Shown piece after piece: positions 1 through 37,779 of a DNA stretch of 37,779 nt. The notes under the pieces were generated by a model. It was given only the letters and a program-made list of their open reading frames with translations, had not been told where the DNA came from and searched no databases. The DNA comes from Saprospiraceae bacterium (GTDB taxonomy: Bacteria; Bacteroidota; Bacteroidia; Chitinophagales; Saprospiraceae). Location of the stretch: positions 1 through 37,779 of the forward strand of contig JAGOHC010000010.1 in NCBI GenBank assembly GCA_017996375.1, read 5' to 3'. The position numbers and the translations under genes are program-made. Position 1 is the stretch's first letter. Each line of letters begins with the position of its first letter.

Positions 1-11
1 GGATTTAAACA

Positions 12-584
12 ATGGCACTTACCGCCTCTCCCTCTGGCTTCCTGCTTCGCTACCATCCTACTGGTCAGTCGCGGGCTAAAGCCATGACAATCGATGCTGC
101 TTACAATACGCCCATTGGCTATGGTGATGCAGTGATTCTTGATACCAATGGTACGATTACCGTTGGTACCGCAACCAATGACCTTATCGGCGTCTTCGCT
201 GGTGTCCAGTACAAGGACTCCACTGGCAAGCCGACTTACTCCAAGCGCTGGCCTGGTGCTGTGTCTGGTGCTACTGAGATCGTTGCTTGGGTCTATGATG
301 ATGCTCTCAACGTCTTTGAAGTCCAGGTCGAGACTGGCGGTTCCGGATATGTTCAGGCCGCTATCGGTGCTCAAGCCGACTTGGTCGCGGGGGTTCCGAA
401 CGCTGTCACGGGTCAATCGACGATGGCTCTTGAAGCCACGATTGATGCGGCTGGTGCACAAGGCCAATTCCGTATTATTGGCTTTGGCTCTGATGGCGTC
501 TACGATGCTACCCTCAACCCGTTCCCGACTATCTTGGTGCAGATCGCTCAGCATCAGTTCGTCTCTAACAAAGTAGGTATCTAA
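12..584 (+). CDS. Phage head-associated structural protein (decoration-like)
   Basis: 190 aa, no signal peptide or membrane segment, rich in Gly/Ala/Thr/Val with a beta-rich look (alternating short hydrophobic strands and Gly/Asn turns). It lies one base before the major capsid gene, the usual place for a head decoration, stabilising or scaffold protein in tailed phages. I do not recognise a named family, so the role comes from position and composition only. The ATG at 12 is close to the left edge, so a longer upstream start cannot be excluded. Codon choice resembles the capsid gene and differs from the Bacteroidota genes to the right of 2,570. Confidence 0.6.
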   Translation: MALTASPSGFLLRYHPTGQSRAKAMTIDAAYNTPIGYGDAVILDTNGTITVGTATNDLIGVFAGVQYKDSTGKPTYSKRWPGAVSGATEIVAWVYDDALNVFEVQVETGGSGYVQAAIGAQADLVAGVPNAVTGQSTMALEATIDAAGAQGQFRIIGFGSDGVYDATLNPFPTILVQIAQHQFVSNKVGI

Positions 585-585
585 A

Positions 586-1497
586 ATGGCCGGCACAGCA
601 ATGCGTAGTACCCAGTTCCGTTCCATCGTCGAGCCGATTCTCAATCAGCACTTCGATGGTGTCTATGATCAACGCACTGATGAGTATAAGGCAGTGTTCA
701 CTGAGGAGAATGGCATCAAGCGTGCTTACCACGAAGAAGTGGTCTTGTACGGTATGGGCGCGGCTCCAGTCCTTCCTGATGGTCAGGCTGTTACCTACGA
801 CGAGGGTGGTGAACTCTACGTCAAGCGTTACACCTACGACGTCTATGGTCTGGCTTTCGCCCTGACCAAAGTCCTCGTGGAAGATGGCGACCATATCCGT
901 ATGGGTTCAACCATGTCTAAGCACCTCGCTCAGGCCATGGACGAAACCCTGGAAACGGTCACCTGTAACCACCTGAACCGTGCCTTTACTTCGGGCTACA
1001 ACGGTGGCGACGGTGTCCCCCTGATCTCCGCTTCGCACCCGGTTATTGGTGGCACCCAGTCTAACGTTCTGACCGCAGCTGCCCTGTCCCAGACTTCCCT
1101 GGAACAGGCACTGATTCAGGTTCGTCAGGCTCAAGATGCTCGTGGTAAGCGTATTCGTCTGACCCCGAAGCAGCTGGTCATTCACCCTTCCAACATGCTG
1201 ACGGCTGAGGTTCTCCTGAACTCCGTCCTGCGTACTGGCACCAACAACAACGACCTGAACCCAGTGAAGTCCACTGGTCTCCTGTCCAAGGCTGTTGTCC
1301 TGTCGCGCATGACCTCTCCGACTGCCTGGTTCGTTCAGACTGATGCTCGTGATGGTTTGAAGGTTCTCTGGCGTCGTAAGCTTGAGAAAGCTATGGAAGG
1401 GGATTTCGAAACCGATTCGGTGAGATATAAGGCTACCATGCGCTTCGGCTCTGGTTGGACAGAATGGCGTTCAATGTATGGCAACGCTGGTGCGTAA
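586..1497 (+). CDS. Phage major capsid protein
   Basis: 303 aa, about the length of an HK97-fold or Mu gpT-like major head subunit. Visible features are an N-terminal stretch rich in charged and aromatic residues (MRSTQFRSIVEPILNQHF), a repeated Tyr-rich strand near residues 80-95 (LYVKRYTYDVYGLAFALT), a central helix with LETVTCNHLNRAFTSGY, and a segment reading LTPKQLVIHPSNM near 200 that is typical of the P-domain of tailed-phage capsid proteins. It starts one base after the preceding structural gene and is followed by a strong intrinsic terminator, as expected for a highly expressed capsid gene. Codon use favours CTG, CGT, ACC and GTC, suggesting a proteobacterial host rather than the Bacteroidota of the rest of the window. 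The exact capsid family is uncertain. Confidence 0.75.
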   Translation: MAGTAMRSTQFRSIVEPILNQHFDGVYDQRTDEYKAVFTEENGIKRAYHEEVVLYGMGAAPVLPDGQAVTYDEGGELYVKRYTYDVYGLAFALTKVLVEDGDHIRMGSTMSKHLAQAMDETLETVTCNHLNRAFTSGYNGGDGVPLISASHPVIGGTQSNVLTAAALSQTSLEQALIQVRQAQDARGKRIRLTPKQLVIHPSNMLTAEVLLNSVLRTGTNNNDLNPVKSTGLLSKAVVLSRMTSPTAWFVQTDARDGLKVLWRRKLEKAMEGDFETDSVRYKATMRFGSGWTEWRSMYGNAGA

Positions 1498-1521
1498 GTG
1501 ACTGATTTTTAAGCACTTTTT

Positions 1522-1557
1522 AATAATAGGTGGATTAATCTCCACCTATTATTTTGC
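1522..1557 (+). terminator. Intrinsic terminator after the capsid gene
   Basis: A perfect 13-bp inverted repeat (AATAATAGGTGGA / TCCACCTATTATT) with a 6-nt loop TTAATC, followed by a short T run. It starts 24 nt past the capsid stop codon and separates that gene from the endonuclease, which has its own promoter. Confidence 0.8.
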
Positions 1558-1609
1558 GAATAAATTATATCACAGTTAATCGCTTTGATACAACTATTTA
1601 GCCAGTCTA

Positions 1610-1634
1610 TGGTATAATACATATTTACTGGAGG
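1610..1634 (+). promoter_or_regulatory. Extended -10 promoter and Shine-Dalgarno for the endonuclease
   Basis: TGGTATAAT at 1610-1618 is a consensus extended -10 element for housekeeping sigma-70, and GGAGG at 1630-1634 lies 6 nt before the ATG at 1641. No good -35 lies at 17 nt; the TTGATA at 1585 is 22 nt away, but extended -10 promoters tolerate this. Both signals are proteobacterial in style. The genes right of 2,570 show TAnnTTTG promoters and little Shine-Dalgarno sequence. Confidence 0.65.
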
Positions 1635-1640
1635 AATATC

Positions 1641-2618
1641 ATGGCATCAATTCAAACATGGATGAATAGGTTTAAAGTAGCTCATGGGGAGGTATATGAT
1701 TATTCTAAATTCACCACAACAAAGTCTACTGAGCTAAGAACGATCATCTGCAGAATACATGGTGAATTTCAGCAAAACCCCTATAACCATGCTAAGGGTC
1801 ATGGTTGTGATCAATGTGCTAAAATAGTTCGTGGTGGAAAGAAGAGAAAATCACATGATGAATTTATATCAGAAGTATCCAAACTTTATGGTGATTTGGT
1901 CTCATTTGAGAAAACTCAATATGTAACTTCACAGACCCCCATAATGGTTACTTGTAAAAAGCATGGTGATTTCATTACCTCTCCACATAACTTTAGAAGG
2001 GGAAAACTTGGTTGCCACTTATGCGCTGGTGATAATCGGGGGAAATACCCCACTCAACAACTCGAGTCTCAGAAAACAGCCGCACTCAGGATAGAGAAAT
2101 CCAGGGAGTCTATTATCGACAAAGCCAGAAAGGTTCATGGCAATAGGTATGAATATGACTCTAAGTCATATACCTCTGCCAAGGTACCTTTCACGGTAAT
2201 CTGTAAAGAGCATGGGCCATTTCAGGTTAGGTTAGGACATCACCTTAAGAGAGGACATGGATGTCCAATATGCGCTAACTCTACCTCTGCTGGGGAATAT
2301 GCTATTGGTGAGTTTATAGAGTCCCTCGACATACCACTTGAGAAAAGAAACCGTGCTATCCTCTCTGGGAGGGAGATTGATATCTATCTACCAGACCAGA
2401 AACTTGGTATTGAGTTCAACGGGGCTTATTGGCATACTGATGACAAACTTCATAAGCTTAGCCTAAAAGATAAATGGCAACTCTGCCTGGATAAAGGGAT
2501 AAGGTTAATTCATATCATACTAAAATCGTATTACAATGCACCCGACTTCATAATTAAAGTGCGGCAGCAACTAAAACAGATCATTTTACCGATAAACAAA
2601 ACACTATTGCAACTTTAA
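1641..2618 (+). CDS. Zinc-finger/Vsr-like homing endonuclease, 3' end replaced
   Basis: 325 aa. Three N-terminal modules of about 60-70 residues each carry a Cys-x2-3-His-Gly-x-Phe half and a Gly-Cys-x2-Cys half (IHGEF with CDQC, KHGDF with CHLC, EHGPF with CPIC). These look like zinc ribbons of the DUF723 type that bind DNA in phage endonucleases. A C-terminal Vsr-like/PD-(D/E)XK-type nuclease domain follows from about residue 215, with EIDIYLPDQKLGIEFNGAYW, then HTD and a later Lys, as in EDxHD homing enzymes such as I-Bth0305I. It is a free-standing gene directly after a capsid gene, a common niche for homing endonucleases, and its AT-rich codon use differs from the capsid gene. The last 14 or so residues are translated from the arsR reading region in another frame, so the native C-terminus is missing. 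Confidence 0.75.
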   Translation: MASIQTWMNRFKVAHGEVYDYSKFTTTKSTELRTIICRIHGEFQQNPYNHAKGHGCDQCAKIVRGGKKRKSHDEFISEVSKLYGDLVSFEKTQYVTSQTPIMVTCKKHGDFITSPHNFRRGKLGCHLCAGDNRGKYPTQQLESQKTAALRIEKSRESIIDKARKVHGNRYEYDSKSYTSAKVPFTVICKEHGPFQVRLGHHLKRGHGCPICANSTSAGEYAIGEFIESLDIPLEKRNRAILSGREIDIYLPDQKLGIEFNGAYWHTDDKLHKLSLKDKWQLCLDKGIRLIHIILKSYYNAPDFIIKVRQQLKQIILPINKTLLQL

Positions 2619-2893
2619 CCAAAGCATTTGGGCACCCTGCACGGGTAGCAATCGTTGAATATTTAATGAAGGTGGACGCATGTATCTGTGGGGATATTGT
2701 AAATGAATTGCCGTTGGCACAACCAACAGTTTCCCAACATTTAAAGGAACTTAAAAATGCAGGACTGATTAAAGGCAGTATTGATGGTAATGCCATTTGT
2801 TACTGCATTGACAGAAAAGCCATTGAAAAACTGCAAAACTATTTTGCGAATATTTCAACCAAACTCAGTAATAAGAAAAAAAATTGTTGTTAA
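2570..2893 (+). CDS. arsR: ArsR-family arsenic-responsive repressor, start codon missing
   Basis: The reading frame is open from 2558 (stop TAA at 2555-2557) and matches the Bacteroidota ArsR pattern from residues TKTDHFTDKQN onward, with the winged-helix core (KAFGHPARVAIVEYL, then LPLAQPTVSQHLKELKNAGL). The metal box is DACICGD, a variant of the ELCVCD arsenite-binding box. Further thiols occur in ICYC and the terminal NCC. There is no ATG, GTG or TTG in frame before Met 2666, which would cut into the fold, so the first two or three codons have been lost at the junction with the endonuclease. ArsR normally represses its own operon and releases DNA on binding As(III). The gene is 17 nt upstream of the DUF6428 gene and would be its operon leader. 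Confidence 0.85.
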   Translation, partial: TKTDHFTDKQNTIATLTKAFGHPARVAIVEYLMKVDACICGDIVNELPLAQPTVSQHLKELKNAGLIKGSIDGNAICYCIDRKAIEKLQNYFANISTKLSNKKKNCC

Positions 2894-2910
2894 TAAAACA
2901 CACATAAAAA

Positions 2911-3384
2911 ATGAAATTATCACAATTCAAACAGCATTTGGACACTGTTTCGGCACTAAACTTTGTTCAACCAAACGGAAATTTTGTTCCAAATCATTTT
3001 CATATAACAGAAGCAGGCCTGACAACTAAACATTTTATTGATTGCGGCGGAACGGTGCGAACCGAAAAGGCAATTAGTTTTCAGGTATGGTCTGCCAATG
3101 ATTTTGATCACAGGCTCGAACCGCAAAAACTCAAAAAAATTATTGACATTGCTGAACCACTTTTCGGTAATGAAGATTTGGATATCGAAATAGAATATCA
3201 AACTGAAAGCATCAGCCGTTTTGGTTTGGACTTTAATGGACAAGACTTTTTGTTTACAACAAAGCAGACAAATTGCTTGGCGAAAGACCATTGCGGGATA
3301 CCGCAGGAAAAACTGAAAGTAAAATTAGCCGAACTACAAACCGCAAGTACATCTTGTTGCACACCGGGCGGTGGCTGCTGTTAG
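2911..3384 (+). CDS. DUF6428-family protein of arsenic operons
   Basis: 157 aa, no signal peptide. The body resembles the small conserved protein that often sits between arsR and arsC in Bacteroidota (DUF6428), which has no established biochemical role. It ends in a clear thiol cluster, SCCTPGGGCC, that could bind As(III) or another soft metal and hand it on; this is inference. The spacing to arsR (17 nt) and to the GNAT gene (11 nt) supports cotranscription. Confidence 0.7.
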   Translation: MKLSQFKQHLDTVSALNFVQPNGNFVPNHFHITEAGLTTKHFIDCGGTVRTEKAISFQVWSANDFDHRLEPQKLKKIIDIAEPLFGNEDLDIEIEYQTESISRFGLDFNGQDFLFTTKQTNCLAKDHCGIPQEKLKVKLAELQTASTSCCTPGGGCC

Positions 3385-3395
3385 TTTTCTTTACT

Positions 3396-3884
3396 ATGGA
3401 AATACGAAAATTTGGACAAAAACATTTTTCCCAAATTGCTGAAATATATAGCCAAGGAATTGAAACAGGAATTGCCACCTTCGAAACGCAAGTTCCAGAT
3501 TGGGAAACTTGGAGCAAAGCACATTTGCCTGAATGTAGAATTGCCGCATTTGAAGGTGAAACGATGGCGGGTTGGGCGGCTCTTGCGCCTGTTTCGGGCA
3601 GGTGCGTATATGCAGGCGTTGCGGAAGTAAGTATTTATATTGCCGAAAAATTTCGCGGTAAAAGAATTGGTACATTATTGCTGCAACGTCTTATTGCAGA
3701 AAGCGAGCAAATAGGTTTGTGGACATTACAAGCAGGAATTTTTGTTGAAAATACTAATAGTATTACACTTCATAAAACTTGTGGTTTTAGGAAAATTGGC
3801 TTTCGGGAAAAAGTAGGGCAATTAAAAGGAGTATGGAAAGACACCGTAATTATGGAGCGAAGAAGCAAAATAGTAGGCGTTTAA
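3396..3884 (+). CDS. GNAT N-acetyltransferase, ArsN/phosphinothricin type
   Basis: 162 aa from the ATG at 3396; an upstream in-frame extension would overlap the DUF6428 gene and is not needed. The protein has the phosphinothricin acetyltransferase layout: TGIATFET near residue 25, WxxWSKAHLP, then the acetyl-CoA loop RGKRIGTLLLQRL, and a C-terminal HKTCGFRKIG followed by GVWKDTVIM. Proteins of this subfamily in ars clusters (ArsN1) acetylate the arsenical antibiotic arsinothricin; related enzymes act on phosphinothricin or methionine sulfoximine. The arsenic neighbours favour ArsN, but the substrate cannot be read from sequence alone. Confidence 0.75.
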   Translation: MEIRKFGQKHFSQIAEIYSQGIETGIATFETQVPDWETWSKAHLPECRIAAFEGETMAGWAALAPVSGRCVYAGVAEVSIYIAEKFRGKRIGTLLLQRLIAESEQIGLWTLQAGIFVENTNSITLHKTCGFRKIGFREKVGQLKGVWKDTVIMERRSKIVGV

Positions 3885-4033
3885 GTCAAACATAAAAAAT
3901 GTTTTTTATAAAATATAATAAATAGATTATCACAATAACACGGAAAATTGGATTCACGATTCATCTTAGCTATGCCGCTAATTTTATGTCGCTAAATCAT
4001 TCGGTTATTTGATTACCTAACTAACTTTTCTGT
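3885..4033. other. Short AT-rich gap
   Basis: About 150 bases between the GNAT gene and the DUF1905 remnant. An AAAAAA-TG-TTTTTT inverted repeat lies just after the GNAT stop codon. Nothing else is recognisable: no gene, tRNA or clear promoter. Confidence 0.4.
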
Positions 4034-4336
4034 ATGAATTTTAAGGGTATGAAATATGAGTTTACAGCCAAACCTTGGCAATATAAAGGAATGGGTGCGT
4101 GGGTATTTGTTTCATTACCACAAAAAATGTCCAAAGAAATCCGCGAGCATTTTAAATCCGAAGAGGAAGGATGGGGGCGATTAAAAGCAACGGCACAAAT
4201 AGGTGGCAACGAATGGAAAACCGCGATATGATTTGACAGCAAAGCCAAAACTTATATACTGCCAATAAAGTTGGAAATCAGAAAAAAAGAAAATATTGTT
4301 ATTGACCGATTGGTAGATGTAATTGTAATAATATAA
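4034..4336 (+). pseudogene. DUF1905 protein interrupted by an in-frame TGA
   Basis: Translation from 4034 (or more likely the second ATG at 4049) gives a DUF1905 start (KYEFTAKPWQYKG, then WVFVSLPQKMSKEIREHF and GWGRLKATAQIG) and stops at TGA 4229-4231. Reading through, the same frame gives FDSKAKTYILPIKLEIRKKE and IVIDRLVDVIVII up to TAA 4334-4336, which is the rest of the family. The TGA stands where the family has the conserved Trp of an AIWFD motif, so one base change (TGG to TGA) explains it. Other genes here use TGA as a normal stop, so the code is not altered. It lies inside the arsenic cluster; the family has no firm function. Confidence 0.8.
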
Positions 4337-4346
4337 AGTAGCAAAA

Positions 4347-4766
4347 ATGATAAAAAAGAAAATTTTAGTGCTTTGCACGGGCAATAGTTGCAGAAGCCAA
4401 ATAGCTGAAGGCTACTTGCGACATTTTACCAATAACGAAGCCGACATTTATAGTGCAGGCGTAGAAACGCACGGCGTAAACCCTATGGCCGTAGCAACAA
4501 TGTTGCAGGATGGTATTGATATTTCAAATCATACTTCAAACAACATGGATGAATACCAAAATATAGATTTTGATTTTGTAATCACGGTTTGTGACAATGC
4601 CAAAGAGCGTTGTCCATTCTTCTCAACAAAAGCAAAAAAGTTTCATCAAAATTTTCCAGATCCTTCAAAAGTGATAGGTACAGATAAAGAAATTAAAGAG
4701 GCATTCCGGCAAGTACGGCAACAAATTAAAAACTATTGCCAACAGTTTGTAATTGACAATTTGTGA
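4347..4766 (+). CDS. arsC: Thioredoxin-coupled arsenate reductase
   Basis: 139 aa low-molecular-weight phosphatase-fold enzyme that reduces arsenate to arsenite in the cytoplasm. The P-loop is CTGNSCR, Cys10 to Arg16. The resolving cysteines are Cys82 and Cys89 (VCDNAKERC), and the general acid is Asp105 in DPS. These residue numbers match the S. aureus pI258-type ArsC exactly, which distinguishes it from a plain tyrosine phosphatase. It is the last gene of the arsenic cluster and ends 2 nt before the convergent gene at 4769. No Acr3 or ArsB pump follows, so arsenite export must be encoded elsewhere. Confidence 0.92.
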   Translation: MIKKKILVLCTGNSCRSQIAEGYLRHFTNNEADIYSAGVETHGVNPMAVATMLQDGIDISNHTSNNMDEYQNIDFDFVITVCDNAKERCPFFSTKAKKFHQNFPDPSKVIGTDKEIKEAFRQVRQQIKNYCQQFVIDNL

Positions 4767-4768
4767 GC

Positions 4769-6712
4769 CTAAAAACACTTCCAAACAATTTCTAAATCGT
4801 TTGCAATTTCATAATTTTTAGCGTACAAAACATTGAGTCGTCGGAGGGTGTTATCCGTAATGTTTGATTTATTCAGGCGGTGCAGCGGTGTGAAAATACC
4901 TTTGCGTAAAGGAGGTAAATCTTGCGCCGTGCCATCCGCTTGGGCATATCCCACCCAAGTATAACCGCCGCCAATGACGCGAAAAATGTTGGAGAAATAG
5001 GCTGTTTTATTTTTTGAAAAAAAACAAAGCAACGGGCTAAAAACAAGCAAGCATATCCCTAAAAAAATATCGAACAACCGCTTGTTGCGGCGATTTTCGA
5101 CGGTAGCGATATTAAATTTTATATCAATAGTGTAAAGCTCGCCAGAGGTGTCTTTAGAGTTACTCCCGATGATGCTCAGGCTCTCTTGCGGAATAATTTT
5201 AAAATCTACTTGATTGCCAATTTGCGTCATGGCTTTCATGATCGCTTGTGCGCTGACATCTTTTGAGCAAAAAATAATTTCTTCTACTTTATAGATATGT
5301 GTAATATCTGGCAGTTGTTCCAAGTTACCCAAGTATTGTGCCGTTGCGTCCGGTAGCGATTCCGAAGCAACTAAACCTATCAAGTTTTTTTGTACCTGCG
5401 CTTGCTGGAGTAGTTGCATGGTTCTGTCTGCTTCGGCGTTACTCCCAACAATCACCAAATTTGGAATGGCAGGTTTGTAGAGGTTGAAATTTTTATAGCG
5501 GATAAAATGGCAGATAAACCGAATACTTATCGTTGATATGGCTGCCCATATTGCTCCAAACAAAATGAGTATGCGCGAATACCGCAGCGTCATAGGTAAA
5601 AAGCCATAAACTGCCGATAGCAATAATGTGCCTAAAAATAATCCGCGAATGACCCTCCCGATGTGGCGCGGATGATCGTAGCCGCCGCTTATGAATATAC
5701 CACCCAACCAAAAAATAATGTATAGAGGAATATTGATATACGTAAATTCTGCGTGGTAGTAATCGGGGTTTCGGAAATAATATGCTCCCCAAACATTTTT
5801 CAATACGATGAGCCCCATGTAGATTGCGGCGGCATCCAACAACGGCAGCCAAAACATTTTGACCAAATTACTCATCAACGTCATGCCGGCACGTAGGTAA
5901 ATAGCAGCGTGTAACATTGCCACAAACAACCAAGCCTGATTCCCTTTAAAATGTTTTTTAGCAAAAATAATCATCGCCTGATAAAATGTTTTCACATAGT
6001 TCAAGCTGCCTTTTTTGGTACTCTCTCCTTTGTAGTGAAGTATTGTAGTATCGGCAAAATAGTAGTTATCAAAACCTCCCTGTACGATGCGGTACGAGAG
6101 GTCAATATCTTCGCCATACATAAAAAATGCTTCGTCGAGCAGCCCAACTTTATCCAACGCCTCGCGCCGCATAAACATAAAAGCACCTGCCAATACATCT
6201 GCTTTATGCGTTTCGTTTTCCGAAAGGAAGCCCAAGTAATATTGATTAAACAATTTGGATTTTGGAAACAATGCCGACAGCCCAAACGTTTTGCAAAACG
6301 CAACAAATGGAGTAGGGAATCCGCGCTTTGATTCAGGTAAAAATTTGCCGGAACCATCTATCATCTTCACGCCTAATGCACCCGCAAGCGGGTGTGCATC
6401 CATAAATCCAATGCACTTTTGGAAGGTATCTTCTTCAACAACGGTATCGGGATTGAGCAGCAAAACGTATTTGCCACTTGCTTGTCGTATCGCTTGATTA
6501 TTGGCTACCGCAAACCCTGTGTTTTGGGTGTTGGCTATTAGGCGAACTTCCGGAAATTTTTCGCGCACCATCGCCACAGAGCTATCCACCGAGTTATTAT
6601 CCACTACCCATACCTCTACTGCCAGCCCGCGTGATGCCTTGCGTACCGATAGCAACGCTTGTTCCAAAAAGTAACGCACGTTGTAATTGACAATAATAAC
6701 AGAAAGTTGCAT
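4769..6712 (-). CDS. GT2 glycosyltransferase fused to a polyprenyl glycosylphosphotransferase-like region
   Basis: 647 aa from ATG 6712. The N-terminal 250 residues are a GT-A family 2 glycosyltransferase: SVIIVNYN, VVDNNSVDSS, the NTGFAVANNQ motif, LLNPDT as the DXD equivalent, and GEDIDLSYR for the acceptor/base site. Residues about 270-400 are membrane segments, followed by a soluble Rossmann-like stretch (NLVIVGSNAEA onward). The end starts like a sugar-phosphate transferase (RRNKRLFDIFLG plus a re-entrant helix) but lacks the usual catalytic block with YKFRSM. It probably builds surface polysaccharide or lipid-linked glycan. I chose the internal Met because a TATCTTTG promoter element ends 4 nt before it; the longer start at 6739 would lie upstream of that promoter. 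Confidence 0.8.
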   Translation of the reverse strand: MQLSVIIVNYNVRYFLEQALLSVRKASRGLAVEVWVVDNNSVDSSVAMVREKFPEVRLIANTQNTGFAVANNQAIRQASGKYVLLLNPDTVVEEDTFQKCIGFMDAHPLAGALGVKMIDGSGKFLPESKRGFPTPFVAFCKTFGLSALFPKSKLFNQYYLGFLSENETHKADVLAGAFMFMRREALDKVGLLDEAFFMYGEDIDLSYRIVQGGFDNYYFADTTILHYKGESTKKGSLNYVKTFYQAMIIFAKKHFKGNQAWLFVAMLHAAIYLRAGMTLMSNLVKMFWLPLLDAAAIYMGLIVLKNVWGAYYFRNPDYYHAEFTYINIPLYIIFWLGGIFISGGYDHPRHIGRVIRGLFLGTLLLSAVYGFLPMTLRYSRILILFGAIWAAISTISIRFICHFIRYKNFNLYKPAIPNLVIVGSNAEADRTMQLLQQAQVQKNLIGLVASESLPDATAQYLGNLEQLPDITHIYKVEEIIFCSKDVSAQAIMKAMTQIGNQVDFKIIPQESLSIIGSNSKDTSGELYTIDIKFNIATVENRRNKRLFDIFLGICLLVFSPLLCFFSKNKTAYFSNIFRVIGGGYTWVGYAQADGTAQDLPPLRKGIFTPLHRLNKSNITDNTLRRLNVLYAKNYEIANDLEIVWKCF

Positions 6713-6716
6713 ACCG

Positions 6717-6724
6717 CAAAGATA
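6717..6724 (-). promoter_or_regulatory. Bacteroidota -7 element (TATCTTTG), near-leaderless
   Basis: Read on the minus strand: TATCTTTG followed by CGGT and the ATG at 6712. This matches the TAnnTTTG -7 element of Bacteroidota housekeeping promoters. Transcription would begin at or within a few bases of the start codon. There is no convincing TTTG at -33. Confidence 0.55.
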
Positions 6725-6806
6725 ACGACACACGGGCATTTATTTTCGCTAATTTTGATAGCAGCCGTCCGCAAAACATTGCATATTTGTACAAATATTG
6801 TTGATA

Positions 6807-7319
6807 ATGGCGCGAAAACTCCGATGTATCGGCACACTTTTTTTCTTTTTAATGCAAATTTTAATACTGCCCGCACAAGTGCAAAGTAAATCATACCAAT
6901 TTTTACTGAATACCCTGCTCACGCATAACGTTCCTGAATGTAGCGTGGCAGCAATGCTAAAGGCAGGTTGGCACGATGCAGTTTTATTAGATGCTCGTGA
7001 CCGACGTGAGTATGAGGTGAGCCATTTGCCCAATGCACATTGGGTTGGCTTCGATGAGTTTGATGCACAAAAAGTATCGCACTTAGACAAAGGCTGTCCG
7101 ATAATTGTTTATTGCTCAGTTGGCTATCGAAGCGAAAAAATTGCCAAACAACTGCAGCAACAAGGATTTATAAATGTGGAAAATTTGGTCGGCGGCATAT
7201 TTGAATGGAAAAATCAAGGTGGTAAAGTGTATAACACTAACGGCGAAACACAGCAAGTACATGCCTACAATCGCACGTGGGGAATTTGGCTCACCAAAGG
7301 AGTAAAAGTGTATGATTGA
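6807..7319 (+). CDS. Exported rhodanese-domain protein
   Basis: 170 aa from ATG 6807. An N-terminal hydrophobic segment (residues 9-23, ending near PAQVQS) looks like a signal peptide or anchor, so the protein is likely periplasmic. The rhodanese domain has LLDARDRREYE, HLPNAHWVG and the active-site loop YCSVGYRSE with Cys103, then GFINVENLVGGIFEW. It would carry a persulfide on Cys103. Its stop overlaps the start of the next gene by 8 bases, so the two are translationally linked. The role with a glycosyltransferase neighbour is not obvious. Confidence 0.85.
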   Translation: MARKLRCIGTLFFFLMQILILPAQVQSKSYQFLLNTLLTHNVPECSVAAMLKAGWHDAVLLDARDRREYEVSHLPNAHWVGFDEFDAQKVSHLDKGCPIIVYCSVGYRSEKIAKQLQQQGFINVENLVGGIFEWKNQGGKVYNTNGETQQVHAYNRTWGIWLTKGVKVYD

Positions 7320-8325
7320 GGCACTCCCCATACCATATACTGTGCGCAGAATATTGGTGGCACCACTCAACTGGGGCTTGGGGCACGCAACGCGCTGCAT
7401 ACCCATAATCAGGCATCTGTTAGCACAGCAAAAGCAAATCATTATCGCCTCCGATGGTGCGGCATTAGCTTTGCTACAAGCAGAATTTCCTCAACTCACC
7501 TACATCACATTACCTGCTTATAATATCACCTATCCGCATCGTAGTATGGTGTTGAATATGTTACGGCTTTCGCCAAACATCATAGTTGCTATTTGGCGCG
7601 AACATCGGCAGTTGAAACATATTATTAAAACACATCATATTGATTTTATTATTTCAGACAACCGTTTTGGTTGCTACTCAAGTAATGTGCCTTCGGTGTG
7701 TGTAACGCATCAAATTAACCTGCCCGTTGCTGTGCCTTTTGCGGGATACATGAACCGATTATTATTAAAGAAATTTGAAGCTGTGTGGATTCCCGATGTG
7801 GCAGATTCACCCAATTTATCAGGCAAATTATCACATCCGACAACGGGTTTGCGACACGTACATTATATTGGCACTTTATCAAGAATGACAGAATATGAGC
7901 GCCCGAAAAAATATGCCGGTGTTGTGATACTATCAGGACCCGAACCACAGCGCAGCAATTTAGAAACCGTTTTGTTGCAACAACTTTGTGAATTGCCATA
8001 TCACCAATTCTTAGTTGTTCGCGGGGTGACCGCAACGCCACAACGCTATCAATATGCGCCGAACATTATTGTTGAAAATTACCTTACGGCAGATGCCTTA
8101 AACGATGCACTGATGTCCTGCGATTTTGTGATTAGTCGCACCGGTTATACTACGGTTATGGACGTTGTATCGCTGCAAAAAAACGCTCTGCTAATTCCTA
8201 CACCCCAACAACCTGAACAAGAATATCTGGCAACGCACTTACAGCAGCACCCGCAGTTGCTTATTCAAAAACAGACAGCGATAAATGTTACGGCGGCTAT
8301 CGCCGCATGGCAACACGCGCGATAA
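7312..8325 (+). CDS. GT28/GT-B-like glycosyltransferase
   Basis: 337 aa. The start reads ILVAPLNWGLGHATRCIPI, the glycine-rich loop seen in GT-B enzymes such as MurG and related UDP-sugar transferases (GHATR). The second half has a nucleotide-sugar binding pattern, VILSGPEPQRSN and then SRTGYTTVMDVVSLQKNALL with IPTPQQPEQEYLA, like the GGxGT-E-x-PxxxxQ region of GT28. There is no signal peptide, so it likely acts at the cytoplasmic face of the inner membrane. The acceptor is unknown. It overlaps the rhodanese gene by 8 bases and converges with the methyltransferase gene after a gap of about 110 nt in which I see no clear terminator. Confidence 0.75.
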   Translation: MIEALPIPYTVRRILVAPLNWGLGHATRCIPIIRHLLAQQKQIIIASDGAALALLQAEFPQLTYITLPAYNITYPHRSMVLNMLRLSPNIIVAIWREHRQLKHIIKTHHIDFIISDNRFGCYSSNVPSVCVTHQINLPVAVPFAGYMNRLLLKKFEAVWIPDVADSPNLSGKLSHPTTGLRHVHYIGTLSRMTEYERPKKYAGVVILSGPEPQRSNLETVLLQQLCELPYHQFLVVRGVTATPQRYQYAPNIIVENYLTADALNDALMSCDFVISRTGYTTVMDVVSLQKNALLIPTPQQPEQEYLATHLQQHPQLLIQKQTAINVTAAIAAWQHAR

Positions 8326-8438
8326 CTATTTAGTATTTATGTTGAAAAATTAGAGGTCTTGTAAAATCTTTTATTTTAACATCTTACAAATTCTCTGTGA
8401 AAAGCACTGCCATGCAACTAAAAGGTTGTAGTATTTGC

Positions 8439-9779
8439 TCACATCAACACGCGCCACTCTGTAGGGAAGTAGTTATTGAGGCGGTTGGGTAGTTTTTTGG
8501 CGAAGCCAAGCGCGATGCCATTGTAACGCATCACCACCCACCCTGTAGGTGCATCCACATCGAAGGGTTGGCGGCGCAAATAATGCAACGCATTTTTTTC
8601 ATCTAACTCTACGAAAGTGAGTTGTTGCGACAAGTGCGTGCTGAGTGCCAAAGCGTGTGCAGGAATAAAATCCTTGCCTTTAAACGTACCCATTTCTAAG
8701 GCAAATTGCAGCTTGTTAAGGTGTTGTTCTACATAAATAAAATCGGGTAACAGCACATTAGGCACAGCCAATATTTTCCCTGAGGTAGTTTGATAAAACT
8801 CAAAATACTCGGGGGCAGTTAGCCATTCGTGCAGCGTGGTGGTATGTTGTTTGTTTACTTTTGTCAGGTTGTGAAATGTGTTATAATTTACTTTAGTCGG
8901 CAAATTAATAAGAGGCTCGCGTAGTTGTAAGGCTTGTGCAAAAAAGCCTTCGCCTTGCACCTTGTGTGGATAAAATTGATAGCCGCCATCGTATTGAATT
9001 TGCCAATTTATGGGTATATTTACAGGCGTGGGTGTTAAAGGATATTCTTTGCAAAGCCACTGCACATTCTCTTGATTTTCATGGCGATTGTACGTGCAAG
9101 TAGAATACATCAACAAACCGTCAGGGCGTAAACTGCCGAGTGCTGAAGCCAAAATCTTGCGTTGCCGTTGGCTGCAATGCTGCACATTTTCGGGCGACCA
9201 TTCCGCAATAGCATTTTTATCCTTACGGAAAAGTCCCTCGCCGGAGCAAGGCGCATCTATCAAAATTACATCAAAAAAATGCCTCACTTTAGCAAAATCT
9301 TCGGGCAAATGGTTGGTGATGATGACGTTAGCTTCGCCCCATTTTTGCATATTTTGTATCAATACTTGGTAACGATTTCGCACGACTTCATTAGATACCA
9401 ACAGGCTGCCTTTCGGCAAAACATCTAATAGCAAAGTGGATTTTCCGCCGGGTGCAGCGCAGAGGTCTAACACGCGCAACGCACGATTGGGCAGCAGTTG
9501 TTTTGCCATGTGAGCGATAAACATGGAGGATGCTTCTTGCACATAATATCCGCCCCCCTGAAAGTGTGGATCGAGGGTGAAAACGGGGCGCTCGGCAAGA
9601 TAATAGGCGTTGGCACACCAAGCCACAGGTTGTGTTACCGGAAAACGTAACTCATCAATATGCGATATTTTTTTTGTGTTTAAACGAATACTGATGGGCG
9701 GTGTAGTGGTTAGTGCTGCTAACAACGCATCGGCATCTTTTACGTGTTGGCGAAGATGTGCGATTAATGCGGGTGTCAT
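8439..9779 (-). CDS. RNA m5C methyltransferase (NOL1/NOP2/Sun, RsmF-like)
   Basis: 446 aa. The SAM-binding motif LDLCAAPGGKS lies at 105-114, the catalytic motif DAPCSGEG has Cys178, and the second catalytic cysteine is Cys228 in YSTCTYN. Both cysteines needed for the two-Cys mechanism are present. The C-terminal third (from about 330) has a PUA-like/RsmF extension (PTGWVVMRYNGIALGFAKKL). Length and domain order fit RsmF/YebU-like enzymes that methylate cytosine in 16S rRNA, though the exact target nucleotide cannot be told. A TACTTTTG element lies 42 nt upstream of the start. Confidence 0.88.
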   Translation of the reverse strand: MTPALIAHLRQHVKDADALLAALTTTPPISIRLNTKKISHIDELRFPVTQPVAWCANAYYLAERPVFTLDPHFQGGGYYVQEASSMFIAHMAKQLLPNRALRVLDLCAAPGGKSTLLLDVLPKGSLLVSNEVVRNRYQVLIQNMQKWGEANVIITNHLPEDFAKVRHFFDVILIDAPCSGEGLFRKDKNAIAEWSPENVQHCSQRQRKILASALGSLRPDGLLMYSTCTYNRHENQENVQWLCKEYPLTPTPVNIPINWQIQYDGGYQFYPHKVQGEGFFAQALQLREPLINLPTKVNYNTFHNLTKVNKQHTTTLHEWLTAPEYFEFYQTTSGKILAVPNVLLPDFIYVEQHLNKLQFALEMGTFKGKDFIPAHALALSTHLSQQLTFVELDEKNALHYLRRQPFDVDAPTGWVVMRYNGIALGFAKKLPNRLNNYFPTEWRVLM

Positions 9780-9821
9780 GTAATAAGCTTGAAATACAAA
9801 ATATTAACAAAAAACATGATG

Positions 9822-9829
9822 CAAAAGTA
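9822..9829 (-). promoter_or_regulatory. Bacteroidota -7 element (TACTTTTG)
   Basis: On the minus strand TACTTTTG followed by CA, a TAnnTTTG match 42 nt before the methyltransferase ATG at 9779. It lies in the divergent region shared with the dipeptidase gene at 9881. No good -33 TTTG was found. Confidence 0.45.
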
Positions 9830-9880
9830 TAAAATAAAACCTATTTTAGTCTGAATTTTAGCTGTTGATATGTACCGATT

Positions 9881-10564
9881 ATGAAGAAACAGATACTACT
9901 TTTTGCCCTTATTTTTTGTATGCTTTGTTGCAAACAAAAGCAATCGGTGGAGCAACCTCCTACATTATCAGCATCACCACCACAAGTAACTGTACAAGGA
10001 CATATTTTTGATTATGACACAACACTTTGGGCAGATGTGGCAATAACAGATTCCACTATTTTACTAGATTTGAAATATGCTACTACGGATAATTTTGTCG
10101 GCGTAATATTGTACGATTGCCCACACTGTTTTCTGCGACCACCGGCGGCAAAGGCATTAGCGGAAGCAAATAAACAACTGTACAAAAAAGGATTGTGCTT
10201 GATGATGAAAGATTGCTATCGGCCTAAACCGATTCAGGAAAAGTTATGGAAAATAATGCCCGATGCTCGCTACGTCACACCACCAAAAAAAGGTTCTATG
10301 CACTCGCGTGGCGTTGCTGTTGATGTCACCTTAGCAGATATGCAAGGCAATGAGTTGGATATGGGTACGCCGTTTGATTTTTTCGGAAAAGCAGCGCATA
10401 CTAATTACACGCAATTACCAGCAGAAATATTGCTGCGCAGAAAGCTGTTACGCACCACATTAGCTGCCGTTGGTTTCAAACACATCCGAACAGAATGGTG
10501 GCATTACTCCTACAAAAAAGGAAATTATCCGTTATCGGATATGGTTTGGCAATGCCCAAAGTGA
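9881..10564 (+). CDS. VanX-type D-Ala-D-Ala dipeptidase lipoprotein
   Basis: 227 aa. The signal sequence ends in a lipobox-like FCMLCC, so it is probably a lipoprotein with Cys16 or Cys17 as the lipid site. The zinc-peptidase M15D motifs are present: Arg114 in DCYRPKP, SMHSRGVAVD with His141 and Asp148, and EWWH with Glu205 and His208. The family cleaves D-alanyl-D-alanine; a chromosomal exported copy more likely serves peptidoglycan recycling than vancomycin resistance, and no vanHA-type genes are nearby. The cysteine operon starts about 110 nt downstream with its own promoter. Confidence 0.88.
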   Translation: MKKQILLFALIFCMLCCKQKQSVEQPPTLSASPPQVTVQGHIFDYDTTLWADVAITDSTILLDLKYATTDNFVGVILYDCPHCFLRPPAAKALAEANKQLYKKGLCLMMKDCYRPKPIQEKLWKIMPDARYVTPPKKGSMHSRGVAVDVTLADMQGNELDMGTPFDFFGKAAHTNYTQLPAEILLRRKLLRTTLAAVGFKHIRTEWWHYSYKKGNYPLSDMVWQCPK

Positions 10565-10638
10565 AAAAAAAGTATTTAATATAATATATTAATAATCAAT
10601 TATTTACAAATATTGATAAAATTTATTTTTTATAAACA

Positions 10639-10671
10639 CTTGACAATGTCCATTATTTGCCGATACATTTG
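10639..10671 (+). promoter_or_regulatory. Promoter of the cysteine operon, near-leaderless
   Basis: CTTG at 10639-10642, a 21-nt spacer and TACATTTG at 10664-10671, matching the Bacteroidota TTTG / TAnnTTTG pattern well. The sequence after it is TGGT and then the ATG of the first leader peptide at 10676. The transcript would therefore begin at or within about 3 nt of the leader start codon. The arrangement TTTG-n-GGT-ATG is the same as at 6712-6724. Confidence 0.6.
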
Positions 10672-10675
10672 TGGT

Positions 10676-10741
10676 ATGATTAACAAAAATTCCATATCGT
10701 TTGTAGCATCTTGTTGCTGTTGTCTTTCAACTCATCGTTGA
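10676..10741 (+). CDS. Leader peptide 1 with four consecutive Cys codons
   Basis: 21 codons: starts Met-Ile-Asn-Lys-Asn, then FVAS, then four Cys codons (TGT TGC TGT TGT, 10712-10723), then LSTHR and TGA. It is too short for ordinary gene finders. There is no fold or signal; the peptide appears to exist to be translated. It sits between a promoter and an intrinsic terminator. Its stop codon is the first triplet of the antiterminator arm (10739-10747). These are the hallmarks of an attenuator leader peptide sensing charged tRNA-Cys. Confidence 0.85.
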   Translation: MINKNSISFVASCCCCLSTHR

Positions 10742-10818
10742 GGAGATAACGGCTGTCAGTAATACAAGCAGATATAGTCAAAAAAGTCTTCTCACATTGA
10801 GAAGACTTTTTTGTTTTT
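10725..10818 (+). promoter_or_regulatory. Attenuator 1: alternative hairpins and terminator
   Basis: Region 1 TTTCAAC (10725-10731) pairs with region 2 GTTGAGG (10737-10743). Region 2 extended, TGAGGAGAT (10739-10747), pairs over 9 consecutive positions (two G-U) with GTCTTCTCA (10786-10794), which is the 5' arm of the terminator. The terminator itself is a 15-bp stem, 10780-10794 with 10798-10812, loop CAT, then GTTTTT. A ribosome held at the Cys codons covers region 1 and leaves region 2 free, so 2:3 forms and transcription continues. A ribosome that reaches the UGA covers region 2, so 3:4 terminates. All pairings were checked base by base by eye; no folding energies were computed. Confidence 0.8.
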
Positions 10819-10843
10819 ATCAAAAATTTAATGTTTTAATACA

Positions 10844-10930
10844 ATGACTTTTTCGTCCATATTTCATAATAATACTTGCTGTTGCTGTTGTACGATTTCA
10901 ATGCGGAAGGGCAGGTTTATTATGCAATAA
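10844..10930 (+). CDS. Leader peptide 2 with five consecutive Cys codons
   Basis: 28 codons beginning Met-Thr-Phe-Ser-Ser, then HNNT, then five Cys codons (TGC TGT TGC TGT TGT, 10877-10891), then TISMRKG and on to TAA. It follows the first terminator and precedes a second one, repeating the plan of leader 1. The peptides share no similarity outside the Cys run, which argues for selection on the Cys codons rather than recent duplication. It has no other recognisable feature. Confidence 0.82.
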   Translation: MTFSSIFHNNTCCCCCTISMRKGRFIMQ

Positions 10931-10990
10931 TGTTCAAAAGTGTATAAACTAATTACAGCCTTTCTGCAACGCGGGAAGGCTGTTTTATTT
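10904..10990 (+). promoter_or_regulatory. Attenuator 2: antiterminator and terminator
   Basis: The terminator is a 12-bp stem (10955-10966 with 10972-10983, two G-U pairs), loop CAACG, followed by TTTTATTTT. Its 5' arm GCCTTTCTG (10958-10966) pairs over 9 consecutive positions (two G-U) with CGGAAGGGC at 10904-10912, which begins 12 nt after the last Cys codon of leader 2. This is the same geometry as attenuator 1 (15 nt). Differences: I see no good region 1:2 hairpin, and a ribosome at the stop codon (10928) would only reach the edge of the antiterminator, so masking probably comes from translation through it. The first structural gene starts 26 nt downstream. Confidence 0.72.
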
Positions 10991-11016
10991 TCATCAAAAT
11001 TAAAATCTTAATCCTT

Positions 11017-11376
11017 ATGAATACTTTAGCATCAACAACACTACACTCGCTGCCAAAAATTGGAGACACTGCACCTGATTTTACAGCTGTTACCACGCTC
11101 GGCGAAATTAGCGCTGTTTTTATCATTGACCCGAAAGGTGTTGTCAGGTTATTAGTATATTACCCGCTAAACGTAGGAAGAAATATTGAAGAAATAAAGC
11201 GCGTTTTGTTAGCCTTGCAAACTGCGGACAAACACGCCGTTGCACTGCCGGCAAACTGGCAAGAAGGAGAAAAGGTGATTGTGCCCGCACCTAAAACCTT
11301 GGCCGATATTGAGCGTAATGATGCCGCCGATTATGAAAAAATTGACTTCTACTTGCAAAAGAAACACCTGAATTAA
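11017..11376 (+). CDS. 1-Cys peroxiredoxin remnant lacking the catalytic core
   Basis: 119 aa. The start (KIGDTAPDFTAVTTLGEI) is the N-terminus of a Prx6/AhpC-like peroxiredoxin. The rest (AVFIIDPKGVVRLLVYYPLN, VGRNIEEIKRVLLALQTADK, PANWQEGEKVIVPAPK) is the C-terminal half of a 1-Cys peroxiredoxin, usually about 210-220 aa long. Roughly 100 residues between them are missing in frame, including the PxxxT-x2-C peroxidatic site. The product contains no cysteine at all and cannot be a peroxidase. The reading frame stays clean, so it is either a young in-frame deletion or a kept non-catalytic protein. It is the first gene after the attenuators and is 33 nt before the cysteine synthase gene. Confidence 0.75.
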   Translation: MNTLASTTLHSLPKIGDTAPDFTAVTTLGEISAVFIIDPKGVVRLLVYYPLNVGRNIEEIKRVLLALQTADKHAVALPANWQEGEKVIVPAPKTLADIERNDAADYEKIDFYLQKKHLN

Positions 11377-11409
11377 AATTTATAGTTAGCCTAAAGTTTA
11401 GTTAGAAAA

Positions 11410-12357
11410 ATGTCAGTAACACATTACCAGCCCGATACTATCCAACACATCCAAAGTGCTGCCCTCAAAGTGGCGACACTCATCGGCAAAACACCCTTGT
11501 ACCCGATACGACACATTTATACAAAAAAGGGGGTAAGCATTTTGGCAAAGTTGGAATGGCAGCAGCTCGGCGGCAGCATCAAGTCGCGTCCGGCATTTAA
11601 TATTATCATAAATGCAATAGAGCAGGGGCAACTTCCGGTAGGTAAACAACTGTTGGATGCTACCAGCGGTAACACAGGTATTGCTTATGCCACCATTGGG
11701 GCAGCTTTGGGCATTCCGGTTACGCTGTGCTTACCCGAAAATGCCTCCGAAGAGCGGAAAAATATTTTGCAATCATTAGGAGTTAATATCATTTATACAT
11801 CGCGTTTTGATGGTACTGACGGCGCACAGCTAAAAGCAAAGGAGCTGTTTGCGGCGCAACCTGACCGCTATTTTTATGCCGACCAATACGCTAATGATGC
11901 CAATTGGCGGGCACATTACGAAACTACGGCAAACGAAATATGGAATCAAACTGCGGGACAGATAACACACTTTGTTGCCGGATTAGGTACAACAGGTACG
12001 TTTGTCGGCACGAGCCGCAAATTGAAACTATTAAATCGCAACATCCAAACTATAGCCTTGCAACCCGATAATCCAATGCACGGCTTAGAGGGTTGGAAGC
12101 ACTTGGAAACTGCCATTGTGCCAAAAATTTATGATGCTGCCGTTGCTGACCAATTTATTGAAATTGATACCTTAGAAAGTTATGATTTGATAAAACAAGT
12201 TGCACAAAAAGAAGGCTTGCTGCTATCGCCTTCTGCAGCAGCGAATTTGGCGGGCGCAATAAAAGTGGCGGAGCAAATTGAGCGAGGCATAATTGTCACA
12301 GTTTTTGCAGATAACTCCGATAAGTATAGTGAAGTTTTAAAATATATTTTTAATTGA
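11410..12357 (+). CDS. cysM: Cysteine synthase (CysM-like, PLP-dependent)
   Basis: 315 aa fold-type II PLP enzyme that replaces the acetyl or phosphate group of an activated serine with sulfur. The PLP lysine is Lys58 in GGSIKSR, the substrate loop is TSGNTG (85-90), the phosphate-binding loop is GLGTTGT (191-197), and the C-terminal Ser contact lies in LLSPSAAANL. The neighbours (JAMM peptidase, ThiS/MoaD-like carrier, E1-rhodanese) match the mycobacterial CysM-CysO-Mec pathway, in which the sulfur donor is a protein thiocarboxylate. Whether the serine substrate is O-phosphoserine or O-acetylserine cannot be decided here. The next gene begins 2 nt after its stop. Confidence 0.88.
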   Translation: MSVTHYQPDTIQHIQSAALKVATLIGKTPLYPIRHIYTKKGVSILAKLEWQQLGGSIKSRPAFNIIINAIEQGQLPVGKQLLDATSGNTGIAYATIGAALGIPVTLCLPENASEERKNILQSLGVNIIYTSRFDGTDGAQLKAKELFAAQPDRYFYADQYANDANWRAHYETTANEIWNQTAGQITHFVAGLGTTGTFVGTSRKLKLLNRNIQTIALQPDNPMHGLEGWKHLETAIVPKIYDAAVADQFIEIDTLESYDLIKQVAQKEGLLLSPSAAANLAGAIKVAEQIERGIIVTVFADNSDKYSEVLKYIFN

Positions 12358-12359
12358 TT

Positions 12360-12800
12360 ATGAATAAATTAGTTATAGAACCTTCGGCTGTTGCTGATAT
12401 TTTTGACGACGGTATCGAGGCATTTCCCAACGAGTGCTGCGGCTTTTTATATGGTGACGAAACTGCCGAACGAAGAATTATCACTATTGCCCAACCAGTC
12501 ATTAATAAGAAAGAAGGCGACCAACGCCGTCGCTTTCAAATAGCTCCATTAGATTATATCCGCGCCGAACAATTTGCCATTGCAAACAATGTGCAGTTGC
12601 TTGGTGTGTATCATTCACATCCATTGCATCCGGCAATCGCTTCCGAACACGATTTAGAAAAAGCAATGCCTTACTTTTCATATATCATTATTTCCGTTTT
12701 TGAAAATGAAGTGCGCGATATTAAATCGTGGCGATTATACGACGATAAACGAGAATTTTATGAAGAGCAAGTGCAATGTATAGCACCCCAAACAATTTAA
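12360..12800 (+). CDS. JAMM/MPN zinc metallopeptidase (Mec-like)
   Basis: 146 aa from ATG 12360. The JAMM motif is complete: Glu25 in NECCGF, His85 and His87 in HSHP, Ser95 and Asp98 seven and ten residues later (H-x-H-x7-S-x2-D). This small prokaryotic form corresponds to Mec of mycobacteria, which frees Cys from the CysO-Cys adduct, and to QbsD, which trims two residues from a carrier C-terminus. Both jobs are possible here because the carrier two genes on ends in GG followed by two extra residues. Tight coupling to the synthase gene supports a shared pathway. Confidence 0.88.
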   Translation: MNKLVIEPSAVADIFDDGIEAFPNECCGFLYGDETAERRIITIAQPVINKKEGDQRRRFQIAPLDYIRAEQFAIANNVQLLGVYHSHPLHPAIASEHDLEKAMPYFSYIIISVFENEVRDIKSWRLYDDKREFYEEQVQCIAPQTI

Positions 12801-12861
12801 AATCAATCATATTCTCACTAACTGAAAAATCTTTTTTATACATTAAATACAACGTATTACC

Positions 12862-13140
12862 ATGGCAAAAATTATCATTCCAACACCATTACGCAAATTT
12901 ACTGACAACCAAAGTTCGTTTCAAACAAATGGCGATACCGTCAAAGAAGCGATTGCACAACTCATCGAAACATATAATGGTTTAACCAAACACCTTCTGG
13001 ATGACAATCAAAATATTCGCTCTTTTATTCGCATTTATGTAGGTGAAGACGACATCCTGTCGCTCGAAAAAGAAGATACCAAAGTAGCAGCAGATACGGT
13101 TATCAGCATCGTGCCTGCCATCGCCGGTGGAAGCAAATAA
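12862..13140 (+). CDS. ThiS/MoaD-like sulfur carrier (CysO-like), ends GGSK
   Basis: 92 aa ubiquitin-like fold: begins AKIIIPTPLRKFTDNQSSF, has GDTVKEAIAQLIETY in the helix, RSFIRIYVGEDDI in the second hairpin and VISIVPAIAGG at the end. The active carrier must end in Gly-Gly to be adenylated and turned into a thiocarboxylate, but here GG (89-90) is followed by Ser-Lys, so it needs proteolytic maturation. The protein has no cysteine. It lies 61 nt after the peptidase gene and 32 nt before the E1 gene. Confidence 0.88.
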   Translation: MAKIIIPTPLRKFTDNQSSFQTNGDTVKEAIAQLIETYNGLTKHLLDDNQNIRSFIRIYVGEDDILSLEKEDTKVAADTVISIVPAIAGGSK

Positions 13141-13172
13141 ATCATAACATAGTACAAAAAAATAGTAATACC

Positions 13173-14306
13173 ATGAGTACATTAAATCCGCAAGAATTAA
13201 CGCGATACAGTCGTCACATTGCCATACCGGAGTTTGGTGTAGCCGCACAAGAAAAGCTCAAAGCTGCCAAAGTATTGGTCATAGGTAGTGGCGGTTTGGG
13301 CAGCCCCGTGTTGTTGTATTTGGCAGCAGCCGGAGTAGGGCATTTGGGCATCGTAGATTTTGATATAATAGATGATACCAACTTACAGCGCCAAGTTTTA
13401 TTTACTACAAATGATGTGGGCAAGTCAAAAGCAGCAACAGCCAAAGAACGTTTGCTGGCATTGAATCCACACATTCAGGTGACGGTACACGACACACGCT
13501 TCACTAAAGAAAATGCTATCGAATTAGTAAGCCAATACGATGTTGTTGCTGACGGTACAGACAATTTCCCTACGCGCTATTTAGTAAATGATGCCTGCGT
13601 ATTAGCCGGAAAGGTGAACGTGTATGCCTCCATTTTTCGCTTTGAAGGACAGGTATCCGTGTTTAATTTTCAAAATGAAGATGGTACAAGAGGGGCAAAT
13701 TATAGAGATATGTTTCCGGCACCGCCACCACCCGGATTAGTGCCAAATTGCGCCGAAGGCGGCGTATTGGGCGTGTTGCCCGGCATCATCGGCAGTATGC
13801 AAGCAAGCGAAGTTATTAAAGTAATTACAGGCGTTGGCGAACCATTATCGGGCAGGTTGTTTTTATTCGATGCGGCGAGTTTTACCACGCGCATCCTGAA
13901 AGTAAATAAATTGCCTGAAACAAAAATTACAGAGTTGATAAACTACGAACAATTCTGTGGCATTGAACCGATAACCGATGAACGCCCACTTAAAGAAATT
14001 ACGCCGACAGAACTCAAACTGTGGTTAGATAAAGGTATAGATTTTCAACTCATTGATGTACGTGAACCATTTGAATACGGCATTGCAAACCTCAGTGGCG
14101 AACTGATGCCTTTGGCAACCATTACCGAAGTTGCCGATAAAATTGCCACCGACAAAAAAGTGGTGATACACTGCAAAGGTGGTGTGCGTAGCGCAAAGGC
14201 TATTCGCGCATTGGAAGCTATTCGCACATTTGATAATTTATACAACCTCAAAGGCGGTATTTTGGCGTATGCCAAAGAAATAGACAATGCCATACCGCTA
14301 TATTAA
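13173..14306 (+). CDS. E1-like adenylyltransferase/sulfurtransferase with rhodanese domain (MoeZ/MoeBR type)
   Basis: 377 aa. The E1-like domain (1 to about 250) has GSGGLG at 38-43, Arg73 in NLQRQ, Lys86 in GKSKA, Asp130 in DGTDN, and Cys193 in PNCAEGG. The C-terminal rhodanese domain (about 275-377) has LIDVREPFEY and Cys334 in IHCKGGVRS. It would adenylate the carrier C-terminus and deliver sulfur from the rhodanese persulfide. The structural zinc site of MoeB is absent: the usual CYRC reads NYRD (176-179), and no second CxxC follows. That is a variant I associate with Bacteroidota homologues. It is the last gene of the operon. Confidence 0.9.
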   Translation: MSTLNPQELTRYSRHIAIPEFGVAAQEKLKAAKVLVIGSGGLGSPVLLYLAAAGVGHLGIVDFDIIDDTNLQRQVLFTTNDVGKSKAATAKERLLALNPHIQVTVHDTRFTKENAIELVSQYDVVADGTDNFPTRYLVNDACVLAGKVNVYASIFRFEGQVSVFNFQNEDGTRGANYRDMFPAPPPPGLVPNCAEGGVLGVLPGIIGSMQASEVIKVITGVGEPLSGRLFLFDAASFTTRILKVNKLPETKITELINYEQFCGIEPITDERPLKEITPTELKLWLDKGIDFQLIDVREPFEYGIANLSGELMPLATITEVADKIATDKKVVIHCKGGVRSAKAIRALEAIRTFDNLYNLKGGILAYAKEIDNAIPLY

Positions 14307-14465
14307 CAGTACGCTATCCTTTTTATGGGTACAACTCGTTGTGTATTTAGAATTATGTTGAAAGAAAAAGGGTTATAATTGCGACCTAATTTCTTATACA
14401 GAGCAATTTGTCTTTTCATATCTCTTTATTCATTATAGATTTTGGGTAGTATCCCTCTAATTTTA
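14307..14465. other. Intergenic region between convergent genes
   Basis: About 160 AT-rich bases. The only notable element is TTATAGATTTTGGGTAGT at 14433-14450, annotated separately as one copy of a direct repeat. I see no strong terminator hairpin. Confidence 0.4.
14433..14450 (+). repeat. 18-bp direct repeat, copy 1
   Basis: TTATAGATTTTGGGTAGT. It matches 17 of 18 positions with 15993-16010; the two copies bracket the single minus-strand gene 14466-15980. Confidence 0.6.
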
Positions 14466-15980
14466 CTACTTTTTTATTACTTTCTTTGTCAGGATTTTAT
14501 TCCCTTTTTCAATTTTTACAAAATAGACCCCATGTGGGTATGATGTTGTTGTTAATGATAATGTGTTATGCGCTTTTCTTCTGTTTATCATTTCTCTACC
14601 CTGTGTATCATATACGGATACTAAAAAATTACCCTCCCCGGTTATATTCAAAATATCTCCGACAGGGTTCGGATATACCGCAAAGCTATTAACGAAACTC
14701 TCAAAATCACTCGTACCACCTGTGGTGGGGTGGCAGCCGGGTACAATACACCCATCTTTATCTAATTTTATGACCCATCCGTATGACCGTGAGGGCTCGT
14801 ACCACCGTATGGCTTGTCCACAAGCGATAATGCTCCCACTTGGCAGTACGCCTACACCCGATAAAAAGTGCTCAGCATTGCCTCCATTGCTTAGTATCAG
14901 GGTATCCAATCGGCTCCAAAGACTGTCGCCTTGGGCATTTACTTTCGCAAACCACCCCCCCATAAATATATCCGGATAGGTATTGATATATTGCCCGACT
15001 GCAACGTAGCCACTATCTGGCGTTTGAGCTATTTCTACAAACCCATTTTGCCAAGAAGTGGTATCGCCAAATTGCGTGCGCCATAATACTGTGAAATCTG
15101 TGTCTCGCTTCACTATTTCTGCTTTGAAGGCAAGTTCATTAAAGGCTTCTATGATAGTACCATATGCCCCTATATTTACCCACTTATTATCATACGTTGG
15201 CTTAATCTGCAATGCACTTGGACCAGAGACGTCAAACCCAAAAGTTTCCCCTAAAAATATATCTGTAACGAGATTGCCTAAGCTATCATAATATAACATT
15301 TCTCCTTTACTCCACGTGGTATTTAAATTTGTCGGTACATTTGCAGTAGTGCTAACCACTAAAAATCTATTCTCATCAATTTTTAATACTCTTCCAAATA
15401 TATCCCTCATTCCTTGCGTACCATATCGCCGCTCCCACACCAAGTTGCCTTGTTTATCTGTTCGCATGATAAATCCATCAAGCAAAGCGTCAAATTGCTC
15501 CTGTTTTAATCCTACACTTATGTAGCCCTGCTCAAATTCCACAATCCCCCAGTGCCAAGTATTCCACAATGTGCTATCCGGGTATTCTTGTACAAACTCT
15601 AAGTCGCCGTTTACATCCAATTTCATCAGTATGCCCCAGTTACGTGCAAATAGTTGCCCCACCAGTGCATAGCCTCCATCTGATGTCTTTATAAAATCGT
15701 AATTTGGTTCAAATATATAATCATCATCTTGGCTGTCGTAGTGTATTTTATAATCGTGTACATTACCCAAGGTATCCATTTTTACAAACAATACGCCCCA
15801 GTGGTTATGCTCTGCATTGATGGCACTACCTATCAACACAACGGTATCTTCTACCAATAACATATTATGAAATGCCATACCGCTTTGGTCGAGGTCTATA
15901 CCGGCTATAAAGCCGTTTTCTTGTGCCTGCAATAGTGTGCTCGATAGCGCAATAATTAGGTAGATAATGAGTCTTTTCAT
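14466..15980 (-). CDS. Secreted T9SS cargo protein, type A sorting domain
   Basis: 504 aa. Signal peptide at 1-19 (LIIYLIIALSSTLLQA, then QENG). The body has repeated short blades such as GGYALVGQ, QGYISVGLK, GYVAVGQYI and GSIIACGQ, spaced about 50-70 residues, giving the look of a beta-propeller or delta-60-like repeat protein. The C-terminal 75 residues are a type IX secretion sorting domain (FAVYPNPVGDILNI, VSVYDTQGREM, GVYFVKIEKGNKILTKKVIK), which directs export across the outer membrane and surface attachment. No catalytic motif is recognisable. A direct repeat lies on both sides. Confidence 0.85.
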   Translation of the reverse strand: MKRLIIYLIIALSSTLLQAQENGFIAGIDLDQSGMAFHNMLLVEDTVVLIGSAINAEHNHWGVLFVKMDTLGNVHDYKIHYDSQDDDYIFEPNYDFIKTSDGGYALVGQLFARNWGILMKLDVNGDLEFVQEYPDSTLWNTWHWGIVEFEQGYISVGLKQEQFDALLDGFIMRTDKQGNLVWERRYGTQGMRDIFGRVLKIDENRFLVVSTTANVPTNLNTTWSKGEMLYYDSLGNLVTDIFLGETFGFDVSGPSALQIKPTYDNKWVNIGAYGTIIEAFNELAFKAEIVKRDTDFTVLWRTQFGDTTSWQNGFVEIAQTPDSGYVAVGQYINTYPDIFMGGWFAKVNAQGDSLWSRLDTLILSNGGNAEHFLSGVGVLPSGSIIACGQAIRWYEPSRSYGWVIKLDKDGCIVPGCHPTTGGTSDFESFVNSFAVYPNPVGDILNITGEGNFLVSVYDTQGREMINRRKAHNTLSLTTTSYPHGVYFVKIEKGNKILTKKVIKK

Positions 15981-15992
15981 ATTTTTTATCTT

Positions 15993-16010
15993 TTATAGAT
16001 TTGGGGTAGT
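15993..16010 (+). repeat. 18-bp direct repeat, copy 2
   Basis: TTATAGATTTGGGGTAGT. One mismatch to the copy at 14433-14450, 1,560 bp away, same orientation, just upstream of the T9SS cargo gene. Confidence 0.6.
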
Positions 16011-16093
16011 GCAGTATTTAGTCAGCCGAAGTTAAATTACCCGGAGGTAAATAAACATTTGGGTTACTGTTTTGAAAAATATCCAAAACTACC

Positions 16094-16336
16094 TTAATAT
16101 ATTTTATAGGAAGTAGTTCTGGTTTTTGAGTAGTCCACCGTCTTTTCACACGGTAAAATCTCTTTAGGCCAACACGGTGGATCTGCAAGTACACCTAAAT
16201 TTGCGGATTCTGAGTTGAAGATTGCCTCTACTGAACCAGTATGACATTGAAAATCGGATTGTGCGTACACATGAAACGCTTGAAATGCAATGCACATTAA
16301 TAATGTACAAATGCGGAATTGTTTTTTGAACTTCAT
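16094..16336 (-). CDS. Small secreted hypothetical protein
   Basis: About 80 aa. Start placed at the second of two adjacent Mets (16336; the first gives 16339). Signal peptide with basic MKFKKQFR and hydrophobic core ICTLLMCIAFQAF, cut probably after HVYAQ. The mature part is about 50 residues with three Cys, then a charged tail. I recognise no family; the short length suggests either a small exported protein or the N-terminal stump of a longer secreted one. Confidence 0.5.
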   Translation of the reverse strand: MKFKKQFRICTLLMCIAFQAFHVYAQSDFQCHTGSVEAIFNSESANLGVLADPPCWPKEILPCEKTVDYSKTRTTSYKIY

Positions 16337-16339
16337 CAT

Positions 16340-16601
16340 AATTGAGGAATTTATAGATAAAAAATAAATTTGTTACGTATTTGTACCGTAGCAGTTATTT
16401 AGTTATTCTCCACATTCTCTATAAAGGTAAGTAGCAATTTGCTAACCCACACAATGTATTATGCTTTTATTATATCTTCAAATAAACTGTTATATTTAAC
16501 ATTTGCAATTTAAAAATTGGAGAATAGGTTTTAAATAATTCATTTCAAAAATCATTTTGTTAAACGCGACAAAGTCATTACTCTTGCCCCAGCGAAATAA
16601 A
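16340..16601. other. Intergenic, AT-rich
   Basis: About 260 bases upstream of both the small secreted gene (minus) and the esterase remnant (plus). No RNA gene, tandem repeat or convincing TAnnTTTG promoter was seen. Confidence 0.4.
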
Positions 16602-16615
16602 ATTGTTTAAACAAT
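16602..16615. repeat. 14-bp perfect palindrome at the start of the esterase remnant
   Basis: ATTGTTTAAACAAT, a perfect palindrome that includes the first two bases of the ATG at 16614. It could be an operator or a chance AT-rich palindrome. Confidence 0.4.
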
Positions 16616-17024
16616 GCAGAGACATACTATGAAATGGTACAGCCCCCGCCTAAACAAAGACATGGAAATCGTCATGTATGGGCACTATGGATTTTCGTTA
16701 TTGCTTTTACCAACCGCCGCCGACTATCTGGAATATGAACGCTTCCATCTTATCAAATCTATCGAAAAATATATTGAAGCTGGAAAGGTAAAGGTGTTTT
16801 CTGTAAACAGCATCAACTCCGAGAGTTGGTTGAACAATCGGATGCAGCCACGCCATAAGGCAATCCGCCACCAACAGTTTAATGGCTACATCACAGAAGA
16901 AGTTGTACCTTTTATAAAAATGAATACCAGCCCCGATAACCCGATAATTATTTCGGGCGCATCGTTGGGTGCATTGTACTCTGCAAATTTATTGATGTGC
17001 AAAAGTTGCACGAATACTGTCTGA
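16614..17024 (+). pseudogene. Esterase-like alpha/beta hydrolase, C-terminal half missing
   Basis: The 136-aa product starts like the Bacteroidota esterase family of about 235 aa (MKWYSPRLNKDMEIVMYGHY, LLLLPTAADYLEYERFHLI), continues with the NSINSESWLNN and HKAIRHQQFNGYITEEVVPF blocks, and reaches the nucleophile elbow GASLGALYSANL (Ser in G-x-S-x-G position). It then ends in an unrelated MCKSCTNTV tail. The segment that should hold the catalytic Asp and His is gone, so it cannot be an active hydrolase. The true start may be Met6. A possible remnant of another gene follows in another frame. Confidence 0.75.
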
Positions 17025-17047
17025 AATTACCTTATTTATTACATTAA
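16997..17047 (+). pseudogene. Possible N-terminal remnant of an MmcQ/YjbR-like gene
   Basis: From GTG 16997, in the frame one base after the esterase frame, translation gives VQKLHEYCLKLPYLLH and a stop. The LHEYCLKLP stretch resembles the usual start of small MmcQ/YjbR DNA-binding-fold proteins. Only 16 residues remain, so this is tentative and could be chance. Confidence 0.25.
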
Positions 17048-17118
17048 ACCTTTTGTGTCATCCGTAGTCTTATATTTACTGACGCAAAAGAAAACAGCTT
17101 ACCAACGCAATAATTTTA

Positions 17119-17658
17119 ATGATGCCCGATGATAACGCCATTTTGGATTTACTGCAACATACCGATACGTATGAGCGAGGTTTCAGGTTATTGCTGCAAA
17201 AATACCAGGAGCGACTGTATGCACACATTCGGCGCATGGTGGTTGAGCATGAAGATGCTAACGATGTGCTACAAAACACCTTCATCAAGGTACACCGTAA
17301 TATAAATAGATTTGAGCGTAAATCGGCATTGTTCACTTGGTTGTATCGCATTGCTACTAACGAAACATGGACGTTTTTGGAGCAGAAAAATAAGAAAGAA
17401 ACAACTGTGTTGGATGACACGCCTTTGGGGCAACAGCTATATGCGGATAATTATATTGATGGTGATGCTTTACAGCGAAAACTACATGAGGCAGTAGTGG
17501 CACTACCCGAAAAACAACGCACCGTTTTTACAATGCGCTATTTTGATGAAATGCCTTATGATGAAATTGCCGAAGTATCGGGTACGTCCGTTGGGGCACT
17601 CAAAGCATCCTTCTATCATGCTGTACAAAAGGTGGAAAAGTATTTAAAAGAAACATAA
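17119..17658 (+). CDS. ECF (sigma-70 family) RNA polymerase sigma factor
   Basis: 179 aa. Region 2 (about 22-95) includes YQERLYAHIRRMV, EDANDVLQNTFIKVHRNI and FTWLYRIATNE, the core polymerase- and -10-binding helices. Region 4 (about 115-175) includes VALPEKQRTVFTMRYF, the MPYDEIAEVSGTSVGALKAS recognition helix pair, and a terminal HAVQKVEKYL. It is followed 22 nt later by a membrane protein that looks like its anti-sigma and by a Spy-like periplasmic protein, so it probably responds to an envelope signal. Start is the first of two adjacent ATGs at 17119. Confidence 0.92.
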   Translation: MMPDDNAILDLLQHTDTYERGFRLLLQKYQERLYAHIRRMVVEHEDANDVLQNTFIKVHRNINRFERKSALFTWLYRIATNETWTFLEQKNKKETTVLDDTPLGQQLYADNYIDGDALQRKLHEAVVALPEKQRTVFTMRYFDEMPYDEIAEVSGTSVGALKASFYHAVQKVEKYLKET

Positions 17659-17680
17659 TCTGAAAAGAAAAAATACAAAA

Positions 17681-18145
17681 ATGCAAGAAGATTTACATAA
17701 CGAATTATCGGAAGCACCATTGCTCCGCAACTTGAAAAGCAAGCAAACGCCGCTTGCCGCACCTCCGCAGTATTTCGAGACGTTTTCTAATAATATATTA
17801 GAGAAAATTAAAACAGAAAGTGCTTCACATACATCCCAAAAGCCAATTCACACTATGCGTAATTGGTGGCGCATTGCTGCATCGGTGCTGTTGTTGTCGG
17901 GAGCATTTGGCGGGTATTGGTGGTACGCCAGCCAAACGACAACCGTTGTTAATGATGCTTTTGCAGATATTTCTGATGATGAAATTTTGAATTATATTGA
18001 CACTAATATTGATGATTTTGATGACGATATGTTAGCGCAACATTTGTTGCAAACAAATACAAATACTACTGATACAGACTCCGTAATAGATTTTTTAGAT
18101 GATAATTTAGATGACGTTGAAGCAGAGGAACTTTTAATGGATTAA
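17681..18145 (+). CDS. Single-pass membrane protein, probable anti-sigma factor
   Basis: 154 aa. The N-terminal 65 residues are cytoplasmic in composition (LRNLKSKQTPLAAPPQYFETF, a motif common at the start of Bacteroidota anti-sigma-like proteins). One transmembrane segment follows (WWRIAASVLLLSGAFGGYWW, about 66-85). The rest is a short, strongly acidic periplasmic tail rich in Asp and Thr (DISDDEILNYIDTNIDDFDD and DFLDDNLDDVEAEELL). There is no zinc-binding HxxxCxxC. Its position right after the ECF gene supports an anti-sigma role; the acidic tail may bind a metal or the Lys/Arg-rich product of the next gene. Confidence 0.7.
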   Translation: MQEDLHNELSEAPLLRNLKSKQTPLAAPPQYFETFSNNILEKIKTESASHTSQKPIHTMRNWWRIAASVLLLSGAFGGYWWYASQTTTVVNDAFADISDDEILNYIDTNIDDFDDDMLAQHLLQTNTNTTDTDSVIDFLDDNLDDVEAEELLMD

Positions 18146-18173
18146 TTTTTAAATTAAAATAATTAAACAAAAT

Positions 18174-18644
18174 ATGAAAAAAAGTTTTTTGATTTTAGCC
18201 TGCTGCCTGAGCTTTGTAGGTTGGGTGGCAGCACAGCAAAAAGATGAACCTCGCCGCGAAAAAATGGAAGCTATGCGCGCCGCGTACATTACTGAGAAAG
18301 TAGACCTTACTGCCGACGAAGCACAACGCTTTTGGCCCGTGTTTAATGAAATGGACGACAAGCTCCGCGAAATCAGGAAAGAACGCCGTCCTGATAAAAA
18401 ACCTATCAGCATGACCGATGCCGAAGCTGACCAATTCCTGAACGAATTTATGCGACAGGAAGAACAAGAGTTGGCGGTTAAGAAAGATTATTACCAACGC
18501 ATCCGCAAATTATTACCTCCTAAAAAGGTAATCATGTTGTTTAAAGCAGAGAGAGAATTTAAAGGCGAACTCCTCAATAAAATGAAAGAACGCAAAGGTA
18601 GGGGCAAACAAGATATGCGTGGGCAACATGGTGGCGAGGAATAA
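18174..18644 (+). CDS. Spy/CpxP-like periplasmic protein
   Basis: 156 aa. Signal peptide at 1-20 (FLILACCLSFVGWVAA, then QQKD). The mature part is highly charged and helical (YITEKVDLTADEAQRFWPVF, MRQEEQELAVKKDYYQRI, LPPKKVIMLFKAEREFK), with an LTxxE pattern like the LTxxQ repeats of Spy/CpxP chaperones, and a very basic tail (KMKERKGRGKQ). Such proteins sense or buffer envelope stress. It is 28 nt after the anti-sigma-like gene and is probably the last gene of the sigma operon. Confidence 0.7.
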   Translation: MKKSFLILACCLSFVGWVAAQQKDEPRREKMEAMRAAYITEKVDLTADEAQRFWPVFNEMDDKLREIRKERRPDKKPISMTDAEADQFLNEFMRQEEQELAVKKDYYQRIRKLLPPKKVIMLFKAEREFKGELLNKMKERKGRGKQDMRGQHGGEE

Positions 18645-18668
18645 AATAGCACAGCTTCGAAAAAACAG

Positions 18669-18706
18669 AAACGGCTCCGATACCTTTGTAACAGAGCCGT
18701 TTTTTT
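18669..18706. terminator. Bidirectional intrinsic terminator
   Basis: A 9-bp stem AAACGGCTC / GAGCCGTTT with a T run on the plus side and A-rich sequence that becomes a T run on the minus side. It lies between the convergent Spy-like gene and the T9SS gene ending at 18742, so it can serve both. Confidence 0.75.
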
Positions 18707-18741
18707 ATATACGGTTTTAAATTTTCTAGTGGTTTCTATCA

Positions 18742-21192
18742 CTAACGATTTTGATGAATCATCAAACGTTCATATACCTCTCTGTTGAGTTGTAATGTTG
18801 CTTTGTAAGTACCGGAAGCTAACCCTTTGAATTGTAGGGGTACGTTCGTAGTACCCACTTCAAAACGTTGTTGTTGCTTCATCAGCACGCTACCATGTAT
18901 ATCAGTAACAGTAATCCATCCGTCGCCACTCTGATTAGTTGCTACGACTAGCGCAGTTGTATGTGTAAACGGATTAGGGAAGTTAGCTAAAGTTAGTGTT
19001 GTCTCATGTGAGGAGGCTGCCTCAAACTGCAAAGCAACTGGTCGTTTTTTTAATTGTCCATCGTATGCTTCGGAGCGCAAATCAGCATCATTAAGACGGA
19101 TGATTGTTGAAAAGTCACTGATTGATTTTTTGGCAACAAATTGTATGTTCCAAATTGCTTCTTCCGAAGGTAAAGATTGCGGCGTACCGCTGTGGCTATG
19201 CCAGTTGGTGCGTAGTTTGCCTTCGGCAGCATTTGTTGCACCCATATTGATAGCCGATAAATCTGGCAATTCTTGTGGTGCGAATGATAAGTATGTCAGG
19301 GCATTTTTATCAAAAGATAATCCAAATTGATAACCTAACAAGTCATAAAAATTAGCAGATTTACACGTAAGTGTAACGGTTTCTCCATCTTTTACCGAAG
19401 GGTTGTTTAATGTGAAATATATGGTTTCGCCGTTATTCCGCGTAGGGTCAACAGTATTTAAAATATCACCCTTTTTGATTCCGATAAAGTTTAAACTGTC
19501 TCTGTCCGCTGCTAATGCAGTAACATCAATAGTTTGTGGGAATGGGAACGGATGATACGGGTTCGGGAATACATAATCTTGTGGCACAAATACCCATGAA
19601 GGGCAATTTGCGAATGCAGTATCTAACCCTACGATAACTCGTTGAACTAAAATGAGGTCAAATGTACTTAAAGAATTATTGCAATCGCAATCACCAGCAA
19701 TGATGTTATAAGGCGAAAGTGTATCCAACCCTACAATATGTCGTTGTGCAAAAATTAAAGCAAACGTGGATAATCCGTTATTCGCTACTGTATCTTTTGT
19801 AGGTGTAATAGTGTAGCTGCCACCGATTGCTAAGTTTGGAAACGCATACGTACCTGTTAGCCCTGTGATGTATTCTGATGATGAAGTACCCGACAAGTTG
19901 ACGTGTGTATATTGTACACCCTCGCCTAACACGCTTTTAATTTTGCCGGAGAGTTGTGCTCTGTCTCTGATAACAACATAACCACCCTCTAATACAGCCG
20001 TGATAATGGTAGGTGCGCCTTCAAGCACACGCCCCACTTGTACCGTCACGGGGCTGTTGGTAATTACCACATTCGAGCTGTCGCCTCCCATACCAATAAG
20101 GTGAACTTTTACACAAAATAATGTATCGCCATCGGTTAATTGCACACCAGATAAATCACCCAATGAAGCAAAGCTGAAAGCATTGTTGGTAAGATTGTAT
20201 GTCACGCCAGATAACTCGCCATTTTCAACGCCAACCACTTGCAACATAGTAGGATTATCAAATGCGATACTTCCTTGAAGTGAAAGCAGGCTGTCGCCAC
20301 GAAGTACGGTAATGGGAATACAAACGGTATCGTCGGGTGCACCATAGGCTTCTCCAACATTAAGTATGATAGTATCGCCAGGGGCGGCAACCTCTGCAGC
20401 GCCACCTAACGTGAAACGCGAAAGCGAGTTAATACCCGAAATTTCGACATAATTTAATGTTGTATTACGAGTTGTTTGTCCGATGTCTGCCCATGTTGTG
20501 CCACCATTATCACTGCGGTAAAAAGAAAGTGTATTTTCGTCCAGCCCCATCAATTCACTATCAAGATAGTAAAAGCGAAGCGTGGCATTGAGGGCAGTAT
20601 TGTTCGTGGGTTCAAACGCGAAATAACGAGCCAACCCCATCGCCATTCCTAAATTAGTAGGCTGGTGTCCGCGATGGATGGTGGTAACACCGATGTCGAC
20701 ACTACTGCTAATTTCTATGCCAATATTACCCGGATTAGCTGCTACCGGTGCATCCAATACTGCTTGTCGTAACACTTCTCCGCCGCCCATACCAGTAATG
20801 TGTGCAATTTCGGATTCGCCAATAATTGTTCCTTGTATGCCGAGGTCTAAGTTGTAGCCATTTAGCTGTACATTGCCTCCCGTAAACACGATATTGTTAG
20901 ATACGCCGAAAGTATTGGTTAGGCTGACATCGCCGCCAGATTTCTGGATATGTAAATCGTAAAATAACGGAGTTATATCGCCACCAATAGTTGTTGAAGT
21001 GTTGCCAATTGTATGCACACCACTCGTAGCAGGTATCAGCGCATTATTATTAACAAACGATGTATTGTTGAGTACAATATGTACATTATCATTGGCTTGA
21101 AGTATTGTACCGCCGTGTATGGTGAGGGTAGCTGTTTGCGCCCAAATCCAAATTGGCAACCAAGCTAAAATGATTGAGATAGTTGTTTTCAT
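18742..21192 (-). CDS. Secreted cohesin-dockerin protein with T9SS type A sorting domain
   Basis: 816 aa. Signal peptide 1-19. Residues about 25-265 are beta-rich. A cohesin-like domain lies near 272-408 (GDTIILNVGEAYGAPDDT to VVI), then a carboxypeptidase-regulatory-like beta-sandwich (412-467). A dockerin-like pair of F-hands follows: 467-489 is degenerate (Asp467, Asn471, Ser475, Ala478), and 501-523 is canonical with Asp501, Asp503, Asn505, Ser509, Asp512, both with QR-x-IVGLD. A second cohesin-like domain lies near 590-702 and the sorting domain at 733-816. It should be displayed on the cell surface and could form calcium-dependent links. It starts 12 nt after the preceding S74 gene ends, so the two are cotranscribed. 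Confidence 0.75.
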   Translation of the reverse strand: MKTTISIILAWLPIWIWAQTATLTIHGGTILQANDNVHIVLNNTSFVNNNALIPATSGVHTIGNTSTTIGGDITPLFYDLHIQKSGGDVSLTNTFGVSNNIVFTGGNVQLNGYNLDLGIQGTIIGESEIAHITGMGGGEVLRQAVLDAPVAANPGNIGIEISSSVDIGVTTIHRGHQPTNLGMAMGLARYFAFEPTNNTALNATLRFYYLDSELMGLDENTLSFYRSDNGGTTWADIGQTTRNTTLNYVEISGINSLSRFTLGGAAEVAAPGDTIILNVGEAYGAPDDTVCIPITVLRGDSLLSLQGSIAFDNPTMLQVVGVENGELSGVTYNLTNNAFSFASLGDLSGVQLTDGDTLFCVKVHLIGMGGDSSNVVITNSPVTVQVGRVLEGAPTIITAVLEGGYVVIRDRAQLSGKIKSVLGEGVQYTHVNLSGTSSSEYITGLTGTYAFPNLAIGGSYTITPTKDTVANNGLSTFALIFAQRHIVGLDTLSPYNIIAGDCDCNNSLSTFDLILVQRVIVGLDTAFANCPSWVFVPQDYVFPNPYHPFPFPQTIDVTALAADRDSLNFIGIKKGDILNTVDPTRNNGETIYFTLNNPSVKDGETVTLTCKSANFYDLLGYQFGLSFDKNALTYLSFAPQELPDLSAINMGATNAAEGKLRTNWHSHSGTPQSLPSEEAIWNIQFVAKKSISDFSTIIRLNDADLRSEAYDGQLKKRPVALQFEAASSHETTLTLANFPNPFTHTTALVVATNQSGDGWITVTDIHGSVLMKQQQRFEVGTTNVPLQFKGLASGTYKATLQLNREVYERLMIHQNR

Positions 21193-21204
21193 GATACGGT
21201 GGTT

Positions 21205-23472
21205 TTATTGTTTATGTACGATTTGTTGTTGTACTAATGCTTTCAATTCTGCTATGTCTTTTTTCATCTGTGCGTTTTCGTTTTGTAGGGCATCTATCTG
21301 TGTCTGTTGTTCTTGGATGGCTTTGATGGCGATGACTCCAAAATTGGCGTAGCCCATGCGTAAATAGCCTTCTTTTTCCTCTACAAAATCAGGGAATAAT
21401 TCTTGTACATCTTGCGCCATAAATCCATATGATAATGGTGTGTTGCTATCCGATTTATTGAAGCGATACGTGTAGGGTTTTAACTGTTTAACTTTATCTA
21501 AGATACTACTGATGGGCGTAATGTCTTTTTTCAAACGTTTGTCGGAAGAAGCAATATATTGTCCATCAGTATCGCGTATATAACCTGTTAAGTCGTCACC
21601 ATAACCGAAGTTAAAATCTTGAGCACTGTCATACCATACTTTCCAAAATGAACTGCCACCTAAAGCATTGAGTCTAAAGCCTCTATTAGTTGTTGAAGTA
21701 CCATAACCGCCTTGCATAATATGAAGCGAATAATTATTACTAGAAAGAGCAAAAGAACCGATACCTGAATTTGAATATGCATAAACGCCTGTACCACTTT
21801 GCGTTTCTGCTATTACTCCAATACCAGTACCTGTATTGTAAGATGCCGTAGTAGCGAGAGATGTATTGGCTGTTACTTCTAATTGATGCGTTGGATTTGA
21901 TTTATTGATTCCAACAAAGCCGCCACCCGTTATAATTGAATATCCGGAAGTATTTGAGTTTGAAAAATAACCAGCAGTTCCTGTACCGCTGTTTTCTGCC
22001 CAAATGCTTCCAGTACTGCCATTCGATTGTGAAGTAACATAAATTCCATCCGAATTATTAAGATTATTTTGTACCCTTACGCCACCATTTCTAACAGTCA
22101 ATTTATGTGTTACATTGAACGTGCCTATGCCTACGTTTCCAGCGGGAACTAAAAGACCATTGCCATTGGTAGAGTAAAAGTACCCACCTGTGCCATTTTG
22201 AGAATACCCTGTTACAGCATCCTCTATTACACTACTTGCATTTATTGCCTTACCATTGATTGATGTAAAATAACCAGCAGTACCAGTACCATGCGTGATT
22301 GAAAATATGCCTTCGCCATTAGCATTTTGAATAACATGTGAAGCGGGGGTAGTATCGTTATTTCCTACTAAAAGTGTATTGCCTACTACGTGTAATTTTT
22401 CATTTGGATTGATTGTGCCTATGCCCACATTACCCGCATTGTTATTATAAATGTTGTTGTCATTTGCAGACCAGTAGTTTGTTCCACTCGGCAGCGTAAA
22501 GGACCCACCGCCATTTGAAAGTGATACTGTACTACCTGATAATGAGATAGTTTGTAACTCATTAGTTATAGAGTTATCGGTAGCTGATATGGTATTACCT
22601 GCGATATTGATACCACTGCCTGCAGTATAACTGCTGGATGGCAAAGTAACGCTATTACCTCCATTGCTGAGTGTAAGCACATTCCCTGCAAGACCAAGCG
22701 TTTGAATTTCGTTGGTAGCAGAATTGTCGGTAGCTGAAATTTGGTTTCCGGCGATACTGATACCACTTCCTGGGGTATATGCAGTTCCGCCGTCGTCAGT
22801 TGCGGGTGCCCAAGTTGTACCGTTCCATTTTAATACTTGTCCGGATGCTGCGCCTTGCTGTGCGAGTCCGAGTGGGCTACCAGGAGTACCGTTTCCCGTA
22901 AGGGAAGCGTTGGTTTGTGCCGCTTGAGTACCCCAGTTGTCGGCTGCACCGCCGGAGGTTGAACTGATAGTAAAGTTGGGGTATGTTCCAGAGACAGTTG
23001 TTGCGCCGCTTCCGCTAATGGTTACGGGAACATCAGGGGCGGCGTTGATAATTTGGTTGCCAGCGTTGATGTTAATTCCGGTTCCGGCGGTATAGTTTGT
23101 TCCACTGGGTAACGTAATTGTGTTTCCATTGGAAATACTCAGTTGATTGCCAGCAAGTGACAATACTTGTGCATCTGTACCGCCACCGCCCGAGGTTTGT
23201 TGAGTCCAGGCGGCACCGTTAAAATACCAGAAAGTATTGGTGTTGGTGTCATACACTTGGAGACCAGTTGCGGGGGAAGGAATGGCGATGCGTTGGTCAG
23301 AGGTCATACGAGGAATAAGCAAACCTTTGTCGGTAGATTTGATGTCTACCATGGCGCTGTTATCTGGGGTTGAACCATCGGTGTTGATACCGACATTTTG
23401 TGCGACCAGCGAGGCTGTTGCGAAGCATAACATTGTTGCAAAAAGGATGCTGTGGATTTGTATTGTTTTCAT
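21205..23472 (-). CDS. Secreted S74 (intramolecular chaperone) fibre protein A
   Basis: 755 aa with signal peptide (ILFATMLCFATASLVAQ). A repetitive beta region of the phage tail-fibre kind follows (runs such as TAGSGINIAGN and LTLSNGGNSVTLPS), then a variable centre with NVGIGTINPNEKLHV-type repeats, and a C-terminal S74 chaperone domain beginning at Ser643-Asp-Lys-Arg-Leu-Lys648, the Ser/Lys dyad that cuts itself from the trimeric fibre. A coiled coil ends the protein (QIDALQNENAQMKKDIAELK). It likely forms a trimeric surface fibre. The first 293 residues are identical to the neighbouring paralogue. Translation is followed after 12 nt by the cohesin-dockerin gene. Confidence 0.8.
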   Translation of the reverse strand: MKTIQIHSILFATMLCFATASLVAQNVGINTDGSTPDNSAMVDIKSTDKGLLIPRMTSDQRIAIPSPATGLQVYDTNTNTFWYFNGAAWTQQTSGGGGTDAQVLSLAGNQLSISNGNTITLPSGTNYTAGTGININAGNQIINAAPDVPVTISGSGATTVSGTYPNFTISSTSGGAADNWGTQAAQTNASLTGNGTPGSPLGLAQQGAASGQVLKWNGTTWAPATDDGGTAYTPGSGISIAGNQISATDNSATNEIQTLGLAGNVLTLSNGGNSVTLPSSSYTAGSGINIAGNTISATDNSITNELQTISLSGSTVSLSNGGGSFTLPSGTNYWSANDNNIYNNNAGNVGIGTINPNEKLHVVGNTLLVGNNDTTPASHVIQNANGEGIFSITHGTGTAGYFTSINGKAINASSVIEDAVTGYSQNGTGGYFYSTNGNGLLVPAGNVGIGTFNVTHKLTVRNGGVRVQNNLNNSDGIYVTSQSNGSTGSIWAENSGTGTAGYFSNSNTSGYSIITGGGFVGINKSNPTHQLEVTANTSLATTASYNTGTGIGVIAETQSGTGVYAYSNSGIGSFALSSNNYSLHIMQGGYGTSTTNRGFRLNALGGSSFWKVWYDSAQDFNFGYGDDLTGYIRDTDGQYIASSDKRLKKDITPISSILDKVKQLKPYTYRFNKSDSNTPLSYGFMAQDVQELFPDFVEEKEGYLRMGYANFGVIAIKAIQEQQTQIDALQNENAQMKKDIAELKALVQQQIVHKQ

Positions 23473-23479
23473 GATAAAG
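22594..23479 (-). repeat. Exact long direct repeat, copy A
   Basis: About 886 bp that I could align without a mismatch to 25159-26044 (offset 2,565). It covers the first 293 codons and only 7 bp upstream of the start, then stops abruptly on both sides. Confidence 0.9.
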
Positions 23480-23544
23480 TTGATTTTAAGTAGTTACTAA
23501 TTACATTATTGATGTAATGAGATGGGGTGAAGTAACCGTTTTGC

Positions 23545-26037
23545 TCAATTATTTTCTTCTAATTCTGCAACGCGTTGCTGTAAGTTCTCTATAATTTTTT
23601 GCTGATCCTGAATAGCTTTTACTAATACCGGAATCAGTTCAGTATAATTCATTCCGTAAGGGTCAGTTATTTCAGGAACTGGAATGTTTGCTTTTTTCAT
23701 TTCTTCTTCGCCTTCGCGTGATAGCTGATTATGCGATATGATTTCTGGAATAATTTGCTCCATTTCTTGTGCAATGAAACCTATTTTGCGTTGTGTGCCT
23801 GCTTTCTCATCTTTCCATTTGTAACTTACCGGACGCATATTTAACACCGTCTGCAATCCATAATCTAAATTGTTGATATCTTTTTTAAACCGCTTATCAG
23901 ATGTTTGTATCACACCATTGACAGCCCATAATTCTTTCCATCTACCTGTGCTGTGTCCTAAAGATTCGTCTGAACCTCCCGGACTGAATGAGCGATGAAT
24001 GTTGGAGAAGTAACCAAACCCTAACCCTTGTTGTGCAAACCCTATCACACCAAAATAATTCATTTCGCCATTATTACTGCCATCAGATGAAGAGAATTGC
24101 AAGCGAGCACCAAGGCTTTGCCCTTCTATATCTGACTGTAAACGAATATGAAATAAATCATCGCCATGATACATCAACCAACTTGAACCATTATAATATG
24201 ACCAAGGGTCAGCATCTGGTGTGTCAAAACTATACATGACATATCCTGTTCCGCCACTACCGTTACCATACGAAAAGCTGTGCGTACCCGAGCTGCTCCC
24301 TGCATAAATATTCCATGGGTCACCGCTACTACTGTTTCTCAACCGAATATTGGCTAACCCCGTACTGCTGCCTTCGGTAATCGAAATATGTGGGGAAATA
24401 GATGTTGAATTATGATAAAGACCTATCGGACCGTTGAAATATCCAGCATTGTTTTGTGTGCCTAACGAAGCATTATAGCTTGATGTATTACATCGCCCGA
24501 ATACACCTGTTCCACGTTCCGAGATGCCATATACACCTGTACCAGAATCTTCATGCTCTCCCCAAACGCCGAAGCCATGAACATCACCGCCGTCGTCGGT
24601 TACTACACCTTTTACGGCAGCAGATTCATAATTGGCGAGATTGGATACTTCGCCATATACGCCATACGAATTTATTGTTGGACTGTTAATATATGTATTG
24701 ATACCACTTACCGCCGGACCACTACCAGCGTTGGTTATGCTGAAGGCACTATTTGGCTGATTTACAGTAGCTGTGCCTGTATAGGGCAGCGTCAAACCGC
24801 CACTTGAAGGCGTTGAAGGCATCCACGTTGTGCCGTTCCATTGCAATACTTGTCCGTTAGTTGGTGGTGTTGAAGCTATCGGTCTTCCTTGTATTCCATC
24901 TACAATAGGGTTAGGGAAGTTGCCTGATAAATCGCCATTGGCTGTAGTTGTTGTAGTTATATCATCAGAGGCATTTACGTCACCTGAATTGGTAATTATG
25001 TTACCCGCAATATTGATACCACTGCCTGCAGCATAACTGCTGGATGGTAATGTAACACTATTGCCTCCATTGCTGAGCGTAAGCACGTTCCCTAAAAGAC
25101 CAAGCGTTTGAATTTCGTTAGTGGGGTTGTTGTCACCATCGCCTGTATTGGAAATGACATTACCTGCGATATTGATACCACTGCCTGCAGTATAACTGCT
25201 GGATGGCAAAGTAACGCTATTACCTCCATTGCTGAGTGTAAGCACATTCCCTGCAAGACCAAGCGTTTGAATTTCGTTGGTAGCAGAATTGTCGGTAGCT
25301 GAAATTTGGTTTCCGGCGATACTGATACCACTTCCTGGGGTATATGCAGTTCCGCCGTCGTCAGTTGCGGGTGCCCAAGTTGTACCGTTCCATTTTAATA
25401 CTTGTCCGGATGCTGCGCCTTGCTGTGCGAGTCCGAGTGGGCTACCAGGAGTACCGTTTCCCGTAAGGGAAGCGTTGGTTTGTGCCGCTTGAGTACCCCA
25501 GTTGTCGGCTGCACCGCCGGAGGTTGAACTGATAGTAAAGTTGGGGTATGTTCCAGAGACAGTTGTTGCGCCGCTTCCGCTAATGGTTACGGGAACATCA
25601 GGGGCGGCGTTGATAATTTGGTTGCCAGCGTTGATGTTAATTCCGGTTCCGGCGGTATAGTTTGTTCCACTGGGTAACGTAATTGTGTTTCCATTGGAAA
25701 TACTCAGTTGATTGCCAGCAAGTGACAATACTTGTGCATCTGTACCGCCACCGCCCGAGGTTTGTTGAGTCCAGGCGGCACCGTTAAAATACCAGAAAGT
25801 ATTGGTGTTGGTGTCATACACTTGGAGACCAGTTGCGGGGGAAGGAATGGCGATGCGTTGGTCAGAGGTCATACGAGGAATAAGCAAACCTTTGTCGGTA
25901 GATTTGATGTCTACCATGGCGCTGTTATCTGGGGTTGAACCATCGGTGTTGATACCGACATTTTGTGCGACCAGCGAGGCTGTTGCGAAGCATAACATTG
26001 TTGCAAAAAGGATGCTGTGGATTTGTATTGTTTTCAT
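23545..26037 (-). CDS. Secreted S74 (intramolecular chaperone) fibre protein B
   Basis: 830 aa paralogue of protein A. Residues 1-293 are identical to it; the centre then differs completely, with an additional NEIQTLGL/LTLSNGGNSVTLPS/AGSGINIAGN unit, a DLSGNFPNPIVDGIQG fibre motif, and an unrelated YGVYGEVSN-type beta region. The S74 domain starts at Ser713-Asp-Lys-Arg-Phe-Lys718 and keeps the Ser/Lys dyad, so self-cleavage is expected. It ends in a coiled coil (QKIIENLQQRVAELEENN). It lies 72 nt upstream of protein A's start in the same operon. Probable role: trimeric surface fibre with a different tip. Confidence 0.8.
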   Translation of the reverse strand: MKTIQIHSILFATMLCFATASLVAQNVGINTDGSTPDNSAMVDIKSTDKGLLIPRMTSDQRIAIPSPATGLQVYDTNTNTFWYFNGAAWTQQTSGGGGTDAQVLSLAGNQLSISNGNTITLPSGTNYTAGTGININAGNQIINAAPDVPVTISGSGATTVSGTYPNFTISSTSGGAADNWGTQAAQTNASLTGNGTPGSPLGLAQQGAASGQVLKWNGTTWAPATDDGGTAYTPGSGISIAGNQISATDNSATNEIQTLGLAGNVLTLSNGGNSVTLPSSSYTAGSGINIAGNVISNTGDGDNNPTNEIQTLGLLGNVLTLSNGGNSVTLPSSSYAAGSGINIAGNIITNSGDVNASDDITTTTTANGDLSGNFPNPIVDGIQGRPIASTPPTNGQVLQWNGTTWMPSTPSSGGLTLPYTGTATVNQPNSAFSITNAGSGPAVSGINTYINSPTINSYGVYGEVSNLANYESAAVKGVVTDDGGDVHGFGVWGEHEDSGTGVYGISERGTGVFGRCNTSSYNASLGTQNNAGYFNGPIGLYHNSTSISPHISITEGSSTGLANIRLRNSSSGDPWNIYAGSSSGTHSFSYGNGSGGTGYVMYSFDTPDADPWSYYNGSSWLMYHGDDLFHIRLQSDIEGQSLGARLQFSSSDGSNNGEMNYFGVIGFAQQGLGFGYFSNIHRSFSPGGSDESLGHSTGRWKELWAVNGVIQTSDKRFKKDINNLDYGLQTVLNMRPVSYKWKDEKAGTQRKIGFIAQEMEQIIPEIISHNQLSREGEEEMKKANIPVPEITDPYGMNYTELIPVLVKAIQDQQKIIENLQQRVAELEENN
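25001..25278 (-). repeat. Tandem repeat units inside fibre protein B
   Basis: Two similar units of about 119 bp (25001-25119 and 25160-25278), period about 159 bp, coding for the NEIQTLGL...AGSGINIAGN module. The second belongs to the exact long repeat; the first is a diverged extra copy. Confidence 0.7.
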
Positions 26038-26044
26038 GATAAAG
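25159..26044 (-). repeat. Exact long direct repeat, copy B
   Basis: Second copy of the 886-bp repeat described at 22594-23479; identical at every base I compared, including third codon positions. Confidence 0.9.
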
Positions 26045-26114
26045 CTATTTGTTGATAATACTATTGAATATCAGATAATTTGATGGGTAGGGTAGGTGAG
26101 GTGTATTTGGGGTT

Positions 26115-27737
26115 TTATAGTTTGATAATCTTCTTCGAAAATACTTTGTTGTCGGTAGTGATGAAATACATAGCTTTCGGCAAATGACCGATGTTTACAT
26201 TGCGTTGTCGAGCGGGTACTGTTGCTACCAAAATTTGATCAACAGTATAGATTTGAAACGTTGTGAAATGTAGCGATTCCGGTATGTCTATAAAAAGTAA
26301 TTCGCTGCAAGGATTTGGAAATATTTTAATATTAATATTATTATCAATTGTTGTAACGGGTGTGGTGCCGATGCTGAACGTAGCGGTGCTTATGCAGTTA
26401 TTATTGTCTGTTACCGTTACACTATACTCACCAACCGCTAAGTTTTCTATCATCAGGCCGGTATCGCCTGTACTCCAAGATACATTGTAAGGCGTAGTGC
26501 CGCCAATAGGGGTAGCAATAGCAGTTCCTGTAGCTCCTGAAGGCGATGGTGATGTTTCTAATTCAATCGTCAGTGGTGTGGGGCTGAATATATTAAAAGT
26601 ACTTCCCGTTGCACAACCTTCGCTATCGTAAACTACTAAGGTATAAGCACCTATTGAGAGGTTGTGTAGATCTTGTATGGTAGCACCGTTGCTCCAGTTA
26701 TATTCATAAGGTGGTGCGCCTCCGGTTAGGGTAATTTCTATACTACCATTATTTTCGCCAGCACATTGTATAGCGGTGGCTTCTCCTTGTAAGGTTAAAT
26801 TTGGAAATATTTGAATAACAAAACTTCCGCTAAAGGTGCAGTTGTGATGGTCAGTAACGGTATAAGTATAGTTTCCGGCAGGTAAGTTGGTGGTTGTATT
26901 CCCTTCGGTATTATTACTCCACGTTACTGTGTAAGGAGCTGTGCCGCCGTGCAAGTTATTGATTTGTGCAGAGCCTAAAGGTTGCCCGCAGCCTCCATTG
27001 ACGGTATATACACCGGCTGAAAGCAGCATAGGTTGCGTAAGGGTGAAAGACTGAATACTGCTGCATCCAACGGCATCGGTGATGGTTACGGAATAATTGC
27101 CTTGTGGTAAGTTACTAACCGTTGCTGTGTTTTGACCGTTTGACCACTCATAGGTATAATCAGCATCGTTTGTATTGAGATTAATCACTCCGTCATTATT
27201 GTTATAACAACTGATGTTTTCGGTGGTGGCATTGTTAGCAACAGCAGTACAGCTATTGATAATAATCTTTCCTTCATTAAAAGTGGCATCAATGGTTTGG
27301 AGTATGCCGTTTCCCATATTTCTGCCAATTTCTATGGCAACAGGCTCATTGCTAAAGGAAACTAAGGTACTATCGCCAACGACGCCTATTGCTCGAAATG
27401 ACATCGTAACTAATGCCGTTCCGTCTGTGATAGAAACGCCCTGCGTACTCAGGTCTGCCCAAGAAAGTGCCAAGTTACCTGCTTGTGTATTTCCATTAAT
27501 AATAGCACCGTCTAAGGCATCGCCTTCGGCAGTAATGAGTTGGACGACTGCACTATTCCAATGCACAGAAAACTGGGTACTGACAATATTATCAAAATGG
27601 CTAGCGGTAAGCTGAATACTAAGCGTTTCTCCGCTCTGAACGGTATAGTTACCGATATGAAAAATTGGATTATTCTGGGCGTATAGGGAACAGAGACAAG
27701 CCCATAACGCGAGGATTACTGTTAAGGTTGTTTTCAT
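26115..27737 (-). CDS. Secreted cohesin/SprB-repeat protein with T9SS type A sorting domain
   Basis: 540 aa. Signal peptide 1-20. The N-terminal domain (about 24-165) is cohesin-like (YTVQSGETLSIQLTASHFDN, then FSVHWNSAVVQLI, ending EGKIII). Four SprB-like units of 75-85 residues follow, each with a Cys, a D/N-G motif, GG-x-x-PY, WSNG and LxxGxYxVxVxD (for example TYEWSNGQNTATVSNLPQGN). The sorting domain is at the end (IKIFPNPCSELLFIDIP to VFSKKIIKL). SprB repeats are found in mobile gliding adhesins. It is the first gene of a four-gene minus-strand operon, with a TACGTTTG element upstream. Confidence 0.8.
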   Translation of the reverse strand: MKTTLTVILALWACLCSLYAQNNPIFHIGNYTVQSGETLSIQLTASHFDNIVSTQFSVHWNSAVVQLITAEGDALDGAIINGNTQAGNLALSWADLSTQGVSITDGTALVTMSFRAIGVVGDSTLVSFSNEPVAIEIGRNMGNGILQTIDATFNEGKIIINSCTAVANNATTENISCYNNNDGVINLNTNDADYTYEWSNGQNTATVSNLPQGNYSVTITDAVGCSSIQSFTLTQPMLLSAGVYTVNGGCGQPLGSAQINNLHGGTAPYTVTWSNNTEGNTTTNLPAGNYTYTVTDHHNCTFSGSFVIQIFPNLTLQGEATAIQCAGENNGSIEITLTGGAPPYEYNWSNGATIQDLHNLSIGAYTLVVYDSEGCATGSTFNIFSPTPLTIELETSPSPSGATGTAIATPIGGTTPYNVSWSTGDTGLMIENLAVGEYSVTVTDNNNCISTATFSIGTTPVTTIDNNINIKIFPNPCSELLFIDIPESLHFTTFQIYTVDQILVATVPARQRNVNIGHLPKAMYFITTDNKVFSKKIIKL

Positions 27738-27794
27738 TGATTTGGTTTGTTGTGTTAAACTATCTTTATAGCGGTTGTATGTCTATACACATAA

Positions 27795-27802
27795 CAAACG
27801 TA
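27795..27802 (-). promoter_or_regulatory. Bacteroidota -7 element (TACGTTTG) of the surface operon
   Basis: On the minus strand TACGTTTG followed by TTATG, about 58 nt before the start of the cohesin/SprB gene. Matches TAnnTTTG; no clear -33 element. Confidence 0.45.
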
Positions 27803-27853
27803 ACCAATTTTTCCCAATTGTCTTATATTTTTATTAGAATTTATTAGAATTTG

Positions 27854-28567
27854 TTAGCAGCGCAAACGAAAACCGACTCCATGGATATTTTCGATACGTA
27901 ACTTTTTATCGCTGCTGAGGTATTTGCGGAGGCGAGAGATAAATACATCTAAACTGCGTCCTAAGAAATAATCATCTTCACCCCAAAGTGTTTCTAATAT
28001 CAAGGAGCGTTTTATTACTTCGTTAGGGTGTTTGGTAAAAAGCAGCAACAGGTCTGCTTCCTTTTGCGTGAGGTTGCGTGACTGCTCCTTATCATGAAAA
28101 AGGGTAAGGTTTTTATGGTCTAATGTGTATTCGCCTATCTTAAAAGTGGTCTGCGCGGCAATGGCTTCGGTAGTAATGATGGCAGATGGAGTGCTTTTTT
28201 TACTCCTTTTGAGAAATACTTCTATCTTCAGCATGAGTTCTTCGATACTGAAAGGTTTAGTCATGTAGTCATCTGCACCCAAGCGGAGACCATGCAATTT
28301 ATCTTCCTTTAAAGATTTGGCGGTGAGGAAGATTATGGGTGTGTCGCTATCTTTTTTGCGAATTTCTTGAGCGAGCGTAAACCCGTCAACTTCAGGTAGC
28401 ATTACATCTAAAATACAGAGGTCAAATGTTTGTGCATTGATGGCTTGCAATGCTTTTTTGCCGTCATCACAATAAGTTATCTGATAACCGTTCAGCTCGA
28501 GGTTGTCTCGAGTTACAAAGCTCAGGCTTTCATCATCCTCAACGTATAGCAGGTGCGGCTTTATCAT
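27854..28567 (-). CDS. OmpR/PhoB-type response regulator
   Basis: 237 aa. The receiver domain (1-120) has the acidic pocket Glu10/Asp11/Asp12, phospho-acceptor Asp54 in CILDVMLP, Thr82 and Lys104 in MTKPFS. The winged-helix DNA-binding domain (about 140-237) has LTQKEADLLLLFTKHPNEVI and SLDVFISRLRKYL with the final HGVGFRL. No histidine kinase gene lies on either side, so it is an orphan in this window. It is upstream of, and in the same direction as, the surface-protein operon, but a promoter separates them. Its own TAGATTTG element lies 60 nt upstream. Confidence 0.93.
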   Translation of the reverse strand: MIKPHLLYVEDDESLSFVTRDNLELNGYQITYCDDGKKALQAINAQTFDLCILDVMLPEVDGFTLAQEIRKKDSDTPIIFLTAKSLKEDKLHGLRLGADDYMTKPFSIEELMLKIEVFLKRSKKSTPSAIITTEAIAAQTTFKIGEYTLDHKNLTLFHDKEQSRNLTQKEADLLLLFTKHPNEVIKRSLILETLWGEDDYFLGRSLDVFISRLRKYLSSDKKLRIENIHGVGFRLRC

Positions 28568-28626
28568 ATTAAAGGTTATAGTGAGCGGACAAATCTTATA
28601 AGATTGATACCTTTATTTCAGGAATA

Positions 28627-28634
28627 CAAATCTA
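28627..28634 (-). promoter_or_regulatory. Bacteroidota -7 element (TAGATTTG) of the response regulator
   Basis: Minus-strand TAGATTTG about 60 nt before the start codon at 28567. Single-element match, so moderate support. Confidence 0.4.
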
Positions 28635-28681
28635 TATAATTTTTGAATAGGTTGATAACGTTAAAATTATTCACTTAGTTT

Positions 28682-30913
28682 TCATTTAATTAATTCCATA
28701 TCAATTTGTCGTTTAGCGAGGTCAGCACCTTTGATGCGTACCCGCACGATGTCACCTACTTTGATGATGGTACCGGTGTGTCTGCCTTTTACGCGCAAGC
28801 GGGGTACTTCAAAATCAAACGGTTCTTGAAATGCATCAAACCCTATCAAGCCTTCGCTCTTGCTTTCTTTCAATTCTATAAATATTCCTTTTTCGATGAT
28901 GCCCGAAACTACACCGTCAAATGCTTGCCCAATGCGAGTTTCAACATATTCAACCTGTTTGTATTTGATAGATTCGCGTTCTGCTTCCATCGCTTTGCGC
29001 TCCTGATTGGATACGTGTTTGCATTTTGATTCGAGCAATTCTTTATCGGTGCGGAATATATTTTTAGCCAAATTTTTTTCTAAAATCCGATGCGCCAGCA
29101 CATCCGAATAGCGGCGTATTGGTGAGGTGAAATGCGAGTAAAAATCAAATGCCAAACCGTAATGCCCGATGTTGTTAGTGCTATATACCGCCTTAGACAT
29201 AGTGCGAATCGCCAATGGTTCAAGCAGCTTGAGGGTATCGTCAGTTTCGGTAGCTTTCGCTAACCTGTTGAATGATTCAGCAATTTGTTTCGGCGTATCA
29301 ATTTCTACTTTGAAGCCCATCATTTTGGCAAACAGCGCGAAATCTACCAACTTGTCCATATCGGGAGCATCGTGAATGCGATACACAAACGGAATTTCTT
29401 GTTGCGACTTCCGGTGTATATACGTGGCTACTGCTCTGTTGGCAAGTAGCATAAAATCTTCGATGAGTAGGTGTGCATCTTTTCGTTCTTTTACATACAC
29501 TTCTACAGGCACGGCGTTTTCGTCTAAGCGGAATTTTACTTCATCCGATTCAAAATTAATTGCGCCGTGCTTAAATCGCTTCTCGCGGAGGTGTTTTGCA
29601 ATTGTATTTATAATTTGTAATTCTTCTGCAAATTTTCCGGCTCTGGCATCAAGTACTTCTTGTGCAGCTTCATACGAAAAACGATGTGCAGAATGAATAA
29701 TAGTTTTGCCGAACCACTCATGCTTTATCTGAAAACTTTTGCTGTCAAAAATAAATACTGCAGAGAAGGTGAATTTGTCCTCGTTCGGGCGCAATGAGCA
29801 GAGTTCGTTGGATAGTTTTTCGGGTAGCATGGGCAGCACCCTATCTACCAAATAAACGGATGTGGAACGCCGGAATGCCTCTTTATCTAACGCCGAATCG
29901 GGTTGAACATAGTGCGTCACATCTGCAATGTGTACACCTATCTCATAATCGCCATTCTCCAGTTTTTGATAAGAAATAGCGTCATCAAAATCCTTTGCAT
30001 CTTCGGGGTCAATGGTGAATGTGAGGATGGAGCGGAAGTCGCGGCGGCGGGCAACTTCTTTATCTGGAATAGTAGTATCTAGTGTATTTGCTTCGCGCAT
30101 CACCTCGTCTTCAAAAGCGAGCGGGAAGCCATTATCCACCAAAATACTTTGCATGGCTAACTCGCTTTTATTGATGTTATTGACAACTGCCGTGATGACA
30201 CCTTGAGGCATCATGTTGCCTTGCGTAGCCCACTGTGTAACCTTTACCACAACGGTATCGCCCTCGTGAGCACCGGCGAGATCGGCGTGTTCTACACGAA
30301 TATCCATGGGGATATTTTCGCGATGTGGCACCACAACTGCGTACTTACGCAAAATTTTGATGGTACCCATAAAATGGGCGGTAGCTCTTTCTTTTACTTT
30401 TTTGATTCTTCCTTCGAGGCGTTTGCCGCGTCTTGGCGAAAGTTTTACAATCACCTTGTCGCCATGTAACGCATCTCCCACGTAGGCAGCGGGTACGAAA
30501 ACATCATTCTCCAATCCGTTGCAAATAATAAATGCGGAACCAGAGCGCGTCATATCTACATAGCCTTCATATTCAGTGGCGGCAAAGGAGTTTGTGGGAG
30601 TGTTTTTTGTGTTTTGTTTGGTAGTGTTTACTTGCGGTGTTGTTTTATCTTTTATATTCCTATTAAGGGCATATTTGTTGCCGGCAAGATGCAGGATGAT
30701 TTGTTTTTCTATTAGCTGATTTAGGGCTTGATGCAGCGCATCTTTATTATTTTCTAATTTTAATTGTCGAGTAATAATGCCAGAGTTGTATTGTTTTTTC
30801 GGGTTTTGCTCAAACATTTTCCGTAGCGCAGTAACGAGATGGGAAGAAGAAGATTGCTGCTTGGACGACGATTTTTTATTCTTTTTAGGAGTTGTTTTTT
30901 TTACTTCTGTCAT
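28682..30913 (-). CDS. rnr: Ribonuclease R
   Basis: 743 aa 3'-to-5' exoribonuclease that degrades structured RNA. The N-terminus is Lys/Ser-rich, followed by a winged-helix-like segment (SGIITRQLKLENNKDALHQA). Cold-shock OB domains cover about 120-260. The RNB catalytic core starts at TIDPEDAKDFDDAISY, with the Asp cluster that holds Mg2+. The C-terminal S1 domain (IGQAFDGVVSGIIEKGIFIE) closes the protein. Length and order match RNase R. It is divergent from uvrC with a 90-nt spacer that holds a TATCTTTG promoter element. Confidence 0.95.
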   Translation of the reverse strand: MTEVKKTTPKKNKKSSSKQQSSSSHLVTALRKMFEQNPKKQYNSGIITRQLKLENNKDALHQALNQLIEKQIILHLAGNKYALNRNIKDKTTPQVNTTKQNTKNTPTNSFAATEYEGYVDMTRSGSAFIICNGLENDVFVPAAYVGDALHGDKVIVKLSPRRGKRLEGRIKKVKERATAHFMGTIKILRKYAVVVPHRENIPMDIRVEHADLAGAHEGDTVVVKVTQWATQGNMMPQGVITAVVNNINKSELAMQSILVDNGFPLAFEDEVMREANTLDTTIPDKEVARRRDFRSILTFTIDPEDAKDFDDAISYQKLENGDYEIGVHIADVTHYVQPDSALDKEAFRRSTSVYLVDRVLPMLPEKLSNELCSLRPNEDKFTFSAVFIFDSKSFQIKHEWFGKTIIHSAHRFSYEAAQEVLDARAGKFAEELQIINTIAKHLREKRFKHGAINFESDEVKFRLDENAVPVEVYVKERKDAHLLIEDFMLLANRAVATYIHRKSQQEIPFVYRIHDAPDMDKLVDFALFAKMMGFKVEIDTPKQIAESFNRLAKATETDDTLKLLEPLAIRTMSKAVYSTNNIGHYGLAFDFYSHFTSPIRRYSDVLAHRILEKNLAKNIFRTDKELLESKCKHVSNQERKAMEAERESIKYKQVEYVETRIGQAFDGVVSGIIEKGIFIELKESKSEGLIGFDAFQEPFDFEVPRLRVKGRHTGTIIKVGDIVRVRIKGADLAKRQIDMELIK

Positions 30914-30937
30914 TCAATAAAGTTTTATTATTTTTTG

Positions 30938-30945
30938 CAAAGATA
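30938..30945 (-). promoter_or_regulatory. Bacteroidota -7 element (TATCTTTG) of rnr
   Basis: Minus-strand TATCTTTG followed by CA, 25 nt before the rnr start codon. It is a full TAnnTTTGCA match, the commonest form of this element. Confidence 0.55.
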
Positions 30946-31003
30946 CGTATTTTCTGCTTAGAAAGTTGCTTCTTTGCATACAGAACACGCATAGTATTTG
31001 TAT

Positions 31004-32809
31004 ATGACATACGAAGATTACCAGCACAATTTATTACCCATTTTACCAATCGAACCGGGTGTGTATCGCTTCATTTCACCGAGTGGCGAAATATTGTATG
31101 TAGGGAAAGCAAAAAATTTGCGAAGTAGGGTAGCGTCATACTTCGGCGAGCGCAAAGACAAACCACAAAAGGTTGCAGCGTTGGTGCGACATGCGCAGGA
31201 AGTCACGTTTACGATTGTTGAGTCGGAGCACGATGCGTTATTGTTAGAGTGTACGCTCATCAAAGAATTTCAGCCACGCTACAATGTAATGCTTAAGGAT
31301 GGGCGCAGCTATCCGTATATCTGCATCAAGCAGGAGCGATTTCCTCGCGTATTCATTACCCGAAAGGTGATTAAAGATGGTTCATTGTATTTTGGTCCGT
31401 ACATTGCGGTAAAAAATGTATACGCTATTTTAGATTTAATAAAAAACTTGTTTCCGTTAAGAACTTGCCAGCTTGCGCTAACAGAAGAGAATATCCGAAA
31501 AGGAAAATTCAAAGTGTGTTTGGAGTATCATATCAAAAATTGTGCAGGATCCTGCGTTGGGTTTGAAACGACTGAGGATTACAACAAAAAAATTCAACAA
31601 ATAAAAAATATCTTACGAGGAAATTTCGCCTCCGTAAAAACGCACTTTAAACAAGAGATGATTCGCCATTCCGAAAATATGGATTTTGAAAAGGCACAGG
31701 CACTTAAAGATAAATTGTCGGCGTTTGAGGATTACCAAGCCCGCTCAACGGTGGTGAGTGCTACCATGCAGGACGTAGATGTATTCAGCATAGCAACAGA
31801 TGAAAAAATGGCATTTGTACATTTTTTGAAAGTGGTGGATGGCGCAATTATAAACACGTTCACTTTGGAGATGACAAAAAATTTGAATGATGACGAAACT
31901 GATTTGTTGACATTCGCCATAACAACACTGCGGCAGCAATTCAGCAGCGAGGCACCAGAAATAATTGTATCTCATCAAGTTGAAGTTACCGATAAAAAAA
32001 TAATAGTGACTGTGCCAAAAATTGGCGACAAAAAAAAGCTATTGGAGCTTTCGGAAAAAAATGTGAAATACTACCTCCTCCAAAAACAACGCGATGAAGC
32101 CACCAAAGCCGGTAAACAAACCAGTGTGATGCGAATTTTGTCAACCCTACAAAAAGATTTGCGGATGTCTGTTTTGCCAACACACATAGAATGTTTTGAT
32201 AACTCTAATATACAAGGATCTCATCCTGTTTCATCGTGTGTTGTTTTTCGTAATGCCAAGCCGTCTAAACGAGAGTATCGCCACTACAACATCAAATCGG
32301 TAACGGGACCCAACGATTTTGCTTCAATGGAAGAGGTTGTTTTTCGCCGTTACAAGCGATTGCTTTCGGAGGCGCAACCGCTACCGGAACTCATCATTAT
32401 TGACGGCGGTAAAGGGCAGTTGAGTGCCGCAGTAAAAAGTTTAGAGGCATTAGATATTTATGATAAAGTAACCGTAATTGGTATTGCTAAAAAGTTGGAA
32501 GAGATTTATTTTGCCAACGACTCGCTGCCTCTGTATATTGACAAAAAATCGGAATCCCTCAAGCTGATTCAGCAAGCACGCAACGAAGCACATCGCTTTG
32601 CGGTAACGTTTCACCGCACCAAACGCTCGCAAAATTTTACCACCACCGAGCTTACAGACATTCCGGGTGTCGGCACAAAAATAGCCGAAAAACTTTTAGT
32701 ACACTTTGGTTCCGTCCGCAAATTGCAAAGTGCTTCTTCTGAAGCTATTGAAGCAGTAATTGGCAAAACAGCCACCCGTAAAATTATTGATTATTTTACA
32801 GCACACTAA
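31004..32809 (+). CDS. uvrC: Excinuclease ABC subunit C
   Basis: 601 aa from ATG 31004. The GIY-YIG nuclease domain is at the start (PGVYRFISPSGEILYVGKAK). The UVR motif that binds UvrB follows (ENMDFEKAQALKDKLSAFE near 230). The RNase H-like second nuclease domain has IECFDNSNIQGSHPVSSCVV and IIDGGKGQLSAA, and the helix-hairpin-helix pair is at the end (LTDIPGVGTKIAEKLLVHFG). It makes both incisions in nucleotide excision repair. An upstream TTG at 30998 is possible but unlikely. TTTG at 30997-31000 lies just before the ATG, so the mRNA may be nearly leaderless. Confidence 0.95.
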   Translation: MTYEDYQHNLLPILPIEPGVYRFISPSGEILYVGKAKNLRSRVASYFGERKDKPQKVAALVRHAQEVTFTIVESEHDALLLECTLIKEFQPRYNVMLKDGRSYPYICIKQERFPRVFITRKVIKDGSLYFGPYIAVKNVYAILDLIKNLFPLRTCQLALTEENIRKGKFKVCLEYHIKNCAGSCVGFETTEDYNKKIQQIKNILRGNFASVKTHFKQEMIRHSENMDFEKAQALKDKLSAFEDYQARSTVVSATMQDVDVFSIATDEKMAFVHFLKVVDGAIINTFTLEMTKNLNDDETDLLTFAITTLRQQFSSEAPEIIVSHQVEVTDKKIIVTVPKIGDKKKLLELSEKNVKYYLLQKQRDEATKAGKQTSVMRILSTLQKDLRMSVLPTHIECFDNSNIQGSHPVSSCVVFRNAKPSKREYRHYNIKSVTGPNDFASMEEVVFRRYKRLLSEAQPLPELIIIDGGKGQLSAAVKSLEALDIYDKVTVIGIAKKLEEIYFANDSLPLYIDKKSESLKLIQQARNEAHRFAVTFHRTKRSQNFTTTELTDIPGVGTKIAEKLLVHFGSVRKLQSASSEAIEAVIGKTATRKIIDYFTAH

Positions 32810-32890
32810 GCTGTACATACCCATTTTGGCACTAAAATTGGCACGATATTCTACCATTTTTGGGGTATTTTATTATCATACATATAATAC

Positions 32891-32898
32891 TACTTTTG
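32891..32898 (+). promoter_or_regulatory. Bacteroidota -7 element (TACTTTTG) of the giant adhesin gene
   Basis: TACTTTTG followed by CG, giving a leader of about 125 nt before the ATG at 33024. A TTTG at 32859-32862 is 28 nt upstream, too far for a standard -33. Confidence 0.4.
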
Positions 32899-33023
32899 CG
32901 GATGTTCTTGCCGTTACGATAACCTTGTTTTTGCGCCATTGTTATATTTAGAAATTTTACATAGTTAACTATTTATAAATCAACATGTTAGTTGTGTATC
33001 AGTTTCTGTAAAGACTGTGAAAC

Positions 33024-36000
33024 ATGAATAATATTACCATATATAAGCACGTACTATTGTTATTTTTTTGCTGTGTGAACACTGTTGTGGCTTTCGCCCA
33101 ATGCCCTACTGCAAACCAACCTGCTGCACCCGGAACAACCTGCTCCAACGCGCCTGTTTTTTGTGGTGATGTGTTTGATAACTATTGTAGTGTCACGTCA
33201 GCAACGCCAAATGTGCAAGTCATATCCAGCTTTACCGGAACCATTGATAATGTGCAATTTGTGGGTTTTATACCTACTGCTTCTTCAGTTAGTATTCAAA
33301 TAGATTTTTCTAATTGCGCCAACAACGATGGCTTGCAAGGAGGTGTTTTTCAAACACCTAACTGCATCGGATATTCTTCAGTTTCCAATGTCTTTAATCC
33401 GGGCGGACAAGGTATGTTTGATTCCGGTTCGTTTATACTCAATACAAATATTACTGTCAATCCGGGTGAAGTATATTATCTGATTATTGACGGATTTAAT
33501 GGCGATGTTTGCGAATGGGAGGTAACGGTTTTGGATGGCATTTCGCCTTCGCCCGATTTAGCAGCACCAACAAGTATTACGGGACCCAATATGCTTAATG
33601 GTACGGCGCGTGTTTGTCAAAATCAACAAGATGCTTTGTTCGTTGTATCCCCAGTAGTAGGCGCAGCCTCGTACCTGTGGACACTGCCTGTTGGAGCAAC
33701 CATGACACCATTAAATACTCGCGCAGATTCTATTTTAGTTAGCTTCGGAGCTATAGGCGGACAAGTATGCGCTCAAGCACGTAGCTATTGCGATACCTCA
33801 TTAATCGCTTGTGTAAGTGTAGCAACCATACCTCCGTTGAATACCAGCATTAGGGATACTATTTGTTTAGGCAGCGTGTATGACTTTAATGGCACTTCAC
33901 TTTTTACTTCCGGTACATACAAAGATACTTTGCAGGCATCAACAGGATGCGATAGCATCGTTACCTTAGATTTGCGCGTTCAAAACCCTGCTGTATCTTC
34001 CTTGAATCGAACCATTTGTGATGGAGATTCATTTACAGTAGGTGATAGTATTTATTCAGAACCTGGGTTTTACACTACGCTGCTACAGAGTGTCGCTGGT
34101 TGCGATAGTATTGTCAATCTCACTTTACAAGTAGTGCGTGCCGAAATTTTGCCTTCTAATTCATTAGCCTGTGGCGATACAATCATATTGGATGCAGGCC
34201 TTTCTACAGGAGCAAATAGTTTTGTTTGGACTACCTCGACCGGGCATATCGTTAGTGGTAGTAATACGTCCATGTTACATATTGATCAACCCGGTATGTA
34301 TCACTTGTCTGTATCAAACGGTATGTGTACAGATACTGCCTCGATAGCTGTAACCAATAGTGGTGCTGCTGGAAATGCTATTCTCATGGGTGGTGAGGTG
34401 GATTGTTTGCAAGACTCGCTCATGTTGGATTTTATCATAGTGTTAGTAGATACAATTACTATTTATGACCCTAACGGAGATGTCGTTTATGGCTTTAATT
34501 GGAATACCGGTATATCTACTGGATCGCCGTATGCACATCAACCGGGTATATTTACCATAATAGGAACTGATGGCAATGGGTGTACCGTTTCCGATACTAC
34601 ATTGATAACTTCTTCGGGTGTATTACCCGATGCTGCAGCGATAGGCGCTACACTAACCTGCGGTGCTGCTAATGCGCAACTGCATGGCAACTCCACCACT
34701 AACGACGTAACGTATAGTTGGATAGGTCCTTTAGGAGAAACATACAATTCACAAAACCCGATAGTGACAAATATCGGGCAATATATATTGACAGTTCACT
34801 TAGGTAGTTGCACGGCACAAGATACTGCTTCGGTAGTTGCAGATATCAGTGCGCCAACTACTACAGCTACAGGTGGTAGCCTGACGTGCGTGATAGATTC
34901 AGTACAATTAGTAGGTATAACTTCAGCCGTAGGTGCAACTTTTGCATGGGCAGGACCCGACCCTGATTTTAATACAACAATAGCAAATCCATTCGTGGAT
35001 GTGGCGGGCGTTTATACACTCACCATTTCGCTGGGAAATTGTACGAATACTGATACAGCTGTTGTTACTGCTAGCACGGCATTGTCAGTAGCGGCAAGTG
35101 CAAGTGACATAACTTGTGCGGATACTCTCACGCATTTACAGGCAAATTCAAACTTGAATAATGCTTCATTCAGCTGGACAGGACCTTTGGGGTTTACAGC
35201 GGTTACGGCAGATACTGATAACACCGTAGCGGGGCAATATATCGTCATTGCCACATTAGGCAGTTGTACAAGTTCAGATACTGTGGTCGCTTTATTAGAT
35301 ACAATTTTACCTAATGTTGCAGCTTCGGGTGGCGTATTAACTTGCGGCAGCAATGGCGTGCAACTCACCGGCAACTCAACTACTTTTAATGTTACGTATA
35401 GATGGACAACTCCTTCGGGGAGTATAATACAACAACAAAATCCTATAGTTACAGAAACGGGTACGTATACCCTACGGGTGAATGTAGATTTCTGTTATGC
35501 AACAGACACGGCGGTTGTGATGCCCGATGCGACACTGCCAAATGTATCGGCAAATGGAGGCGTAATTGCCTGCGGGCAAGATTCCATTCAATTGTTTGGC
35601 AATAGTAGTACAAGTGGTGCTGTACTTTCATGGACAGGACCCGACCCTAATTTTATTACTACAACTAATAACCCTTTTGTACATACTGCGGGTGTTTATA
35701 CCTTAACAGTAAATGCTAATGGTTGTACAAATACTGATACTGCTGTTGTTATGAGTTTGGGTGCTTTCCCATCCGTCACTGCGTCGGCAGATACGATTAA
35801 CATTGATTGTAATGACCCTTCAGCACAGCTTGTTGTTAGTCCTGCATCACCAAATAATACCTATCGCTGGCTGTTGCCGAACGGCACAGTTTTAGCAAAT
35901 ATGCCAACTACCACAACTTCCAATAGCGGCGCATTTATCGCCGAAGCAACAACCGCTTCGGGATGTGTCGGGCGAGATACGGTAATTGTGTTAGCAGACT

Positions 36001-37505
36001 TTCAAGCACCGCAACTTTCAGCTTCAGCCGATACCTTGAAATGTGTCGGAGATTCTGTACAAATATTTTTAAACAACACAACTGTTGCACAAACAGCAAT
36101 ATATCAATGGACGAATATAAATGGCTTCTCATCAATGCTCGAAGACCCTTTTGTTCAAACAAGTGGCACGTATAATGTTATTGCAACGGCAACCAATGGT
36201 TGCAAAGATACTTTAGCAGTGCAGGTAGTAGCGCTGCCCATGCCACAACTTGGCATCAATGGCGAGGATATTACGTGTACACAAACTAGCATTACACTTT
36301 CGGCAAATACCACAGCATCCATTTCAGACTATCTTTGGTCGGGCAATGGTGTTAATAGTACCCAACCAACTATTTCGGTATCGCAAGGTGGTACATACCA
36401 ATTAGCAATTACTACAATAGATGGCTGTAACGTATTCGCTACTATTTTGATAGATAAAGATACCATTGCGCCTATTGCTGATGCTGGTACTCCCACAATG
36501 CAAGTATCCGACTGTAATGGAAACAATACTTTCATGTTGGATGGAAATGCGTCATCACAGGGAGTTAATTTTAACTATAACTGGACGACAACTGCCGGCA
36601 CAATTATTTCTGCACCTAATAATCTTAGCATTACTGCCGCTGGCGTGGGTAGGTATTATTTGATGGTGACGAACAACCTAAATGGCTGCACAGCAATAGA
36701 TTCTATTTTGGTAATAGCAAACGGCAACGGCATCCAGCAAGTGGCTTGGAACATTGTTGAACCTACTTGCTTTGGCGATGCTGATGGCAGTATTATTCTT
36801 GATACCGTTTTTGGTGGCACGCCACCTTATATATTTGTAGTGAACGATACGATGGACGCCCTGAGTGGCACATTCAATTACCTGACCGCAGGCGTTTATA
36901 ACATATTGATTACTGATGCTGCAGGTTGCGAGTCAGATACTACTATTGTATTAACACAACCACAACCTTTCGTAGTTGATTTAGGGGAGGATATGCAAAT
37001 TATACTTGGTGATAGTGCCCAAATTTTTGTTCAAACAAATGTTACTGCATTGGATACCATTATTTGGTCGCTACCTCAATTATTAGTTTGCGATTCGTGT
37101 TTACAAACATTTACACATACTTTATTAAACAGCACCCAACTGGATATCATGGTTAGGGATGAAAATGGTTGCGTTGCCATTGACAACCTTCGGATTTTAG
37201 TAGAAAAACCTAAAAATGTATTTATACCAACCGCTTTTTCACCCAACAATGATGGCTTCAATGATGTATTTTTTATACAAGCTGATGCCTTAGCAGTCAG
37301 CGTGCGTGCCTTCCGTATTTTTAATCGCTGGGGCGAAATGATGTTTGTATCCAACAATACATTGCCAAATAACCAATCACAAGGTTGGGATGGCAATTTC
37401 CGTGGCGAGCGGCTCAATCCGGCTGTGTTTGTTTACTACGCCGAAATAGAATTTTTGGATGGCTCAGTAAAGATTTTTGAAGGTGATATAACCCTTTTGA
37501 GGTAG
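33024..37505 (+). CDS. Giant secreted Ig-like repeat protein with T9SS type B (CHU_C) sorting domain
   Basis: 1,493 aa. Signal peptide (HVLLLFFCCVNTVVAFA, then QCPTANQ). A Cys-rich N-terminal domain (about 27-180) resembles those of CHU_C proteins. A PKD-like block and two short TICxGD/S-type repeats (RDTICLGSVYDFNGTSLF, NRTICDGDSFTVGDSIY) follow. Then about ten Ig-like repeats of 75-80 residues occur, each with a pair of Cys (LTC... and NGC or GSC/GNC) that likely form one disulfide per repeat. A SprB-like unit lies near 1240-1320. The final 95 residues are the CHU_C domain (VFIPTAFSPNNDGFNDVFFI, FNRWGEMMFVS, GWDGNFRG). It is likely a cell-surface adhesin or gliding-related protein. Confidence 0.88.
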   Translation: MNNITIYKHVLLLFFCCVNTVVAFAQCPTANQPAAPGTTCSNAPVFCGDVFDNYCSVTSATPNVQVISSFTGTIDNVQFVGFIPTASSVSIQIDFSNCANNDGLQGGVFQTPNCIGYSSVSNVFNPGGQGMFDSGSFILNTNITVNPGEVYYLIIDGFNGDVCEWEVTVLDGISPSPDLAAPTSITGPNMLNGTARVCQNQQDALFVVSPVVGAASYLWTLPVGATMTPLNTRADSILVSFGAIGGQVCAQARSYCDTSLIACVSVATIPPLNTSIRDTICLGSVYDFNGTSLFTSGTYKDTLQASTGCDSIVTLDLRVQNPAVSSLNRTICDGDSFTVGDSIYSEPGFYTTLLQSVAGCDSIVNLTLQVVRAEILPSNSLACGDTIILDAGLSTGANSFVWTTSTGHIVSGSNTSMLHIDQPGMYHLSVSNGMCTDTASIAVTNSGAAGNAILMGGEVDCLQDSLMLDFIIVLVDTITIYDPNGDVVYGFNWNTGISTGSPYAHQPGIFTIIGTDGNGCTVSDTTLITSSGVLPDAAAIGATLTCGAANAQLHGNSTTNDVTYSWIGPLGETYNSQNPIVTNIGQYILTVHLGSCTAQDTASVVADISAPTTTATGGSLTCVIDSVQLVGITSAVGATFAWAGPDPDFNTTIANPFVDVAGVYTLTISLGNCTNTDTAVVTASTALSVAASASDITCADTLTHLQANSNLNNASFSWTGPLGFTAVTADTDNTVAGQYIVIATLGSCTSSDTVVALLDTILPNVAASGGVLTCGSNGVQLTGNSTTFNVTYRWTTPSGSIIQQQNPIVTETGTYTLRVNVDFCYATDTAVVMPDATLPNVSANGGVIACGQDSIQLFGNSSTSGAVLSWTGPDPNFITTTNNPFVHTAGVYTLTVNANGCTNTDTAVVMSLGAFPSVTASADTINIDCNDPSAQLVVSPASPNNTYRWLLPNGTVLANMPTTTTSNSGAFIAEATTASGCVGRDTVIVLADFQAPQLSASADTLKCVGDSVQIFLNNTTVAQTAIYQWTNINGFSSMLEDPFVQTSGTYNVIATATNGCKDTLAVQVVALPMPQLGINGEDITCTQTSITLSANTTASISDYLWSGNGVNSTQPTISVSQGGTYQLAITTIDGCNVFATILIDKDTIAPIADAGTPTMQVSDCNGNNTFMLDGNASSQGVNFNYNWTTTAGTIISAPNNLSITAAGVGRYYLMVTNNLNGCTAIDSILVIANGNGIQQVAWNIVEPTCFGDADGSIILDTVFGGTPPYIFVVNDTMDALSGTFNYLTAGVYNILITDAAGCESDTTIVLTQPQPFVVDLGEDMQIILGDSAQIFVQTNVTALDTIIWSLPQLLVCDSCLQTFTHTLLNSTQLDIMVRDENGCVAIDNLRILVEKPKNVFIPTAFSPNNDGFNDVFFIQADALAVSVRAFRIFNRWGEMMFVSNNTLPNNQSQGWDGNFRGERLNPAVFVYYAEIEFLDGSVKIFEGDITLLR

Positions 37506-37618
37506 ATGATACAGAAAAAAACTTTTTTGAAGCAGTATTTCAAATTGTGCTGTGAGTTCTTGTATGATAACAAACACAATTTTTGTTATGCCAAAAAATT
37601 AACACACTGACGAAATAA

Positions 37619-37655
37619 AACACAGGAGTATAAATTTTGTACATACTCCTGTGTT
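37619..37655 (-). terminator. Intrinsic terminator of the right-edge gene
   Basis: A 13-bp perfect stem (ACACAGGAGTAT core paired with ATACTCCTGTGT) with an 11-nt loop. On the minus strand it is followed by TTTTATTT, so it serves the leftward gene that ends at 37674. The plus-strand side has no T run. Confidence 0.75.
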
Positions 37656-37673
37656 GGAAAAAAATTTGAAAAA

Positions 37674-37779
37674 CTAAAACTGATACTGAACCCCAATATC
37701 TAAGCCTTGCCGGATGTTGTGTGTAGCCCTATTTCCTTTATATTCCCACGTGCTAAATTCAGAAGGTATTCCTGAGTAT
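37674..37779 (-). CDS. C-terminal fragment of an outer-membrane beta-barrel protein
   Basis: Only the last 34 or so codons lie in the window, cut by the right edge: YSGIPSEFSTWEYKG, then the final strand GLDIGVQYQF and TAG. The alternating pattern and terminal Phe are the outer-membrane barrel insertion signal. It might be a PorP/SprF-like T9SS partner of the neighbouring CHU_C protein, but too little is present to say. Confidence 0.55.
   Translation of the reverse strand, partial: YSGIPSEFSTWEYKGNRATHNIRQGLDIGVQYQF

Follow-up and report, generated by a model that had tools for sequence, protein, structure and literature searches.

What controls a cysteine biosynthesis operon that is preceded, in a Saprospiraceae bacterium, by short open reading frames (ORFs) with runs of cysteine codons? 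In the window, the 37,779-nucleotide stretch of DNA analyzed here as a whole, the intergenic region at 10565-11016 is flanked by an M15 D-Ala-D-Ala dipeptidase-like gene on one side and the cysM operon on the other, and holds two units arranged head-to-tail, each composed of a leader ORF, an antiterminator arm, and a terminator. The operon, entirely on the + strand, comprises a peroxiredoxin remnant (11017-11376), a cysM-type cysteine synthase (11410-12357), a Mec-like JAMM (Prok-JAB) protease (12360-12800), a ThiS/CysO-like sulfur carrier (12862-13140), and a MoeB/MoeZ-like E1 enzyme with a rhodanese domain (13173-14306). The first gene is a 1-Cys-type peroxiredoxin in which about 100 internal residues, including the catalytic Cys, are deleted in frame; relatives in the same place at four other loci (L132, L137, L114, and L092) are full length, and the deletion could reflect a true remnant or an assembly error. 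Judging from the sequence and its comparison with relatives, we consider it very probable that the intergenic region contains two consecutive ribosome-mediated, cysteine-responsive transcription attenuators that sense charged tRNA-Cys.

A first-pass annotation of this DNA had described a single attenuator, and all of its elements were found where it had placed them. Leader ORF 1 (MINKNSISFVASCCCCLSTHR; 10676-10741, + strand), which is corroborated by homologues, has 21 codons with four Cys in a row at codons 13 to 16 (10712-10723) and ends with TGA at 10739-10741. It is followed by the strong terminator that had been claimed (terminator 1, segments 3 and 4; 10779-10813, +), with a stem of 16 bp and a T tract reaching to about 10818; a terminator scan of the region found 2, versus 0.2 in shuffled sequences. 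The antiterminator 5' arm, segment 2 (TGAGGAGAT; 10739-10747, +), forms nine pairs, two of which are G-U, with the segment 3 core (GTCTTCTCA; 10786-10794). This 2:3 pairing has a p of 0.02 against spacer shuffles and gives an antiterminator of -12.8 kcal/mol. Segment 1 (10716-10731, +) consists of the last Cys codons and TTTCAAC and is able to sequester segment 2, as had been proposed: the minimum-energy fold pairs TTTCAAC with GTTGAGG. Folding of the RNA at 10676-10820, a check suggested by the earlier annotation, yields a z of -7.65.

What did not hold is that this attenuator is the only one at the locus, since an equally complete second unit at 10844-10983 had gone unnoticed. Leader ORF 2 (MTFSSIFHNNTCCCCCTISMRKGRFIMQ; 10844-10930, +) has five Cys codons at 10877-10891, and its segment 2 (GCGGAAGGGC; 10903-10912, +) is complementary at ten positions, G-U included, to the segment 3 core (GCCTTTCTGC; 10958-10967) of terminator 2 (10955-10983, +), which has a T-rich tail. 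The pairing has a p of 0.005, the antiterminator a free energy of -20.4 kcal/mol, and the fold of the unit a z of -4.19.

Transcription would start from a promoter that was absent from the earlier annotation (10640-10671, +), made up of a -33 region, TTGACA, at 10640-10645 and a Bacteroidota -7 box, TACATTTG, at 10664-10671. The -7 box of the phylum is TAnnTTTG, with the G at -5 in Flavobacterium (PMC6847099), and is placed at -12 to -5 in PMC9723704. Because 4 nt separate the window box from the ATG, +1 is predicted at 10676, on the A of the leader 1 start codon. Among first leaders, a 4-nt spacing between box and ATG is seen more often than any other (16 of 80, allowing at most one mismatch), and it is rare in second leaders (1 of 22). 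Spacings of 4 to 7 nt occur in about 30 of the 80 first leaders, and in the others the box lies roughly 19 to 25 nt upstream. We predict leaderless initiation for the window and for a good share of its relatives. Little or no 5' UTR is rare among transcripts of the phylum: 3.7% of Bacteroides thetaiotaomicron transcripts have a 5' UTR of under 10 nt, and leaderless transcripts are put at 5.5% in Flavobacterium psychrophilum (PMC9723704).

To see how widely the arrangement is kept, homologous operons were located via the JAMM gene in 46 of 199 genomes of the order, in 21 of 395 genomes of the class (five of them weak), and in 80 named loci in GTDB contigs. Once duplicates were removed, 91 operons had 350 nt or more of sequence ahead of the first gene. 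Under a strict rule, namely, a short ORF that begins with ATG and has three or more Cys codons in succession, within 520 nt, a poly-Cys leader precedes 80 of the 91. The same rule applied to other amino acids returned 1 to 6 operons each, except for Leu, whose count of 27 most likely arises because the TGY run is read in another frame. Six more leaders are gained by admitting a GTG start, a greater distance, or a contig edge, bringing the count to 86 of 91. Carriers belong to the Saprospiraceae, Chitinophagaceae, Flammeovirgaceae, Cyclobacteriaceae, Crocinitomicaceae, and other Flavobacteriales; cultured ones include Pseudoflavitalea rhizosphaerae, Niastella yeongjuensis, and Flexithrix dorotheae. 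A contig labeled Rhodopirellula (Planctomycetota; L110) has a Bacteroidota-type operon and a leader nearly identical to those of Flavobacteriales and is thus probably misbinned. No poly-Cys leader was found in five of the 91 operons: L136, L147, L153, L155, and L156 (CysM-JAMM). At least two of these five have another gene directly upstream; in L153 and L156, cysM comes immediately after the end of a short gene, so the operon may begin earlier.

Intrinsic terminators follow 100 of 103 leader units, versus 2 to 5 of 103 in shuffled sequence. They lie 41 to 95 nt past the last Cys codon and usually well before the next start codon (more than 400 nt in one case). Their presence bears on the possibility that control is exerted on translation, as in mycobacteria, at the access of ribosomes to the first gene, with the hairpins incidental. 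According to a review, it is the translation of downstream genes that the mycobacterial poly-Cys leaders affect (PMC9031893), and the cysteine leaders of actinobacteria lack terminators (PMC1262725). Here, however, nearly all units pair a hairpin with a U tract at a distance from the next gene that is usually generous, and Shine-Dalgarno sequences are absent from Bacteroidota mRNAs (PMC6847099), which therefore offer no such element to mask; we regard translation attenuation as improbable.

The antiterminator of a transcription attenuator is evident across the family as well. The stretch most complementary to the terminator 5' arm mostly begins 9 to 23 nt past the Cys run, and in alignments segment 2 forms a conserved block soon after the Cys codons. 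Segment 2 pairing surpasses dinucleotide shuffles at p ≤ 0.05 in 46 of 100 units (5 expected) and at p ≤ 0.01 in 22 of 100. Several classes of terminator arm occur (CTTTCC, CTCCAC, CTCAC, and others), with segment 2 matching the arm of its own class: the mean pairing score is 15.7 with a unit's own terminator arm versus 11.7 with swapped arms, with 0 of 5,000 permutations as high, in a comparison that does not control for relatedness, so that the changes of class may go back to a small number of events. Alignment within the CTTTCC class gave no 2:3 covariation in excess of shuffles because its arms hardly vary; our argument for 2:3 pairing is built on the between-class swap test rather than on within-class alignment covariation. 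The terminator helix has a weak covariation excess. Before segment 4 is made, the antiterminator state has a median of -15.6 kcal/mol, versus -19.1 kcal/mol for the terminator. In 94 of 100 units the stop codon lies no earlier than the start of segment 2, so a terminating ribosome would mask segment 2, and in 99 of 100 a ribosome at the stop would reach segment 2. Homologous operons without a Cys-rich leader or the alternative pairings would have spoken against the attenuator; what the homologues hold is a leader in nearly every operon, a terminator in nearly every unit, and 2:3 pairing above both shuffles and swaps.

The protector helix is less clear-cut. The 1:2 pairing claimed earlier stands in the fold of the window, and across units it has moderate support: segment 2 is at least half paired upstream in 82 of 100 folds (mean z, -0.83; p, 1.5e-8), and contiguous 1:2 pairing reaches p ≤ 0.05 in 14 of 100 units. 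The leaders themselves use mixed Cys codons (TGT 367, TGC 122) in runs of 3 to 7, which may be interrupted by whole foreign codons, e.g., CCCACCCC, CCCTCCC, and CCTCCCCC. Apart from the Cys run, the peptides fail to align, and they share little besides that run and an initial M. An ATG is in frame in 100 of 100 units versus 8 and 27 in the other frames, a count that follows from how units were selected and is only illustrative. By sequence comparison, the conserved entity appears to be the Cys codons rather than a peptide or an RNA motif.

These features also weigh on a reading, very unlikely in our estimation, in which the Cys-rich ORFs code for functional metal- or redox-binding microproteins and each hairpin is an ordinary terminator serving an upstream gene or a small RNA. 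Cys-rich peptides can bind metals, and there could be an independent RNA of about 140 nt with its end at 10813; yet the promoter sits between the upstream gene and leader 1, both tandem leaders own a terminator, the peptides have little in common beyond M and the Cys run, and the 2:3 pairing follows the terminator arm. Less likely still is control of the terminators by a riboswitch or T-box, a metabolite- or tRNA-binding RNA with the ORF as a by-product: such RNAs also use terminator/antiterminator switches, but no Rfam family matched at the gathering threshold (there were weak matches below it), the alignments have no conserved domain besides the Cys codons and pairing arms, and the Cys run varies in length and tolerates other codons within it.

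Ribosome-mediated transcription attenuation remains our preferred reading, and the first-pass view of a cysteine attenuator in Bacteroidota is supported by the leaders, the terminators, and the 2:3 pairing. Since the arrangement stands ahead of nearly every related cluster examined in the phylum, ribosome-based sensing of cysteine shortage is probable. From leaders, terminators, 2:3 pairing, stop-codon placement, and operon content, all established by comparison, we infer the following course of ribosome stalling, termination, and relief. RNA polymerase would start at, or within one nucleotide of, the first ATG, so that leader 1 would probably be translated as a leaderless message; leader 2 would depend on internal initiation without a Shine-Dalgarno sequence, as is usual in the phylum. 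With ample cysteine, the ribosome would pass the Cys codons to the stop and cover segment 2, and the terminator (3:4) would form. When cysteine is scarce, a ribosome stalled in the Cys run would cover segment 1, segments 2 and 3 would pair, and transcription would go on. As the operon encodes CysO-dependent cysteine synthesis, the loop would amount to end-product feedback.

RNA polymerase must pass both terminators, so the tandem arrangement should multiply two read-through probabilities, which may give tighter repression and a wider range. Tandem units are found in 22 of 81 homologous operons analyzed. On a CysM-plus-JAMM tree, the tandem label requires 13 changes, at least nine of them on well-supported branches; doubling has therefore been gained or lost repeatedly. 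The median distance from Cys run to stop codon is 18 nt in the first leaders of pairs, versus 36 nt in second leaders and 39 nt in single ones.

Beyond the cysM operon, the unit of leader, antiterminator, and terminator also precedes OAH/OAS sulfhydrylase (metY) genes (L209/L289, L220/L277, L273, and L283); in the L209 metY leader, the -7 box again lies 4 nt ahead of the ATG (TATACGTTTG-CAAT-ATG). A poly-Cys leader and terminator precede a cysC-cysD-cysN operon (L222/L287; G129 C87), and a seven-Cys leader and terminator precede a gene (L219/L288; L288:1370-2576) for a 347-aa protein that, by eye, looks like an ATP-grasp ligase, with a possible link to cysteine or thiols. Use of the leader before other sulfur genes is sporadic: the unit occurs in 3 of 30 metY loci of the order and in 0 of 30 cysD loci. 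On this count we rejected the idea that the regulon generally includes cysD operons, and 18 further cysD regions gave only the known G129 case. At 86 control loci containing TGY runs, the detector scored none but genuine leaders, and in the window's own genome, where nearly all of 60 TGY runs were checked, there was no credible leader beyond the window pair. A genome-wide search of 395 plus 199 genomes with the pattern TTTG-N4-ATG-N6..36-(TGY)4 gave mostly chance matches, as reading frame was not enforced; the matches in frame and filtered by a terminator comprised one new metY leader and otherwise known ones. A search with a GGAAAGG-type pattern, which is blind to other arm classes, added three more leaders.

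Like the trp, his, and leu attenuators of Escherichia coli, the units have runs of codons for the end product, mutually exclusive segments 1 to 4, an intrinsic terminator, and a biosynthetic operon; they differ in responding to cysteine, in a predicted leaderless start, in the presence of two serial units, and in a phylum without Shine-Dalgarno initiation. Regulatory codons for the end product, an intrinsic terminator, a 2:3 antiterminator, and the stop placement are all as in trp-type attenuators, and this sequence evidence supports the view that the Bacteroidota units would work like them, protector helix aside. In Salmonella mgtCBR, each of two ORFs senses a different signal. That system likewise has one leader with two short ORFs for one operon (PMC3641672), but both Bacteroidota leaders carry runs of the same codon.

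In the open-access literature searched, cysteine leader peptides were previously described only in Actinobacteria, without terminators, which left their control mode unclear. Leaderless poly-Cys ORFs of mycobacteria were reportedly described by Canestrari et al. in 2020. Such ORFs are discussed in PMC9031893, PMC9094748, and PMC13236596, and a leaderless start is predicted for many Bacteroidota leaders too. The mycobacterial leaders and the actinobacterial ones of PMC1262725 also resemble those described here in their contiguous Cys codons, short upstream ORF, and sulfur genes, whereas a conserved terminator is missing from the actinobacterial leaders, for which translation attenuation is the mode given. 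Bacteroidota leaders come with a full terminator and antiterminator, often twice, and precede a different gene set, cysM-JAMM-cysO-moeB; they are not of the mycobacterial type insofar as terminator absence defines it. Within Bacteroidota, PMC9723704 proposes leader-peptide attenuation in F. psychrophilum, with "strong clues" upstream of amino acid operons; the structured leaders include pheA and hisG, and cysteine is absent from the main text for these. The first-pass statement that no such attenuator was known for the phylum thus stands for the cysteine type, of which we found no report in the open-access literature, but not for leader-peptide attenuation as such.

On balance, we lean toward regarding these units as a Bacteroidota cysteine attenuator family independent of that of Actinobacteria, with leaderless poly-Cys ORFs and full terminators, recurrently doubled as an AND gate (one signal, two ribosomes, one transcript) and sporadically placed on other sulfur genes. 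The family would be the complete four-segment version, kept across many families, and would offer a direct test of the coupling between leaderless translation and transcription. Tandem units that switch often on the tree provide a natural experiment on the double reading of one signal. In many uncultured Bacteroidota, the leaders would identify the CysM-JAMM-CysO-E1 operon as a pathway that responds to cysteine.
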